Shown here piece after piece: positions 1 to 64,000 of a DNA stretch of 64,000 bases. Source of the stretch: Nocardioides marinus (GTDB lineage Bacteria > Pseudomonadota > Alphaproteobacteria > Rhodobacterales > Rhodobacteraceae); assembly GCA_019801415.1 (NCBI GenBank), contig JAHVJD010000005.1, forward strand, positions 1 through 64,000, in the 5' to 3' direction. The notes beneath the pieces were generated by a model, which worked only from the letters and a program-made list of their open reading frames with translations, did no database searches and had not been told where the DNA came from. Made by a program: the position numbers and the translations under genes. Within the stretch, counting starts at the first letter, position 1; the number at the start of each line of letters is the position of its first letter.

Positions 1-575
1 TAAGCGCCCCCACAGCGCCTTGGGATACCGGCCCCCTGCGCCAGAAACCATCGTCCCGATGGACCAAAGGCCAGTCATGCACTAACAATCAAACCGGACC
101 AGTCGGATCAGGCTCCCCATGACAGAGAGGCCCGGCAGGAAGAATTGCCACTAAAGAGGCAACAACTCTCAAAAATCTCTCACAAAAGTTTATCCAGTAC
201 TCCACATAGGAATACTCTACTCCCTGAAAGGATACCGCAGAGTACTCTAAGGTTAGACCCGGAAAAGGATAAGAATGATGCCTTCAGCCCCCCTGTAGGA
301 GAGATGTGCCTTAAGGCTACAAACCTTCGGTCCATTAACGCAGGTGGAGCATATGCTGCCGCTGCCACCCGCCCGATACCGCACGACGACTTGGTCGGAC
401 CGCTACTCAACCTTGAAAACCGACAAGCGGCTCCGCCAAATTCATCCGCTTGGCAAGGCCTTACTAGGAGACGGGAAAGCCCCCCCTCAAGCATGCTTCG
501 CGCATCAATGGCCCGACCTGACAGTTGGCTCACTCCTTGAACATTCAGGTTTTACGCTACTCAGAAGGAGCTGCG
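1..575. other. Intergenic stretch without a convincing gene
   Basis: The open frames on both strands here overlap each other, lack a good ribosome binding site and show no family resemblance, so I call no gene. A segment at 94-114 (CCGGACCAGTCGGATCAGGCT) recurs in nearly identical form at 29669-29690, beside transposon debris. This suggests remnant mobile-element sequence. The downstream ligase gene ends at 576 on the opposite strand, so this region also lies at the 3' end of that transcript. Confidence 0.4.
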
Positions 576-1889
576 CTAGTAGACTTGAGCGTAGACAGCA
601 CATCTCTCCTCTGGCGGCATCGAGTCTAGATAGGCCAGCTCACCCCTTTTATGAGCAAGGTAGACTTCTGCAAAGCCTTCCGGAAACCAACTGCGAGCAA
701 TGTCATTGTGCTCGAACCGCGCCAGGGCTTCGGGCAGCGCTTCAGGCAGTCGGGTATAGCCGCGCGCCTTCAACGCCTCTGCGGACAGTAATGACAAGTC
801 TTCTTGGGTCACTGGCGGTGCGGCCAGGTTCTCTTGCAGGCCTTGCGCCCCAGCATGCACGATTGCAGCAAGCGCCAGATACGGCGAGGCAGCGGCGTCG
901 CCGGCCCGAAACTCAAAATTGTACTGGCGGGCAATGCCGGCCTCGTCCTGTGCCGAGGTTGGGCAGATCCGCAACGAAGCCTCGCGGTCACGCAAGCCCA
1001 GATTGTTGTAGGCTGCGCTCCAGCGGTGCGGCGTCAGGCGCAGGTAAGACACGTCGCTCGGTGCGGTGAAGGCAACAATGCTGTCTAGGTATTTCAGTAC
1101 ACCTGCCAGAAACGCACCGGTCGCACTGGACATTCCCGCAGGACCAGCCGGATCATAAGTGGCTGGGATCCCCTGAGCATCTACAAAACTCATATGGATA
1201 TGCACGCCATTACCGACGTTTTCAGGGTCGCGGATCGGCGTGAAAGTCGCTCGTTCCCCGCATCTGCGGGCAACCGAACGGGTGACCTCTCTCAAAACAG
1301 CAGCATGGTCGGCGGCGCGCAAACCATCCGTGGGATCAATTGTGACCTCGTACTGGTCGGGGCCGTATTCATTCATGAAAGTATCCGTTTCCATGCCCGC
1401 TTGCCCCAGCGCCCCCATCAGGCTTTCGGCCAGTTCACGTTTCTGCTGAAAACCGGAATGGGTATAGGCCTCACCGAATGCGGGCGACCCCGCATCCAGC
1501 TGGAATTCGTGCTCGAAGGCAGCGACCAGCCTGACACCGCCAAGATCTTCTAGCCGTTTAAGCGCCTGCTTGAGAATAGAGCGCGTGCAGCAGCTCCAGG
1601 GCGCTCCGTCAAGTTCGCGGATGTCTCCCAGCACAAAGCGGTCCGCCGGGCTGCCATCCCCGTAATCGATATCAACCAACGTTTCCGCATCGGGCACCAG
1701 CAGAAGATCGCCCAAGGATCCAAATGGTGTCTCGGCAATTTTGTCGAAACAGGTGATCTGAACATTGGTGGGCGTCCATCCCACCCCCTTGGCCGAGCGT
1801 TTTTCCAGGTCCGCCAGCGGAAAGCTTTTGCCGCGGATCTTACCGGCGAAATCCGAGGTCGCTGCGAATACCAAGGGGGTCTTAATCAT
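576..1889 (-). CDS. Glutamine synthetase family ligase
   Basis: A 437-residue protein of the glutamine synthetase fold, which joins glutamate (or a related acid) to an amine at the cost of ATP. Visible family landmarks are the metal/substrate segment FEHEFQL, the NGVHIHMSF segment matching the GSGMHVHQS region of true GlnA, and the arginine segment NNLGLRDREASLRICP. The length fits the gamma-glutamylamine synthetase group (PuuA or GlnA4-like) rather than the roughly 470-residue housekeeping enzyme, and the NGVHIHMSF segment differs from that of GlnA. Its start overlaps the end of the RpiR gene by 8 bases, so the two are cotranscribed. With the facing importer and amidohydrolases, a role in amine or amide catabolism is likely; the substrate is unknown. 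Confidence 0.85.
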   Translation of the reverse strand: MIKTPLVFAATSDFAGKIRGKSFPLADLEKRSAKGVGWTPTNVQITCFDKIAETPFGSLGDLLLVPDAETLVDIDYGDGSPADRFVLGDIRELDGAPWSCCTRSILKQALKRLEDLGGVRLVAAFEHEFQLDAGSPAFGEAYTHSGFQQKRELAESLMGALGQAGMETDTFMNEYGPDQYEVTIDPTDGLRAADHAAVLREVTRSVARRCGERATFTPIRDPENVGNGVHIHMSFVDAQGIPATYDPAGPAGMSSATGAFLAGVLKYLDSIVAFTAPSDVSYLRLTPHRWSAAYNNLGLRDREASLRICPTSAQDEAGIARQYNFEFRAGDAAASPYLALAAIVHAGAQGLQENLAAPPVTQEDLSLLSAEALKARGYTRLPEALPEALARFEHNDIARSWFPEGFAEVYLAHKRGELAYLDSMPPEERCAVYAQVY

Positions 1890-2745
1890 CGCTTATCTCT
1901 CCTATGTCCAAACGAAGGGCATCCCATCGCTCAATTCTCTTGCGCGCCTTATCCCAACCGCCTTCCGCAATCCGCGTAACAACCGCCTCCAGCAGCACCA
2001 GCGCGCCCACATAGCTGTCCCAGACAGTCCCACTTTCGATAGGTGTCGCGATAACCTCGCTTGCCACTCGCGCAACAGGTGAAAGCCACTTGTCCGTTAG
2101 CAGGATAACCTGCGCGCCCTGTCGGCTGGCCGCCCGCTCCGCAAGTTGTTCGAGGCTGGGTTGGTAGCGTCGGAAATCCACCACAAAAACCACATCACGC
2201 GGCTTCATGCGTAAGAGGTATTCGGGCCAGATTTCGGGATCAGCAGGCAGGTGATAAACATTACCCCGCATTTGCCGTAAGTGGCGCGACAGGTACAAAG
2301 CCAGCGCATCACTGATGCGCCCCCCGATCACATAGACGCTGCGCTTTTCGTCAGCAAACATATCGCAGACACGGTCAAATTGCGCTTGAGTGATGGCTGC
2401 CGTCGATTCTGACAGCAGCGCTGTAGCCCTGTTGACGAAATCTTCCAGGAAGTCCCCCTTCATCGCACGATCGCTCTGATGCAGGTCCAGAGGCGAACGG
2501 TTGCCCTCCTTCAGCTCGTCGATCAGGTGGCGCTGGAAGTCCTGATAGCCCGAAAAGCCAAGTTTGGCGACAAACCTCGAGATGGAGGGGGGCGATGTTT
2601 TCGTCTTTTCCGCAAGCGCTTGGATCGGCTCCAAGCCAGCGAACGGGTAGTCCAGCAATAACGCCGTACACAGTTTTCGCTCGGTCGCGGTCAGCGTGTC
2701 CGACAAAGATTCCAGCCGCGTTCTGACATGCATTTCTTGTTTCAT
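1882..2745 (-). CDS. MurR/RpiR family transcriptional regulator
   Basis: A 287-residue regulator with an N-terminal RpiR-type helix-turn-helix (about residues 10-85; the segment TSPPSISRFVAKLGFSGYQD is characteristic) and a C-terminal SIS domain (about 125-265) that normally binds a phosphosugar or other ligand. It is the first gene of a minus-strand pair with the glutamine-synthetase-like ligase (8-base overlap) and is divergent from the Liv-type importer across 103 bases. It probably controls both directions. The start at 2745 is followed by plausible N-terminal sequence; an ATG three codons downstream (MHVRTRLES) is an alternative. Confidence 0.9.
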   Translation of the reverse strand: MKQEMHVRTRLESLSDTLTATERKLCTALLLDYPFAGLEPIQALAEKTKTSPPSISRFVAKLGFSGYQDFQRHLIDELKEGNRSPLDLHQSDRAMKGDFLEDFVNRATALLSESTAAITQAQFDRVCDMFADEKRSVYVIGGRISDALALYLSRHLRQMRGNVYHLPADPEIWPEYLLRMKPRDVVFVVDFRRYQPSLEQLAERAASRQGAQVILLTDKWLSPVARVASEVIATPIESGTVWDSYVGALVLLEAVVTRIAEGGWDKARKRIERWDALRLDIGEISDD

Positions 2746-2771
2746 GCATCCAGAGACGATTTTGAAAATAG

Positions 2772-2801
2772 AAAGTCAACAAGCAAAAAAACATTGACTT
2801 T
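2772..2801. promoter_or_regulatory. Inverted repeat in the RpiR/livMG divergent promoter
   Basis: AAAGTCAA (2772-2779) and TTGACTTT (2794-2801) are a perfect 8-base inverted repeat with a 14-base A-rich spacer. The motif TTTGAAAAT occurs on both sides (2761 and 2799). The placement midway between two divergent genes makes it a good candidate operator for the RpiR protein. Binding is inferred, not shown. Confidence 0.45.
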
Positions 2802-2848
2802 GAAAATGTGCGATCAGCATTGTAGGGGCAACTTCACGGGAGCCGTCC

Positions 2849-4687
2849 ATGATCACTTCGCCAAGAACGCACATGCTTGCCGCCCTCTCTGCAATCATCG
2901 CCGGAGCCGTCGGCACCGCATTGATCGCAAGTTTCCTAGGGCCTGCTGCGGAGCGGATTGTCACGGTGTTTTTCATCTCGCTGATCGGCGTGGTCGGCAT
3001 CGGCATCTACAGCGGCAACAGCGGCATTCTCAGCTTCGGCCATGTGGCCTTCATGGCAATCGGCGCCTATGTGTCCGCCCTGCTGACCCTGCCGTCGCAA
3101 TTGAAGATCGCGACCCTGCCGAATCTGCCGGAGTGGCTGGCGACCACCGAAATGGGGCTGCTGCCCGCAACGGTAATCGCGATGGCAGTGACGGGCCTCG
3201 TGGCGCTGCTTGTCGGTGCGGCAATCGGCAGACTGGAAGGATCCGCCGCCACAATTTCGACCCTGGGTCTCTTAATCATCGTGCATGGTGTCATCATCGG
3301 CTGGCGGGATGTGACCCGCGGTGCCCAGTCCTTCTTCGGAGTGCCCCGCGAAACCGGCATCTGGACTGCGGTGGCAGGCGTCATCGTGGCGCTGGTACTT
3401 GCGCGGCTGTACCGGGATTCTATTTCGGGACTGAGGCTGCGGGCGGGCCGCGAAAACGCGATTGCGGCTTCGGCCGTCGGCATCAACATCCCGCGCGAGC
3501 GCCTGATCTCCTTCGTGCTGGCGGGGATGACAATGGCGCTGGCTGGTGCTTTGCTGGCTCATTTTCTGGGCGCGTTCAGCCCCAAGAAATTCTACTTCAA
3601 CGATACGTTTCTACTGCTGGCCATGCTGATCGTAGGCGGTATGAGCACCATTACCGGCGCCGTGACCGGCGCGGTGATCATCACGCTGGTGACCGAGGTC
3701 CTGCGTCGGCTAGAGAGCGGCCTGTCCATAGGCGGCATCGAACTTCCCGCGGTTTTCGGCACAACACAGATCGGCATCGGGCTGATCATTCTGCTCGCCA
3801 TGTTCCGCAAGCCCGAAGGCCTTGCCGGATTAAAAGAATGGGAAGAAAGACTCTTTCCGCCCGCTGCCGCTGGCAACGCTGCGCCCGCCATGCCCAAAGC
3901 ACACGCCTCCACGCCGCTTGTTGCAAAGGGCATGACCATGCGGTTTGGCGGACTGGTCGCGGTCAGCAATGTGTCGCTGACCTTGCAGCCCGGCGAAATC
4001 CTCGGCCTGATCGGCCCTAACGGCTCCGGAAAAACCACGCTGCTGAATATGCTGTCGGGTGTCCTGCAGCCGAGCGAGGGAACCGTGACGCAAGGCAGCG
4101 TTGACCTGACAGGGATCCCTTCGCACGAGGTTGCGGATCATGGGATCGCACGAACGTTTCAGAACATTCGCCTGTTTCCCGATCTGACGGTTCATCAGAA
4201 CGTACTTGTTGCCGCCCTGTCAACGCGCGGCGGCGCCGAAGCAGAGGAGCGCGCTCAGGCGGCGCTGACCGAACTAGGAGTTGCAGCCCTGGCTGGAGAA
4301 AATGCCGGCAACCTGTCTTACGGCGATCAGCGCCGCGTTGAAATTGCCCGTGCATTGGCGTGCCAGCCGACCCTGCTGTTTCTGGACGAACCGGCGGCTG
4401 GCATGAACCGTGAGGAAACCGACGCTCTGATGGAAACCCTGCGCGGCGTCACCCGCAATCTGGGCATCGGTATCCTGATGGTCGACCACGACCTAGCCCT
4501 GATCAATCAGCTATGCGACCGGCTGGCGGTGCTGAACGAAGGCAAGCTGATCGCCCAAGGCACGCCGGCTGAGGTCCGGCAGGACCCCGCGGTCATCGAG
4601 GCCTACCTCGGCCCCGGAAAACTAAGCTCCAAGAAAAACACTAAGCCCCAGGGTCAACCCGGGCGCAAACCAGAACTGGCCGGATGA
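2849..4687 (+). CDS. Fused branched-chain-type ABC permease and ATPase (LivM-LivG)
   Basis: A 612-residue fusion. Residues about 1-330 form a LivM-type permease with many hydrophobic segments. Residues about 350-600 form a LivG-type ATPase with Walker A GPNGSGKTT (near 390), signature LSYGDQRRVEIARAL and Walker B LLFLDEPAAGM. It supplies one membrane subunit and one nucleotide-binding subunit of an importer of the amino acid/amide/urea class. Separate genes for the binding protein, second ATPase and second permease follow within 37, 11 and 1 bases. Such LivMG fusions are known in this transporter family. The gene is divergent from rpiR, which likely regulates it. Confidence 0.92.
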   Translation: MITSPRTHMLAALSAIIAGAVGTALIASFLGPAAERIVTVFFISLIGVVGIGIYSGNSGILSFGHVAFMAIGAYVSALLTLPSQLKIATLPNLPEWLATTEMGLLPATVIAMAVTGLVALLVGAAIGRLEGSAATISTLGLLIIVHGVIIGWRDVTRGAQSFFGVPRETGIWTAVAGVIVALVLARLYRDSISGLRLRAGRENAIAASAVGINIPRERLISFVLAGMTMALAGALLAHFLGAFSPKKFYFNDTFLLLAMLIVGGMSTITGAVTGAVIITLVTEVLRRLESGLSIGGIELPAVFGTTQIGIGLIILLAMFRKPEGLAGLKEWEERLFPPAAAGNAAPAMPKAHASTPLVAKGMTMRFGGLVAVSNVSLTLQPGEILGLIGPNGSGKTTLLNMLSGVLQPSEGTVTQGSVDLTGIPSHEVADHGIARTFQNIRLFPDLTVHQNVLVAALSTRGGAEAEERAQAALTELGVAALAGENAGNLSYGDQRRVEIARALACQPTLLFLDEPAAGMNREETDALMETLRGVTRNLGIGILMVDHDLALINQLCDRLAVLNEGKLIAQGTPAEVRQDPAVIEAYLGPGKLSSKKNTKPQGQPGRKPELAG

Positions 4688-4724
4688 TCCCAGAGGCCAG
4701 ACCCCAACAGACGGAGACTTACTC

Positions 4725-5882
4725 ATGAAAGCACTGCTTCTATCATCCACTCTGGCTGCCGCCTTTGCGGCGGCTCCCGCCCTCTCCGAAACGCTGCGCG
4801 TCGGAGTCGCCACAGCACAAACCGGGGCCCTGGCCTACGCGGACGTGCCGGTGTCTGGCGGGATGCGCTTGGCCGCCGACGAGATCAACGCAAAGGGCGG
4901 CATTGGCGGCGACGTCAAGATCGAACTTGTCGAAAAGGATGTGCGGTCCGATGCGGCGCAAACTTCGATTGCGACCCAAGAGCTGGCGGATGACGGTGTC
5001 TCCGTGATCGTGCTGCCCTGCGACTCCGATCCGGCGCTGGCTGCAATCGGCGTCATTTCCTCGGCGCAGATCCCGGCAATCTCGACCTGCGCCTCCTCGC
5101 CGACCCTGCCGATGATCGGCGGCGATTACATGTTCTCGAACTTCCCGGGCGACAATGTGCAGGCGACCGTCTCCGCCAAATGGGCCTGGGACGAGGGCCA
5201 CCGCAACGCTTATATCATCTACTCGCCCGACACCCAGTACACGACGATGCCGCTCTATTTTGCTGAAGTGTTCGAGAAACTGGGTGGAACCATCGCCGGG
5301 CAGGCAACCAATACCATCGGCCAGCAGGATTTTTCCGCTATCGCCACCAAGGTTGCAGCGCTGGACCCGCAGCCGGATGTCATCATGACGTCGGCCTATG
5401 AGCCGGACTTTCCTTCGTTGCTGAAGGCGCTGCGCGCGGCGGGTGTGACCGGCCAGGTCATAGGCTCTGACGGCATCGATAGCCCGACGACCTTCTCGCT
5501 GGGCGACGTTGCCGAGGGCGTCGTTTTCACCACCGCAGGCCATGCAACGCCTGGAAGTCCGCTAGAAGCATTCAACTCCGCCTATGAAGCCGCCAACGGC
5601 GCCCCGCCGGAAACGATTTTCAGTGCAGTCGGCTACGACCTGATCAAGGTTCTGGAGGCCGCTGTACTGGCGGCAGACGGATCAGTGGAACCCAGCGCCT
5701 TGCGCGATGCGATTGCCGGGCTGGAGAATGTTCAAGGGGCGACCAGCCTCATCACTTACAAAGGCACGGATGGAATGCCGGTTCGCCAGGTCTCGCTGAT
5801 CCGCGTTGCGGACGGCGAGCGTGAACTCGTCGGGCAGCCCTCACCAGACGCCTCGCTGATCCCAGCGCCACGCATGCAATAA
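4725..5882 (+). CDS. Periplasmic amino-acid/amide-type binding protein (LivK-like)
   Basis: A 385-residue solute-binding protein of the Peripla_BP_6 family. The N-terminus has a cleavable signal peptide (MKALLLSSTLAAAFAAAPALS, cut near ALS-ET). The mature part begins with the typical LRVGVATAQTGALAYADVP, and GGMRLAADEINAKGGIGG follows. It captures the ligand for the LivMG/F/H importer. The ribosome site is an AGACGGAGAC-like stretch before the ATG. Ligand specificity cannot be read from sequence; the neighbouring enzymes suggest a nitrogenous organic compound. Confidence 0.9.
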   Translation: MKALLLSSTLAAAFAAAPALSETLRVGVATAQTGALAYADVPVSGGMRLAADEINAKGGIGGDVKIELVEKDVRSDAAQTSIATQELADDGVSVIVLPCDSDPALAAIGVISSAQIPAISTCASSPTLPMIGGDYMFSNFPGDNVQATVSAKWAWDEGHRNAYIIYSPDTQYTTMPLYFAEVFEKLGGTIAGQATNTIGQQDFSAIATKVAALDPQPDVIMTSAYEPDFPSLLKALRAAGVTGQVIGSDGIDSPTTFSLGDVAEGVVFTTAGHATPGSPLEAFNSAYEAANGAPPETIFSAVGYDLIKVLEAAVLAADGSVEPSALRDAIAGLENVQGATSLITYKGTDGMPVRQVSLIRVADGERELVGQPSPDASLIPAPRMQ

Positions 5883-5893
5883 GGAGCGTCCCG

Positions 5894-6610
5894 GTGTCAG
5901 CGCTTTTGTCTGTTCAATCATTCCATGTTCACTACGGAGCAGTCGAAGCGGTACGCGGCATCGACTTTGAAATCCGGGAGGGCGAAATCATCGCCCTTCT
6001 GGGAGCCAACGGGGCCGGAAAGTCCTCAACACTTAATGCCCTTGTCGGCCTTATTCCCGTCGCCGCCGGTACAGTGATGTTTGACGGGTCGGACATCACC
6101 CACAACGCTCCTGAGACCCTGGCCCCGGCAGGGCTCACCTTGTCGCCGGAAGGGCGCCGTGTTTTCGGCACGCTCAGCGTGGCAGAAAACCTGCTGATGG
6201 GTGCCTACGGCATCCGCGACAAACAGGCCGTGGCAGCAGCTTGGGACCGTGTCTACACGCTGTTTCCCATCCTGTATGAGCGCCGCGATCAATTCGCCGG
6301 CACGCTGTCGGGCGGGCAGCAGCAAATGCTGGCCGTCGGCCGCGCTCTCATGAGTAACCCCCGGCTGCTGCTGCTTGATGAGCCGTCGCTGGGGCTTGCC
6401 CCGAAGATTGTCGAGCAGGTGTTTGAGCTGATCACCTTGCTGCGCGATCAAGGGGTGACGTTGGCCGTCGTCGAGCAGAACGTCGCCATGGCTTTGGAAG
6501 TCGCAGATCGTGGCTACCTGATGTCTGGCGGCAGGATCGTCGCAGCGGGCTCTGCTGCAGAACTGGCACAGTCGGATTCACTGCAATCTGCCTATTTGGG
6601 AGCAGGCTGA
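5894..6610 (+). CDS. ABC transporter ATPase, LivF type
   Basis: A 238-residue ATPase with Walker A GANGAGKSS, signature LSGGQQQMLAVGRALM, Walker B LLLLDEPSLGLAP and the LivF-typical VEQNVAMALEVADRGYLMSGG ending. It pairs with the LivG half of the upstream fusion. The GTG start at 5894 is preceded by AAGGAGCGTCCCG, a clear ribosome binding site. It lies 11 bases after the binding-protein gene and 1 base before the permease gene, so it is part of the same operon. Confidence 0.93.
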   Translation: MSALLSVQSFHVHYGAVEAVRGIDFEIREGEIIALLGANGAGKSSTLNALVGLIPVAAGTVMFDGSDITHNAPETLAPAGLTLSPEGRRVFGTLSVAENLLMGAYGIRDKQAVAAAWDRVYTLFPILYERRDQFAGTLSGGQQQMLAVGRALMSNPRLLLLDEPSLGLAPKIVEQVFELITLLRDQGVTLAVVEQNVAMALEVADRGYLMSGGRIVAAGSAAELAQSDSLQSAYLGAG

Positions 6611-6611
6611 T

Positions 6612-7505
6612 ATGGACCTGATATTACAGCAGACTGTTAATGCATTTGCCTTGGGGGGCACCTATGCGTTGCTCGCGCTGGGGCTGGCGGTTGTCTTTTC
6701 CATTATGGGGCTGATCAATTTCGCCCACGGTGAACTGATGACAATTGCCGGCTATGTCCTGATGTACTGCGGGCTTGCGGGCTTTCCCTTTGTTCTGTCC
6801 GTCGCCTTGGCCGTTAGCGCAGCAGTGGCGGCAGCAGTCCTGATGGAGCGGATCGCCTTCCGCCCTGTCCGCAATGCCTCCGGCGCAACAATGCTGGTCA
6901 CCAGCTTTGCCATTGCAATGATCCTCCAGGTGCTGTTTCAGAACCTGATCTCAGCGCGGTCCCAGGCTGTGGTGCTTCCTCAATTCCTCTCGGACAGCGT
7001 CCAGTTCGGCGGCTTGATTATCGGCGTCAACAAGATCGCCGCGATCGCGGCAACGGTCATCATGCTAGTGTTCCTTGACCGGTTCATGAAACACCAGAAA
7101 ACAGGCATCGCCATGCGTGCCTCAGCCGAAGATTTTGCCGTGGCAAGGCTGATGGGTATCCGTGCCAATACAGTGATCGCCGGCGCCTTTGCCCTGTCCG
7201 GCCTGCTGGCCGGTGTCGCAGCGGTCTTGTGGGTCAGTCAGCGTGCCTCGGTAGATCCGCTGATGGGCTTCACACCGGTACTGAAGGCCTTCATCGCAGC
7301 CATCTTGGGCGGTCTGGGATCCTTGCGCGGTGCGGTAGCCGGGGGCTTTCTGCTCGGATTTATCGAGATTTACCTTGCCGCCTTTCTGCCGCAGGAGCTG
7401 CAGGAGTTCCGCGACCCGATTGGCCTGTGCATCGTTGTTGCCGTGCTCCTGTTCCGTCCCAACGGACTAATTCCATCCCTCGCACTGAAGGCGGAAAAAG
7501 TGTGA
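6612..7505 (+). CDS. ABC transporter permease, LivH type
   Basis: A 297-residue integral membrane protein of the LivH family. The N-terminal segment GGTYALLALGLAVVFSIMGL followed by INFAHGELMTIAGY is diagnostic. The later segment LGGLGSLRGAVAGGFLLG is the conserved permease loop. It forms the second membrane subunit with the LivM half of the fused gene. Its stop codon overlaps the GTG start of the following amidohydrolase gene, which ties the hydrolase to transport of the same compound. Confidence 0.92.
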   Translation: MDLILQQTVNAFALGGTYALLALGLAVVFSIMGLINFAHGELMTIAGYVLMYCGLAGFPFVLSVALAVSAAVAAAVLMERIAFRPVRNASGATMLVTSFAIAMILQVLFQNLISARSQAVVLPQFLSDSVQFGGLIIGVNKIAAIAATVIMLVFLDRFMKHQKTGIAMRASAEDFAVARLMGIRANTVIAGAFALSGLLAGVAAVLWVSQRASVDPLMGFTPVLKAFIAAILGGLGSLRGAVAGGFLLGFIEIYLAAFLPQELQEFRDPIGLCIVVAVLLFRPNGLIPSLALKAEKV

Positions 7506-8272
7506 CCTACGGAAACGTCAAATCCGATCCTGCGACGCTGTTGGGTCCGCGCGACCCAGCCCCGGTGGAGCTTCTGAATAGCGCCAGCCGCCATCCGGTT
7601 CTGCTGGTCTGCGAACATGCGGGGCAGCAGATCCCGGAACGCTTGTCCGGCCTCGGGCTGTCGCGCACAGACCTCGACCGCCATATCGGCTGGGACATCG
7701 GCGCCGCGGCAGTGACCCGCAAGCTGGCCCACGCGATGGGAGCACCTGCGGTTCTGCAGGCATACAGCCGGCTGGTGATCGACTGCAACCGGCCGCCGGA
7801 GGCACCCGACGCGATGCCACTGATCAGCGACGGAACGCCTGTTCCCGGCAACCGCGGCCTGACCCAGCAGGACCGCGCGGCGCGGGTTTCCGGGATTTTC
7901 GCCCCCTACCAGGCGGCTGTCACAGAGGCCCGGGGGCAGCCTGAACGGCAGCTCTTGATCTCGATCCACAGCTTTACCGCCCGGATGGCCGGTGAGGTGC
8001 GTCCCTGGGACATAGCCTTCCTCTACCGCGGCGATGCAGACACACCTGAAAGACTGCGCCACGCCTTGCTGGAGCAAGCACCGGAGCTGTCGGTGGGCAT
8101 GAATGAGCCCTATCAGATCGATGACGAGTCCGACTGGTTCGTCCCCCGCCACGGCGAGGCCAGCGGCCTGCCACACAGCCTGATTGAAATCCGCAACGAC
8201 CTGATCGCCGATGACGCGGGCCAAAGCCGCTGGGCCGGTCTTTTGCGCACCGCCATCGAAAGCCTGCTTTAA
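7502..8272 (+). CDS. N-formylglutamate amidohydrolase family protein
   Basis: A 256-residue member of the N-formylglutamate amidohydrolase (HutG-like, FGase) family, zinc enzymes that deformylate or deacylate amino acids. The N-terminal segment HPVLLVCEHAGQQIPERL is the family hallmark, and SIHSFTARMAGEVRPWDIAF and SLIEIRNDLI carry further conserved positions. I chose the GTG at 7502 because it overlaps the livH stop and places the family motif about 30 residues in. No other histidine-degradation gene is nearby, so the substrate is probably not N-formylglutamate from the Hut pathway but a related N-acyl compound imported by the adjacent system (inference). Confidence 0.85.
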   Translation: MTYGNVKSDPATLLGPRDPAPVELLNSASRHPVLLVCEHAGQQIPERLSGLGLSRTDLDRHIGWDIGAAAVTRKLAHAMGAPAVLQAYSRLVIDCNRPPEAPDAMPLISDGTPVPGNRGLTQQDRAARVSGIFAPYQAAVTEARGQPERQLLISIHSFTARMAGEVRPWDIAFLYRGDADTPERLRHALLEQAPELSVGMNEPYQIDDESDWFVPRHGEASGLPHSLIEIRNDLIADDAGQSRWAGLLRTAIESLL

Positions 8273-8283
8273 GGAAGAAACAC

Positions 8284-8925
8284 ATGACACTGAGCCGAGA
8301 CATTCCCGTCGATCCGCAGCAAACCGCCCTTCTGTTCATCGACGTTCAGAATTTTGGCGCCCATCGCAAGGGCGCCGAATTCGTCAACATGCCGGAGGCC
8401 GAAGTCGCAGAGAAATACGGCTGGTACTTCGCGGAGCTGGAAGGCCGGGTCATTCCGAACATGCAGCAGCTCCAGCAGGCCAGCCGCGCCGCCGGGCTTG
8501 AGGTGATGTATACGACGATCGAAAGCCTCACTCTGGACGGGCGTGACCGCAGTCTCGATTACAAGATCACCGGCTTCAACGTGCCCAAGGGTGCCTGGGA
8601 CGGCAAGGTGATCGATGCGCTGGCTCCCGGCGAAGACGAAATCGTGCTGCCAAAGTCATCTTCCTCGGTCTTTGTGTCGACGCATATCGACTATGTTCTG
8701 CGCAACTTAGGTATCAAACAACTGGTGATCAGCGGGCTTATCACCGATCAATGCGTTGAGAGCGCCATCCGCGACGCCTGCGATCTGGGTTATCTGGTGA
8801 CACAAGTAACCGATGCCTGCCTGACCTATAGTCCCGAACGACAAGAAAATTCCATTTCGGCCGTACAGGGCTACTGCCGCCAGCGCACCACATCTGAGTT
8901 ACTTGAAGAGCTGACTCCGACCTGA
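8284..8925 (+). CDS. Isochorismatase-like cysteine hydrolase
   Basis: A 213-residue cysteine hydrolase of the isochorismatase-like family. The catalytic triad is visible: Asp20 in LLFIDVQNF, Lys124 in VLPKSSSSVF and Cys157 in TDQCVESAIRDACDLGY. Members hydrolyse amides, ureides or carbamoyl compounds (RutB, biuret hydrolase, N-carbamoylsarcosine amidase) or nicotinamide. The gene follows the FGase-like hydrolase by 11 bases with a GAAGAAACAC leader. The two hydrolases and the GS-like ligase imply that the imported compound carries an amide, ureide or formyl-like nitrogen group. Confidence 0.87.
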   Translation: MTLSRDIPVDPQQTALLFIDVQNFGAHRKGAEFVNMPEAEVAEKYGWYFAELEGRVIPNMQQLQQASRAAGLEVMYTTIESLTLDGRDRSLDYKITGFNVPKGAWDGKVIDALAPGEDEIVLPKSSSSVFVSTHIDYVLRNLGIKQLVISGLITDQCVESAIRDACDLGYLVTQVTDACLTYSPERQENSISAVQGYCRQRTTSELLEELTPT

Positions 8926-9068
8926 CGCCCCGCCAATCTTGCTGGGCGCAGGCCTTTGCAAACAAGCATTCTTAGCGCCGCGAGGGCGTCTGCGCCCTCT
9001 TTCGTAGTCCGCCAGCCCGCGGATTGCGGCGCCCTGACATATATTCGAACTGCAGGAGCGATCGCCCG

Positions 9069-12000
9069 ATGGTACATCACTGGCAACAGGTTCTAAGCGA
9101 TCATTGGGGCATCACTGCTGCTCTGACACCGCTGAACGGTGAGTATGACCAGAATTTTCTGGCGCAAGGGGAGCATGACTATGTCATGAAGATCATGCGG
9201 CCAGACTGCCAGGCTAGTTTCATTGATCTGCAGTGCCGTGCGCTTGAGCACATCAGGACACAAGCCCCCGACGTCCACGTTCCCGCAGTCTGCAGGAGCA
9301 TCCGCGGCGACATGTTCTTGGCCGTAGCGGACGAGGGTGGGGCTGAGCGGCTGGTCTGGGTCATTGAGAGGCTTCCAGGGAAGACTTTTGCCGAGTTCAA
9401 GCCGCAGACCGATGGACTGATGTTTGATGTGGGGCGCGCCGTCGGGCAAATGGGGCTTGCCTTATCCGGTTTCGCCCATCCCGCGCTTGAACGTGACTTC
9501 AAGTGGAACCTAATGCAATCGGATTGGATTCTTGATTGTCTAGACATGGTTGAGGGTCACGATCGGCGCGCGCTCCTCGAATGTATCGTCGCGGAATTCT
9601 CCGCCGTTTTACCGCTTCTGAGAGATTTGCCTAACGTGGCAATCCACAACGATGTCAATGATTACAACATATTGGTCCGCGGCTCGCTGAGTGAGCCACC
9701 GCGCGTTTCCGGCCTGATCGACCTCGGCGACATGTGCGCCGGGCCGCGCATCTGTGACCTGGCGATTACTTGCGCCTACATGGTTCTTGGTCAGGAGAAC
9801 CCCGAAAAGGCGCTGCAATCCGTAGTGGCTGGATATCATAGCATCTGGCCCCTCACCGAGGCAGACGTTGATCTGCTGTGGCCGCTGCTGCGGATGCGGC
9901 TGGCGGTCAGCGTCGTCAACTCGGCGCTAATGGCCAGTGAATATCCAGATGATCCGTATGTTGTGATTTCACAGAAACCCGCTTGGCAATTTCTCGAAAA
10001 TCCCAGCGTCAGCGGCGACCTGATCAAGGCCCGCCTTCGTGCGGCCTGCGGCCTGCCGGTTACCGGTGCAGCCCCGCGCATCCTGTCTTGGCTCGACCAT
10101 CAGCGGGGCCAGTTTGCACCGGTGGTGGGTAAGCCCCTGGACGGAATGGCGATGCGCAGCCTGTCGGTGGAGCGCTCGGTCATCCCGCGCGACCCGTTTG
10201 CAGCCGAAACCGAAGCGATGGCGGACGGCCAAAGCAGCGAGAACATCTGGCTAGGATACTACGGCGAGCCTAGGTTGATCTACACTGGTCCTGCCTTTCA
10301 AACCGGGCCGTGGAAGGCCTCCAACCGCCGCACGGTGCATCTGGGGATAGATGTCTTTTGCGCTGCGGGAACGCAGGTGTTTGCCCCGGTTCCCGCGACG
10401 GTTCACAGCGTAGAGAACCGCTGCGGCCGCCCGGGCCAAGGGGGCGTTGTCGTCCTGCGTCATGAAACGCCAGATGGGGATCCCTTCTTTACCCTCTACG
10501 GGCATCTCGACCCAGAGGTCTGTGGCCGTCTGAAAGCAGGTCAGCAGATCAAAGAGGCTGAGGCCTTTGCCCGGCTGGGCGATGCGGCGCAGTGTGGCGG
10601 TTGGCACCCGCATGTGCATTTCCAGCTAATACTCAGCACCGAGGGCATAGCTGAACACTGGCCCGGCGCCGCTGACCCGGACGAACTGGGCCTTTGGGGA
10701 GCGCTCTCTCCGAACCCGGCCGCGCTTCTTAACCTGCCGGACGCCGACATGGTCTACCAGCCAGCCGACAAAACCAAGCTTTTGGCGGAGCGAGCGCGCT
10801 GCTTTGGCGAAAACCTGAGGCTCAGCTACGCCGATCCTGTGATGCTGCTGCGCGGCTGGCGCCACCACCTGTTCGACGAATGGGGGCGGCCCTATCTGGA
10901 CGCCTACAATAACGTCCCGCACGTCGGCCACGCACACCCGCGCATTCAAGCGGTCGCGGCGGACCAACTGCTGCGCATGAATTCCAACACCCGCTACCTG
11001 CACCCCGCGCAGGTAGCTTTTGCGGAAAAGATCACTTCGAAACTGCCTGAATCGTTGTCAGTGTGTTTCTTCGTCAACTCTGGTTCTGAGGCCAATGAAT
11101 TGGCCCTGCGCTTGGCTCGCGCTGCAAGCGGTGGGCGCGATATGGTCACTCCCGATCACGGCTATCACGGCAATACAACGGGAGCGATTGACCTGTCAGC
11201 CTACAAATTTAACGCCAAAGGCGGCATCGGACAAAGTGATTGGGTGCATTTGGTTGAGGTCGCCGACGATTACCGCGGCCGTCATCGCCGCGAAGATCCG
11301 GACCGGGCCGAAAAATACGCGGCGCAGGTGGACAAGGCCTTGGCCGCGATTGCAGACCGCGGCGGTAAACTGGCTGGTTTCATCGCCGAGACGTTTCCAA
11401 GCGTCGGCGGGCAGATAATCCCGCCCAAGGGCTACCTGGCCAAAGTCTATGCTCGGATTCGCTCCGCGGGCGGCATTTGCATAGCAGATGAGGTGCAAAC
11501 CGGGCTTGGAAGGCTGGGAGACTATTACTTCGGCTTCGAACAGCAGGGCACCGTGCCAGACATTGTTGTGCTGGGCAAGCCGATCGGCAACGGACACCCG
11601 CTGGGTGTTGTGGTTACGACCCGGGAGATCGCCGACGCCTTCGCCCGCGGACCGGAGTTTTTCTCGACCTTCGGTGGGTCAACCCTGTCCTGCCGCATTG
11701 GCAAAGAGGTGCTGGACATCGTCGACGATGAAGGTCTGATGAAGAACGCACAGCATATGGGCACCCAATTACTTGCGGGACTGCGGACCATGGCGGAGCG
11801 GCACCCCCTGATCGGGGATGTGCGAGGTTTCGGACTGTTTATTGGTGTTGATCTGGTAACGGACCGCAACAGCCGCACGCCTGCTACGCAGGCTGCGAAC
11901 TACGTTAAGAACCGGTTGCGAGAGCACCGCGTATTGATCGGGTGTGAAGGACCTGCGGATAACATTCTGAAGATCCGCCCACCGCTCACCGTGGATGACC

Positions 12001-12098
12001 AAGCGGTTGATATGATATTGACCCTTCTGGACCGAGTACTCGACGAAGCAGAAAACCTCTGCGGAAAGACAGGTTCCCCCCACGCCAATATTTCCTAG
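9069..12098 (+). CDS. Three-part protein: APH-type kinase, M23 peptidase domain, class III aminotransferase
   Basis: A 1009-residue fusion. Residues about 25-290 form an aminoglycoside-phosphotransferase/hydroxylysine-kinase-type kinase with catalytic loop HNDVNDYN (near 192) and metal motif IDLGD (near 217). Residues about 405-525 are an M23 (lysostaphin-type) domain with both zinc motifs intact, HLGID and HVH. Residues about 580-1000 are a class III PLP aminotransferase with IADEVQTGLGR and the PLP lysine in VLGKPIGNGHPLG (near 836). In animals, hydroxylysine kinase and the ammoniophospholyases (AGXT2L1/L2) are the separate relatives of the two outer domains. That suggests phosphorylation of an amino alcohol followed by elimination of phosphate and ammonia. 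I chose the ATG at 9069, preceded by AGGAG, over an upstream TTG. Confidence 0.88.
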   Translation: MVHHWQQVLSDHWGITAALTPLNGEYDQNFLAQGEHDYVMKIMRPDCQASFIDLQCRALEHIRTQAPDVHVPAVCRSIRGDMFLAVADEGGAERLVWVIERLPGKTFAEFKPQTDGLMFDVGRAVGQMGLALSGFAHPALERDFKWNLMQSDWILDCLDMVEGHDRRALLECIVAEFSAVLPLLRDLPNVAIHNDVNDYNILVRGSLSEPPRVSGLIDLGDMCAGPRICDLAITCAYMVLGQENPEKALQSVVAGYHSIWPLTEADVDLLWPLLRMRLAVSVVNSALMASEYPDDPYVVISQKPAWQFLENPSVSGDLIKARLRAACGLPVTGAAPRILSWLDHQRGQFAPVVGKPLDGMAMRSLSVERSVIPRDPFAAETEAMADGQSSENIWLGYYGEPRLIYTGPAFQTGPWKASNRRTVHLGIDVFCAAGTQVFAPVPATVHSVENRCGRPGQGGVVVLRHETPDGDPFFTLYGHLDPEVCGRLKAGQQIKEAEAFARLGDAAQCGGWHPHVHFQLILSTEGIAEHWPGAADPDELGLWGALSPNPAALLNLPDADMVYQPADKTKLLAERARCFGENLRLSYADPVMLLRGWRHHLFDEWGRPYLDAYNNVPHVGHAHPRIQAVAADQLLRMNSNTRYLHPAQVAFAEKITSKLPESLSVCFFVNSGSEANELALRLARAASGGRDMVTPDHGYHGNTTGAIDLSAYKFNAKGGIGQSDWVHLVEVADDYRGRHRREDPDRAEKYAAQVDKALAAIADRGGKLAGFIAETFPSVGGQIIPPKGYLAKVYARIRSAGGICIADEVQTGLGRLGDYYFGFEQQGTVPDIVVLGKPIGNGHPLGVVVTTREIADAFARGPEFFSTFGGSTLSCRIGKEVLDIVDDEGLMKNAQHMGTQLLAGLRTMAERHPLIGDVRGFGLFIGVDLVTDRNSRTPATQAANYVKNRLREHRVLIGCEGPADNILKIRPPLTVDDQAVDMILTLLDRVLDEAENLCGKTGSPHANIS

Positions 12099-12644
12099 AT
12101 GAACCGTGAAACCTACCGCTTTGCAAAAAGCCGGACCAAACAGCTCAAAGACACTTTTTGAAAGGGAACTCCCATAGGTCCTAACAGACCAAGCCTCCTC
12201 GGAATACGTCGGCTATTTAATATTTAATGAGCGCGCATCCCAACACGCCAGTTGAACCTGCACTGGCAGGTTTTTACACAAACCTTTGGCCAGAAAACGA
12301 ACCACCGTTCACACACCACCTTTCGTCGCCGCCATGTGACTTTCGCGGATGATGTCTGTCCATGTAGAGAACTGGGAAAATCGAGCGCAAACCCGCCATG
12401 TGGCGATACGGCAAAAGCAGCGTTGCATAGATGGGCATGGGGTTGATCGCCAAATGACGGCAGCCAGCCCCGAAGCAGAAATGGTGCTCGACCTGGTCCG
12501 GCGCCCCATCTCCCAGCAGGTAGGGCGGAGAGCGGTCTTTCGCTGCGGACGGCGTCAACGACCGCTTTGCATGCTTAGGCAACATGCTTTACATAGCCAC
12601 TATAGCTTCCGGCTGCGGTGCTGAATTAGAGCTACGGAGTCTTT
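12099..12644. other. Gene-poor stretch before the Hsp70-like unit
   Basis: The first part is AT-rich (around 12215-12235, TTTAATATTTAATG) and holds no gene. Minus-strand frames between 12274 and 12585 contain a peptide with QVEHHFCFGAG but no start, ribosome site or confident family match, so it may be an eroded gene end. The last 60 bases must carry the promoter and leader of the downstream two-gene unit; GGAG at 12636-12639 serves its GTG start. Confidence 0.35.
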
Positions 12645-14078
12645 GTGAACACATCATCATCGGAAACAACATCCTCGGATCTACCCAATGCGCTGGCCGA
12701 ACTGCGCGCCTTGATCCAGAGTCGCAAGCTCACGAAGGAGCAGTTCGAAACATCGGAATTCAAAGCTCTTTGGAAAAGCGTCGGATCCTATCTTCACGAC
12801 GATAACCCCTCTGTAGTTTGGACAACATTCGCAATGCTTGGACGCATGGCTGCAATATCAAAACCAGCCGAGCGTCTCGTAGAGCCGTTGCTGGGCGAGA
12901 GGCTAGACGCAGCTCTCCCTGAATTTGTTCGCCTGCCGGATGGTGAGGATCGTTATTACCTTGCAAGAAGCCTTCAGGGCGGCAAGCGAAGCGAAATCAT
13001 CGCCATTTCTTATCGGGAACTTGCCGAGGAAGAAACGGCCGAGACGGCGCGCCGCGTTTGGGCCAGTATCGCCGGTTCTGGAGGCGCCTCTTTGACAGCG
13101 TTCTTGCAGCGTTTGAACAACGAGATTGAGACAGTCGCTCGAGAGAACGATCTGAGACCGGATGCTCTCTGTCGGCGAATACGCCGCATCGTTGCTTCGA
13201 TCGACGACTTCGTTGCAACGGTCGACGTCGACGCGGGGGATGAACTCGGCAAGCAGCTAAAAGTTCTTTTCGTTGGCCATTTGCCGAAGTCAGGCCCCGA
13301 CGATCGCATTCTGCGAGAGGAGGCATGCCAAGATTTTCTTTCTGCCATCCAGAAGATCGTGAGGCTTAACTTCAGCGCACGCACGGACCCAGAAAGCTAC
13401 AAGATCATCGACGCAATGCGTGGATGGTGGCGACCCGCGTCTCCGTCTCAGGACTTTGAGGGCGCAGTGCGAAGTATTGCGCGCCTTGGAGTCGAGACGC
13501 TTCTCATGTTTGCGAAGCAAGGTGTGATGAACAAGCCTCTTAGGGACGCACTGGTCACTTCGGTCAGCGCGCGATCGATCAACAACATGGCCAAAGAGTT
13601 TGCCGCGCGTACGCCGAGCCTCGACCAGTCCATCGCATATTGGTTCGTGAACGGCGAAGAGCCGAAGGAGGAACGCTCGGTTCGCGGCGTTGAGGCGCTT
13701 TCGGAAGCAAAACTGGACGAGTATGTCGGCCGACTTTTGATCGCGCTGGATCTCCCTGAGCTTCAGGCAACCGCGGTTGAGCAGGCTCTGAACGATGTGA
13801 AGGACATCATGGCTGCAGAGGGTGACCTCTTGGAGGGGGCGCTGAAGCGAGGTGCGCTTGCGACTCAATGGGCGCGTGCAGTCGCCCGTACGCGCCGCAT
13901 CGCCCTCAGTCCTCAACGCTCAGAGCTGGTGAGATATGATCCAGCCGCACACGTTGGAGAGGACGATCTAAGAATTGGGAGTGAGGTTCGCGTCCTGACA
14001 CCGGGTGTCGTCAAAGAAGGTCGAGGCGGTGTCAGTGTGATATTGATTAAGGCAGAGGTTGAGAACAGCAATGGATAA
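12645..14078 (+). CDS. Unrecognised helical protein paired with an Hsp70-like ATPase
   Basis: A 477-residue protein I do not recognise. The GTG start at 12645 follows GGAG by 5 bases. It appears almost entirely alpha-helical and soluble: no signal peptide, no membrane segment, many charged heptad-like stretches (for example TAFLQRLNNEIETVARENDL). Only the last 30 residues look like beta strands (IGSEVRVLTPGVVKEGRGG). That ending weakly recalls the beta-domain end of GrpE, the Hsp70 nucleotide-exchange factor, but the similarity is too short to assert. Its stop overlaps the ATG of the Hsp70-like gene by 8 bases, implying coupled translation and a physical partnership. Codon use is less GC-extreme than the flanking catabolic genes, consistent with acquisition by transfer. 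Confidence 0.75.
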   Translation: MNTSSSETTSSDLPNALAELRALIQSRKLTKEQFETSEFKALWKSVGSYLHDDNPSVVWTTFAMLGRMAAISKPAERLVEPLLGERLDAALPEFVRLPDGEDRYYLARSLQGGKRSEIIAISYRELAEEETAETARRVWASIAGSGGASLTAFLQRLNNEIETVARENDLRPDALCRRIRRIVASIDDFVATVDVDAGDELGKQLKVLFVGHLPKSGPDDRILREEACQDFLSAIQKIVRLNFSARTDPESYKIIDAMRGWWRPASPSQDFEGAVRSIARLGVETLLMFAKQGVMNKPLRDALVTSVSARSINNMAKEFAARTPSLDQSIAYWFVNGEEPKEERSVRGVEALSEAKLDEYVGRLLIALDLPELQATAVEQALNDVKDIMAAEGDLLEGALKRGALATQWARAVARTRRIALSPQRSELVRYDPAAHVGEDDLRIGSEVRVLTPGVVKEGRGGVSVILIKAEVENSNG

Positions 14079-15675
14079 AGCAACTGCGAGAATTGTACTT
14101 AAGAGCCTTCTCGAACGGTTCGACAAGTCCTCCGACGTTTTTCTCACATCCGTCGAAGCAGAGTCCTTGCGCGCTATCCTCGATCTGGAGCCAGCCGCTG
14201 TCGTCGATGCTCCAGCGGTACCAACAGTTGAACCGGCTTTCGAAATTCCCGTTATCACATGTCCAACACCGGAAGATATCGATGAGGATCACCTCATGTG
14301 TCTGGACTTCGGAACGTCATTTTCTAAGGCATTCGCGTGTTCAGTCGACGACACTGACGACGTGCCTGAGCTATTTCCATTGGCTTTTGGAACGAACGCC
14401 TTTGGCGATCCGGAACTCTTGCTTCCATCGGAGCTCTTCGTTGACGGTGGCGAGCTTTACTTGGGGGGTGCAGCGAGGGCCCACTTTAACGCCGTAGAGG
14501 CGACACAAGATCGGCTGATCGACAGTCCAAAGCAGTTCATTACGCTCACCAAAGACGTGACGGATCTACACAGGCGCAAGCTAGAGGAGGCCCAGGATCC
14601 TTCGGGCACCCTGACGCAACGCGACGCGCTGGTGTTGTATCTTGCGCACTTGAACCTTCGCGCTGAGCAGGCGCTGCGCGGGCAGGGCCTTAGCGTTGAC
14701 CTGAAACGCAGATATGCACACCCCGCTTGGACGCCGGATCATTTCAAGGACAATAGTGAGGCAATGCGTCGGATCATCGCCGAGGCGATCGCAATTGGAA
14801 GATGCCGTGGCGACGACCTTTCCAGCAATCTTTCGCTAGAGAAGGCGTGCAAGATTGTCCAATTGGCACGCAAGGCCAAGGATGACGAACTGCCATTTGG
14901 GTTGATTGCCGACCCCGTCCTCGAGGCCACAGCCGCGGGCGCTGGTGCTCTCATAGGCACTCCCGCGCAACGTAGGGTGCCGTACGTAATTCTGGATATC
15001 GGCGCCGGCACGACGGATGTCGCCGGATGCATTTGCGTGAACAACCCCAGCAAAGATCGCGTCACGGTGGCCGAAGTTACGCCAGCGGCGCGTGCGATAA
15101 ATCAAGCTGGTAACATCATAGATAACGCCCTGCTAAAGAAGATCATGGACAAAAGCGGCCTCGCCGATGGCACAGCTGAGTATAGGCGCGTTCAAGCTTC
15201 TCTGAAGCGCACCATCCGCGGGGACAAAGAAGTGCTCTTTATGGATGGCGCTCTCAGTGTTGGCTTGGTGACGGGGGACGTAGTCGACATCGAACTGGAC
15301 GACTTTCTTGAACATCCGATCATCAAAGGGCTTTTCAAGAAGATCACGGACCTTGCAATTGATGCGGCGTTCTGTGTTGCTGGCGACCAAAATACCGTGA
15401 ACGTGACAGCCACGGGCGGGGGAGCTGGCCTTCCAGTTGTCAAGGCGCTGGACGGGGTTTCGATTGAACGGGACGGAAGGCGGGTTCAACTGTCATTGGC
15501 CGAACCCATGCCGTATGAGTTGAGGGAAACCTATCCGCAACTGGTCGATCCGTATCCTCAGGTTGCTGTCGCCGTTGGTGGTGCCTTGCCTAACCTGCCT
15601 GCGCAGGTGAAAAGCATCAAGGAAGGCATCTCGGTTCCCGGAAAACGATATCTCGCCCCAATGTATAAGTCCTGA
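14071..15675 (+). CDS. Hsp70/actin-fold ATPase without a substrate-binding domain
   Basis: A 534-residue protein with the Hsp70/actin ATPase fold. Phosphate-1 motif CLDFGTSFSKAFA is at about 77-89, phosphate-2 motif VILDIGAGTTDVAG near 307-320 and the adenosine motif ATGGGAGLPVV near 447-457. A roughly 75-residue helical, proline-rich extension precedes the ATPase core. The protein ends about 80 residues after the adenosine motif, so the beta-sandwich and lid of DnaK are absent; it cannot be an ordinary chaperone. It could be a remodelling or switch ATPase working with the overlapping upstream gene. I chose the ATG at 14071, inside the upstream gene, over a TTG at 14059. No dnaJ or grpE accompanies it. 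Confidence 0.85.
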   Translation: MDKATARIVLKSLLERFDKSSDVFLTSVEAESLRAILDLEPAAVVDAPAVPTVEPAFEIPVITCPTPEDIDEDHLMCLDFGTSFSKAFACSVDDTDDVPELFPLAFGTNAFGDPELLLPSELFVDGGELYLGGAARAHFNAVEATQDRLIDSPKQFITLTKDVTDLHRRKLEEAQDPSGTLTQRDALVLYLAHLNLRAEQALRGQGLSVDLKRRYAHPAWTPDHFKDNSEAMRRIIAEAIAIGRCRGDDLSSNLSLEKACKIVQLARKAKDDELPFGLIADPVLEATAAGAGALIGTPAQRRVPYVILDIGAGTTDVAGCICVNNPSKDRVTVAEVTPAARAINQAGNIIDNALLKKIMDKSGLADGTAEYRRVQASLKRTIRGDKEVLFMDGALSVGLVTGDVVDIELDDFLEHPIIKGLFKKITDLAIDAAFCVAGDQNTVNVTATGGGAGLPVVKALDGVSIERDGRRVQLSLAEPMPYELRETYPQLVDPYPQVAVAVGGALPNLPAQVKSIKEGISVPGKRYLAPMYKS

Positions 15676-15870
15676 GGCTGGCATTACATACAAAACACGG
15701 GTCACTTCTGTTTTTTTTGCCCCTCTTTTCCGGGCGTTTAGTTCTAGGTGGCTCGTTGTACTAATTTGCGACAAAAGTGATGAATAGCTGCAAAGGGCCA
15801 AGAACGGTCATGCCCCGCGCCAAGCTCGAATGGTAGCTAAGGGCCGGTCCAGTTCAGAAGGGCGACCACA

Positions 15871-15970
15871 GTTCGCAACTTTGCAGCGGCAGCTTCCTGC
15901 GCTTCGCCGACATCGGTGCCAAGCGCGGCATCGCCTTCCCCAACTGGGCAACTCGAAGGTCCGCTCTAGG
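15871..15970 (+). repeat. Dispersed repeat, copy A
   Basis: This stretch, with words such as GCGCGGCATCGCCTTCCCCA and CTCGAAGGTCCGCTCT, matches 42474-42560 in the same orientation with many substitutions. Neither copy has a credible open frame, so this is an intergenic repeat family or two eroded copies of one element. Together with the T-run near 15709-15716 it fills the 306-base gap between the Hsp70-like gene and the convergent hydrolase gene. Confidence 0.45.
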
Positions 15971-15981
15971 AAAATTACAGC

Positions 15982-16854
15982 TTAAGCGGCGCTTTCGTTG
16001 CTCCAGGTACGAATGTCGCGACTTGGCTGAGCCTGATCGTAAAGACCGTGTATCTGGTGTTCAGGTCTTGCAAGCGCATCGCAAATGTCGAAATGGTGTT
16101 TGTCCGGCTCTTCCCAGATTGCCACCTCCGCTCCAAGCCCGGCCCACATTGACGCCAAAAGCCGATTCTGGCGTAAAAACTCGGCCCGCTCACTAGCACC
16201 GACCCAACAGCACATCCGCAGGCCTTCGGGGGGATGCAGCAGCGCCGGGCTTTCGCGCATGGCTTCTTCGACATCCAGGCGCAGGCTTTCGTTCATTTTC
16301 AAACGCAAGAATGGCCGTAGATCGCTTAGGCCGGATATCGGGATCACCATCGACAACCGACTTCGCGCTTGCTCCGACAAGGTGGAGCCCAGGGCGCAGA
16401 CCCGGGCCACCAGATGCCCGCCTGCGGAATGCCCAGCCATTACGATGGGGCCCTCCACCTGCGCAGCCGCCGTGTCCACTGCCTGTGCGATTTCGCGGCC
16501 AATGTCGGTGATGCGAACCTCCGGGCAAAGAGTGTAGCCCGGCATTGCAACCGCATAGCCATGCGCCAGAGGCCCTGCCGCCAGATGGGACCAATAGCTG
16601 CGGTCCAAGGTGTGCCAATAGCCGCCGTGAACAAAGACAAACAGTCCGCGCGGCTTACCTTCAGGCAAGAACAGGTCAAAGCGTTGCCGCTGACCGCTCC
16701 CATAGGGCTGATCAAGGACCGCGCGCCCCAATTCCGTCATGTCCTGCCGGAACTTTGCTGCGGGCGCGACCCAGGCGTCCGGCCAGCGGTCGCTGCGGTG
16801 GATATGTGAAGCATTGGAATAGGCACGATCCCAATCGTCGATTTTGTAAAACAT
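15982..16854 (-). CDS. Alpha/beta hydrolase, kynurenine-formamidase-like
   Basis: A 290-residue alpha/beta hydrolase. FVFVHGGYWH is the HGGxW oxyanion motif typical of arylformamidase (kynurenine formamidase) relatives, and the nucleophile elbow is GHSAGGH. The late DKHHFD segment supplies the catalytic histidine. The family hydrolyses N-formyl or ester bonds. I start at 16854 (MFYKIDDWDR), because the open frame further upstream has no family sequence. It is last in a minus-strand operon with a TRAP importer 82 bases upstream. There are no other tryptophan-pathway genes here, so the true substrate may be another ester or amide. Confidence 0.82.
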   Translation of the reverse strand: MFYKIDDWDRAYSNASHIHRSDRWPDAWVAPAAKFRQDMTELGRAVLDQPYGSGQRQRFDLFLPEGKPRGLFVFVHGGYWHTLDRSYWSHLAAGPLAHGYAVAMPGYTLCPEVRITDIGREIAQAVDTAAAQVEGPIVMAGHSAGGHLVARVCALGSTLSEQARSRLSMVIPISGLSDLRPFLRLKMNESLRLDVEEAMRESPALLHPPEGLRMCCWVGASERAEFLRQNRLLASMWAGLGAEVAIWEEPDKHHFDICDALARPEHQIHGLYDQAQPSRDIRTWSNESAA

Positions 16855-16936
16855 GAACAGTTCCGTTTTTGCGCCGCCCCTGCGTGGGGTGAAGCAGGAC
16901 CCAATGGCCCTGCCCTGGTGTTTTTCCGATCCGGTT

Positions 16937-17977
16937 TCAGTTCCGGTCCACGCCCAGTTCTTCGGCAACCTCATCCAGTTGCTCCTGATAAAAGGCAACC
17001 GCTGCGTCCGCATCCACGCCTTTTGCTTTTGCGTCTTCGGTCCACTGGTCCCAGATCGGCGCAAGCCGCTCCTTCATCTCGTCCAGATCGGCGCCGGTCA
17101 GTTCGATCCGCGTCAGCCCGCCAGCCATCAGCTCATCAATGGCTTTCGCGTTATGCGCCTGCCAGACAGTGGCAAATTTGCTCACCATCTCCTCACCCGA
17201 CAGCGCGTTGATCGCCTCTTGATCCTCGGGGCTGATGCGGTTCCAAGCAGCATCGCCGACAACGATGAACTGGCTGGAGGCGGCAAAGCCGCCCGGTACG
17301 GTCTTCACAACCGGCATGTGCTCAGACATGTTGAAGTCAAGCACGGTGCCATAGGTCTGGAACATCCCGTCGATGATCCCGCGGGAAATCTGGTCATAGG
17401 CCTCGGTCAGCGGCGAGGAGATCGACACCAGCCCCAGCTTTGTTGCGATCTGTTCGACAATGGCACCCGGAACACGAATGCGCAGGCCATCCAGATCGTC
17501 GACGCCTTCCACGCCAGCGCGTGTGAACAGCTGATAAGAGCCCGGAACCCAAAGGCCCAGCAGATGCGTGCCTTCGTGTTCATTCGCCTCCATGAAGTAC
17601 TTCTGATAGGTGCGCCAGTTCGCGATCGAATTGACCTGCGCGTTCTCGGCCGTAAAGGGCAGTTCGACCATTTCTGTCAGTTTGAACCGCTCCGGCGTAT
17701 AGCCGTGGACGCCAAAGGCAATGTCGGCGACACCGTTGCGCACCATGTCAAAATGCGCGCCCGGCGCCCCAAGGGCAGGCAGGATCTGCACGGACACCCG
17801 GCCTTCAGTCGCGGCTTTGACCTCTGCGGCCCAGGGCTCGATCATATCAGTCAGAATTGGGTGGGTCGGCGGCAGCCAGTTGGAAAAGCGCAGAACCACG
17901 TCCTCTGCCAATGCAGATGTGGCGCTGGCCAAAAGGGTCAGGCTTGAAACTGCGGCAATGAAATTGCGTCTGATCAT
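16937..17977 (-). CDS. TRAP transporter binding protein (DctP family)
   Basis: A 346-residue periplasmic binding protein with signal peptide MIRRNFIAAVSSLTLLASAT ending near ALA-ED. The DctP pattern is clear: LRFSNWLPPTHPI near the mature start, FQTYGTVLDFNMSEH and FVVGDAAWNRISPEDQEAI in the C-terminal half. It delivers an organic acid or related solute to the DctQM membrane pair upstream. The gene lies 51 bases after dctM. The coupled hydrolase and aldo/keto reductase suggest the ligand is processed by hydrolysis and reduction. Confidence 0.9.
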   Translation of the reverse strand: MIRRNFIAAVSSLTLLASATSALAEDVVLRFSNWLPPTHPILTDMIEPWAAEVKAATEGRVSVQILPALGAPGAHFDMVRNGVADIAFGVHGYTPERFKLTEMVELPFTAENAQVNSIANWRTYQKYFMEANEHEGTHLLGLWVPGSYQLFTRAGVEGVDDLDGLRIRVPGAIVEQIATKLGLVSISSPLTEAYDQISRGIIDGMFQTYGTVLDFNMSEHMPVVKTVPGGFAASSQFIVVGDAAWNRISPEDQEAINALSGEEMVSKFATVWQAHNAKAIDELMAGGLTRIELTGADLDEMKERLAPIWDQWTEDAKAKGVDADAAVAFYQEQLDEVAEELGVDRN

Positions 17978-18028
17978 AGTCTAGTCTCCGTGTTGGTTTT
18001 GTTATGTTTTTTCTATTCTTTAGGGGTC

Positions 18029-19318
18029 CTACATCAGCCTCGGCAGCCATAGGGCCAGACCGGGAATGAGGATGAGGAGAAGGATGCGGATCGCATCCGC
18101 CGCAACGAACGGGGTCACACCGACGAACATCTTGCGCAGTGGCACTTTGGGCAGCACCCCTTGCAGGACATAGATATTCATCCCCACGGGCGGTGTGATC
18201 AGTGCCACCTCAACCAGCGTGACAACGAGGATGCCGAACCAGATCGGATCGTAGCCAAGATGCAGGATCAGCGGAAACGTGATGGGGATGGTGAGCAGCA
18301 GCATCGACATGCTTTCCAGAACGCAGCCCAGGATCAGGTAGATCGCCACGATCACCAGCATCATGGCCCATGCCGGAAGATCTAGCCCGGCAACAAAGCT
18401 GTTCAGCGCCGCGGTGAAGCCGGCAACGTTGATGAAGTTGCCAAACACCTGCGCCCCCACCAGAACAAAGAAGATAGACGCGCTCATGATCGCGGTTTGC
18501 CCTAGTGTTTGCAGAAAGCTCCACAACGTCAATTTGCGCCGCCAGACAGTGATCGCCAAAGCGCCAACAGCACCAACGCCCGCGGCTTCGGTCGGGGTGA
18601 AGAAATTCCCGTAGATCCCGCCGATGACAAGACCGAACAGCAAAATGACGGATCCGACCGCTCGCAGCGCCACCAGCCGTTCTCGCCAGCTGCTGCTGTC
18701 ACCCGCTGGACCCGCCGCCGGGTTCAATGCGGTCGTAACAACGACCGCGCCCACATATAGCAGCGCGCCCAGCAGGCCAGGCAGGATGCCCGCGATGAAC
18801 AGCTTGCCGATGTCTGTCTGGGTCAGGATGCCATAGACAATCAGGACGATGCTGGGCGGGATCATGATCCCCAGGGTGCCCGCCGCCGCGATGGAGCCGG
18901 ACGCAAGGGAATCGTCGTATCCATAGCGTTTCATCGATGGATAAGCGACGCGGCCCATCGTGGCCGAAGAGGCAAGGCTGGAGCCGCAGACAGCTGCAAA
19001 CATGCCACCGGCGATGATGGTGGAAATCGCCAATCCGCCGCGCCGGTGACCGACAAAGCGATAAGCCAGATCAAACAATTCCTTTGATATCTCTGCCCGA
19101 CTGATCAGGTTACCCATCAGCATGAACAGAGGGATGACCGACATGTTGAAGTTGTGGACCGTGCGATAGGCCGTATCCGCGGCCATGTATCCGGCCGGCC
19201 CCCAATCCACGATCCAGGCGAAACCGCCGACGCCAATCGCCAGCATCGCCAGGGCAATCGGCACCTCCAGAAACAGCAGCAGGAAAAGCAGCGCCAACGC
19301 GCAGAGCATGACCGTCAT
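18029..19318 (-). CDS. TRAP transporter large permease (DctM family)
   Basis: A 429-residue membrane protein of the DctM family with about 12 hydrophobic segments. IPLFMLMGNLISRAEIS, GTLGIMIPPSIVLIVYGILT and LITPPVGMNIYVLQGV are family signatures. I start at 19318 (MTVMLCALALLF); the open frame upstream is the dctQ gene read in another frame. The start codon shares one base with the dctQ stop, a coupled arrangement typical of TRAP operons. Confidence 0.92.
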   Translation of the reverse strand: MTVMLCALALLFLLLFLEVPIALAMLAIGVGGFAWIVDWGPAGYMAADTAYRTVHNFNMSVIPLFMLMGNLISRAEISKELFDLAYRFVGHRRGGLAISTIIAGGMFAAVCGSSLASSATMGRVAYPSMKRYGYDDSLASGSIAAAGTLGIMIPPSIVLIVYGILTQTDIGKLFIAGILPGLLGALLYVGAVVVTTALNPAAGPAGDSSSWRERLVALRAVGSVILLFGLVIGGIYGNFFTPTEAAGVGAVGALAITVWRRKLTLWSFLQTLGQTAIMSASIFFVLVGAQVFGNFINVAGFTAALNSFVAGLDLPAWAMMLVIVAIYLILGCVLESMSMLLLTIPITFPLILHLGYDPIWFGILVVTLVEVALITPPVGMNIYVLQGVLPKVPLRKMFVGVTPFVAADAIRILLLILIPGLALWLPRLM

Positions 19319-19806
19319 CAGACTTCTCCCATACCCTCGGAATCCGGTGCCTTGCGACTGAACGGCAATACAATGGCGGACACCATGCACATCGCAGCCG
19401 CGAACCACGCAAACGGCGCCAGCGGGAAGCCTGCGAAAATTGCCCGCGCCCCGGCACTGCTCATCTGATTGCCAAGCCGCAGCAAGTGCCAGGCAAAGAA
19501 CAGGTAGACTGCGACGCCGACGCCCCGGCTCAAGGCCATGAACAGAAGATCCACCCACCGGTAGCGGTCGGCGACTGTCCGAAAGAGCGTCACGCGCACA
19601 TGTTCCTGACGCAGCGTGACAATCGGCAGCGCCGCAAAGACCATCGCACCAACGGCGATTTCAGTGATCTCATAGGCGCCGGGGATCGGACGGTTCAGGC
19701 CGCGCAGGATCACGTCCGAAAAAGACACCGCCATCAGGACAACGATGCAGAACGAAGTGAGCAAGTATAGCGGAAACAAAATCCTGGAGGCGATGGTATA
19801 GGGCAT
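19318..19806 (-). CDS. TRAP transporter small permease (DctQ family)
   Basis: A 162-residue protein with four predicted membrane helices and the DctQ pattern YEITEIAVGAMVFAALPIVT followed by QEHVRV. It is the small membrane subunit of the TRAP importer. GAGGAGG stands 5 bases before the ATG at 19806; a GTG directly before it is less well placed. It is 34 bases downstream of the aldo/keto reductase gene, so the importer genes lie in one transcription unit with it. Confidence 0.9.
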   Translation of the reverse strand: MPYTIASRILFPLYLLTSFCIVVLMAVSFSDVILRGLNRPIPGAYEITEIAVGAMVFAALPIVTLRQEHVRVTLFRTVADRYRWVDLLFMALSRGVGVAVYLFFAWHLLRLGNQMSSAGARAIFAGFPLAPFAWFAAAMCMVSAIVLPFSRKAPDSEGMGEV

Positions 19807-19840
19807 CACACCTCCTCTCGAACAGCGGACAGATTACGGA

Positions 19841-20914
19841 TCATGCCCCGTGAACCTTGTCAGCCGGGTTTGTATTGAGATTGTACTTCATGATCTTGCC
19901 ATGCCGCCCATTGCGGTCCCCTTCGAGCCCGTAAACCGGACCATTGGGCCCCGCTGCCTGTTCCAGCACGGCAGCGATCGCCGCACGGTCCTCGGCATCA
20001 AGGGACACTTTGAACACCTCGAGAGTCTTGGGCAGATGGCGCGCGTAGCGCGCGCCGACTATGGCGCCCGCGACCTGCGGCTGGTCCAGCACCCAGCGGG
20101 TTGCGATGGTAGACAGCGCAACGCCATGCTTGTTTCCAATGTCCTGCAACACCTGGAGCAGCGACTGGAACAGCTCCCACGATCCGAATTCATCTATGAT
20201 GAGCCGGTACTTGATGAGGCTGCGGTTTTCGAACACAAACCCCGGATCGGGCTTGCCGAGCCAGTTCTCGGTCAGAAATCCCCCTGCCAATGTGCCGTAA
20301 CACAGGATCTGAACATCCCGGCGCGCGCCCCAATCTGCAAAGGTCCCGGCCGGCCTGCGGTCCAGCAGCGAATACTGCACCTGCGCGGACACCACGTCGA
20401 ACCCCGCATCAATGAACTGGTCCATAACCGGAGCGTCCCAGTTGGTCGCTCCCAGATTGGCGATCTTGCCTTTGCGCTGGCAATCCTTCAGCACCTCAAG
20501 CTGTTCGACCGCATTGCCCACGGCCATGTCCCACCAGAAGAATTGAACCAGCGGGATACGGTCGATCTGCAGGCGTCGCAGGGACCGGTCCACGATCGCC
20601 TCGACCTCTTCCGGCCGGATGTCCGCCAGGCGCGACAGGTCGGGGACCAGTTTGGTGTGGACCACCACGCGGTCCGCCACCTCGGAACCGCGGCGGCGCC
20701 GGACATCCGCGATGAAATGGCCGATCATCTCTTCAACGCCGGTATAGATGTCTGCGCAATCGAACGTCGTGATCCCGGCGTCAAGAAAGGCTTCCATGTC
20801 TGCGATAGCATCCTGCTTTCGCACCTCCCCGTGGCCGCCGGCCAGCTGCCAACCGCCCTTGATGATGCGGGACATGCGGTGGCCGGGGCGCAGTTCTGCA
20901 GTTTCCACGGTCAT
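19841..20914 (-). CDS. Aldo/keto reductase family oxidoreductase
   Basis: A 357-residue TIM-barrel NAD(P)H reductase. TTFDCADIYTGVEEMIGHF carries the catalytic Asp and Tyr, and VVHTKLVPD the catalytic Lys. The C-terminal part VALSTIATRWVLDQPQVAGAIVGAR is the cofactor-binding pattern. The family reduces carbonyl groups of sugars, ketones or aldehydes. The start at 20914 (MTVETAELRPGHRM) overlaps the end of the TIGR04076-type gene by 4 bases (ATGA). The substrate is not predictable from sequence. Confidence 0.88.
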   Translation of the reverse strand: MTVETAELRPGHRMSRIIKGGWQLAGGHGEVRKQDAIADMEAFLDAGITTFDCADIYTGVEEMIGHFIADVRRRRGSEVADRVVVHTKLVPDLSRLADIRPEEVEAIVDRSLRRLQIDRIPLVQFFWWDMAVGNAVEQLEVLKDCQRKGKIANLGATNWDAPVMDQFIDAGFDVVSAQVQYSLLDRRPAGTFADWGARRDVQILCYGTLAGGFLTENWLGKPDPGFVFENRSLIKYRLIIDEFGSWELFQSLLQVLQDIGNKHGVALSTIATRWVLDQPQVAGAIVGARYARHLPKTLEVFKVSLDAEDRAAIAAVLEQAAGPNGPVYGLEGDRNGRHGKIMKYNLNTNPADKVHGA

Positions 20915-21297
20915 TTGTCTTCCTTCCAATAGGGCGTGCCGCGCTGGTCCGGCAGGCCTGTTGTGGCCGCATGAGAAAACCAGCGCTTGTTTTCGCGGTG
21001 AATACGCAGCCGCCCGCCGCAATGCGGATCCGGGCAGGCGACCTCGGCATCGGTCGTCATCCAATCGTCGGCATCCGTCTCTCGCTGCTTGGCCGCAAGC
21101 AACGGCAGAACCGACGACAGGGCATACATCGAAATCCGGGTGTCCTGATCAAACACAAGGTTCTCGCCGACAACGCGGAAGGCCTCTCCTTCAACATGCC
21201 GGCACACCGGTGTCCGTCCGTCCAGCACGGTCTCAACCTTCAGATCGTAGAGCCAGAAACCCCGCTCTTTCTTACCCTCCATACCGCGCCTTTCCAT
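20911..21297 (-). CDS. Small TIGR04076-type protein
   Basis: A protein of 128 residues (123 if the ATG at 21282 is used, which has AAAGG in front). The core GEAFRVVGENLVF, ISMYALSSVLPLLAAKQR, DDWM and CPDPHCGGRLRIHR fits the small TIGR04076 family, whose role is unknown and which often accompanies aldo/keto reductases. The paired cysteines in the CPDPHC segment could bind metal. It is the first gene of the minus-strand operon and is divergent from the GntR regulator. Family assignment is by recognition only. Confidence 0.65.
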   Translation of the reverse strand: MERRGMEGKKERGFWLYDLKVETVLDGRTPVCRHVEGEAFRVVGENLVFDQDTRISMYALSSVLPLLAAKQRETDADDWMTTDAEVACPDPHCGGRLRIHRENKRWFSHAATTGLPDQRGTPYWKEDK

Positions 21298-21323
21298 GCT
21301 TGACCGACTCCACTGTGATGTGT

Positions 21324-21334
21324 GATATTTTATC
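21324..21334. promoter_or_regulatory. AT-rich palindrome between operon and GntR gene
   Basis: GATATTTTATC is a short inverted repeat (GATA/TATC) 33 bases before the GntR ATG and just upstream of the divergent operon start. FadR-subfamily regulators bind short palindromes in such positions. This is a candidate operator only. Confidence 0.3.
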
Positions 21335-21366
21335 AAAGATACGTTTCTAAGCTGTCAAGGGCGAAC

Positions 21367-22014
21367 ATGAGCACACCGATCATTCCCCGCATCGATCCCC
21401 TGAAACTGCGTGAAAATGTCTATTTTTCACTCCGCGACGCCTTCACCCGCGGCGCATTTGCCCCTGGCGACGTGCTGAGCCTGCGCTCTTTGGCCGATCA
21501 ACTCGGGGTTTCCATGACCCCCGTGCGCGAAGCGGTGCGGCGGCTGGTAGCGGAGGGCGCACTTGTCGATACGCCATCGCGCACCCTAATGGTTCCAGCT
21601 TTCGACGCGCGGCGCGCCGCAGACCTGAAGGCCGCGCGGTTGGCGCTGGAAAGCTTGGCTTTGGACCAGGCGATGGACCGGATCAATGATGCCGACATCG
21701 ACCAGCTTGAAGAGATCCTGTCGCGGCCTTCGACCAGCACGACAGGACAGCCCGACCTTGTCGCAAATCACGACTTCCATCAAATGCTGTACGGCTTCAG
21801 CCAGTCAGAGATCCTGCTGCCGATGATCGAGGCTCTTTGGCTTCAGTATGGCGCATATTTGAACCTAATCATCAGCACCCCCGCCTCAAGTGAGATCGAC
21901 GAACACGCGCATCACCGCGCGCTTATCGCCGCCCTGCGTGAGGGACGCAGAACCGACGCACATGCTGCACTGAAGGCTGATATCACCCGGTCGTTTCATA
22001 TCTTACTGCCCTAG
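21367..22014 (+). CDS. GntR family regulator, FadR/FCD subfamily
   Basis: A 215-residue regulator. Residues about 10-75 form the winged helix-turn-helix (LADQLGVSMTPVREAVRRLV), and 85-215 the all-helical FCD ligand domain with metal-binding histidines in NHDFHQMLYG and HAHHRALIAAL. I start at 21367; an upstream ATG at 21322 lies within the promoter region. It is divergent from the TRAP/reductase operon and most likely represses it until the imported acid or its derivative binds. Confidence 0.9.
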   Translation: MSTPIIPRIDPLKLRENVYFSLRDAFTRGAFAPGDVLSLRSLADQLGVSMTPVREAVRRLVAEGALVDTPSRTLMVPAFDARRAADLKAARLALESLALDQAMDRINDADIDQLEEILSRPSTSTTGQPDLVANHDFHQMLYGFSQSEILLPMIEALWLQYGAYLNLIISTPASSEIDEHAHHRALIAALREGRRTDAHAALKADITRSFHILLP

Positions 22015-22478
22015 GTCAGCCTCTGAATTATGTCTTCCTGCCCTTTTTATGGACCGGAACGGGGCACAACGAGGATGTAAAGCAGCTTAAGCCGCTCGGC
22101 GCGGATACGCCGAGCGCAGAGGTGGTCTTCGCTCCGGCCGAAGGCAAGATGGAGACGCAGCAGGTTCTGTTCGGACCGATCGACGGCATTGAATTGCGTT
22201 GATGCTGGCACGCTGTGCGGGCCTGACCCCAAAGGGGTCGGAATAAGCGCGCAATTTTTCGCGGTGCTTGTTTATATCGCTGAAGAAAACGATGTGGTCA
22301 GTTGCTTAATATCCGCTCTTGCGTCCAGGCGGACTGCGCGTTCGCGTTAGCAGCGAAATCACATTCTCCGCCGTTGCACACTCCCGCTTCCAGCCTATTG
22401 CGAGACTCCACCTGGTTATCGTGGGCTGCAATGCAGTCAGGAAGTGCCTTTATTCGTGCGGCTTTGTGAATGCGCCTC
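22015..22478. other. Gene-poor stretch with a coding-like remnant and a hairpin
   Basis: A plus-strand frame ending at about 22202 (LKPLGADTPSAEVVFAPAEG near its middle) has no start or ribosome site and may be the tail of a lost gene. GACCCCAAAGGGGTC (22225-22239) is a perfect hairpin with a 3-base loop but no T-run. Nothing else is recognisable up to the LuxR gene end at 22479. Confidence 0.35.
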
Positions 22479-23045
22479 TCAACTCTGTACAATCATTTTT
22501 GCAACGAGTTCTGCCGCATTCTGGACACCGAGCTTCTTCATGACGGAGCTGCGATGAACTTCTACGGTTCGAGGGGATATTCCCATCGCAAGGCCCGTTT
22601 CCTTGCTGGTGAAGCCATTTACAATATGTCGGGCAACCTCGCGTTCTCTGGGCGTTAATGTGGAGGACGTCGACGGTCGGGTTTCCAAGTGATCGAACGT
22701 CCAAACCATCAATCGAAAGGGATCGGTCGGGGTCAAAGTCCGTCCTGACGCTCGGGTCCAGATGACCTCACCGCTGCGGCATTGCATGAAGCGCTCGTCC
22801 GTATAACGCGGCCGACCATCCAGCCAGCGCCGCCAACGGGAGCCTGTCTTTTCGTAATCGACACTTGAGGGGTAGAGGATGCGGATTGATTGTCCTTCAA
22901 GTTCATCGCGGGACCAGCCAAAAATGCGCTCCACCTCCGTATTCACAAGCTGAATTTTGCGATTCGACAGCACCATTAGGCCGATCGGAGCGTCCATGAA
23001 CCCCGTCAAAATAAGGTCGGACTCCGAAATCTGGTCGTAATCCAT
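22479..23045 (-). CDS. PAS-LuxR transcriptional regulator
   Basis: A 188-residue regulator with an N-terminal PAS sensor (about 10-115; APIGLMVLSNRKIQLVN, IFGWSRDELEG) and a C-terminal LuxR/FixJ-type helix-turn-helix (LTPREREVARHIVNGFTSKE, then ISPRTVEVHRSSVMKKL). It lacks a receiver domain, so it probably senses a ligand or redox state directly. It is divergent from the thiolase/acyl-CoA ligase/TRAP operon across 116 bases that hold repeated TACGTA motifs, and is the likely local regulator. Confidence 0.9.
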   Translation of the reverse strand: MDYDQISESDLILTGFMDAPIGLMVLSNRKIQLVNTEVERIFGWSRDELEGQSIRILYPSSVDYEKTGSRWRRWLDGRPRYTDERFMQCRSGEVIWTRASGRTLTPTDPFRLMVWTFDHLETRPSTSSTLTPREREVARHIVNGFTSKETGLAMGISPRTVEVHRSSVMKKLGVQNAAELVAKMIVQS

Positions 23046-23073
23046 GGGCCGCTTCCTTTCTCTGCACCTGCAT

Positions 23074-23104
23074 CTACGTAGTACATACGTATTTTTATAC
23101 GTAG
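23074..23104. promoter_or_regulatory. Repeated TACGTA motifs, candidate operator
   Basis: CTACGTA (23074-23080) and TACGTAG (23098-23104) are a perfect inverted repeat, with two further ACGTA-like half-sites between them (ATACGTA and ATACGTAG). The block sits between the PAS-LuxR gene and the thiolase gene. NarL/LuxR-type regulators bind such spaced half-sites, so this is a plausible operator for both directions. Confidence 0.45.
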
Positions 23105-23161
23105 TTCCACGGATAGCTGAGATATTTTTTTTCCAGCACCTTTGTTCCCGGAGGACATTAC

Positions 23162-24337
23162 ATGACCCAGGAAATTTATATCACAGGCTCTGGCCACACT
23201 CGGTTTGGCCGCCTCGATGCCACGCTCGAAACGCTGATCGTCGAGGCCGCGCGTGAAGCACTGGAGGAAGCACAGATTCCGCCGGCTGAAATCGACGCCA
23301 TTTTTCTCGGCAACTTCAATTCCGGACTTGTGCCTGACGGGTTTGCCTCCTCACTCATTCTGCAGGCGCATCCTGACCTGCGCTTTACACCTGCTGCGCG
23401 CTGCGAAAACGCCTGCGCCTCGGGCGCGGCCGCGATTCATGCCGGGCTGAACGCCATTTGGGCGGGCCAGGCACGGAACGTTCTGGTGGTTGGCGCCGAA
23501 AAGATGACGCACCGCTCCACGCAAGAGGTTACCGCCGCCCTGGCGGGTGCGGGATATCAGAATAATCCGGCAGAAGCGGCCCTGAGTTTTCCGCAGGTCT
23601 TTGCCCTTGCGGCTGATCAATACGCGGAGCGCTATGGCGATCCGCTGGATGCGATGGCGCGTATTGCGGCAAAGAACCATGAAAACGCAATGAAAAACCC
23701 GCTGGCCCATATGCACAAGCCGCTGGCCTATGAGGTGTGCCGCGAGGTGAGCGAGAAGAACCCGCTTATCGCACCGCCTTTGCGGCTGAGCGATTGCTCT
23801 TTGGTCACGGATGGGGCCGCTGCGATTATTCTGAGCGCCTCTGGCGCCCACGCTGCGGATGCAGTGGCCCGCGTGCGGATTGCAGCCGCCGAGCATGTGT
23901 CCGATTTCCTTCCGATGAGCCGCCGCGATTTCGTGGCATTCGAAGGGCCGGAGCGCGCCATTCGCGCGGCCTATGACGCGGCCGGGATTACGGTTGCAGA
24001 TCTGGATTTCGCAGAAGTCCACGACTGTTTCACCCCGGCGGAGCTGCTGATCTATGAAGCGATGGGGCTCACCCCCAAGGGTCAGGGCGCGCAGGCGCTG
24101 GAGCAGGGCACCGTCTATGCGGACGGGCGCACTCCGGTAAACTTGTCCGGCGGTCTCAAGGCCAAGGGACACCCGGTCGGTGCCACCGGCGTGTCGATGC
24201 ATGCACTGGGGTTCCGGCAATTGACCGCGCGTGCTGGAGGGATTCAGCGTGCCGGTGCCGAATGGGGGCTCGCGTTCAACATGGGCGGCGCGGCCGTCGC
24301 AAATTACGCAACCATTTTGCAAGCCGATCGCGCCTGA
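23162..24337 (+). CDS. Thiolase family protein (acetyl-CoA C-acyltransferase-like)
   Basis: A 391-residue thiolase. The active-site cysteine lies in ENACASGAAAIHAG. The C-terminal catalytic residues lie in VHDCFTPAELLIYEAMGL and GGLKAKGHPVGATGVSMH. These point to the SCP-x-like thiolase branch, which cleaves or forms beta-ketoacyl-CoA. A CGGAGGACATTAC leader precedes the ATG. It is followed after 25 bases by an acyl-CoA ligase gene, so the pair can activate an imported acid and shorten its chain. Confidence 0.88.
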   Translation: MTQEIYITGSGHTRFGRLDATLETLIVEAAREALEEAQIPPAEIDAIFLGNFNSGLVPDGFASSLILQAHPDLRFTPAARCENACASGAAAIHAGLNAIWAGQARNVLVVGAEKMTHRSTQEVTAALAGAGYQNNPAEAALSFPQVFALAADQYAERYGDPLDAMARIAAKNHENAMKNPLAHMHKPLAYEVCREVSEKNPLIAPPLRLSDCSLVTDGAAAIILSASGAHAADAVARVRIAAAEHVSDFLPMSRRDFVAFEGPERAIRAAYDAAGITVADLDFAEVHDCFTPAELLIYEAMGLTPKGQGAQALEQGTVYADGRTPVNLSGGLKAKGHPVGATGVSMHALGFRQLTARAGGIQRAGAEWGLAFNMGGAAVANYATILQADRA

Positions 24338-24362
24338 AGATCACCCGGGAACTGCTAAAACT

Positions 24363-25874
24363 ATGAATATCGCAAATTGGCTGTATCAGACCGCCTTGTC
24401 CTGGCCCGCCCGGCCGGCACTCTATCAGGGGGACGTCCTTCGCCAGACCTATTCCGACTTGTTGCAGGCGGTCTGCAACCGGGCCGCCTGGCTGCGTGAC
24501 CAGCATGGCATCCGCAGCGGTGACCGGGTCGCGGTCTTTGCCAGAAATGCGCCGGAGTATATCGAAGTACTGCATGCCTGCTGGTGGCTCGGGGCTGTTG
24601 TTATCCCCGTCAATTTCAAACTGCACCCCCGTGAAGCCGAGTGGATCATCCGCGATGCCGCTGCGGCGCTGACACTGACGGAAAGCGGAACGGTGTTTGC
24701 GGCTGAAGACGGCATCGCCGAGGCAAAGCTTGCAGCACCGGTTGCAAATCAGGGCAAGATCACCGCGCCCGAACCGGTCTGTACACAGGCGCTCGCATGG
24801 CTGTTCTACACCTCGGGTACCACCGGCACACCCAAGGGAGTCATGCTCAGCCATGACAACCTGCGGCACATGACCCTGTGCTATGCGCTGGATGTCGATG
24901 CCGCCCAACCCGATGATCACATGCTTTATGCCGCGCCCATGTCCCACGGTGCAGGGCTTTACATGTTCGCGCAGATCCGCGCGGGCGGCGCGCATCTCAT
25001 CCCTGCGTCGTTCGGGTTTGACTGCGAGGAGATCATTGGCCTCGCCGAAACCCGCGGCAACCTCGTGTTCTTTGCCGCGCCAACAATGGTCAAACGCTTG
25101 ATTGCCGCTGCGAAACAGCAGGGCTACGCGGGGGACGGCATCCGCACCATCATCTATGGCGGCGGGCCGATGTATGCCCATGACATCGACGAGGCGCTTG
25201 CCTGTTTCGGTTCGCGTTTCGTGCAGATCTACGGACAGGGCGAATCTCCCATGACAATCTCTGTGCTGTCGCGCGATCTGGTCGCGGATCAGACCCATCC
25301 GCGCTGGAAGGCGCGGCGAGCCTCTGTCGGCATTGCGCAAGGGGCTGTGAAACTGGCGGTTCTGGGCACCGATGGAGAGGTTTTGCCAGCGGGTCATACC
25401 GGGGAAATCTGTGTCCAGGGCCCAACCGTGATGACTGGCTACTGGCAAAACGAACCGGCTAGCGCGCAGGCGTTGAAACAGGGTTGGCTGCACACCGGCG
25501 ATCTGGGCCATCTCGACGAAGACGGCTTTCTCTACCTCACCGACCGCTCCAAGGATGTCATCATCTCGGGTGGCACCAACATCTACCCGCGCGAGGTCGA
25601 GGAAACGCTTCTGGCCCACCCTGCGGTCTTTGAAACAGCCGTCATCGGCGAACCGGAGCCGGACTGGGGCGAGCAGGTTGTTGCATATGTCGTGTTTGAA
25701 CCCGGCAGCAGCGCCAGCGAGGCCGAGCTTGACAGCTGGTGCCGCCAGCATATCGCCGCCTTCAAACGCCCCAAACGCTATGTGGTCGTCCCGGAGTTGC
25801 CCAAAAACAGCTACGGCAAGGTCTTGAAAACCGATCTGCGCTGCCGCACAGGAGCCGAGGCCGCCCCCGCATAA
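24363..25874 (+). CDS. Acyl-CoA synthetase (AMP-forming)
   Basis: A 503-residue ANL-superfamily ligase. The AMP-binding signature LFYTSGTTGTPKGVMLSHDN, the motif YGQGESPM, the hinge LHTGDLGHLDEDGFLYLTDRSKD and the C-terminal lysine segment KNSYGKVLK are all present. It converts a carboxylic acid, ATP and CoA to acyl-CoA, AMP and PPi. I chose the ATG at 24363, after the thiolase stop, rather than the longer frame that overlaps the thiolase. The substrate is presumably the acid carried by the TRAP importer downstream. Confidence 0.92.
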   Translation: MNIANWLYQTALSWPARPALYQGDVLRQTYSDLLQAVCNRAAWLRDQHGIRSGDRVAVFARNAPEYIEVLHACWWLGAVVIPVNFKLHPREAEWIIRDAAAALTLTESGTVFAAEDGIAEAKLAAPVANQGKITAPEPVCTQALAWLFYTSGTTGTPKGVMLSHDNLRHMTLCYALDVDAAQPDDHMLYAAPMSHGAGLYMFAQIRAGGAHLIPASFGFDCEEIIGLAETRGNLVFFAAPTMVKRLIAAAKQQGYAGDGIRTIIYGGGPMYAHDIDEALACFGSRFVQIYGQGESPMTISVLSRDLVADQTHPRWKARRASVGIAQGAVKLAVLGTDGEVLPAGHTGEICVQGPTVMTGYWQNEPASAQALKQGWLHTGDLGHLDEDGFLYLTDRSKDVIISGGTNIYPREVEETLLAHPAVFETAVIGEPEPDWGEQVVAYVVFEPGSSASEAELDSWCRQHIAAFKRPKRYVVVPELPKNSYGKVLKTDLRCRTGAEAAPA

Positions 25875-25929
25875 GCCCAAGCGAATTTTTCCGGGCACGA
25901 GGAGCCCGGTTCCAACGGAGGAGAACCCA

Positions 25930-27015
25930 ATGAAAAGACGCGACTTTCTGAAAAGCTCAGGCGCTATGGCCGGCGCGGGGCTGATCGCGGGCCTGCCCGG
26001 CCTTGCCCATGCCGCAACCTCGCTGAAATTTGACAGCTATGTCAGCGAAACCGCCGGCCCGTCCTGGATCGACCGCTGGTTCCTCGAAGAGCTTGCCAAG
26101 CGCAGCAATGACGAGATCGGCATCAAATACTACTGGGCGGGCAGCCTCAACAAGGTCGGCGAGCATCTGGGCGCGGTGCGCGACAGCACCAGCGAGATGA
26201 CCCTGATCTCGCCGGGCTATTATCAGGCGGAACTGCCGGTCACGCGTGGTCTTGAATGGTATTTCCGCATGGAACGCGCCGACGAGCTGCAACTGGTGTG
26301 CCGTGACGTCTTCGAAAACTTCGCGCCGCTGCGGCAGGAATGGGAAGACCGTCACCGCAGCAAGGTGTTGTACTGGACCAACTGGAACTACGCGCCTCTG
26401 GTGATGCGCGATCCGATCAGCTCGATCGCCGATATCAAGGGCAAGAAGATCCGCGGCTACGGCGTGGCCACCGATGTGATCGAAAGCCTGGGCGGCATTG
26501 CCGTTCCGATGGCCGCGGGCGAGGTCTACCAGGCGCTCGAACGCGGGGTTCTCGACGGGGTCTACGGCTTCGATTTCGTCACCGCTGTCGCCTACAAGCT
26601 GCATGAGACCGCACCGAATTTCTACGACATCGGCGACGGACCGCATGCGCCTGCCGCCACCATCATGAATCGCCGTGTCTGGGAGGGTCTGCCCGCCGAA
26701 CACCAGCAGATCTGCACCGATCTCGCCGATGAGCTGTATGGCGGAAAATTCACCGAGATCTACAACAAGGTGCTGACCGACTACGTCCAGAAAGCGCAGG
26801 CAGAAGGCGTGGTGCTGTCCTCCCTGTCGGACGACGAAAAGCTGCGCACCAAGGCCGTCGTGCAGCCGGAGCAGGTCAACAAATGGGTCGACACCGTGGC
26901 GCGCCCCAACGGCATCGACGGCGCGGCCATGCAGGCCGTTGTAGAAGAGGCGATTGCCCGTCACGCGGGCACCGGGGCGATGAAACGTCCGGTCGAAATC
27001 GCGGCGGGCCTGTAG
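25930..27015 (+). CDS. TRAP binding protein with Tat signal (DctP family)
   Basis: A 361-residue binding protein. The N-terminus MKRRDFLKSSGAMAGAG is a canonical twin-arginine signal (RRDFLK), so it is probably folded before export, with cleavage near AHA-AT. The mature part contains IKGKKIRGYGVATDVIESLG and the DctP-typical GVLDGVYGFDF. It is the ligand receptor of the second TRAP system. An AACGGAGGAGAACCC leader gives a strong ribosome site. It is five bases ahead of dctQ. Confidence 0.9.
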   Translation: MKRRDFLKSSGAMAGAGLIAGLPGLAHAATSLKFDSYVSETAGPSWIDRWFLEELAKRSNDEIGIKYYWAGSLNKVGEHLGAVRDSTSEMTLISPGYYQAELPVTRGLEWYFRMERADELQLVCRDVFENFAPLRQEWEDRHRSKVLYWTNWNYAPLVMRDPISSIADIKGKKIRGYGVATDVIESLGGIAVPMAAGEVYQALERGVLDGVYGFDFVTAVAYKLHETAPNFYDIGDGPHAPAATIMNRRVWEGLPAEHQQICTDLADELYGGKFTEIYNKVLTDYVQKAQAEGVVLSSLSDDEKLRTKAVVQPEQVNKWVDTVARPNGIDGAAMQAVVEEAIARHAGTGAMKRPVEIAAGL

Positions 27016-27019
27016 GCCG

Positions 27020-27559
27020 ATGCTGGCGCGGCTGAACCGCCTGGTCGACGGGGTTTCCCGGATCACATCATGGGTGGCGCTGGGGTTCCTCGCCTTCATG
27101 ATGCTGGCCATCACAGTGGATGTGGTGGCCCGCGCCGCCCTGGGACGCTCTGTGCCCGGGCTGTTTGAAATGACGGAAATGTCCATGGTGATGGTGGTCT
27201 TCATGGGTCTGGGCGCAACCCTGCTTGATGACGGACACATCAGGGTCACCATGCTGACCGATGCGCTGCCCGGTCCGTTGTCGCGCGCAAGCACGGCCCT
27301 GGCCTGGCTGTTTGCCGCGCTGACCTTTCTGATGCTGGCCTGGCCCGCGACGCTTGAGGCGGCATATTCGTTTTCAATCCGGGAGTTCCGCTGGGGCTAT
27401 TTTCAGGTGCCGATCTGGTGGACAAAGATCGCGGTCGCCGCGGGGCTTTGGTTCGCTGCGCTGCAGGCCGCCCTGCACAGCCTGCAGATCGCGCTGAAGC
27501 AAACCGGAGCGCAGCTCGACACGCCCTCCACCGGTGCGCGGAACACGCGGCTGCACTAG
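27020..27559 (+). CDS. TRAP transporter small permease (DctQ family)
   Basis: A 179-residue membrane protein with four predicted helices and the family pattern FEMTEMSMVMVVFMGLGATL followed by DDGHIRVTM. It begins 4 bases after the binding protein stop and is followed after 70 bases by the large permease, so it is part of the same TRAP operon. The C-terminal 20 residues are hydrophilic and not conserved. Confidence 0.88.
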   Translation: MLARLNRLVDGVSRITSWVALGFLAFMMLAITVDVVARAALGRSVPGLFEMTEMSMVMVVFMGLGATLLDDGHIRVTMLTDALPGPLSRASTALAWLFAALTFLMLAWPATLEAAYSFSIREFRWGYFQVPIWWTKIAVAAGLWFAALQAALHSLQIALKQTGAQLDTPSTGARNTRLH

Positions 27560-27629
27560 CCGCCCGCGCCCGAATGGTCCCGGCGGATGCCTCCGGGACC
27601 GCGACTTTGCATTTCACAGGACATCGACA

Positions 27630-28946
27630 ATGGATGTGACACTCATCACCCTGCTCGCCGTCGGGCTGATCTTCTTCCTCATGGCCTTGGGCACCCCGGT
27701 CTTTGCGGCACTGGCCCTGTCGGGGGCTTTCGGCATCGTCATGGTGGAAAACCTGGGCTTCCTGCTCGCGCGGTTGAAGTCGTTTTCCTTCAGCCACACC
27801 GCCAGCTACGCGCTGACGGTCATTCCGCTCTTCATCCTCATGGGGGCCTTCGCCCATCATGCACAGGTCGGGAAACGGCTGTTCTATGTGGCAAATAAAT
27901 GGGTGGGGCACCTTCCGGGTGGGTTGGCGATGGCCAGCATCCTGACCTCCGCCGGCTTTGCCGCGACCTCCGGCTCCTCGGTGGCGACGGCGGCCACGGT
28001 CGGGGCGGTGGCCATTCCGGAGATGAAAGAAAAGGGTTACGATCCGCGCCTTTCGGCCGGGGCGGTGGCTGCCGGCGGCGTGCTGGGCGTGCTGATCCCG
28101 CCCTCTGTCCTGCTCATCTTCTATGCCGCGCTGACCGAGGTGTCGGCTGGCAAAATGCTGATCGCGGGCTTCGTTCCAGGAGTAATCACCACGGTCGCCT
28201 TCATGATCGGCGTGGCCGTGATCGGCCGCCGAGTTCAAACCCGCTCCACCCGTGCCCCCAAGGCAACCTGGGCAGAGCGGCTGTCGTCGACCACACAGGC
28301 CTGGCAGGTGCTGGTCCTGTTTTTGATCGTGCTCGGGGGCATATATCTCGGTCTCGTCACCCCGACCGAAGCCGGTGCGGTCGGCGCGCTTGCGGCCCTG
28401 CTGATGCTGGTTTTCGCCCAATCGGCACGCGGGCGTCTCGGCCATGCGCTCTCCGAGAGCTTCCGGTCTACCGCCACCACCACGGTGATGATCCTTTTCA
28501 CCATGATTGGCGCGGGCATCTTCAGCTTTTTCCTGACGCTGGTGCAGGTGCCGCAGATGATCGCCGGCGCCGTCACCGAAAGCGGTATTCCGCCCCATCT
28601 GATCGTCGCCGTTCTTCTGTTGCTTTACATCCCGCTCGGCATGTTTCTCGATGCCTTCTCAATGATGGTGATCACGCTGCCCATCGTGTTTCCCACTGTT
28701 TTAGGGCTGGGCTTCGATCCGATCTGGTTCGGTATCCTCTGCGTCAAAATGTGCGAAATCGGGCTGATCACCCCGCCCGTCGGCCTAAATTGCTTCGTGA
28801 TCGCTGGCATTGATCGAGATACCCCGCTGCCCGACGTGTTCCGGGGCGCGCTCTGGTTCGTGGCAATTGAGATGGTGACTGTAGCCCTTATCTTTGCCTT
28901 CCCCTCCATCATCACCTGGATGCCCGACACAATGATGACCCCGTAG
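27630..28946 (+). CDS. TRAP transporter large permease (DctM family)
   Basis: A 438-residue membrane protein. IPLFILMGAFAHHAQVGKRL, GGVLGVLIPPSVLLIFYAAL and GLITPPVGLNCFVIAGI are DctM signatures. The ATG at 27630 starts the first hydrophobic helix; an open frame reaching 96 bases upstream has no family sequence. It completes the importer of the thiolase/ligase cassette. A strong hairpin lies 25 bases after the stop. Confidence 0.9.
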   Translation: MDVTLITLLAVGLIFFLMALGTPVFAALALSGAFGIVMVENLGFLLARLKSFSFSHTASYALTVIPLFILMGAFAHHAQVGKRLFYVANKWVGHLPGGLAMASILTSAGFAATSGSSVATAATVGAVAIPEMKEKGYDPRLSAGAVAAGGVLGVLIPPSVLLIFYAALTEVSAGKMLIAGFVPGVITTVAFMIGVAVIGRRVQTRSTRAPKATWAERLSSTTQAWQVLVLFLIVLGGIYLGLVTPTEAGAVGALAALLMLVFAQSARGRLGHALSESFRSTATTTVMILFTMIGAGIFSFFLTLVQVPQMIAGAVTESGIPPHLIVAVLLLLYIPLGMFLDAFSMMVITLPIVFPTVLGLGFDPIWFGILCVKMCEIGLITPPVGLNCFVIAGIDRDTPLPDVFRGALWFVAIEMVTVALIFAFPSIITWMPDTMMTP

Positions 28947-28970
28947 CCGATGCGCCCTAAGAAGATGTTT

Positions 28971-29013
28971 GCCCCCTCTTTGCAGGTGCAACGCCACTCC
29001 TGCAAAGGGGGGC
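28971..29013 (+). terminator. Hairpin after the thiolase/TRAP operon
   Basis: GCCCCCTCTTTGCAGG (28971-28986) pairs with CCTGCAAAGGGGGGC (28999-29013) with one bulged base and a 12-base loop. It directly follows dctM and probably ends the transcript. There is no T-run, so termination may need Rho, or the hairpin may instead stabilise the 3' end. Confidence 0.55.
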
Positions 29014-29312
29014 TTCCATAGCGGGATGTGATCGCACTGACCTACCCTAGAAAAGGTGGCCAGCCTCACTCTGGAACGGTGGGGGGGTTAGCGCGCTGCT
29101 GAAAACACAAGATGCTAATGGTACTGATAGAGGTAATCGTCCTTGGCTTTGCACCGGAGGGCCCTGAAGAGGAGGTAGCTAGCACCCTTTTGAAAGAAAC
29201 CGACCATTTGGAACCACGGGCTACGCCAGTTTCGCCTAATTCCATGCAAAAAGCTCCTCCAACCCATTGACCTTTTGATCGCGGATGCGGGCGAGCTCTT
29301 AGCCCAGCCAAA

Positions 29313-29396
29313 GGCTGACAACCCCGCGATGCCGTTGCGCATGTCTGTGACGCCGAAGACAAGATACTCCCGAGCACCAGTTCCCGGGCCGATCAT
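29313..29396 (-). pseudogene. IS66-family TnpB remnant
   Basis: The minus-strand peptide MIGPGTGAREYLVFGVTD continuing MRNGIAGLSA is the N-terminus of the IS66-family TnpB (Orf2) protein. Family resemblance ends after 28 residues, where the full protein would run to about 115. The rest of the element is not visible, so this is a broken insertion sequence. It lies in an 870-base gene-poor gap (28947-29824). Confidence 0.7.
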
Positions 29397-29475
29397 GCTG
29401 CCTCCACTCCGTGGATCAGCGGGTTCGCCCCCCCTGCTTCCAGATCACTGGGAAACCGGAGGCACCGCCCGTTGA

Positions 29476-29661
29476 CCAGGCTCAGCTCAGCTTGAACGGA
29501 ACGGCTGGCAACCGGCAAAAACGCGCCCCCTCTGTCATCCTGCGAGAAAATTCTACCTCCGCATCCCCTCAAGATTGGAACGATTACCGGTAGAAACGGA
29601 AGAAAGACTGAAGCGTTTCTATGAAGAGCCAGAAATTGACTGGTATTACAACGACCAGTAA
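29476..29661 (+). pseudogene. C-terminal gene fragment, unrecognised
   Basis: An open frame of 61 codons without a start codon, ending in LKRFYEEPEIDWYYNDQ and a TAA stop. The composition looks like a real protein tail rather than random translation, but I cannot name the family. It is immediately followed by the short repeat that also occurs at 94-114. It is probably the end of a gene truncated by the IS66 element next to it. Confidence 0.35.
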
Positions 29662-29738
29662 GCGCGAGCCGGACCAGTCAGATCAGCCTTTCCACTACTA
29701 GACGCCACAATTTTTATTGTATGATAATTTAACACCAT

Positions 29739-29778
29739 TGATAATATCATTGACAGGTGCATTGATTCATCATACCAA
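29739..29778 (+). promoter_or_regulatory. Palindrome overlapping a promoter of the GntR/TTT operon
   Basis: TGATAATATCA (29739-29749) is a perfect palindrome that abuts TTGACA (29750-29755). Seventeen bases later TACCAA (29773-29778) could serve as a weak -10 box. A second TGATTCATCA-like site overlaps the spacer. The arrangement fits an autoregulated promoter controlled by the GntR protein encoded 47 bases downstream. Confidence 0.45.
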
Positions 29779-29824
29779 ACCAGCGACGTTGCGGACGTAA
29801 GCTGCAGTGTCGATGGAGGGTTCG

Positions 29825-30583
29825 GTGGACAGATCAATCAACAAAGCGTTGGAACGCGACAGCCTGAACAGGTCGGCTAAGGGATCCGAAATGTTGGAAA
29901 CTCTCGGGCGCCGCATCGTATCGGGTGAATACGCCGTCGGTGAAACCCTTCCGATCGAGGCTGAGCTGATTGAAGAATTTTCTGTCAGTCGCACCACACT
30001 TCGAGAGGCGATCAAGACACTTACCGCGCTGGGTCTCCTGGAGGTCCGGCCCAGGCATGGGACCCGCGTTCGTCCGCAACGTGAATGGACCTTGCTAAAC
30101 CGAGACGTGCTCCGCTGGATGCAGCCCGTTAACGGTTTCAACGTGGAGCTGTCGACGGCAATTGATGAAGCGCGCGAGGTTTTTGAACCCGCAGCCTGCG
30201 CCCTGGCCGCGGTCCGGGCTGACCGGAAAGAGATCACCCGTATCCGGTTGGCTTATGAAGCGATGGAGCAGGCCGCTGCAGAAGACGATGTTCCCGCAGC
30301 GATTCAAGCAGACAAGGAATTTCACCTGTCGATCCTCGCCGCGACCGGCAACCCCATACTGGAGGCCTTTGACACGGCTATCGATGCGGTTTTGGGGCAG
30401 CTCTTTCGCGCGGCTATCGAAGTCCACATGGAAAGTTTCCGCAAGAACCTAGTCAATCACCTGCGGGTTCTCGAGGCAATTGAGCAAGGCAAGCCGGAGG
30501 AGGCGCGCCAAGCAATGCTAGATATGATCAGCCTCACACGCCGCCACTTGAAGAATTACAAGATAATCCAACCAAACAGCTGA
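29825..30583 (+). CDS. GntR family regulator, FadR/FCD subfamily
   Basis: A 252-residue regulator (258 if the GTG at 29807 is used). I prefer the GTG at 29825, with GGAGGG four bases before it. The winged helix-turn-helix spans about 20-85 (ELIEEFSVSRTTLREAIKTLTALG) and the FCD domain about 105-240, with metal-ligand histidine in DKEFHLSILAATGN. It is 18 bases ahead of the TctC gene and is the first gene of the TTT operon. It resembles regulators of sugar-acid catabolism. Confidence 0.88.
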   Translation: MDRSINKALERDSLNRSAKGSEMLETLGRRIVSGEYAVGETLPIEAELIEEFSVSRTTLREAIKTLTALGLLEVRPRHGTRVRPQREWTLLNRDVLRWMQPVNGFNVELSTAIDEAREVFEPAACALAAVRADRKEITRIRLAYEAMEQAAAEDDVPAAIQADKEFHLSILAATGNPILEAFDTAIDAVLGQLFRAAIEVHMESFRKNLVNHLRVLEAIEQGKPEEARQAMLDMISLTRRHLKNYKIIQPNS

Positions 30584-30601
30584 AAATAAGGAGGAAATTT
30601 C

Positions 30602-31579
30602 ATGCTGAAGAACACCCTGCTGGCGATGGCCGCAGCGGTGGCCGCTACCGGTGCGGCCGCTGCAAATTACCCGGAAAAGCCCATCACTATGATTGTCCCT
30701 TGGAACGCTGGCGGCGGCACGGACGCCATCGCCCGCACCTTGGCCAGCGGCCTGGAAGAGGAGCTGGGTGTTCCGGTCGCTGTCGTGAACCGCTCCGGCG
30801 GAGCCGGTGTTGTCGGCCACAACGCGATGGTGACGGCCCCTAAGGATGGCTACACCATTGGATTCGCGACCGCCGAGATGCTGACCTACTATTGGACAGG
30901 CAATGCCGAATTCTCCGTGGATGATTTCACGCCGCTGGCGCTGGTAAACTTTGATCCTTCCGCGTTCCATGTCTCCGCTAGCAGTAGCTGGGAAAATCTG
31001 GACCAGGCGATTGCCGCGATCAAAGCAGAGCCTGAAGGGACCTACAAAATGTCCGGCACCGCTGTCGGCGCCGCCTATCATCTGGCATTCGCTGGTTTCC
31101 TGCAGCAACAGGGCGTCGACCCGCTGAAGGTCACGATGGTTCCGTCCCAAGGCGCAGCCCCCGGCTTTCAAGAGCTCGCGGCGGGCGGTGTGGAGATCAT
31201 CCCCTCGTCGCTGCCCGAAGGCAAAACAATGATGGACGCTGGCCTGTCCAAAGCGATCGCGGTCTTCGCCGATGATCGCAACGCGTCCTTCCCGGATGTC
31301 CCGACAGCGTCTGAGCAGACCGGAACGCCCTATGCGGCGGGCACCTGGCGCGGGCTTGTCGGCCCAGCTGACATGGATGCCGAGGCCGCGGAAAAACTGG
31401 AAGCGGCCGCGCAAGCTGTCTTTGAAAGCGAGAGCTTTCAAACCTTCATGACGCAGCAAGGCTTCGGCGCACAGTATCGCGGCGGTGATGACTTTGGCAC
31501 CTTTCTGAAGGCCACGCACCAAAGCATCGGAGAGGTGATGCAGTCCATCGGCCTGTCCCAACGCGCAGACAAGGGCTAA
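30602..31579 (+). CDS. tctC: TTT transporter binding protein (TctC/Bug family)
   Basis: A 325-residue binding protein with a short signal peptide (MLKNTLLAMAAAVAATGAAA). NYPEKPITMIVPWNAGGGTDAIAR is the TctC/Bug signature that forms the carboxylate-binding loops. It captures a carboxylated solute for the TctAB membrane pair that follows. AAGGAGG lies 5 to 6 bases before the ATG. Bug proteins usually bind di- or tricarboxylates, sugar acids or aromatic acids. Confidence 0.92.
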   Translation: MLKNTLLAMAAAVAATGAAAANYPEKPITMIVPWNAGGGTDAIARTLASGLEEELGVPVAVVNRSGGAGVVGHNAMVTAPKDGYTIGFATAEMLTYYWTGNAEFSVDDFTPLALVNFDPSAFHVSASSSWENLDQAIAAIKAEPEGTYKMSGTAVGAAYHLAFAGFLQQQGVDPLKVTMVPSQGAAPGFQELAAGGVEIIPSSLPEGKTMMDAGLSKAIAVFADDRNASFPDVPTASEQTGTPYAAGTWRGLVGPADMDAEAAEKLEAAAQAVFESESFQTFMTQQGFGAQYRGGDDFGTFLKATHQSIGEVMQSIGLSQRADKG

Positions 31580-31583
31580 GACG

Positions 31584-32066
31584 ATGCGGCTCCCTGATAC
31601 CTATACCGGATTGGCCGTTGCCTGTCTTGGCGGCTTCGTCGTGCTGCGGGCCACTGGCTTCCCGGAGCCGACGGGAGCCGCATCCCCACGGCTTTTCCCC
31701 TACATCATCGGCAGCGCCTTTCTTGTTCTGGGGCTAGCGATTGCGGCGCGCAGCCTATGCGCGCCTCAAGGCCGGGTCACCGACGCCTTCCGGCCGCTGG
31801 CAAACGACTGGCTGCGCAGGCCGCGGCACCTGCTGCGAGTGCTGCTGATCCCGGCAACCGTGGTTCTGTTCGGCCTCCTCTCCCCTGTTCTCGGGACCGT
31901 GCTGGTGGCGGTGTCCCTGATCTTCCTCAACGCCTTGGCCTGGCAGGAAAAGCCTGTGCCCGCCTTGGTTTCATCAGTGGTCATCTGCGTCACCGTCACC
32001 CTGTTCTTCACCAAGGTGATGCGCGTGCCGTTGCCGACCGGGCCGCTGCCTGGTCTCTGGTTCTGA
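31584..32066 (+). CDS. tctB: TTT transporter small permease (TctB family)
   Basis: A 160-residue membrane protein with four predicted helices and the TctB features GAASPRLFPYIIGSAFLVLG near the N-terminus and VTLFFTKVMRVPLPTGPLPG at the end. It starts 4 bases after tctC and ends 9 bases before tctA, a compact tctCBA arrangement. Confidence 0.9.
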   Translation: MRLPDTYTGLAVACLGGFVVLRATGFPEPTGAASPRLFPYIIGSAFLVLGLAIAARSLCAPQGRVTDAFRPLANDWLRRPRHLLRVLLIPATVVLFGLLSPVLGTVLVAVSLIFLNALAWQEKPVPALVSSVVICVTVTLFFTKVMRVPLPTGPLPGLWF

Positions 32067-32075
32067 GGTTCCGTC

Positions 32076-33575
32076 ATGGATGTTTTTCTCTCCTCGCTGG
32101 AAATGGTCCTGACGGTTCAGGTTCTTGGTGTCATCCTGCTTGGCGCTGTCTTCGGACTTTTCGTCGGCGCCACACCTGGTCTCAGCGCTACAATGGCTGT
32201 TGCCCTGCTGGTTCCGGTGACGTTCTTTCTCTCGCCGGTCGCTGCCATCGGCGCCATCGTGGCCTGTTCAGCCATGTCGATCTTTGCCGGCGACATTCCC
32301 GGCGCGCTGCTGAGGATCCCCGGCACCCCCGCCTCGGCGGCCTATATGCGGGAGCTCGACGCGCTGACCCAGAAGGGGCGCCTCGATCTATCTCTGGGCC
32401 TCTCGATGTGCGTCTCGGTCACCGGCGGGCTGATCGGCACCCTTGTTCTGGTGGTGGCCGCGCCGCAATTGGCCCGCATCGCTCTGAAGTTTTCCAGCTT
32501 TGAATATTTCTGGCTCGCCCTCCTCGGCCTGTCTTGCGCGACAATGGTTGCGGGGCGCGACCGGCTGAAGGGCATGGTGTCATTGCTGCTGGGCCTGGCG
32601 CTGACCATGGTCGGACTGGATGTTACCACCGGCCTGCCGCGCTATACCTTTGGCATCATCGACCTGCAGGCCGGTGTTTCGCTGATTGCCGTGATGATCG
32701 GGGCATTCGCGTTGGCCGAAATCCTGCGCACCGCCTCACGCGAGCTTAGCAGGCCGCAAAAACCGGCGACAGCAGGGCTGTCGATCCTCAAAGGCCAGTT
32801 CGGCAACCTGTGGCGGTTCAAGCTGCCTGTACTGCGCGGCAGCCTGATGGGCACCGTAATCGGCGCCCTGCCCGGCGCCGGCGCCGACATCGCCGCCTGG
32901 ATTGCCTTTGCGGTCAGCCAGCGGTTCTCCAAGGTCAGGCAGAACTACGGCAAAGGAGAGCCGGAAGCCATCGCGGGCTCGGCTTCCGCCAATAACGCCG
33001 CGCTGTCCGGCAGCTACGTGCCCGCGCTGGTGTTCGGGATCCCCGGCGACTCGATTACCGCGATCGTGGTGGGGGTTCTGGTCCTCAAGGGCATCCAGCC
33101 CGGCCCGATGGTGCTGCTGACCTCGCCGGATCTGGTGAATGCGATCTATATCGTGTTTGTCCTGGCCAACCTGCTGATCATCCCGCTGGGCCTGGCCGCG
33201 GTCATGGGCGGCCGCCATGTCCTGGGGCTGCGCCCCGGCCTTCTGTACCCCGCGATCCTCTTGATGTGCGTACTGGGCACCTTTGCCACCAACAATGCGC
33301 TGTTCGATCTGTGGACGCTGGCCGCCATCGGGGTGCTGGTCTGGATCATGGAAGCCAATGACTATCCCGCGGCGCCGATGGTGCTGGGCCTGGTGCTGGG
33401 CAAGATCGTCGAGGAAAGCTTCATGTCCAGCATGATCAAGGCCGACGGCAACCTGCTTGGCTTTTTCGAACGCCCCATCGCCGGAACTCTGGGGGTCATT
33501 ACGATCCTGGTCTGGCTGGTGCCCCTGCTGCTTTCACTGCGCGGCCGCCGTGTCGTGCGCTCTGAACTCTCATAA
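32076..33575 (+). CDS. tctA: TTT transporter large permease (TctA family)
   Basis: A 499-residue membrane protein with about 12 hydrophobic segments. FVGATPGLSATMAVALLVP and GALPGAGADIAAWIAFAVSQ are the two inverted-repeat pore motifs of TctA, and IAGSASANNAALSGSYVPAL follows. It forms the transport channel with TctB. The downstream cupin gene begins 21 bases later, so uptake and catabolism are cotranscribed. Confidence 0.93.
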   Translation: MDVFLSSLEMVLTVQVLGVILLGAVFGLFVGATPGLSATMAVALLVPVTFFLSPVAAIGAIVACSAMSIFAGDIPGALLRIPGTPASAAYMRELDALTQKGRLDLSLGLSMCVSVTGGLIGTLVLVVAAPQLARIALKFSSFEYFWLALLGLSCATMVAGRDRLKGMVSLLLGLALTMVGLDVTTGLPRYTFGIIDLQAGVSLIAVMIGAFALAEILRTASRELSRPQKPATAGLSILKGQFGNLWRFKLPVLRGSLMGTVIGALPGAGADIAAWIAFAVSQRFSKVRQNYGKGEPEAIAGSASANNAALSGSYVPALVFGIPGDSITAIVVGVLVLKGIQPGPMVLLTSPDLVNAIYIVFVLANLLIIPLGLAAVMGGRHVLGLRPGLLYPAILLMCVLGTFATNNALFDLWTLAAIGVLVWIMEANDYPAAPMVLGLVLGKIVEESFMSSMIKADGNLLGFFERPIAGTLGVITILVWLVPLLLSLRGRRVVRSELS

Positions 33576-33596
33576 CTCAACCAAAGGACTAGCCCC

Positions 33597-34136
33597 ATGC
33601 CTGTCGAAGCCGACAAGGTCGAAGACCGCAACGACGCACTGACACCCTATCAGCTACCGTTCCCGCAGGACGCCGCTGAAGAAATCGTCATCCCCGAAGC
33701 CATCGCGACCGACGAACGCATCTGGGTGCCGCAATCGGAAAACGTCTCCTTCCGCCCGCTGTGCCTGAACGCATCGCAAGGCTACTGGATGAACCTTCTG
33801 CGGGTGCGCAAATCCGGTGTGCTGTCGCGCCACCGCCACCCGCAGCCGGTGCATGGCTTTGTGCTGAAAGGGCGCTGGCACTATCTGGAGCACGACTGGG
33901 AAGCCCGCGAAGGCGGCTATGTTTACGAGCCTCCGGGCGAGACGCACACACTGGTCGTGCCCGATGACGTGACCGAAATGATCACCTACTTCCAGGTGAA
34001 CGGTGTCATGCTCTATGTTGACCCCTACGGCAAGACGATGGGCTACGAGGACGTCTTCAGCAAGATCGAGATGTGCCGCAACCACTACGAAGAAGTCGGC
34101 CTGGGCGCCGCCTACGTGGACCAGTTCATCCGATGA
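33597..34136 (+). CDS. Cupin, 2,4'-dihydroxyacetophenone dioxygenase-like
   Basis: A 179-residue single-domain cupin of the 2,4'-dihydroxyacetophenone dioxygenase-like group. Metal ligands are visible in SRHRHPQPVHGFVLKGRW and the second motif GETHTLVVPDDV. Such proteins bind Fe or Mn and act as dioxygenases, isomerases or sugar-acid binding enzymes. The gene sits between tctA and an SDR gene with an ATGA overlap to the latter. Dioxygenase activity is not certain; in a sugar-acid cassette an isomerase role is as plausible. Confidence 0.75.
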   Translation: MPVEADKVEDRNDALTPYQLPFPQDAAEEIVIPEAIATDERIWVPQSENVSFRPLCLNASQGYWMNLLRVRKSGVLSRHRHPQPVHGFVLKGRWHYLEHDWEAREGGYVYEPPGETHTLVVPDDVTEMITYFQVNGVMLYVDPYGKTMGYEDVFSKIEMCRNHYEEVGLGAAYVDQFIR

Positions 34137-34906
34137 CGGCCGGGTCTGAAAAAACCGGCGCCTGGGCGGCGCCCTTTCTTGACGGTCGGCGGGTGATGGT
34201 CACAGGCGGCTCGTCCGGTATCGGCCGTGGCATCGCCGAGGCCTTTGCGCGCGCGGGATCGCATGTCGTCGCCACGGGCGTCACCGGGCCCGAGGTCGAT
34301 GCGGCCACGGAATGGGCCGCCGCTGAGGGGCTGTCCTCCCGCCTGTCCTTCCGCCAGCTCGACGTCTGCGACAGCGACGCCGTGACCCGGGACATTGGCG
34401 GCATTGACGATCTGTTCGCCTTGGTCTGCTGCGCCGGGGTGATCCGGCGCGGTGACGAACTGTCGCCGGACGTCTTCGCCAAAGTGGTCGACGTGAACCT
34501 GAACGGAGCGATGCGCTGTGCCCACGCGGCAAAACCGGCGCTGGCAAAGACCGGCGGCTCGATCGTGATGACCGCATCCATGCTGTCATTTTTTGGCGGC
34601 GGTCTGGTGCCGGGCTATTCGGCCTCCAAGGGCGGCGTGGCCCAACTGACCAAATCCCTGGCTATCGCATGGGCAGCTGATGGCATTCGGGTGAATGCCA
34701 TTGCACCGGGATGGATCAAGACGCCGCTCACCGCGGCGCTGCAAGAGGATGAAAACCGCGCGCAGCCGATCCTGTCGCGCACCCCGATGAACCGCTGGGG
34801 CGAGCCCCAAGACCTCGCGGGTCCGGCAATGTTCCTGACCACGCCACTGGCGGGCTTCATGACTGGCACCGTGGTGCCCGTGGATGGCGGCTACGCGATC
34901 GCGTGA
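34133..34906 (+). CDS. Short-chain dehydrogenase/reductase
   Basis: A 257-residue classical SDR. The cofactor motif VTGGSSGIGRGIAEAFARAG, the catalytic Tyr and Lys in GYSASKGGV and the C-terminal MTGTVVPVDGGYAIA are present. It oxidises or reduces an alcohol/ketone with NAD(P). The ATG at 34133 overlaps the cupin stop. An upstream frame reaching 34073 reads through cupin sequence and is not used. It works in the same catabolic cassette as the following zinc dehydrogenase. Confidence 0.9.
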   Translation: MTAGSEKTGAWAAPFLDGRRVMVTGGSSGIGRGIAEAFARAGSHVVATGVTGPEVDAATEWAAAEGLSSRLSFRQLDVCDSDAVTRDIGGIDDLFALVCCAGVIRRGDELSPDVFAKVVDVNLNGAMRCAHAAKPALAKTGGSIVMTASMLSFFGGGLVPGYSASKGGVAQLTKSLAIAWAADGIRVNAIAPGWIKTPLTAALQEDENRAQPILSRTPMNRWGEPQDLAGPAMFLTTPLAGFMTGTVVPVDGGYAIA

Positions 34907-34924
34907 ACAATGAAAGATCCAAAT

Positions 34925-35938
34925 ATGAAAGCGCTGGTCTATACCGGACCGCGCACCGTCGAGGTGCGCGACATTCCCAAGCCGCAGCCAAACGCTGGTG
35001 AAATCTTGCTGAAGATCCGCTACTGCGGGGTCTGCGGTACAGATATTGGCATTTTTGGCGGCACCCACCCCCGAGCCACCGCCCCGCTTACGCTGGGCCA
35101 CGAACTCGTCGGAGAGGTGGTCGATGGGTCGGACCGTTTTGCCGCCGGTCAGCGCGTGGTTGCTTACCCCCTGCTCTCTTGCGGGACATGTCATGCGTGT
35201 CGGACAGGGCAGCCGCATGTCTGCGACAGTTTGCGGCTACTTGGCATCGACATGGAAGGTGGCATGGCGGAATACCTCGCCGTGCCCGAGGACATGCTTT
35301 TTGCGATCCCGGATGATCTTAGCGATCAGATCGCTGCGCTGGTCGAACCGATGGCCGTAGCACAGCGCGCTGTTGAACAGTCTGGCCTTCGGCTGTCAGA
35401 TCGGGCCACAATTCTTGGTGCCGGACCAATTGGACTTCTGGTGGCCCTGGCCGCCCGCCAGGCTGGCGCCGCAAAGATCATTGTGTCTGATATCGACCCT
35501 TTTCGCCTGTCACTGGCTGCATCCTTCGGCTTCACAACTGTCGATCTGCGCAACCAGGACCTAACCGAAAAGATTCTGGCCGAAACCAACGGCGACGGAG
35601 CTGATGTTGTTTTTGAGTGCGCAGGGGCCGAAGCGGCTGCGCGGGACATGACCCGCGTCACCCGATCCGGCGGAACAATCTGTCTCGCGTCCCTTCATAA
35701 GGCTCCCAGCCCCGTTGCTCTACTGGACATTGCCTTCAAGGAGCTGCGACTGATCGGCTCACGCGTTTATACAAAGGAACAATTCCAACGCAGCATTGAG
35801 CTCGCGTCCACCTTGGCCGATGATCTAGAACAGTTGATAACTCGCACTTTATCGCTGAGCGCTGCAAGTTCCGCTTTTGGCCATGTCTCTGACTTACACA
35901 AGAACGATGTGAAAGTTTTGATCAACTGCAAGGAGTAA
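34925..35938 (+). CDS. Zinc-dependent alcohol dehydrogenase family protein
   Basis: A 337-residue medium-chain dehydrogenase (342 if ATG 34910 is used; the family usually begins at MKALVYTG as here). The catalytic zinc motif GHELVGEVVDG and the first zinc ligand in CGVCGTDIGIFGG are present. The four-cysteine structural zinc lobe is incomplete: CGTCHACRTGQPHVC keeps its cysteines closely spaced. AxIxGAGPIGLL (ATILGAGPIGLLVALAA) is the NAD-binding motif. It resembles sorbitol, idonate and galactonate dehydrogenases, fitting sugar-acid catabolism downstream of the TTT importer. Confidence 0.87.
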   Translation: MKALVYTGPRTVEVRDIPKPQPNAGEILLKIRYCGVCGTDIGIFGGTHPRATAPLTLGHELVGEVVDGSDRFAAGQRVVAYPLLSCGTCHACRTGQPHVCDSLRLLGIDMEGGMAEYLAVPEDMLFAIPDDLSDQIAALVEPMAVAQRAVEQSGLRLSDRATILGAGPIGLLVALAARQAGAAKIIVSDIDPFRLSLAASFGFTTVDLRNQDLTEKILAETNGDGADVVFECAGAEAAARDMTRVTRSGGTICLASLHKAPSPVALLDIAFKELRLIGSRVYTKEQFQRSIELASTLADDLEQLITRTLSLSAASSAFGHVSDLHKNDVKVLINCKE

Positions 35939-35989
35939 TGTCACGATAACTCATCAGTTTTACTCATGAACCGCCCCCCTAATCTGAGG

Positions 35990-36506
35990 AGGTGTCTAAT
36001 TAGGCCGTGTTGACAAAAGGGATTCACAGGCAGGGCTGAACGTGATTCAAGCTGGTATCTGCGATGGAGACCAGCTTGGCACGAGACCTTATGTCGGACG
36101 AAGAATGGGTATTCTTTGAGCGTTTCATCCTTTCTGCCCGCGCCCCGAACGGACGCAAACCGGCCAACCACCGGCTTGTTCTTGATGGGATATTCTGGAT
36201 TGCCCGGACCGGCGCGCTATGGCGCGATCCTATGATGGCGACAGCATCAGGGCGAAGCTGAATGCGCGAAACGTCCTGCCCGTTATCCCAATGCGAAAAT
36301 CCCGTAAGAAGCTTATCGATGTCGACCGCTCGCTTTACCGCCTGCGCAACCTGGTCGAGCGCTGCTTCAACAAACTAAAGAATGCCCGCCGCGTGGCAAC
36401 TCGCTACGACAAAACCATGGAAAGATTCCTGGGCTTCATCGACATTACATCCATCCGGCTTTGGCTCAGACATTTGTCGACATGACCTAAACACGCCGTG
36501 GCATCT
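35990..36506 (+). mobile_element. Internally deleted IS5-family insertion sequence
   Basis: The block starts with GGCCGTGTTGACAAA (36003) and ends with TTTGTCGACATGACCTAAAC near 36473-36492; GTTGACAAA and TTTGTCGAC are imperfect inverted ends. Inside is a transposase split in two frames with its middle missing. The present length near 500 bases compares with about 850 for complete elements of this type. It has left a non-autonomous relic between two catabolic cassettes. Confidence 0.65.
36064..36485 (+). pseudogene. IS5-family transposase, internal deletion
   Basis: The first frame (METSLARDLMSDEEWVFFER to ARTGALWRD) is the N-terminus of an IS5/IS427-group transposase. The second frame (SYDGDSIRAKLNARNVLP, then NLVERCFNKLKNARRVATRY to SIRLWLRHLST) is its C-terminus with the catalytic glutamate region. 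They join at about 36225-36232 in different frames, with the central catalytic part deleted. It cannot encode active transposase. Confidence 0.8.
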
Positions 36507-36678
36507 GAGGGTGATTTGACGTTCAACGCGCTCGCATCATCCAAGGTAGCCACGAACGGCAGCTCAGGGCTCAGACCAGCCCAATGCATCCGCGGCGTGT
36601 CCCAAAGAACAGGCGACCTAACAACGGCCATTCAAACTGTCTGAAATTCAGGTGTCAGCGCGGTGCTGATGTCTGGGC

Positions 36679-36930
36679 TTGGAGGGGAAAACTATACCAA
36701 GAGGCCAACTTCCTGCTGTCATCCCGAAACGAAGAGCCTGGAACAAGGGCCGGATCATCGACCAGAAACGGCCACTGTTGCTGAAACAGGTCTGGGCGCT
36801 CCGAGCGCGACTCGAACTGGCGGGTAACCTGCGCGATCTTGCGCTGTTCAACGCGGCATTTGATAGCAGGCTTCGCGGATGCGATTTGGTAAAACTGCCT
36901 GAAAGTAATTCACTTTTGGCAGACTGTTGA
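36679..36930 (+). pseudogene. Truncated tyrosine recombinase (integrase) N-terminus
   Basis: The 83-residue frame contains KRPLLLKQVWALRARLELAG, then NLRDLALFNAAFDSRLRGCD and LVKL. This is the N-terminal region of a conserved proteobacterial site-specific integrase. Resemblance ends after LVKL, before any of the catalytic Arg/His/Tyr residues. It marks a former mobile-element junction next to the IS5 relic. Confidence 0.7.
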
Positions 36931-36935
36931 CAACA

Positions 36936-36979
36936 TATAAAATCTGGCGCGCAAGCGTCTTCAGAGCTTACGCGCCAGA
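36936..36979 (-). terminator. Rho-independent terminator of the ureohydrolase operon
   Basis: On the minus strand TCTGGCGCG (36979-36971) pairs with CGCGCCAGA (36951-36943), with an additional AAGC/GCTT inner pairing, followed by TTTTATATG. It lies about 45 bases after the ureohydrolase stop and is a well-formed intrinsic terminator. Confidence 0.8.
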
Positions 36980-37021
36980 TCTCCGCGTCATTCGCAGGGA
37001 CGAATGTCTGCGGGAGGAGAG

Positions 37022-37987
37022 TTATTTCCTGTTGTGAAAGATGAAACCGATGAAGTTCAGCAGAAGCTGCGCGGCAAGGATCTGGGTGCTTTCGCTGGAA
37101 TCATAGGCAGGGGCAACCTCGACCAGGTCGATCCCAACGACATCACCGCGCTTGCTCAGCCCCTGCAGAATTTCCAGCACGTCGTAGTAATGGAAGCCAC
37201 CGTGACTGGGGGTGCCGGTGCCGGGCGCGATTGAGGGGCAGAACGCGTCGATGTCAATAGTCACATAGTAACGCGCGCCTTCGGGGATGCGGTCCAGCAC
37301 CGCGTCCCTGCCCAGTTTGCGCACTTGGCGCACCGACAGGATGTCGGAGCCGCGCTCGCGGGCGTCGATGTAGCCTTCCTTGGCGGTCGAGGACACGTTG
37401 CGGATGCCCAGCTGGGTCATGCCGGAGACGTAGTCTTTCTCAATCGCGCGGCGCATCGGGTTGCCGTGGCCATCGGTGACCCCCTTGCGTTCGTCGACAA
37501 AGTCCAAGTGTGCGTCGATCTGAACCACATGAATCGGGCCGTTCTTGGCACAGTCTTCCTTGTAGGCGTTGATGCAGGGAATGTTGATCGAGTGATCGCC
37601 GCCAATGGTGACGGGCAGCGCGCCCGCGTTCAGTATCTTCTTCACGCCGTATTCGATATTGGCGTGGCTCTCCTCGGTTTTCGTGTGGATGATGTCGGCA
37701 TCGCCCAGATCGACGATCCGCACCTCCGCGCCCAGATAGGTGACGTCATCCTCGTGATCATAGGCGCCAGCATGGCCGAAGCTGAACAGCGTCGAGGCCT
37801 CGCGCACCGCCCGCGGGCCGAAGCGCGCCCCGGAGCGGAACTGGCAGCCGAAGTCAAAGGGCGCGCCCAGGATCGCAACATCGGCGTCGATGCCGTCCCA
37901 ATCCTCCACATAGGGTTTCTTGCCGAAGGTGGCGATGCCGACAAAGGGCAGGTTCAGGCGGCCGGATTCGTAACCGTGTGCAGACAT
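37022..37987 (-). CDS. Ureohydrolase (agmatinase / guanidino-acid hydrolase family)
   Basis: A 321-residue binuclear manganese hydrolase. The metal ligands are visible: GGDHS, DAHLD and DIDAFCPSIAPGTGTPS (variant of DIDxxDP, with Cys after Phe). It removes urea from a guanidino compound. Guanidinobutyrase, guanidinopropionase and agmatinase share these motifs, so sequence alone does not decide. The adjoining TRAP importer, a class that moves carboxylates, favours a guanidino acid such as 4-guanidinobutyrate (inference). It is the last gene of a minus-strand operon, 18 bases after dctM, and is followed by an intrinsic terminator. Confidence 0.87.
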   Translation of the reverse strand: MSAHGYESGRLNLPFVGIATFGKKPYVEDWDGIDADVAILGAPFDFGCQFRSGARFGPRAVREASTLFSFGHAGAYDHEDDVTYLGAEVRIVDLGDADIIHTKTEESHANIEYGVKKILNAGALPVTIGGDHSINIPCINAYKEDCAKNGPIHVVQIDAHLDFVDERKGVTDGHGNPMRRAIEKDYVSGMTQLGIRNVSSTAKEGYIDARERGSDILSVRQVRKLGRDAVLDRIPEGARYYVTIDIDAFCPSIAPGTGTPSHGGFHYYDVLEILQGLSKRGDVVGIDLVEVAPAYDSSESTQILAAQLLLNFIGFIFHNRK

Positions 37988-38005
37988 GTTGATTCTCCGT
38001 TTTTC

Positions 38006-39286
38006 TCAGCGATAGGCCAGTTCCGGCAGGAACAGGGCGATTTGCGGGAAAGCGACCAGCAGGCCGGTCACGAGCAAGAGGATGACGAGGAAGGGCGGCA
38101 CGCCTCGCACCACCTCTACAAAGGGGCGGCGGAACACCGCGATCGCGGTGAACAGGTTGCAGCCAAACGGCGGGGTTGCGGCACCGATGGCAACCTGCAG
38201 GGTGATCAGCACGCCGACCAGAACCGGGTCGAGGTCGGCGGTTTTGATCATCGGTGCAAAGATCGGCACCAGGATCAGGATCACCACAATCGAGTCCACG
38301 AACATGCAGCCCACGAAAAAGGCGACGTTCACAGCCAGCAGCGTCATCAGCGGCCCGGCCTCATCCAGGCCCAGTGAGGCGATGATTTGCTGCGGCACTT
38401 GGGCAAAGCTCAGCGTCCAGCTGAAAGCCGCGCCCGCCGCGATCAGGATAAACACCACCGAGGTAATGGCGCCGGTCGACAACGCAATATCCCACAGGTC
38501 GCGCAAGCGGACCGAGCGGAAGATCAGCACCTCCAACACTGCCGCATAGAGCACGCAGATCGCGGCCGCTTCGGTCGGCGAAAACACCCCGCCATAGATG
38601 CCGCCCACGATGATCGCCGGGAACCCCATCGGCCACAGCGCGCGGCGCATGGCGGTGAAACGCTGGCCCCAGCCCTCGCGCGGCAGCACTGGAATGTCAT
38701 GGCGGTAGGCGTAGGCCATGCAATATGCCGAAAACAGCACCACGATCAGCAGCCCCGGTACGATGCCTGCGATGAACAGCTGCGAAATCGAGGTGCCCGA
38801 GACCACACCATAGATGATCATGCCGATGGAGGGCGGGATCAGATAGGCCAAGTCCGCGGCATTGACGATCAGGCCGATGGCAAAGCTGTCCTTGTAGCCG
38901 GACATCAGCATTCTGGGCCGCATGGCACCGCCGACCGCCACCACAGTTGCCTGGGTCGAGCCGCAGACCGCGCCGAACAGCGCACAGGCCGAGGTAACGG
39001 AAATCGCTAGGCCGCCCTTGATATGACCCATGAAGCTCATCACTACGTCGATCAGCCGGTTGGCGGAATGGCCGCGGGTGATTATGTCGGCGGCCAAGAT
39101 GAACATAGGCACCGCAATCAGCGCGGCAGGCTTCACGCCGCCGATCATCTGCTGGATCAGGATCTGCATGTTCATGGATGGGAAGTAGACGAGGAAGCCC
39201 AGCACCGCGGCCGAGATCAGCGGCATCTTCATTGGGAACCCTGCCAGCAAAAGCAGGATCATCACGGCAAGCATCAGTTCGGACAT
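38006..39286 (-). CDS. TRAP transporter large permease (DctM family)
   Basis: A 426-residue membrane protein with DctM signatures VPMFILAADIITRGHSANRL, PPSIGMIIYGVVSGTSISQL and GAATPPFGCNLFTAIAVF. It overlaps the dctQ gene by 13 bases. It forms the channel of the importer that supplies the ureohydrolase. Confidence 0.92.
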   Translation of the reverse strand: MSELMLAVMILLLLAGFPMKMPLISAAVLGFLVYFPSMNMQILIQQMIGGVKPAALIAVPMFILAADIITRGHSANRLIDVVMSFMGHIKGGLAISVTSACALFGAVCGSTQATVVAVGGAMRPRMLMSGYKDSFAIGLIVNAADLAYLIPPSIGMIIYGVVSGTSISQLFIAGIVPGLLIVVLFSAYCMAYAYRHDIPVLPREGWGQRFTAMRRALWPMGFPAIIVGGIYGGVFSPTEAAAICVLYAAVLEVLIFRSVRLRDLWDIALSTGAITSVVFILIAAGAAFSWTLSFAQVPQQIIASLGLDEAGPLMTLLAVNVAFFVGCMFVDSIVVILILVPIFAPMIKTADLDPVLVGVLITLQVAIGAATPPFGCNLFTAIAVFRRPFVEVVRGVPPFLVILLLVTGLLVAFPQIALFLPELAYR

Positions 39287-39906
39287 TGCTTTTCCTCCCC
39301 GCGCTGGGTCTCTTCACCAACGTCTTCATAGCGCTGAATGGCCGCTGCGGTTTCCGGGTCTTCGTAGCTGTCCACCTCTAGGTAGGAGACGTAGATCTCC
39401 TCCTCGGCGAAATTCAGGTTGCGCAGCGCGGTCAGCAGGTATTGGAACGAGGTCAGTGCCAGCCCGATCACCACCCAGACATAAGTGAGGTACAAGGGTA
39501 CCTGCAGCGCAGGGGTGATGCGGCCACGGCTGGCCACTTTCTGCACATAATCCAGCGCGTAGCACGCGAGCAGCGCCATCATCACCGCGGTGGTGGCAGC
39601 GATCACCACCATCAACCCCTTGCGCATCTTTACCGGCAGCGCGTCATAGATCGCCGACATGCGGATGTGAATGCCCTTGCGGGTGGCATAGCCCAGCCCC
39701 ATGAAAGTTACGATGACAATCAGGAACTCATTCAGTTCCTCAGAGAAATAAATCGACTGGTTGAACACATAGCGGCCAAAGACATTGGCGATGGTGTTGC
39801 CAGCCATCAGGATGATCCCCCAGCCCAGGATCCAGACCTCGGCACGGCCAATGGCGCCGTCAATCTTTCCCAGAAAGCCGAAAGGAGCGGATTTGCCGTC
39901 TTGCAT
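39274..39906 (-). CDS. TRAP transporter small permease (DctQ family)
   Basis: A 210-residue protein, longer than the usual 160-180. The first 20 residues and the last 40 (from about 170, YEDPETAAAIQRYEDVGEET) are hydrophilic. Four helices lie between, with the DctQ pattern YFSEELNEFLIVIVTFMGLG and RKGIHIRMS. I start at 39906, behind GGGAGGAAATC. It lies 55 bases after the binding-protein gene. Confidence 0.9.
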   Translation of the reverse strand: MQDGKSAPFGFLGKIDGAIGRAEVWILGWGIILMAGNTIANVFGRYVFNQSIYFSEELNEFLIVIVTFMGLGYATRKGIHIRMSAIYDALPVKMRKGLMVVIAATTAVMMALLACYALDYVQKVASRGRITPALQVPLYLTYVWVVIGLALTSFQYLLTALRNLNFAEEEIYVSYLEVDSYEDPETAAAIQRYEDVGEETQRGEEKQCPN

Positions 39907-39961
39907 GATTTCCTCCCTTGGTTCGGCCCCGCGCGAGACTGGGCGGGGCCTAATAGCGGGA

Positions 39962-40978
39962 TCAGTTGCCCGCCAGCTCTGCCTGCAGGGCGTCCAGCAG
40001 CTCTTGGCCGCGGGCGCCTGCGGTCTCGACATAAGTCGCGGCAGTGTCGCCCGAGCGGGTACGAAAGACGTCGCGCTCTTCCTCGGTAAGGACGACCAGG
40101 CCGATGTCCGGCTTGGATTCCTTGATCACGTCAAGACGGGCCTGATTGAAATCGGCGACCACGCCGTCGATGAAGCCGGTCATATCGGCCATGGTGTCCC
40201 GCACCAGCTGCTGGCGCTCCGGGGTCAGGGTGGCGAACCAGTCGGAGCCCGCGACCACGGTTGTGACCAGCTCCTGCTCGCCCGCCCAGATCAAGTGGCT
40301 GGTGACCTCATAGAATTTCATCTCCTCGATGGTCGGAATCGGGTTCACCTGGCCGTCCACAGCACCCAGCTGCAGCGCGCCGAACACTTCGCCAAACGGC
40401 AGCGGCGTCGGGCTTGCGCCCATATTCTTGTAGGTTTCCAGCAGGATGGGCGACACCATCACTCGCATCTTGAAGTTCTCGAAATCCTCCGGCGTGCGGA
40501 TCTCACGGTTGGTGGTCCAGACTTGCGGGCCTTCGGAATACATTGTCATGATTTCCAGGCCGCGCTTCTGGAAGTCCGCGTTCAGCGGGCCATAGATGGT
40601 CTCCGAACCGCTCAAAATGTCCGAAACCGCCGCCGGGTCGGAAGGCAGCAGGTAGGGCAGCAGGAACACCTGGCTCTCCGGCACGATGGTGCCCAGGTTG
40701 CCGATCGACACATTGGTTAGCTGGATGATGCCATCGGCTGCCTGTTCCACCGTCTCGGTCGGGGTGCCGAGCGTGCCCATCGGATAAACGGTCACCGTCA
40801 CATCGCCATCGGTCGCTGCCTCAATGCGCTCTTTGAACTCCTGCGCATAGGCGTCCATGATTGAGCCTGGAATCTCCTCAATGGCGAATTTCCAGTCCTC
40901 CGCAAAGACGGCGGCCGGCGCCAGGCTTAGCAGCGCCGCAGCCGCGGTGGTTTTCAGGTGATTCAAGCTAAAGGCCAT
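39962..40978 (-). CDS. TRAP binding protein (DctP family)
   Basis: A 338-residue periplasmic binding protein. The signal peptide runs MAFSLNHLKTTAAAALLSLA to AVFA-ED. The DctP pattern includes FKERIEAATDGDVTVTVYPM and FGEVFGALQLGAVDGQVNPI. The ATG at 40978 has GAGGAGACCTGC in front; a longer frame begins in the promoter. First gene of the minus-strand TRAP/ureohydrolase operon and divergent from the LysR gene, which likely controls it. Confidence 0.9.
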   Translation of the reverse strand: MAFSLNHLKTTAAAALLSLAPAAVFAEDWKFAIEEIPGSIMDAYAQEFKERIEAATDGDVTVTVYPMGTLGTPTETVEQAADGIIQLTNVSIGNLGTIVPESQVFLLPYLLPSDPAAVSDILSGSETIYGPLNADFQKRGLEIMTMYSEGPQVWTTNREIRTPEDFENFKMRVMVSPILLETYKNMGASPTPLPFGEVFGALQLGAVDGQVNPIPTIEEMKFYEVTSHLIWAGEQELVTTVVAGSDWFATLTPERQQLVRDTMADMTGFIDGVVADFNQARLDVIKESKPDIGLVVLTEEERDVFRTRSGDTAATYVETAGARGQELLDALQAELAGN

Positions 40979-41044
40979 GCAGGTCTCCTCCCGGTTGGCA
41001 TGGTTGACGGGGGTCGGGAGGCACCACAGCACGAAGAGATGCTT

Positions 41045-41086
41045 TGAAAAATATTACATTGATTATCTTTACATAAGAATATTTCA
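41045..41086. promoter_or_regulatory. Inverted repeat in the LysR/dctP divergent promoter
   Basis: TGAAAAATATT (41045-41055) and AATATTTCA (41078-41086) are an imperfect inverted repeat flanking an AT-rich 22-base centre, within the 143-base gap between divergent genes. The symmetry and position suit a LysR-type recognition site. It is a candidate only. Confidence 0.4.
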
Positions 41087-41121
41087 TGCAAATCGACCTT
41101 AAACAAAAAAAGGGATCTGCC

Positions 41122-42027
41122 ATGAAGCTGTTGCGCAACACGCTACTGGAAACCTTTGTCACTGTCGTTGAGTGCGGCGGTTTTTCTGATGCGCAATACG
41201 CCCTTGGCGTCACGCAATCCGCCATCAGTATCCGCATCCGCGATCTGGAAACCTCCTTGGGCTACCGGCTCTGCGAACGCGGCCGCGGCGGCTTCCGCCT
41301 GACGGAACGCGGAGAGATCGCCTATCAGAAGGCCCGCGATATCCTGCGCAGTGCCCGCGACTTTGACGCTGAGCTGCTGGAGCTGCGGAATACAATTTCC
41401 GGGGATCTGCGCATAGGGATCGTGGATGCGATCGACAGTCTTCCAGACCTTAAGTTTGTCGAGGCTTTGCAAAGGTTCCTGGCCCGCCCGAATGAGGTCA
41501 GGATCGAAATCGTGGTCGCGTCCCCCATGGACCTGACACAGCAGCTGATCAGCGGCGAGTTGAACGCTGCCGTGGCGCCGTTCCGCAACCAGGTGCCCGA
41601 ACTGGAGTATGTGGAACTGTGCAGGGAGGAGCACAGGCTTTACTGTGCTCTCGGGCATCCCTTGTTCACTGAGCCGGATAGTGAAATCTGTCTTGAAACC
41701 ATAGGGCGGTTTAAGTTGTGCCAGCGATCATATGATATGCTGGTATCACCGGAACTCGGATCGCCCGAACCGATGGCGGTCGTGGCCAACATGGAGGCCA
41801 TGGCGATGCTCATCGAAACCGGTCAGTTTCTAGGGCCACTACCAACGCATTTCGCCCGCAGGCGGGTTGCAGAAGGCAATTTCCGGGAAATCAGTAATAC
41901 CCAAATGCGTTGGAACTCAACCTTCTATCTCGCAACCCGCCGAGTGCATGTTCTCAGACATGCCGTAGAACTGTTTGCTCAAGATCTGCAGAACGCCTGC
42001 CTTGATGAAAGCAAGACGCGGGAATGA
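41122..42027 (+). CDS. LysR family transcriptional regulator
   Basis: A 301-residue regulator with the N-terminal helix-turn-helix (LETFVTVVECGGFSDAQYAL, then VTQSAISIRIRDLETSLG) and a LysR effector domain (about 90-290). I start at 41122, with AAAGGGATCTGCC in front; an ATG at 41086 would add 12 residues not typical for the family. It is divergent from the guanidino-type TRAP/ureohydrolase operon and probably activates it. Confidence 0.9.
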   Translation: MKLLRNTLLETFVTVVECGGFSDAQYALGVTQSAISIRIRDLETSLGYRLCERGRGGFRLTERGEIAYQKARDILRSARDFDAELLELRNTISGDLRIGIVDAIDSLPDLKFVEALQRFLARPNEVRIEIVVASPMDLTQQLISGELNAAVAPFRNQVPELEYVELCREEHRLYCALGHPLFTEPDSEICLETIGRFKLCQRSYDMLVSPELGSPEPMAVVANMEAMAMLIETGQFLGPLPTHFARRRVAEGNFREISNTQMRWNSTFYLATRRVHVLRHAVELFAQDLQNACLDESKTRE

Positions 42028-42473
42028 AGCTTGAGTGCGAATAAAAAGGCAGAAGCTGATCGGCAGCTCTGTTGCGGGCGTTAGCATGGCATAGGGGGAA
42101 TGCCGATGTCTCAAAAGGTAACGCGCGAAGCGAGTGTCCTAGCTAGTACAGGTTGCACGCGCAGCAAATGGCTGGTTGGTCCCGCGTCTGAGTTATCGGA
42201 TCAAGCTGCGGCGAAAGCATGCTTGCGGTCCAGGTAAAACTGGCACCTTGAATGACCTCTTCGGTGACATTGGCTGCATCGCAACAATGAGTGTGCCGCA
42301 CCTGCGAGGAGATGCTGCGCCAGCAAGATCCCGCAAGAGCAACGGCGGTAAAGACGGCAACCAAGTCATACGATGCAAGTTTCATGCTGCGCCCTCGACG
42401 AGCGGCAGCTTTTGATCACGGCACCGCGGCGAAAATCGTGGCCTAACCTGGCGACAGTAAGGGTTTTGCAAAG

Positions 42474-42560
42474 GTCGCAATCTGCGCTTTTCTAACATCT
42501 GCACCGAGCGCCGCATCGCCCTGGTCAGCAGGGCAGACCCGAAGGTCGCTTCCGGGAAAT
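42474..42560 (+). repeat. Dispersed repeat, copy B
   Basis: The words GAGCGCCGCATCGCCCTGG and CCCGAAGGTCGCTTCCGG correspond to 15871-15970 in the same orientation with many substitutions and small gaps. It directly abuts the IS3-type orfA relic. Confidence 0.45.
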
Positions 42561-42566
42561 CTGGCA

Positions 42567-42674
42567 GGTTACCCCCCTGATAGCGACTAGACGGGACATG
42601 CCTTGTCCCATCTGAACTTCAAGCTGCGGCAGCTTAGAGTCAATCTCTTCGGGCTTCGGTCGCTTGTTCGCCAT
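42567..42674 (-). pseudogene. IS3-family transposase OrfA remnant
   Basis: MANKRPKPEEIDSKLPQLEV, then QMGQGMSRLVAIRGVT, matches the N-terminus of the IS3-group OrfA that normally reads MANKRPKPEEIVxKLRQVEV. The match breaks before the helix-turn-helix is complete, and no orfB follows. TGGACCAATTCCATTGGGGA near 42709 may be the old left end of the element. Confidence 0.75.
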
Positions 42675-43134
42675 TCGTGGTTCTACATTTTCTAAACATA
42701 ACGGTGGACCAATTCCATTGGGGAGGCTCAGGCTTAGAAACGGAAAACGCTCACGTCCGTGGTCCGGCCTTGGGGGCAAGTCCACATCAGCCGGAACCAT
42801 CCGGCTTTCGGCGATTCAGAGTTGGGGAACAGAGCAAGAAGACCGGGCTGTAACAAGGCGACTGAGGCCAAGTCAGGGAGCAACGGTCATAAAGCAATAC
42901 AACCAATAGCGTCGCTTGCGGTGATGTCAACATTCCCGATCAGGAAGGGTGCGAAGCTTTTTTGGCCTTTCGCCGTTTCGAAGAGAAACGCTATGCAGGT
43001 AGGTCGAGGAGGGATGTATATTGAGAGAGCCCCGGGGCTCAGAAGGTGCGCTAGAAATGGGGAGGCATGACTGTGCCGAACTTTTTGAGTTGACTGTTTG
43101 GCGGGAGCAGAACTGGTGGGGGTACTGAGTTCCG

Positions 43135-43617
43135 GTGCGGGGCGCTACAAAAGGAAGCGCAGCGGCTGAGACAGTAGAGGCAGCGGCCGCTATCTCAAAT
43201 CTTCCAGCCAAGGCGTACTTCAAGGCGCTAGATCTTCTCTCCCGGGGTATTTCTGATTGCAACTACCGGACCGCTGCCGCCGCGGCGCACGCCAGATTGC
43301 CGAACCTAAAGGATTGGCTCAGCAATCCGGACGTAGTTCAGGACCGCCTGGACATTCGGATCCCGGAACTGGCCGAGAGCGGAACCATGATGGCAATCAT
43401 GGCCGACCCGATGGGTCTGAGCGAACTGCCCGATCTGGTTCAGAAATTCAAGCACCTCGCGGACTGTCGCGAGGCGACGGACGCACATTTCGAGGATCTC
43501 AATCTGTTCATCCGCAACAGGAGGATTGTCCGGCAAAAGTCCGGAACCCTAAAAAATGGGTTCAAGGAAGAACTGGACATTGAATATGGCCACCGAGCTG
43601 CCGGGTTGATTTCATAA
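43135..43617 (+). CDS. Hypothetical protein
   Basis: A 160-residue frame from a GTG at 43135; the ribosome site is weak and the start uncertain. The middle (LPNLKDWLSNPDVVQDRLDI, SELPDLVQKFKHLADCREAT) has a believable helical protein character, no signal peptide and no membrane segment. I do not recognise the family. It may be the tail of a longer damaged gene, since debris lies directly upstream. Confidence 0.4.
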   Translation: MRGATKGSAAAETVEAAAAISNLPAKAYFKALDLLSRGISDCNYRTAAAAAHARLPNLKDWLSNPDVVQDRLDIRIPELAESGTMMAIMADPMGLSELPDLVQKFKHLADCREATDAHFEDLNLFIRNRRIVRQKSGTLKNGFKEELDIEYGHRAAGLIS

Positions 43618-43971
43618 CTCGAGAAAAACGGGCACGTCAGGCGGAGAGTGGATAGCCGAACCAATTGGCTTTACCCGGCTGCGGACCAAGTTCTCAGGTT
43701 TGGCGCGCGAGCTCCGCTTCCACCCGTAAGCCGGGGGCACTCGAATTGCGTCATGGGCGAGCAAATCGACATCCTCACACTTATACCGGTTGACAGTTCG
43801 CGTCCGGCGGCTAGGCTTTCCTCATGGTCAAGAGCGTAACCCCATTCCGGTTTCTTCTTCTGAACCGCCCGGTTCCCCGGGCGGTCTGCGCATAGGCGCG
43901 TCTTTGACCACCCGGGGCTTCTCAAATCCTTGAATTGAGAATGCGGGCCTTGCGGCTCCGGGAGACATTTC
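43618..43971. other. Leader region with a hairpin
   Basis: No gene is seen. ACCGCCCGG (43864-43872) and CCGGGCGGT (43877-43885) form a 9-base stem with a 4-base loop, about 90 bases before the next gene, with no T-run. It may be part of the leader of the Gre-fold gene, or an old terminator. Confidence 0.35.
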
Positions 43972-44439
43972 ATGACCATCATCAAGATGAACCGGCTGCC
44001 TGAGAGCAGCGACTTTCGATCGCTCTATGAGAGGTCCTCATTGGGCGCAGGTTTCCTTTTGACCGTTGAAGACCGGCTTGGCATCGAGCGCCTTCTTCAC
44101 GGCCGCGGCACGAGAAATGCGCCCAATCCGACGCTATTGAACGGGTTCCTGAACCATAAGTTGCGGATTTCGCGCGGCGCTCCATGGCCCACCCCGCCGG
44201 AACTGGTCGTGGCCAGCTGCCATGTGACCTACATGATCAGCGGCGAGGGCGCGCGTTCGGGTGTGCTGTCGATGAGCCCGACACCGGCGCCTGGGCGGAT
44301 CCTCGTCGCGTCATTGCTCGGCGCAACCCTGGTCGGTATGCGGAAAATGCAGAAAGTTCCGCTCTTGCGGGATGACGGCCGCATCGAGACGATCGTTGTT
44401 CTGGACGTAATTCCCGCACCGGACGACGACACGGCCTAA
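43972..44439 (+). CDS. Gre/Rnk-fold hypothetical protein
   Basis: A 155-residue protein. Residues about 75-145 (VVASCHVTYMISGEGARSGV, LVASLLGATLVGMRKMQKVP, VVLDVIP) fit the GreA/GreB C-terminal (FKBP-like) fold that contacts the RNA polymerase secondary channel region. The N-terminal half has no Gre coiled-coil. The next gene has the same fold, so the pair may be an old duplication. A CGGGAGACATTTC leader precedes the ATG. Function beyond probable polymerase binding is unknown. Confidence 0.65.
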   Translation: MTIIKMNRLPESSDFRSLYERSSLGAGFLLTVEDRLGIERLLHGRGTRNAPNPTLLNGFLNHKLRISRGAPWPTPPELVVASCHVTYMISGEGARSGVLSMSPTPAPGRILVASLLGATLVGMRKMQKVPLLRDDGRIETIVVLDVIPAPDDDTA

Positions 44440-44524
44440 GAATGGCTCGTGGCCCCGATTTTTAAGGCCATCAATCTGATCCACCACATTAGAGCCCTTG
44501 GTTAGCTGGGGCAAGGAGACTTCC

Positions 44525-44968
44525 ATGAAGGCAAATTACTCCGTTTCACGCGGGCCCGCCCGCCGACCGAAGCTCATCATTGCAGATGACTGTGCAGACA
44601 AGCTCGAGATGCTTGCCGAAGGCGCGATCCGCCGGAACCCGGAACTCGCAGACCGTTTGCTTGGCGAACTCGGCCGGGCCCGCATTGTGCCGCGCGCCAA
44701 GCTACCGGCCAACGTCGTGTCGATTGGCCGAGAGGTCACCTACCGCGATGAGGCCACCGGGCAAGAAAAGACCGTCACACCGGTTTACCCGGAGGCGGCC
44801 GACATCGCCCAGGGGCGGATTTCGATACTGACACCAATTGGTGTCGCCTTGATCGGACTGGCGGAGGGCGCCTCCCTGCACTGGCATACCCGCGATGGGG
44901 AAAAGCGAGTTCTGACCGTTTTGCGCGTCGCGTCCCAGTACGTCGCCGAAGGACTGGAAGCTCAATGA
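44525..44968 (+). CDS. Nucleoside diphosphate kinase regulator-like protein (Rnk family)
   Basis: A 147-residue protein similar to Rnk: KLIIADDCADKLEMLAEGAI aligns with the short N-terminal helices, and NVVSIGREVTYRDEATGQEK, VYPEAADIAQGRISILTPIG and VALIGLAEGASLHWH with the GreA-like C-terminal domain. Rnk binds RNA polymerase in competition with Gre factors. AAGGAGACTTCC precedes the ATG. It follows the related gene by 85 bases. Confidence 0.82.
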   Translation: MKANYSVSRGPARRPKLIIADDCADKLEMLAEGAIRRNPELADRLLGELGRARIVPRAKLPANVVSIGREVTYRDEATGQEKTVTPVYPEAADIAQGRISILTPIGVALIGLAEGASLHWHTRDGEKRVLTVLRVASQYVAEGLEAQ

Positions 44969-45118
44969 ACCGCTATTCCCGGAGGCCAACAGAGCACCAT
45001 ACCCACCCCGGAAGGAGCCGATCGATGCGCTGACAAAGCCATACCGCTTCTTCCGGGATATCGTCCGGCGCCGATGCGGCGTCCCGTTCTTCATATCGAA
45101 AGATCCAAAGAGAAGCAC

Positions 45119-45346
45119 ATGACCCGTCACATTCCGCTCTCCTGTCCGTCCTGCAAAGTGCAACTCCCTCGTGCAGCCGCACATCGCTGCCCCATCTGTC
45201 GCCATGTACTGGGTGGCCCCACGCCCATCATCCGAATCTCTTGCCGCCGCTGCGGTTCGGAGGTCGAGAGGAACGCCCGAGCCGCCGCAATCTGTATCCG
45301 CTGCCGGTCTCGCCATCCGTCCCGGCTTCAGCAGAAGGACTGCTGA
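45119..45346 (+). CDS. Small zinc-ribbon protein
   Basis: A 75-residue protein with four CxxC pairs: CPSC, CPIC, CRRC and CIRC. This is the pattern of two zinc ribbons, probably a nucleic-acid or protein-binding adaptor. I start at 45119 (MTRHIPLSCPSC), since an in-frame upstream extension lacks a ribosome site. The last 15 residues are basic. Not recognised as a named family. Confidence 0.5.
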   Translation: MTRHIPLSCPSCKVQLPRAAAHRCPICRHVLGGPTPIIRISCRRCGSEVERNARAAAICIRCRSRHPSRLQQKDC

Positions 45347-45540
45347 TAGCACGGATGGGACCTCTGCAGTGCGTGAGCATCCTGCAACTCCCTCCTTTTT
45401 TGGGGGGAGTGCCACACGGCAGTGTCCAGAGGTTTCCCTGTACAGTCCGTCTCATGAGGATGGACCAAGCAGGTGGCGCTGATGAGGTTTACTGAAAGGC
45501 TCAGGGCATGCCCCCTCGACAATACAGGATGCTGCTCCTG

Positions 45541-45960
45541 CTAAGATCGGGACCTCAACAGCCGCACGGCGCAGGAATCGCATGTGGTTGTTAGCCAGCC
45601 GCCGAGGGATTTCTTCTGGGCCGACCGAGTACCGCAATGCTCACAGGTCTCTGCAGCTTCCATCTGGGCCTGAGCTACCCTATAGGCGGTGCGCTCGTTG
45701 CCGCCCCGCGCATAGAACCGCAACTCACCCAGTTTCTGTTTAACCTGCTGCGCCCGGAAGCGTGTCAGACCATCCTCACGTATGATGTCGACGAGATCTG
45801 CACTAAGGCGCTCAATCAGAGGATACCAGCCTTCGCCACAAGCGAAGCCACAAGCGAGGCTTGTCTTCTTGATGCTCCAAGGCGGAGGCCCATACACCTC
45901 GGGAAACCGCTCCATGATGCGCTGCGCTTCAACAGTAATGTAATGATTTCGGTCGGCCAT
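45541..45960 (-). CDS. Phage-type hypothetical protein with a C-terminal zinc ribbon
   Basis: A 139-residue protein. The core GEGWYPLIERLSADLVDIIR, QVKQKLGELRFYARG and CEHCGTRSAQKKSLGGWLTT followed by CDSC is a pattern seen in many phage and prophage hypotheticals (…GWYPLI…QVKEKFGxLRFY…CExCG…GW…TxCxxC). The two CxxC pairs should bind zinc. Function unknown. It follows the AAA+ gene on the same strand after 46 bases. Confidence 0.7.
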   Translation of the reverse strand: MADRNHYITVEAQRIMERFPEVYGPPPWSIKKTSLACGFACGEGWYPLIERLSADLVDIIREDGLTRFRAQQVKQKLGELRFYARGGNERTAYRVAQAQMEAAETCEHCGTRSAQKKSLGGWLTTTCDSCAVRLLRSRS

Positions 45961-46006
45961 ATGCGGCTCCTTCCAATAAAGTTCTACGTTTTAAGAAATT
46001 GCATGT

Positions 46007-47104
46007 TCAATGAAGAAGCCGAGCCGCCTCCAACGCTTCCCCCCGGGTGAGCATCCGAATGACATGCCGCAGGCTCAACGGCGCTATCTGACCAGAAATC
46101 TCCAGCACCTCGACTACGGCCTCGACAGACGCTTGTGCCAACCCGCGCCTGCCGCCTTCACGGCGGGCAAAGGCTACCAGGTCAGGCACCGGGACAGGTG
46201 ACAGCTTTATGACCTCCAGGCGGCTTAACAGAGGGGCTGGCAAGGTGGTTAAGGTGTTGGGGGTCAGCACCCAGCTGATCCGGGACATGTCGAACCCGAC
46301 CTGATAGTAGGGGCATTGCCAAGATGCCGCCGAGGATGGCTCCAAAAGGGACAGCAGCCCCTCGGCAAGTCCAAAGCTGTTCCCTTTTGTCGAAGTCGCA
46401 ACTCCCGCCTTCTCCACCTCATCCACAACGACAATCGGGTTCGCGATCAGGTGCTTCAGGATCGTCATCAAAGGGCGTCCCGGCTGTGCATTGGCCCAGC
46501 CGCGCTGGGAGCCCACAATGCCGAACGACGCCTGCTCTGCCGTCGCCTCTACGCCACAGCGGGGCACACCAAGTGCTGTGCTCAGCTGACGGGCCCACAT
46601 GCTCTTGCCAATTCCCGGGGGGCCGTCCAGCAGCACCGGAGGCAAGCGGAAGCCCGAATCCCCATTGCGGACTGATCGCCGCATCGACTTCCAAAAGAGA
46701 TCCGTCGCAGGTGCCATCCAGGGCATGTCGGCATGAATACCAGCGGCGCTTTTATCCGCTTGGTCTTCTGTCCGGATCCTAATCAGGCTCACCCCATTGC
46801 GCAGCCCCTCGAGCGCCCTTCGGTCTTCGCGCTTCAGGTGGGCAAGGCCTGCAGCCGCGTCCCGCCGCTCCGCCAGCCTGTTCACCCGGCGGTCTATCCG
46901 GTCCTGAACTGCGCGCTCGAAACGAACCTGCATCAAGTCTGTTTCCCACCGCAGGGCGTCCTCCGGGTCTTCCGACTCCGGCGGTACAACACCGCGCTCC
47001 AGGGCTCGGCGCTCTTTCAGGAACCGTTCCAGGCGCTGCCGTATTGCCCGACGGTCTTTCTCGACATTGTGGAACTCTGCTTCGATGAATTTGGTTCTGG
47101 ACAT
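46007..47104 (-). CDS. Lon-like AAA+ ATPase without protease domain
   Basis: A 365-residue ATPase. Residues 1-110 are a charged coiled-coil. Walker A GPPGIGKS is at 161-168 and Walker B VVVDEVEKA at 225-233. Sensor-1 SWVLTPNT and the arginine-finger segment LLSRLEVIKLSPVP follow. The ATPase core (YYQVGFDMSRISWVLTPNTL) looks Lon-like, but no Ser-Lys protease domain follows; the protein ends with a helical lid. It could remodel proteins or nucleic-acid complexes, perhaps with the downstream phage-type zinc protein. The target is unknown. Confidence 0.82.
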   Translation of the reverse strand: MSRTKFIEAEFHNVEKDRRAIRQRLERFLKERRALERGVVPPESEDPEDALRWETDLMQVRFERAVQDRIDRRVNRLAERRDAAAGLAHLKREDRRALEGLRNGVSLIRIRTEDQADKSAAGIHADMPWMAPATDLFWKSMRRSVRNGDSGFRLPPVLLDGPPGIGKSMWARQLSTALGVPRCGVEATAEQASFGIVGSQRGWANAQPGRPLMTILKHLIANPIVVVDEVEKAGVATSTKGNSFGLAEGLLSLLEPSSAASWQCPYYQVGFDMSRISWVLTPNTLTTLPAPLLSRLEVIKLSPVPVPDLVAFARREGGRRGLAQASVEAVVEVLEISGQIAPLSLRHVIRMLTRGEALEAARLLH

Positions 47105-47428
47105 AGCTGGCCCTTTCCCGGCGCACTGCGCCGTCCGGCTCCCGATTGCACAGGGTGTGCTCGGGTAAGTGAAGGAAAGAACCCGGCCAGGTTTGAGCCG
47201 CAGTCCTGCTCATAACAGCGATTTCAGTCAACAGGCGGAGCGGGCTTGTTCAGGCGAAACGGCCCCGTAAGCAGGCAAAGGGCAATCGCAACCTAAGCAA
47301 TTGTTTTAAAAAGAAACCACCGGCCGCGCCGCGGCCGGTGGTCATTAAACCCGTGTCGTAATGGTCAGAAACCCCCAAAATGCTCACGTTTTCGCGGGTC
47401 CTACACTACAACTTTCAGAGCGTGCCCC
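47105..47428. other. Intergenic stretch holding the nrdJ terminator
   Basis: This 324-base gap between the AAA+ gene and nrdJ (both minus strand) contains the leader and promoter of the AAA+ gene (47105-47300) and the nrdJ terminator (47303-47342). The short frames over it are unconvincing. Confidence 0.5.
47303..47342 (-). terminator. Rho-independent terminator of nrdJ
   Basis: ACCACCGGCCGC (47316-47327) and GCGGCCGGTGGT (47331-47342) form a perfect 12-base stem with a 3-base loop. Read on the minus strand, TTTCTTTTTAAAAC follows the stem. It lies 87 bases past the nrdJ stop and is a strong intrinsic terminator that separates nrdJ from the AAA+ unit. Confidence 0.9.
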
Positions 47429-49726
47429 TCACCCGCACTTGGAGTGGCCGCAGCTGCGGCAGGTCATGCAGCCTTCGACCATTTGCATGTCGAACTGGCC
47501 GCAGCTGGGGCAGGCCTTGCCGCGCGGCGGGGTGAGGTTCACCACCTCCGCATGCGGGTCGGACTTCAGGCCCATGCCCTCGCCTTCCAGGAAGCCGGTC
47601 TTGATCAGATGCGTCTCGATCACGCCACCAATCGCCGCCAGGATCGACGGGATGTACTTACCCTGCACCCAGGCGCCGCCGCGCGGGTCGAACACCGCTT
47701 TCAGCTCCTCGACCACGAAGGACACGTCGCCACCACGGCGGAACACGGCCGAGATCATCCGGGTCAGCGCCAGCGTCCAGGCATAGTGCTCCATGTTCTT
47801 GGAGTTGATGAAAACCTCGAACGGGCGGCGGTGGCCGTTGATGATGATGTCGTTGATAGTGAGGTAGATCGCGTGCTCCGAATCCGGCCACTTCAGCTTG
47901 TAGGTGTGCCCCTCCAGGCTCTGCGGGCGGTCCAGCGGCTCGGACATGTAGACGACCTCGGCGCCGTTCTCGTCCACGTCGGCCTCATGCGGCGCATCTG
48001 CGCTTTCGCCCGGCGCGGTGTCGGCGCTTTCGCTCACCGACAGGACCGAGCCGGTCACGTCGTTCGGACGGTAGGTGGTGCAGCCCTTGCAGCCCTGGTC
48101 CCAGGCCTGCATGTAGACGTCCTTGAAGTCATCAAAGGAGATGTCTTCGGGGCAGTTGATGGTCTTGGAAATCGACGAGTCGATCCATTTCTGCGCCGCC
48201 GCCTGCATCTTGACGTGGGCCGCGGGGCTCAGCGTCTGGGCGTTCACGAAATAGCCGGGCAGCTTGGCGTCATCGCCGAACTTCTCGCGGTACATCTGCA
48301 CCGCGTAGTCGACCACCTCTTCCTCGGTGCGCGAGCCGTCCTTCTGCAGCACCTTGCGAGTGTAGGCATAGGCGAACACCGGCTCGATGCCCGAGGAGAC
48401 GTTGCCCGCGTAAAGGCTGATGGTCCCGGTCGGCGCGATCGAAGTCAGCAGTGCGTTGCGGATGCCATGCTCGCGGATCGCCTCGCGGACGTCCTCATCC
48501 ATGTTCATCATGTTGCCGGAGGCGAGGTATTTCTCCGCGTCGAACAGCGGGAAGGCGCCCTTCTCCTTGGCAAGCTCCACCGACGCCAGATAGGCGGCGC
48601 GGGCGATGCTGTGCAGCCATTCCTCGGTCTGACGCGCCGCTTCGTCGGTGCCGTATTCCAGCCCCAGCATCAGCAGCGCATCGGCCAGGCCGGTGACGCC
48701 GAGGCCGATGCGGCGCTTGTTCTGCGCTTCCTCGGCCTGCGCCTCCAGCGGGAACTTGGAGACGTCGACCACGTTGTCCATCATCCGCACCGCGGTGGCG
48801 ACCAGATCCTGCATCGCCTCCTGGTCCAGGTGGGCGTTGGTCTCGAACGGGTCCGCCACCAGGCGCGCCAGGTTGATCGAGCCCAGCAGGCAGGCGCCAT
48901 AGGGCGGCAGCGGCTGCTCGCCACAGGGGTTGGTGGCCGCGATCTGCTCGATATAGCTGAGGTTGTTGGCCTTGTTGATGCGGTCGATGAAGATCACGCC
49001 CGGCTCGGCGTAATCATAGGTCGCCTGCATGATCTTGTTCCACAGGTCGCGCGCCTGCACGGTGTGGTAGACCTTGCCGTCGAACTGCAGATCCCAGGAA
49101 CCGTCGGATTTGACCGCTTCCATGAAGGCATCCGTCACCAGCACCGACATGTTGAACATGCGCAGGCGGGCGGGATCGGACTTGGCGGTGATGAACTGCT
49201 CGATGTCCGGGTGGTCGCAGCGCATGGTCGCCATCATCGCGCCGCGGCGGCTGCCGGCCGACATGATGGTGCGGCACATCGCGTCCCACACGTCCATGAA
49301 GGACAGCGGCCCGGAGGCATCCGCCGCCACGCCCTTCACATCCGCGCCGCGCGGCCGGATGGTGGAGAAGTCATAGCCGATGCCGCCGCCCTGCTGCATC
49401 GTCAGCGCCGCCTCTTTCAGCATGTCGAAGATCCCCGACATGCTGTCCGGCACGGTGCCCATCACGAAGCAGTTGAACAGCGTCACCTGGCGCGCGGTGC
49501 CGGCGCCTGCGGTGATGCGACCGGCGGGCAGATATTTGAAATCTTCCAGCGCCTCGTAGAATTTCTCTTCCCAAACCTCGGGTTGCTTCTCCGCCCGCGC
49601 CAGGTCGCGCGCGATACGGCGCCAGCTGTCCTCGACCGTCACATCGATCGGAGTGCCATCCGCTTTCTTGAAACGGTATTTCATATCCCAGATCTGCTCA
49701 GCGATGGGGGCGGCAAAGCGGCTCAT
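47429..49726 (-). CDS. nrdJ: Adenosylcobalamin-dependent ribonucleotide reductase (class II)
   Basis: A 765-residue class II ribonucleotide reductase that makes deoxyribonucleotides with coenzyme B12. Visible landmarks are FNCFVMGTVPDSMSGIFDML, the active-site loop NPCGEQPLPPYGACLLGSIN, SIAPTGTISLYAGNVSSGIE, and a cysteine-rich C-terminus (CPSCGQF, CRSCGHSKCG) that carries the electron-shuttling cysteines. Tandem NrdR-type boxes lie 121-166 bases upstream and a strong terminator downstream, so it is a monocistronic, probably NrdR-controlled gene. The start at 49726 (MSRFAAPIAEQIWDMKYRFK) fits the family. Confidence 0.95.
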   Translation of the reverse strand: MSRFAAPIAEQIWDMKYRFKKADGTPIDVTVEDSWRRIARDLARAEKQPEVWEEKFYEALEDFKYLPAGRITAGAGTARQVTLFNCFVMGTVPDSMSGIFDMLKEAALTMQQGGGIGYDFSTIRPRGADVKGVAADASGPLSFMDVWDAMCRTIMSAGSRRGAMMATMRCDHPDIEQFITAKSDPARLRMFNMSVLVTDAFMEAVKSDGSWDLQFDGKVYHTVQARDLWNKIMQATYDYAEPGVIFIDRINKANNLSYIEQIAATNPCGEQPLPPYGACLLGSINLARLVADPFETNAHLDQEAMQDLVATAVRMMDNVVDVSKFPLEAQAEEAQNKRRIGLGVTGLADALLMLGLEYGTDEAARQTEEWLHSIARAAYLASVELAKEKGAFPLFDAEKYLASGNMMNMDEDVREAIREHGIRNALLTSIAPTGTISLYAGNVSSGIEPVFAYAYTRKVLQKDGSRTEEEVVDYAVQMYREKFGDDAKLPGYFVNAQTLSPAAHVKMQAAAQKWIDSSISKTINCPEDISFDDFKDVYMQAWDQGCKGCTTYRPNDVTGSVLSVSESADTAPGESADAPHEADVDENGAEVVYMSEPLDRPQSLEGHTYKLKWPDSEHAIYLTINDIIINGHRRPFEVFINSKNMEHYAWTLALTRMISAVFRRGGDVSFVVEELKAVFDPRGGAWVQGKYIPSILAAIGGVIETHLIKTGFLEGEGMGLKSDPHAEVVNLTPPRGKACPSCGQFDMQMVEGCMTCRSCGHSKCG

Positions 49727-49786
49727 GTGTCGATCCTTCGAGTCGTTCGGGCTTCATGCGAAACGGCTCCGCGACGGCTGCTCTTT

Positions 49787-49920
49787 CCGGGCACCGTGGC
49801 GAATCCATTTTTGATTAAGGCTTACTTGCAGCAATTGCGTAGGAGAACACAATACCTTGAAGTCAAAGCCCCGTAAACCACTATATAGAGGTGTCGCTCT
49901 GGATGACTCTGTGGATATCT
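49787..49920 (+). repeat. Regulatory block, copy 1 of a direct duplication
   Basis: From CCGGGCACCGTGGCGAATCC to GACTCTGTGGATATCT this block repeats at 50264-50408 in the same orientation, 477 bases apart, with scattered substitutions. It contains the tandem NrdR-type boxes upstream of nrdJ and a TGTGGATAT sequence at its right end. Confidence 0.75.
49847..49892. promoter_or_regulatory. Tandem NrdR-type boxes upstream of nrdJ
   Basis: ACACAATACCTTGAAG (49847-49862) and ACCACTATATAGAGGT (49877-49892) resemble the NrdR consensus ACACwATATATwGTGT. Their centres are 30 bases apart, the three-helical-turn spacing known for NrdR pairs. They lie 121 bases before the nrdJ start. NrdR represses ribonucleotide reductase genes, so nrdJ is likely its target. 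Confidence 0.65.
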
Positions 49921-50263
49921 TGTGCGCAAGTCCCGATGGCAAACCCATCAAGCGACGCGCGCAGATACGGACAATCCTCACAGCGCCTGCTCGACACACC
50001 CTGTCCGAAAAGATTTGACCAAGTACGCCTGCATCTCCACGGGACATCCGGCTCCACCTAACCCCATGACGATAATACACATCTGCCCTCGGAACCCGAA
50101 GAAGGCAGACAGGCCGGGAACCGTTCAGTGATCTCCTGCGGCGGGCAGTTCCCGCCCGCAGCCCGTCGCATCCCGCGAAACCGGCCTTGGATCTTCAGGT
50201 ATTGGAACGCCATGTGAGCCGGGCCAGCTTCAGGCAACACGGCCCCGCCGTCGCTGCCCTTGT

Positions 50264-50408
50264 CCGGGCACCAGGGCAAATCCATTTTCTACCGAGGCTT
50301 ACCGGCAGAAAATGCCTCGAAAAACACAAGACCTTGAAGTCTTCGGCCCAAATACTACTATATACAGTCAAGGCGCTGAACGACTCTGTGGGGAAACTGT
50401 GGATAACT
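50264..50408 (+). repeat. Regulatory block, copy 2 of a direct duplication
   Basis: CCGGGCACCAGGGCAAATCC to CTGTGGATAACTGC matches 49787-49920. The shared words include AATCCATTTT, AGGCTTAC, ACCTTGAAGTC, CTATATA and GACTCTGTGG. This copy ends inside the start of the DUF1489 gene, so it is that gene's promoter region. Confidence 0.75.
50324..50369 (+). promoter_or_regulatory. Tandem NrdR-type boxes upstream of the DUF1489 gene
   Basis: ACACAAGACCTTGAAG (50324-50339) and ACTACTATATACAGTC (50354-50369) occupy the same relative places as the nrdJ boxes, again with centres 30 bases apart. They end 30 bases before the proposed GTG start. Conservation is weaker than in copy 1. Confidence 0.5.
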
Positions 50409-50830
50409 GCATCAACTTGGTAAAGCTCTCGGTGGGCACGGAAAGCGTCGACGGGCTGATGGCCTGGCAAGCGATGCGCCGCGCCGAATTGCCGGAGGGA
50501 TTGCCGCGCCACGTCACCCGCATGTGGCCCAAGCGCGAGGCGGAGCTTTTGAACGGCGGCTCGATCTACTGGGTCATCAAGGGGCTGATCCAGTGCCGCC
50601 AGCGCATCCTGCGGCTGGACGAGTTGCGCGGCGAGGACGGCATCCGCCGCTGCGCCATCGTGCTGGACCCGCAGATCCACCGCACCCACACCGCGCAGAA
50701 ACGCCCGTTCCAGGGCTGGCGCTACCTCAAGCCCGAGGACACCCCCGCGGATCTCCCCGCGGGCAAGAAACAGGAAGATCCCCTGCCCCCGGAGCTGTCA
50801 CAGGCTCTGGCCGAGATCGGAGTTATCTGA
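50399..50830 (+). CDS. DUF1489 family protein
   Basis: A 143-residue protein of the DUF1489 family (function unknown, common in Alphaproteobacteria). INLVKLSVGTESVDGLMAWQ, LPRHVTRMWPKREAELLNGG and SIYWVIKGLIQCRQRILRLD are its conserved blocks. I use the GTG at 50399, because homologous sequence starts there and GGGGAAACT precedes it; the open frame from 50312 runs through the regulatory repeat. The upstream NrdR-type boxes raise the possibility of a role linked to deoxynucleotide supply or DNA replication (inference). Confidence 0.8.
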   Translation: MDNCINLVKLSVGTESVDGLMAWQAMRRAELPEGLPRHVTRMWPKREAELLNGGSIYWVIKGLIQCRQRILRLDELRGEDGIRRCAIVLDPQIHRTHTAQKRPFQGWRYLKPEDTPADLPAGKKQEDPLPPELSQALAEIGVI

Positions 50831-51032
50831 GGCCTGCCGCACCCCCCCCTTGCGGCGGCCTCGCCAGCGCCGGGCGTCAGCCCGGCGCGCGGCCCAACCG
50901 GGGCGGTGCCATCCGTGATGGCGCCTGCCCCGGGCGGGAGCGCCCACCGGCAGACGTGGCGGGAGCGCCCACCATCGAAATTGACACCAACGTTGAAATC
51001 AGACTGCAGGGGCGCTCTCCCGCCCCCTTGCA

Positions 51033-51089
51033 AAGGCATCTCGCGATGCCTTCAAGGTGTTGGGCCCAGCCCGCGCCTTGCGCGGGCTG
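51033..51089 (-). terminator. Two hairpins after hisG
   Basis: Read on the minus strand, CAGCCCGCGC/GCGCGGGCTG (51067-51089, 3-base loop) comes first, overlapping the space right after the hisG stop, then AAGGCATC/GATGCCTT (51033-51052, 4-base loop). Neither has a long T-run. They probably end or stabilise the hisS-hisZ-hisG transcript. The 265-base gap 50831-51095 also carries repeated GGGAGCGCCCACC words. Confidence 0.5.
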
Positions 51090-51095
51090 CCCGCG

Positions 51096-51794
51096 TTACT
51101 TGCGCGCTTCCAGCAGGTCCAGAAGCGTGTTCAGCGCCGCCTTGTCCTCGGTGCCGTATTTCGCCACCCGGCTGCGCCACAGGGTGGCCTGCGACTTCAG
51201 CACCAGCCCGTCCGCCAGCAGTTTCAGGTGGTTGGCGCGCAGGGTCTCGCCGGTCGAGGTGATGTCGGCGACCATCTCGGCGGTCTCGTTCTTCACCGTG
51301 CCCTCGGTGGCACCCTGGCTGTCGACCAGCTGGTAGTCCGCCACCCCCGCATCGGTCAGGAACTCGCGAACCAGCCGGTGGTACTTGGTGGCGATCCGCA
51401 GGCGGTGGCCATGCTGCGCGCGGAAGGCCGAGGCCGCCGCATCCAGATCATCCAGCGTGTCCACGTCGATCCAGCACTGCGGCACCGCCAGCACCAGGTC
51501 GGCATGGCCAAAGCCCAGCTCGGCCAGCTCCTCCACCTGCTGCTCAAAGCGCGGCAGCTTCTCCTGCACCAGGTCGGTACCGGTCACGCCCAGGTGGATG
51601 CGCCCCGCCGCCAGCTCGCGCGGGATCTCGCCCGCCGACAGCAGCACCAGCTCCATGTTCGACACGCCTTCGACCGCGCCGGCATATTCCCGGTCCGATC
51701 CGGTGCGCGACAGCGTCACGCCGCGCTTGGCGAACCAGTCGAAGGTCTTTTCCATCAGCCGCCCCTTGGACGGCACCCCCAGCTTCAGCGTCAT
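51096..51794 (-). CDS. hisG: ATP phosphoribosyltransferase, short form
   Basis: A 232-residue catalytic subunit of the first enzyme of histidine synthesis (ATP + PRPP to phosphoribosyl-ATP). LKLGVPSKGRLMEKTFDWFA, then GRIHLGVTGTDLVQE and VDSQGATEGTVKNETAEMVA, are diagnostic. It lacks the C-terminal regulatory domain of long-form HisG, so it depends on HisZ, encoded directly upstream with a 4-base overlap. Confidence 0.95.
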   Translation of the reverse strand: MTLKLGVPSKGRLMEKTFDWFAKRGVTLSRTGSDREYAGAVEGVSNMELVLLSAGEIPRELAAGRIHLGVTGTDLVQEKLPRFEQQVEELAELGFGHADLVLAVPQCWIDVDTLDDLDAAASAFRAQHGHRLRIATKYHRLVREFLTDAGVADYQLVDSQGATEGTVKNETAEMVADITSTGETLRANHLKLLADGLVLKSQATLWRSRVAKYGTEDKAALNTLLDLLEARK

Positions 51795-52915
51795 GCCCGC
51801 GCCTCCTCAAGCTGCACCATCAGATAGGGGCGCAGCACGCCGCCCACTGCCGGGATCTCCTCGCCCTGCCCCAGTTGCCGGGTCAGCGCATCATAGCGCC
51901 CGCCACTGGCAATCGGCGGCAGGTCGGGACGCGCCTCGGCGTAGAAGCCAAAGACGAACCCGTCGTAATACTCCATCGAGGTGCGCCCGTAGGAGGCCTC
52001 GAAGTCGAGGTTCTCCACATCGACGCCGCGCGCCTTCATCGCCGCGGTGCGCGCATCCAGACGGTCCAGCGCCGGGTTGATCTGCGGCAGGTCCACCGCA
52101 ATGTCGCGCATCTGCTCGATGGCATAGGGCACGGTCTCACGCACCGCCATCAGCGCCTCAAGCGCCAGCAGCTCATGCTCGGCGATCGGCGGCGCCTTGG
52201 CGTCGGCGCGCAGCGCCTCCACCCGAGCCTGCACCTCGGCGGCGCGGCGCTTGCCCAGCTGCGGCGCCGAGCCGGTCAGGTCGCCCTCGGTCTCCAGCAG
52301 CTTCTTGCGCGTCTCCGGCACCGGTGTACGACCCGCGAACCGGTCGAGCAGCGCGCGGAAGCGGCGCGGCCGCCAGATGTGGCGCATCAGCGCCGCCTTG
52401 CGCTTCTCGGTGGTGTTCAGCCCCTGGACCGCGGCCATCAGGATGCCGATGTCGCCGGTCGCCGCCCGCAGCGGCAGCCCCCGCACCTGCAGCGCGAACA
52501 GCGCAAACACCTCGGCATCCGCCGCCGCCGCATCCTCGCGGTCGAACACCTCGTAGCCGACCTGCAGGTATTCATTGGGCCGCTCGGGGTAATGTTCCTG
52601 GCGGCGGAACACCTTGCCCGAATAGGTATAGCGCGCAGGCTCGGCACCGTGGCGCATATGCGCCTCCACCACCGGCACGGTGAAATCCGGGCGCAGCATC
52701 TGCTCGCCGCGCAGCGCGTCCGAGGTCACATAGGCGCGCGCCCGGATGTCCTCGCCGTAAAGATCCAGAAGCGTATCGGCGGGTTGCAGCAGCGGCACAT
52801 CGACGACCTGCGCACCGGCGGCCTCGAAGCGCACCCTGAGCTGCGCCGCCCGCGCCTGGACCGCGCCCAGGTTATCCGCCAGGTCACCGACCCGTCCTTG
52901 CGTTTTCACAGCCAT
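51791..52915 (-). CDS. hisZ: ATP phosphoribosyltransferase regulatory subunit
   Basis: A 374-residue HisZ, a histidyl-tRNA-synthetase-like protein without aminoacylation activity that activates the short HisG and mediates histidine feedback. Class II synthetase-like segments MLRPDFTVPVVEAHMRHG, YSGKVFRRQEHYPERPNEYL and PPIASGGRYDALTRQLGQGE are present. It follows hisS by 3 bases and overlaps hisG, so all three are cotranscribed. Confidence 0.93.
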   Translation of the reverse strand: MAVKTQGRVGDLADNLGAVQARAAQLRVRFEAAGAQVVDVPLLQPADTLLDLYGEDIRARAYVTSDALRGEQMLRPDFTVPVVEAHMRHGAEPARYTYSGKVFRRQEHYPERPNEYLQVGYEVFDREDAAAADAEVFALFALQVRGLPLRAATGDIGILMAAVQGLNTTEKRKAALMRHIWRPRRFRALLDRFAGRTPVPETRKKLLETEGDLTGSAPQLGKRRAAEVQARVEALRADAKAPPIAEHELLALEALMAVRETVPYAIEQMRDIAVDLPQINPALDRLDARTAAMKARGVDVENLDFEASYGRTSMEYYDGFVFGFYAEARPDLPPIASGGRYDALTRQLGQGEEIPAVGGVLRPYLMVQLEEARA

Positions 52916-52918
52916 CGC

Positions 52919-54406
52919 TCAGCCCTGCCCGTCGAGGATTTCACGCACCTTGGCAACCAGTTCCGTGCGCGGCACTTCGAACTGGCTGGGGCGTTCCTTC
53001 CACTCTTCCAATGTGGCGTTCTCGGCAATCTTGGCACCGAGGATCAGGTCCTTGATCTGCACCACGCCGTTTGCCTTCTCGTCGCCACCCTCGATCACCG
53101 CGACCGGCGAGTTGCGCTTGTCCGCGTATTTCAGCTGGTTGCCGAAGTTCTTGGGGTTGCCGAGGTAGACCTCGGCGCGGATGCCCGCATTGCGCAGCTC
53201 CGCGACCATCGCCTGATAGTCGGCCATCCGGGCGCGATCCATCACCGTGACCACCACCGGGCCGGTTGCCTCGGCCGTCAGACGGCCCTTGGCGTGCAGG
53301 GCTGCCAGCAGCCGGTCGACGCCGATGGAGACCCCCACCGCGGGCACTTCCTGGCCGATGAAACGCTTGACCAGACCGTCATAGCGGCCGCCACCCGAAA
53401 CCGAGCCGAACTGCCGCTTGCGGCCCTTCTCGTCAAGGATTTCGAATGTCAGTTCGGCCTCGAACACCGGGCCGGTGTAATAGCCCAGACCGCGCACCAC
53501 GGACGGATCGATCTCGATCCGGTCCTGGCCATAGCCGCCCGCGGCGAGCAGCTCGCCGATCTGCTCCAGCTCGGCAATGCCCTCCTGACCCGCCTTGCTG
53601 TCGCCCACCGCGGCGCGCAGGTTGGCGATGGTGCCCGCCGCATCCGCCGCCTTGGAGGTGAGGAAGGCCAGCACCGGGGCTGCCTGATCTTCCGACAGGC
53701 CGACGCCATCGATATAGGCACCGGAGGCATCCAGCCGCCCCTTGGTCAGCAGCTCGCGCACGCCGGCCTCGCCCACCTTGTCGAACTTGTCGATGGTGCG
53801 CAGCACGTCGTCGCGCTTGGCGTCGCCATCGGCAAGGCCCATGGCCTCCAGCACGCCGTTCAGGACCTTGCGATTGTTGACCCGCACCAGGTAGTCGCCG
53901 CGCGGAATGCCGACGGTCTCCAGCGTGTCCGACAGCATCGCGCAGATTTCCGCATCCGCCGCCATCGAGGACGTGCCGACGGTATCGGCATCACATTGAT
54001 AGAACTGGCGGAAACGGCCCGGACCGGGTTTCTCGTTGCGCCAGACCGGCCCCATCGCATAGCGGCGGTAGGGGGTCGGCAGATCGTTGCGGTGCTGCGC
54101 GTAGACCCGCGCCAGGGGCGCCGTCAGGTCATACCGCAGCGCCATCCACTCGCCGTTGTCCTTTTCGTCGAACTCCTGCCAGGCGAACACGCCCTCGTTG
54201 GGGCGGTCGACGTCGGGCAGGAACTTGCCCAGCGCTTCGACGGTTTCCACCGCCGAGGACTCCAGCGCCTCGAAGCCGTAATGATGATACACACCCGCGA
54301 TGGCCCGCAGCATCTCAGTTCGCTGGGTCACCTCCGCGCCAAAATAGTCACGGAACCCCTTCGGCGTTTGCGCCTTGGGGCGGGGTTGTTTCTTCACTTT
54401 GGCCAT
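52919..54406 (-). CDS. hisS: Histidyl-tRNA synthetase
   Basis: A 495-residue class II synthetase. Motif 2 ([32 protein letters not shown]), the histidine-binding segment [16 protein letters not shown] and motif 3 ([14 protein letters not shown]) are visible, followed by the anticodon-binding domain ([19 protein letters not shown]). I use the ATG at 54406 with GAGGAGGCCTCAG in front. Coupling with hisZ and hisG is typical of this group. Confidence 0.95.
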
Positions 54407-54627
54407 CTGAGGCCTCCTCACGGGTAGCGGTTTCACTCGCGTGGCGGTCTAGCGGATGCAAGCCGTGGCGGCAAGAAGGAGCCGCGGCGTCGCGCCCGAA
54501 GAGGCGTAAAAACCAATCCGGGGCCCGCGAGATCCCGACCGGCGCAGGCCGCGATTTTATCCGGACACCATGGACCTTGGCCGCCAACGCACCTATTTAG
54601 ATGCATCCGCAATCAGAGGTCCGAACC

Positions 54628-54822
54628 ATGCAGCATCTGGAAGAGCAAATCGCCCATCTGACCCGCAGCGTGGAGGAGATGAGCGACGTGATCACCCGCC
54701 AGCAACAGGAGATCGACGTGCTGACCCGCCGCGTTGCCCTGCTGGTGCAGCGCGAGGCAAGCCGCGAGCAGGAAGGCACCGGTGGCGTGATCCTTGGCGA
54801 CGAGCGCCCGCCGCATTACTGA
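54628..54822 (+). CDS. slyX: SlyX family protein
   Basis: A 64-residue coiled-coil protein with the SlyX pattern: LEEQIAHLTRSVEEMSDVIT, then RQQQEIDVLTRRVALL and the GDERPPHY ending (family PPHY). Start at 54628 behind AGAGG; an ATG at 54601 would add 9 residues. SlyX has no established biochemical role. Confidence 0.85.
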   Translation: MQHLEEQIAHLTRSVEEMSDVITRQQQEIDVLTRRVALLVQREASREQEGTGGVILGDERPPHY

Positions 54823-55017
54823 CGCCTGCGCCGCCCGGTCGGCACAGTATCCGACGGCCGCAGCGCCGGGAGCACAGCGCGTGGAAAACTTGCCGCGCGC
54901 AAAGAAACCGCTTGCGCATTTGCCGCGGGGTCATGCACGCTGGGGCTGAATTGGCCTTGGCAAATGGGTTTGCCCTTTTTAATTGCGTTCGCAAAACGCA
55001 CAAATTGGACGCTGGCA

Positions 55018-55455
55018 GTGACAAGCAACGCGGAACTGGTACATTTTTGGTTTGAAGAGGTCTGGTACCGCGACAACAACGCGGTGCTGGGAGAGATGTT
55101 CTCGGACGAGACCGAGGCCACCGGGCCGGTGTCCAACCTGATGGGCAAACAGTTCATCGCGTCGGATTTCGTGTCCACCATGAAGGCGCTGCTGGGCGGC
55201 GCGCCGGAGTTCACCTTCCGCGTCTTCGAGGAAGCCGGCGATTGGGTCATCACCTGTTTCGACGTGCATGTGACCAATCACCCGCACCGTCCGCCGTTCG
55301 ATTTCGATGGCCAGATGATCTTCAAGGTCGAGAATGGCCAGATCTCCGCCATCCACTCCAGCCTGAACTACATCAAGCTGTTCGAGGGGCTGGGCCAGAT
55401 GCCCCCGGAGACCCTGCCGGTCTGCCTCAGCGGAGCGGAGCTGGTCTGGAAGTGA
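55018..55455 (+). CDS. NTF2/SnoaL-like protein
   Basis: A 145-residue single-domain protein that looks like the SnoaL/NTF2 fold: LVHFWFEEVWYRDNNAVLGE at the start, the conserved strand DWVITCFDVHVTNH and the ending NGQISAIHSSLNYIKLFEGL. Members include cyclases, dehydratases and ligand-binding proteins, so no reaction can be named. The GTG at 55018 gives the usual N-terminus; an ATG at 54964 is possible. Confidence 0.7.
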   Translation: MTSNAELVHFWFEEVWYRDNNAVLGEMFSDETEATGPVSNLMGKQFIASDFVSTMKALLGGAPEFTFRVFEEAGDWVITCFDVHVTNHPHRPPFDFDGQMIFKVENGQISAIHSSLNYIKLFEGLGQMPPETLPVCLSGAELVWK

Positions 55456-55472
55456 TCCAGACCTGATCCGGC

Positions 55473-55496
55473 GGCAGGCGCGCTACGCCGCCTGCC
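55473..55496. terminator. Hairpin between convergent genes
   Basis: GGCAGGCG (55473-55480) and CGCCTGCC (55489-55496) form an 8-base stem with an 8-base loop in the 42-base gap between the NTF2-like gene and the end of dnaE. It can terminate either transcript; no T-run is present. Confidence 0.5.
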
Positions 55497-55497
55497 C

Positions 55498-59010
<3,513 letters not shown>

Positions 59011-59696
59011 GCCGCAAAGCTATCCCATTGCCGCGCCGGGGTGAACGGCGTTCTGCACCCGCCCGCCAGGGCATCCGCGCGTGCGCCCGGTGCAGGTCCA
59101 ACACCCGCCAAAATCGCTGCGGTCGGGGTGGTATTTTATCCGATCTGTTGAAACTCTTTCACGCCCGATGCCGTAAGCGCGCGTGAAATACCGGATAAAA
59201 CGCATTAATTATAAAGAGATGCCCGCCTAAGCGGCAATTTACTTGCGCCGCGGGCGGCGGCGGCGGCACGGCGGTTTTTCTTGCTTTGACAAGGGGCTGC
59301 TCCCTAGGCTGGCGACAGCAAGCAATAATCAGCCCGCCTCCTTCCCCACCGCATCGAAGGGGGCACTACGGGTCAACAGGGAAATGCGGAGGGTCCGGGG
59401 ATGATGGCTCATCTCTTTCGGTCATGCACTGGCGCGGGGGTCTCCGGCGCCGGGCGCATTGCGGCACCAACGCCGCAGAGGTCTGGAAACACAGGCCAAT
59501 TGCGGCTGCCCTATTCCCAAGTGCTGGATCAGACGCTATGCCAGCCGCTGTTGAATCACCTGATTGCCTGCACCGCTCCCGCCGCTTTTTTGCGGGTGCC
59601 CCGGCCGGGGCCGGGCCCGCAGTGGCAAGCGGCATCACGACTCCCGCCGCAGTTGCGGCATGGTGAAGAACACGGATTGAGAGAGGACCGGCGCGC
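59011..59696. other. Long divergent promoter region with nested inverted repeats
   Basis: This 686-base gap separates dnaE from the nucleoside importer. At 59134-59200, TTTTATCCG (59134-59142) pairs with CGGATAAAA (59192-59200), and nested within it TTTCACGC (59157-59164) pairs with GCGTGAAA (59181-59188). A GC-rich low-complexity run (GGCGGCGGCGGCGG) follows near 59254. Short frames at 59286-59666 and 59401-59700 are not convincing genes. Confidence 0.5.
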
Positions 59697-61214
59697 GTGA
59701 CTGTACCCCTGCTAAGCCTGCAAGGCCTGACCAAGGCCTATCCCGGCGTTGTGGCCAATGACAGCGTATCCTTTGACATCGGCGAGGGCGAGGTTCACGC
59801 CCTGCTCGGCGAAAACGGCGCCGGGAAATCGACGCTGGTCAAGATGATCTACGGGTTGGTGAAACCCGACAGCGGCCAGATGCTTTTGCGCGGGGCGCCC
59901 TTTGCCCCGGCAGAACCGCGCGCCGCGCGCGCCGATGGCATTGCCATGGTTTTCCAGCATTTCTCGCTGTTCGATGCGCTGAACGTCGCGGAGAACATCG
60001 CCCTGGGCATGGAAAACCCGCCGGAGATGCGCGACCTTGCCGCCCGCATCCGCGAGGTGTCGGAAACCTACGGCCTGCCGCTGGACCCGTTCCGCACCGT
60101 CGGCGATCTCTCCGCCGGTGAGCGCCAGCGGGTCGAGATCATCCGCTGCCTGCTGCAGGACCCGAAACTGCTGATCATGGATGAGCCGACCTCGGTCCTC
60201 ACCCCGCAGGAGGTGGAGATCCTGTTCAAGACGCTGCAGAAGCTGCGCGCCGAGGGCACCTCGATCCTGTATATTTCGCACAAGCTGGAGGAAATCCGCA
60301 CCCTGTGCGATCACGCCACCATCCTGCGGCTGGGCAAGAACGTCGGCGAATGCACCCCTTCTGAGACCTCGGCCCGCGACATGGCCGAGATGATGGTCGG
60401 CAGCTCGCTGCAGACCCCGCAGCGCAAGACCCGCGAGTTCGGCGAGGTGGCGATGGCGATCACTGGCCTGTCGGTGCCTGCCCCGTCGGCCTTTGGCACA
60501 TCGCTCAAGAACGTGCATCTGACGGTGCGCAAGGGTGAAATTCTGGGCATCGGCGGCGTTGCCGGCAATGGCCAGGACGAGCTGCTGGGCGTGCTGTCGG
60601 GCGAGGTTCTGACCGCGGCGGATGCGGTCAAGCTGCACGGGCAGCCCATCGGCCGCCACGGCCCCACCGCGCGCCGCGCGCTGGGGGTGCTGGCCGCGCC
60701 GGAGGAACGCCTTGGCCATGCCGCCGCCCCGGACATGAGCCTGACGGAAAATGCCATGCTCACCGGTTCGGTGCGCGAGGGGCTGGAGAAGAACGGTTTC
60801 CTCGACTGGGGCAAGACCAAGGATTTTGCCGAACGCATCATCAAGGCTTTTGACGTGCGCACGCCCGGCCCCGGCAATGCGGCGCGCTCCCTGTCGGGGG
60901 GCAACCTGCAGAAGTTCGTGATCGGCCGCGAGGTGCTGCAGAACCCGGATGTGCTGGTGGTGAACCAGCCGACCTGGGGTGTCGACGCCGCCGCAGCCGC
61001 CGCCATCCGCCAGTCGCTGCTGGATCTGGCCGCCAAGGGCGCCGCGGTGATCTGCATCAGCCAGGATCTGGACGAGCTGATGGAGATCTCCGACAGCTTC
61101 GCCGCCCTCAACGAGGGCCGCCTGAGCGCGCCGCGCGAGGCCGCGGGCCTGACGGTCGAGGAGATCGGCCTGATGATGGGCGGTGCCCATGGCATGGAGG
61201 TGGCGCATGTCTGA
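59697..61214 (+). CDS. Nucleoside/BMP-type ABC importer ATPase
   Basis: A 505-residue ATPase with two ABC halves. The first half (about 1-240) has Walker A GENGAGKST, signature DLSAGERQRVEIIRCLL and Walker B LLIMDEPTSVLTP. The second half has the degenerate Walker A GVAGNGQDELLG and signature RSLSGGNLQKFVIGREVL, as is normal for sugar/nucleoside importers of the YufO/NupO type. GTG start behind GAGAGAGGACC. With two permeases and a BMP binding protein downstream it forms a purine/pyrimidine nucleoside importer. Confidence 0.92.
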   Translation: MTVPLLSLQGLTKAYPGVVANDSVSFDIGEGEVHALLGENGAGKSTLVKMIYGLVKPDSGQMLLRGAPFAPAEPRAARADGIAMVFQHFSLFDALNVAENIALGMENPPEMRDLAARIREVSETYGLPLDPFRTVGDLSAGERQRVEIIRCLLQDPKLLIMDEPTSVLTPQEVEILFKTLQKLRAEGTSILYISHKLEEIRTLCDHATILRLGKNVGECTPSETSARDMAEMMVGSSLQTPQRKTREFGEVAMAITGLSVPAPSAFGTSLKNVHLTVRKGEILGIGGVAGNGQDELLGVLSGEVLTAADAVKLHGQPIGRHGPTARRALGVLAAPEERLGHAAAPDMSLTENAMLTGSVREGLEKNGFLDWGKTKDFAERIIKAFDVRTPGPGNAARSLSGGNLQKFVIGREVLQNPDVLVVNQPTWGVDAAAAAAIRQSLLDLAAKGAAVICISQDLDELMEISDSFAALNEGRLSAPREAAGLTVEEIGLMMGGAHGMEVAHV

Positions 61215-61271
61215 GGTCGGTGTCCGCCTCCGGCGGGAGTATTTCAAGAAAGATGAAAAGGGAGCCGCGCA

Positions 61272-62354
61272 ATGATCCGGCTTGAGAAACGGCCGCAGCC
61301 GTCGCGGGCCTGGTCGCTGGCGACGCCGCTGGTGGCGGTGCTGGCAACGATGGTGTTCGGCGGGCTGCTGTTTGCGGCCCTCGGCAAACCGCCGGTGGAG
61401 GCGATCCGCACCATTTTCTGGGAACCGCTGTTCGGCGAGTTTTCCTTCTACTACCGCCCGCAGCTTTTGGTCAAAGGCGCGCCGCTGGTGCTGATCGCCA
61501 TCGGCCTGTCGCTGGGCTTTCGCGCGGGTATCTGGAACATCGGCGCCGAGGGCCAGTATATCATGGGCGCCATCTGCGGCGCCGGTGCCGGCCTTGCGTT
61601 CTATCCGCTGGAGGCCTTCTACATCTTCCCGATCATGGTGATCGCCGGCGCGCTTGGCGGCTGGGCCTGGGCGATGATCCCGGCGATCCTGAAGACCCGC
61701 TTCGGCACCAACGAGATCCTGGTCTCGCTGATGCTGGTCTACGTGGCCGAGCAGTTCCTTGCCTCGGTCTCGCTGGGGCTGTTGAAGAACCCCGAGGGCT
61801 TCGGCTTTCCCGGCTCGCGCAACCTGCAGGCCTATGACAGCGCCCACAATGCCGAGCTGATCGCCGGCACCGGCATGCACTGGGGCGTGGTGGCCGCATT
61901 GATCGCGGTGATCTTTGCCTATGTGCTGCTGAACCGCCACATGACCGGCTACCACATCCGCCTGACCGGCGAGGCGCCGCGGGCGGCCAAGTTCGCGGGT
62001 GTGAACCCCGCGCGGCTGGTGCTGTTCTGCCTTGGCATGTCCGGGGCGCTGGCCGGGCTGGCCGGCATGTTCGAGGTCTCCGGCCCCTCCGGCCAGATCT
62101 CCATCGACTTCAACGTGGGCTACGGCTTTACCGCGATCATCGTGGCCTTCCTTGGCCGCCTGCACCCGGTGGGCATCCTGCTGGCGGGTGGGCTGATGGC
62201 GCTGACCTATATCGGCGGCGACATCGCGCAGTCGAACCTGCAGCTGCCCGCGGCCGCCATCCAGGTGTTCCAGGGGATGCTTCTGTTCTTCCTGCTGGCG
62301 TTCGACCTGCTCACCAATTTCCGCATCGCAATCGGCAAGCCGGAGGTCGCGTAA
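61272..62354 (+). CDS. Nucleoside ABC importer permease 1
   Basis: A 360-residue membrane protein of the BPD_transp_2 family (YufP/NupP type). GAPLVLIAIGLSLGFRAGIW, NIGAEGQYIMGAICGAGAGL and RFGTNEILVSLMLVYVAEQF are family blocks. It begins 57 bases after the ATPase gene and stands one base before the second permease. Confidence 0.92.
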   Translation: MIRLEKRPQPSRAWSLATPLVAVLATMVFGGLLFAALGKPPVEAIRTIFWEPLFGEFSFYYRPQLLVKGAPLVLIAIGLSLGFRAGIWNIGAEGQYIMGAICGAGAGLAFYPLEAFYIFPIMVIAGALGGWAWAMIPAILKTRFGTNEILVSLMLVYVAEQFLASVSLGLLKNPEGFGFPGSRNLQAYDSAHNAELIAGTGMHWGVVAALIAVIFAYVLLNRHMTGYHIRLTGEAPRAAKFAGVNPARLVLFCLGMSGALAGLAGMFEVSGPSGQISIDFNVGYGFTAIIVAFLGRLHPVGILLAGGLMALTYIGGDIAQSNLQLPAAAIQVFQGMLLFFLLAFDLLTNFRIAIGKPEVA

Positions 62355-62355
62355 C

Positions 62356-63276
62356 ATGGATCTGTCTGCAATCAACCCGGTCCTGCTGATCGCCTCCCTG
62401 ATGGTCGCGGCGACGCCGCTGCTGCTGGCCGCCATCGGCGAGCTGGTGGTGGAGAAATCCGGCGTTCTGAACCTCGGCGTCGAGGGGATGATGATCGTCG
62501 GCGCCATCGCGGGCTTTGCCACCGCGGTGGAGAGCGGCTCGCCCCTGCTGGGCTTCTTTGCCGCCGCCTTTGCCGGTGCCGCTTTGTCGGTGCTGTTTGC
62601 CATCCTGACCCAGTTCGCGCAGGCCAATCAGGTCGCCTCGGGCCTGTCGCTGACGCTGTTCGGCCTTGGCCTCTCGGCGCTGATGGGGCAGTCCTACGTC
62701 GGGGTGAAGCCGCCGCGGATGGGCGACATCCACATCCCGGTGCTGAGCGACCTGCCCGTCGTCGGCCCGATCCTGTTCGGCCATGACATCATCCTCTACT
62801 TCGGCATCGCGCTGACCGCCGCCGTGTGGTGGGTCCTGAAATATTCCCGCATGGGCCTGGTGCTGCGCGCGGTGGGCGAGAACCACGAGGCCGCCCATGC
62901 GCTCGGCTACAAGGTGATCCGCATCCGCATTCTGGCGATCCTGTTCGGCGGCGCCTGCGCGGGTCTCGGCGGCGCCTACATCAGCCTCATTCGCGTGCCG
63001 CAGTGGACCGAGGGCATGACCGCCGGCATCGGCTGGATTGCCCTGGCGCTGGTGGTGTTTGCCAGCTGGAAGCCCTGGCGCGCGCTGCTGGGTGCCTATC
63101 TTTTCGGCGGTGTCACCGTGGTGCAGCTCAATCTGCAGGCGGCGGGCGTTGCCATCCCGGTCGAGTATCTGGCAATGTCGCCCTATCTGATTACGATTAT
63201 TGTGCTTGTTATCCTTTCGGCGGACAAGAGCAGCGCACCCGCCTCGCTCGGCCGTAATTTCCATGCCTCCCGCTAA
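62356..63276 (+). CDS. Nucleoside ABC importer permease 2
   Basis: A 306-residue membrane protein of the same family (YufQ/NupQ type). IGELVVEKSGVLNLGVEGMM, QVASGLSLTLFGLGLSALMG and GMTAGIGWIALALVVFASWK are the hallmarks. It pairs with permease 1. A hairpin and the binding protein gene follow. Confidence 0.92.
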   Translation: MDLSAINPVLLIASLMVAATPLLLAAIGELVVEKSGVLNLGVEGMMIVGAIAGFATAVESGSPLLGFFAAAFAGAALSVLFAILTQFAQANQVASGLSLTLFGLGLSALMGQSYVGVKPPRMGDIHIPVLSDLPVVGPILFGHDIILYFGIALTAAVWWVLKYSRMGLVLRAVGENHEAAHALGYKVIRIRILAILFGGACAGLGGAYISLIRVPQWTEGMTAGIGWIALALVVFASWKPWRALLGAYLFGGVTVVQLNLQAAGVAIPVEYLAMSPYLITIIVLVILSADKSSAPASLGRNFHASR

Positions 63277-63298
63277 ACCAGCGGGCGGCACACGATCC

Positions 63299-63321
63299 CG
63301 CCCAGGGTCCTCTCCTGGGCG
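63299..63321 (+). terminator. Intercistronic hairpin before the binding-protein gene
   Basis: CGCCCAGG (63299-63306) pairs with CCTGGGCG (63314-63321) around a 7-base loop, with no T-run. It stands between permease 2 and the BMP gene. It could be a partial terminator, or an mRNA-stabilising hairpin that lets the binding protein be made in excess. Confidence 0.5.
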
Positions 63322-63348
63322 ACACAACCAAAACGGGGAGTCCCAAAC

Positions 63349-64000
63349 ATGAAACTGACCAAACTTCTGACCAGCGCCGCCGTGGCGCTCGGCCTTGCCG
63401 CCGGTGCGGCCTGGGCGCAGGACAAGACCAAGGTGGGCTTTGTCTACGTCGGCCCCGTCGGCGATGGCGGCTGGACCTATGAGCACGACCAAGGCCGCAA
63501 GGCGGTCGAAGCCGAGTTCGGCGACAAGGTCGAAACCGTTTACGTGGAAAACGTGGCCGAAGGCCCCGACGCCGAGCGGGTGATGACCCAGATGGCGCTG
63601 GAAGGCGCGGACCTGATCTTCACCACCTCCTTTGGCTACATGGACCCGACCATCAACGTCGCCAAGAAATTCCCCAACGTGAAGTTCGAACACGCCACCG
63701 GCTACAAGCGCGCCGAGAACGTCTCGACCTACTCGGCCCGTTTCTACGAGGGCCGCGCCGTGCAGGGCACCATCGCGGGCCACATGACCGAGAGCAACAT
63801 CATCGGCTACATCGGCTCCTACCCGATCCCGGAAGTGATCCGCGGCATCAACTCGGCCTATATCCACGCCAAGAAGGTGAACCCGGACGTCCAGTTCAAG
63901 ATCGTCTGGGCCTTCACCTGGTTCGACCCGGCCAAGGAAGCGGATGCGGCCAAGGTGCTGATCGAACAGGGCGCCGACGTGATCCTGCAGCACACCGACT
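63349..64000 (+). CDS. BMP family nucleoside-binding protein, truncated by window end
   Basis: The first 217 residues of a BMP/Med-type binding protein. A signal peptide (MKLTKLLTSAAVALGLAAGA, ending AWA-QD) is followed by KTKVGFVYVGPVGDGGWTYE and TSFGYMDPTINVAKKFPNVK, the ligand-site segments of this family. There is no lipobox cysteine, so it is probably a soluble periplasmic protein. ACGGGGAGTCCCAAAC precedes the ATG. The gene continues past the right edge. Confidence 0.92.
   Translation, partial: MKLTKLLTSAAVALGLAAGAAWAQDKTKVGFVYVGPVGDGGWTYEHDQGRKAVEAEFGDKVETVYVENVAEGPDAERVMTQMALEGADLIFTTSFGYMDPTINVAKKFPNVKFEHATGYKRAENVSTYSARFYEGRAVQGTIAGHMTESNIIGYIGSYPIPEVIRGINSAYIHAKKVNPDVQFKIVWAFTWFDPAKEADAAKVLIEQGADVILQHTD

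Follow-up and report, generated by a model that had tools for sequence, protein, structure and literature searches.

The window, the whole 64,000-nucleotide stretch of DNA analysed here, carries two adjacent genes in the same orientation, A and B, whose products match PDC-M61A and PDC-M61B, respectively, of the candidate system PDC-M61 (PADLOC-DB 2.0.0, models PDLC04727-04731). The features of the locus are as follows.

12645-14078, + strand: gene A, GTG start, 477 aa, PDC-M61A-type protein (ORF and PADLOC match)
13827-14063, + strand: C-terminal partner domain of A, residues 395-473 (partner-profile match), putatively GrpE-like
14071-14078, + strand: A/B overlap, exactly 8 bp in the sequence, identical in the G208 copy
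14071-15675, + strand: gene B, 534 aa from its ATG, PDC-M61B-type Hsp70 nucleotide-binding-domain protein and predicted ATPase
14071-14295, + strand: N-terminal extension of B, about 75 residues, ahead of the ATPase domain
15827-15976, strand not assigned: dispersed intergenic repeat in the downstream flank, outside the pair (genus and plasmid matches)

A GGAG sequence lies at 12636-12639, upstream of the GTG of gene A at 12645. The ORF of gene B was listed from a TTG at 14059 (538 aa), and an in-frame ATG at 14071 gives the 534-residue product; with this ATG the 477-residue A overlaps B by 8 bases, as the first-pass annotation had described. A second copy of the pair, found in genome G208 from another Rhodobacteraceae genus, has the matching ATG for B and also an 8-bp overlap. 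The pair is preceded by about 545 bp and followed by 306 bp with short ORFs alone, none judged to be a gene. These flanks had been called gene-poor and repeat-bearing; the former description stands, and the latter applies to the downstream side, where the repeat has many matches across 21 genomes of the genus and also occurs in 17 plasmid records, the upstream flank giving few short matches in the genus. No empty site is definable: in other genomes of the genus the upstream matches share about 70% identity with the neighbouring gene, and the downstream region gives short matches alone, the best of 306 bp. A more moderate codon composition, also claimed on first pass, is seen in the GC3 values of 0.59 (A) and 0.60 (B), compared to 0.61-0.83 for the 17 other window ORFs measured.

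Gene B matches PDC-M61B at 5.7e-83, and sequence comparison identifies its product as an Hsp70-type nucleotide-binding domain with its nucleotide motifs kept and its peptide-binding domain absent. A profile of the 32-member B family matches Hsp70 nucleotide-binding-domain structures at 1.2e-19, and the best 60 of its 134 PDB matches are all of Hsp70 type, not ParM or MreB. Pfam HSP70 is matched at E values up to 0.01 by 25 of the 32 family members, window B not among them. Three claims of the first-pass annotation are confirmed here. All three nucleotide motifs are retained, with phosphate 1 (D79, G81, T82), phosphate 2 (D309, G311, G313, T314, D316) and the adenosine motif (GGG at 449-451) invariant in 32/32 aligned relatives; ATPase activity is predicted for B from these residues. 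An N-terminal extension of about 75 residues does exist, the first motif beginning only with D79. Beyond the last invariant glycine, G503, the protein runs on for just 31 residues, so that B has no DnaK substrate-binding domain. Weak Pfam matches to DDR and MreB, below cut-off, were read as the common actin fold. An AlphaFold2 model of B from 3 sequences (mean pLDDT 34.7) was too poor to use; its best-scored part was a pair of helices in the N-terminal extension (3-20 and 27-36), the rest being poor.

Gene A matches PDC-M61A at 6.4e-36 over residues 59-474, and the A of the G208 copy matches at 2.4e-38. No Pfam or NCBIfam family matches A above cut-off, and a weak Pfam match to DUF885 below it was rejected. 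The N-terminal ~370 residues are unclassified; they are helical, albeit in an AlphaFold2 model too poor to use (mean pLDDT 40.7 from 2 sequences). The last ~80 residues of A have relatives among small proteins whose genes immediately precede those of some B-like ATPases, a homology seen by three routes: a partner profile built without A matches the C-terminal domain at 3.8e-5 (among 3313 ORFs), the PADLOC M61A models match 2 of 15 partners of B-like ATPases, and hhalign of the domain with the short partners gives a P value of 1.5e-5.

GrpE is the nucleotide exchange factor of Hsp70, and a faint GrpE likeness had been noted at the end of A. That hint gains moderate support at the profile level, and no curated match accompanies it. 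The partner profile finds GrpE as its best PDB match (E 0.045), and a 17-row partner core aligns colinearly with GrpE over 114 columns in hhalign (P 1.2e-4, probability 55), compared to P values of 0.15-0.81 for six controls. Among subsets the short partners give 0.0023, A alone 0.04-0.09 and the longer partners alone 0.22; Pfam GrpE is not matched above cut-off by A or by any of the 15 partners. On this moderate evidence the C-terminal domain of A is probably kin to GrpE. The relation of A's tail to the upstream partners and the weak GrpE likeness of the partner family are new here. The competing view, which we think somewhat unlikely, is that this domain is unrelated to GrpE and is an adaptor with a short motif in common, B being a nucleotide-dependent scaffold without an exchange factor; such an arrangement would also be compatible with a role in defence. 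The missing curated match, the E value of just 0.045 and the P values for A alone and for the longer partners are what this view would predict, but it does not readily account for the colinear match of the 17-row core relative to its controls, or for the partner gene adjoining an Hsp70-type gene, a setting where GrpE makes sense.

No named system with such a make-up had been recognised on first pass, and here the PADLOC-DB match corrects the record: by sequence, the window pair corresponds to PDC-M61, an unpublished candidate defence system whose name was not found in the literature searched. PDC entries are unpublished candidate systems, several of which coincide with the published Septu, Dodola and Lamassu according to the available part of PMC11811056. 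The M61B model alone is not specific for the pair, since it also picks up ATPases with a short partner or none. The pair resembles Hsp70/DnaK with GrpE in having a nucleotide-binding domain with nucleotide motifs and a neighbouring gene whose product has a GrpE-like end, but B lacks the substrate-binding domain and A carries a large extra domain. In the GAP1-N2 GTPase-centred conflict systems, as set out in part of PMC7159879, Hsp70 and GrpE occur in ~14% of neighbourhoods, a subset of which have a second Hsp70 without a peptide-binding domain; these systems centre on a GTPase and further genes, however, none of which is present among the 10 window neighbours scanned. CnuD of type III CoCoNuT, from a predicted defence setting, likewise links an Hsp70-like domain with a HEAT-like helical domain; as described in the portion of PMC11090510 available, it has a substrate-binding domain, a degenerate Walker A-like motif and McrBC partners, whereas B lacks the substrate-binding domain and has intact motifs. 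No McrB-type GTPase or McrC was found among the 10 window neighbours scanned. The available part of PMC8265645, on the Hsp70s of Myxococcus, contains no precedent for a protein consisting of the nucleotide-binding domain only.

The A and B proteins of G208 are 75% and 80% identical to those of the window, these being the only two full A+B copies examined. In a blastn comparison of the window with the 10,308-bp locus L002 there is a single block, window 12634-15675, at 76% identity, with dN/dS of 0.12 (A) and 0.10 (B) at a dS of about 1.24. The pair in the window and G208 is under purifying selection, and the single shared block and dN/dS of ~0.1 show that it is not a chance arrangement. It is present in 1/21 genomes of the genus and 2/394 of the family. 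In the class sample 44/385 genomes match at E values up to 0.001; apart from the window's own, none of the matches listed covers more than 189 of the model's 588 positions (best E 1.6e-7), and they were dropped as B relatives, being read as other actin-fold proteins. Also set aside were L040, which by eye from its neighbours looks like FtsA, and a family-sample match in G082 (8e-4), where the opposite ORF was read by eye as SecA. No full-length match beyond the window's own was found in the class and phylum samples, and a profile search of genome contigs gave a near full-length B match only at L041 among the matches listed (6 loci). Full-length B-like ATPases are nevertheless present in 30/200 genomes from the order to which the L041 genome belongs, compared to none in those samples; the class and phylum rates are therefore weak. 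The order may have been thinly sampled, or the first search step may have been uneven. Viral-contig scans matched one contig, a record identical to G208:C10; no plasmid record matched the pair and no phage record matched B. The pair is rare and patchily spread, and it seems to move between bacteria.

The G208 contig encodes a tyrosine integrase, a Mutator-family transposase, a serine recombinase, a WYL protein, a Snf2 helicase, DUF4391, type III restriction-modification Mod/Res and two ParB-like proteins, as well as prophage tail genes recognised by eye, the one scanned being without a Pfam family. The pair lies ~7.5 kb from the WYL gene, with the restriction genes farther away. This contig, with its integrase and transposase, and the counts in genus and family agree with the first-pass suggestion of a horizontally spread ATPase pair. 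Around the window pair, 10 neighbours scanned with Pfam are concerned with transport, metabolism and regulation and include no J-domain partner, and a PADLOC scan of 8 neighbours revealed no defence gene; just one of these, an ABC transporter, has matches (mad3, mad8, AriA and PDC-M25A), read as ABC-ATPase cross-hits.

More distant B-like ATPases occur in other settings. Co-occurrence, which had been proposed as a check, is complete in the near pair, albeit in two copies only, and does not extend outward: a partner gene lies upstream of 16/42 distant B-like genes and is missing from 26/42, and no full M61A is found among the upstream partners of the 42. Eight of the 42 sister B genes have two genes as neighbours, one for a beta-barrel protein (Pfam BBP2_2) and one for a ParA/CpsD-like ATPase (Pfam AAA_31), an arrangement that by eye we take to be a polysaccharide-export setting; for 12 of the 42, a gene next door encodes a protein closely related to a histidine kinase. 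With membrane-barrel/ATPase or two-component genes beside them, the ATPase family is therefore not defence-specific, and the pair could itself be a horizontally acquired envelope/polysaccharide or stress regulator, an Hsp70/GrpE-like module with no defence role. Known Hsp70-type regulators lend this some plausibility: the DnaK-like StkA of Myxococcus xanthus is a negative regulator of exopolysaccharide (PMC5544727, in part), and Hsp70-type proteins regulate polysaccharide in cyanobacteria (PMC9239167, in part). StkA, as there described, is similar in being a DnaK-like protein specialised in regulating one cell process, a likeness that bears on the sister groups, not on M61. We consider such a role unlikely for the pair, however, in that a branch supported at 100/99 in an unrooted tree sets M61 and its nearest sister group apart from those groups, neither M61 copy has relatives of the sister-type neighbours within 3 kb of B, and the patchy spread and G208 contig are better suited to defence.

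We therefore favour, with a probability of roughly 0.55, the interpretation that A/B is a mobile two-gene ATP-driven switch of PDC-M61 type, most likely for anti-phage defence. The relation of A's tail to the upstream partners, together with their GrpE likeness, makes M61 look like an Hsp70/exchange-factor switch. A would be the dedicated partner of B, its C-terminal domain docking on B and setting or reading B's nucleotide state, and its ~370-residue N-terminal domain may replace the Hsp70 substrate-binding domain, sensing an infection-related cue and/or acting on a target. Since no catalytic effector domain is recognised in A or B, the output is most likely conformational: the switch might sequester or remodel a phage or host protein, or assemble on one. 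Defence against phages, encoded on mobile DNA, is the likely role of the candidate pair and is unproven, because distant B-like ATPases have other neighbours and often no partner. PADLOC matches of both genes, patchy spread, the G208 contig and the published Hsp70 and GrpE conflict systems speak for defence; non-defence window neighbours, the distance of the G208 restriction genes, and the lack of a plasmid match to the pair or a phage match to B speak against it. Mobile-element maintenance by a partition-like actin-fold ATPase with an adaptor, or a counter-defence module, might be suggested by the ParB-like, recombinase and tail genes of the G208 contig and by a sister unit (L092) flanked by a DUF3363/relaxase-like gene on one side and a phage-type integrase gene on the other, but is improbable given the Hsp70-type PDB matches of the B family, the fact that repeats at the pair are short, in two or three copies, and form no array, and the absence of the pair from plasmid and phage records.

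A broader possibility, advanced tentatively, is that M61 forms the mobile and immune branch of a modular switch family in which an Hsp70 ATPase domain is coupled to a GrpE-like partner, the peptide-binding domain is discarded, and specificity resides ahead of the GrpE-like tail. In one group there would be little ahead of the tail, in the sister group a small extra domain, and in M61 a large sensor/effector domain, with chaperone exchange-factor chemistry turned into an infection-sensing switch. The small domain of the longer sister partners is possibly winged-helix by eye, an assignment not adopted (no Pfam match; best PDB E 0.37). From the switch interpretation an unpublished candidate defence system gains a testable mechanism, an ATPase with an exchange-factor-like partner, and PDC-M61 is linked to a wider family of Hsp70 ATPases without substrate-binding domains, in which specificity may reside with the partner proteins. 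Should this hold, the cycle of a chaperone can be reused as a signalling or immune switch even where the peptide-binding domain has gone. The window genome also encodes an ordinary GrpE, apart from A; as a single fast protein, by which transfer is left unproven, it is 66% identical between G000 and G208, compared to the 75% and 80% of A and B.

Two overlapping genes lie on the plus strand of the window:

12645 (GTG)-14078, plus strand: gene A, an ORF of 477 aa
14071 (ATG)-15675, plus strand: gene B, 534 aa; the ORF list puts its start at TTG 14059

The 8-bp overlap read from the sequence bears out the two-gene unit proposed in the first-pass annotation. A second A+B pair, with an identical 8-bp overlap and 75% (A) and 80% (B) identity to the window copy, occurs in another genome of the Rhodobacteraceae, on a contig of 37,505 bp (G208:C10, also filed as IMG/VR record IMGVR_UViG_2920089447_000004). 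Alignment of the window to a 10.3-kb locus on this contig (L002) is confined to 12634-15675 (76% identity), and between the copies A has a dN/dS of 0.12 and B of 0.10 (dS near 1.24). Given the second copy with its overlap, the one aligned block and the low dN/dS, A and B are two real genes that have been kept as a pair. Their more moderate codon composition, also noted earlier, holds: GC3 is 0.59–0.60, below all 17 other window ORFs measured (closest 0.61).

We gathered 44 B-like ORFs, comprising those of the window, the G208 copy, the fetched locus L041 and 41 more in 40 regions from among 59 matches; 32 were aligned, with 12 left out for economy. Residues D79, G81, T82, K154, E285, D309, G311, G313, T314, D316 and G449–451 are invariant in all 32. 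The best 60 of 134 matches of the B family profile to the PDB are all Hsp70-type structures (top match 1.2e-19), and Pfam HSP70 is matched by 25 of the 32 members (E up to 0.01), window B being among the seven without a match. We take K154 to correspond to a catalytic Lys of DnaK and E285 to a conserved Glu, the region of which falls within the alignment to Hsp70 structures. Past the last invariant glycine, B continues for just 31 residues. Judged by homology, B is an Hsp70 nucleotide-binding domain, in agreement with the earlier reading of an actin-fold ATPase that keeps its nucleotide motifs.

Of 21 genomes from the genus one has B, and of 394 from the family two do, the window's own being counted both times; a third family match, antisense to a SecA-like ORF, was dropped. 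Full-length B was found only in the window's own genome in the class (1/385) and phylum (1/398, at 1e-12) samples, which may be uneven given that B-like ATPases occur in 30 of 200 genomes of L041's order, at up to five per genome. The phylum of L040 (another fetched locus) gave no match across 145 genomes, yet the controls were silent too, so that this is no sign of absence. Neither A nor B matched plasmid records, nor did B match phage records.

We read 42 sister B genes: 16 have an upstream partner gene (130–318 aa), which overlaps B by 4 bp in 11 of the 16, and 26 lack one. The L121 partner, one of the 16, shares 436 bp with the called B frame, an excess that probably stems from a B start placed too far upstream. 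A profile of 15 of the 16 partners, with A excluded, was searched against 3313 ORFs; below these 15, which match by construction, the two A proteins rank next (window A, residues 395–473, 3.8e-5; G208 A, 4.4e-5). PADLOC M61A models match 2 of the 15 partners (best 3.6e-4). By profile similarity, the tail of A is a shared partner domain of B-like ATPases. Among 177,635 PDB sequences, GrpE is the top of five partner-profile matches at E up to 1 (E 0.045). A 17-row core (the 15 partners and both A tails) compared with 20 GrpE proteins gives a colinear alignment of 114 columns, with P 1.2e-4 and a probability of 55; the six GrpE controls, five with shuffled columns and one reversed, give P 0.15–0.81. 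Weaker values come from subsets: P is 0.0023 for the short partners, 0.04 for A's tail, 0.09 for A alone and 0.22 for the longer partners. The GrpE-like end suggested earlier is thus upheld as a probable kinship of the partner domain at profile level, short of proof, and less so for A by itself. The part of A before this tail, ~370 residues long, looks helical in a poor structure model and gave no convincing PDB match (best E 0.55).

Neither protein matches a Pfam or NCBIfam family above cut-off. The first-pass annotation had recognised no named system of this composition; PADLOC models supply one, with A matching PDC-M61A (6.4e-36) and B PDC-M61B (5.7e-83). PDC entries are described as unpublished candidate systems in a paper that used PADLOC (PMC11811056); the PADLOC server paper of 2022 (PMC9252829) does not use 'PDC' in its main text, nor does PDC-M61 appear in the literature searched. 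Some conflict systems described around GAP1-N2 GTPases include Hsp70, GrpE and an Hsp70 without peptide-binding domain (PMC7159879), and type III CoCoNuTs combine Hsp70-like and HEAT-like domains (PMC11090510); the GTPase genes of the former and McrBC genes of the latter are absent from the ten window neighbours scanned. From comparison with known systems, the pair is filed by the models as PDC-M61, outside the DnaK chaperones, and its anatomy suggests that it would work like an Hsp70/exchange-factor switch.

In an unrooted IQ-TREE phylogeny of 32 B proteins, with which FastTree agrees, a branch with 100/99 support sets the window and G208 proteins, together with five ATPases, apart from the others; the partners of those five are 257–318 aa and have an extra N-terminal domain. 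Genes for a beta-barrel protein (Pfam BBP2_2) and a ParA/CpsD-like ATPase (AAA_31) both lie near 8 of 42 sister B genes, all with a partner (L106, L107, L109, L115, L119, L126, L129 and L131, each pairing an SBD-less Hsp70 ATPase with a small partner). Close relatives (67–100% identity) of one histidine kinase lie near 12 of 42, all without one (L094, L096, L098–L101, L104, L105, L113, L116, L118 and L130). These counts include L107 and L094, the sources of the neighbour-gene queries. The 'CpsD-like' label is assigned by eye, as is a suggested role of the eight beta-barrel loci in polysaccharide export. Polysaccharide is a known target of dedicated systems of the Hsp70 type (PMC5544727; PMC9239167). 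At L092 (4853–10634), a sister partner/ATPase pair has a DUF3363/relaxase-like gene on one side and a phage-type integrase gene on the other. B-like ATPases thus work in more than one setting, and any link to defence is at most a trait of the M61 branch.

At the level of sequence, B has the nucleotide motifs of an Hsp70, and the tail of its linked partner belongs to a family tied to such ATPases. We propose that A's tail would dock on ATPase B in the manner of an exchange factor and that its large N-terminal domain would stand in for the substrate-binding domain, meeting a cue or target; the output would be conformational, because no catalytic effector domain was recognised. Anti-phage defence is the most likely role (probability about 0.6), with an accessory regulator of envelope or stress second to it.

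The surroundings of the two copies were also compared. The G208 contig carries a tyrosine integrase, a serine recombinase and, directly upstream of A, a Mutator-family transposase, together with two ParB-like proteins, a WYL protein, an Snf2 helicase, DUF4391 and type III restriction Mod and Res; genes beyond these look prophage-tail-like by eye. Loci L035 (11227–18067) and L036 (15–2396) hold a consecutive WYL protein, Snf2 helicase (PADLOC HKD+Snf2), DUF4391 and type III Mod/Res. Ten window neighbours scanned with Pfam belong to transport, metabolism and regulation, and PADLOC, run on eight, matched a single ABC transporter, whose hits we read as ABC-ATPase cross-hits. A 1024-aa protein at 9024–12098 joins phosphotransferase (APH), M23 peptidase and class-III aminotransferase domains. 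The dispersed intergenic repeat at 15827–15976 (~80–150 bp) has many matches within the genus and also turns up in 17 plasmid records of Phaeobacter/Tritonibacter.
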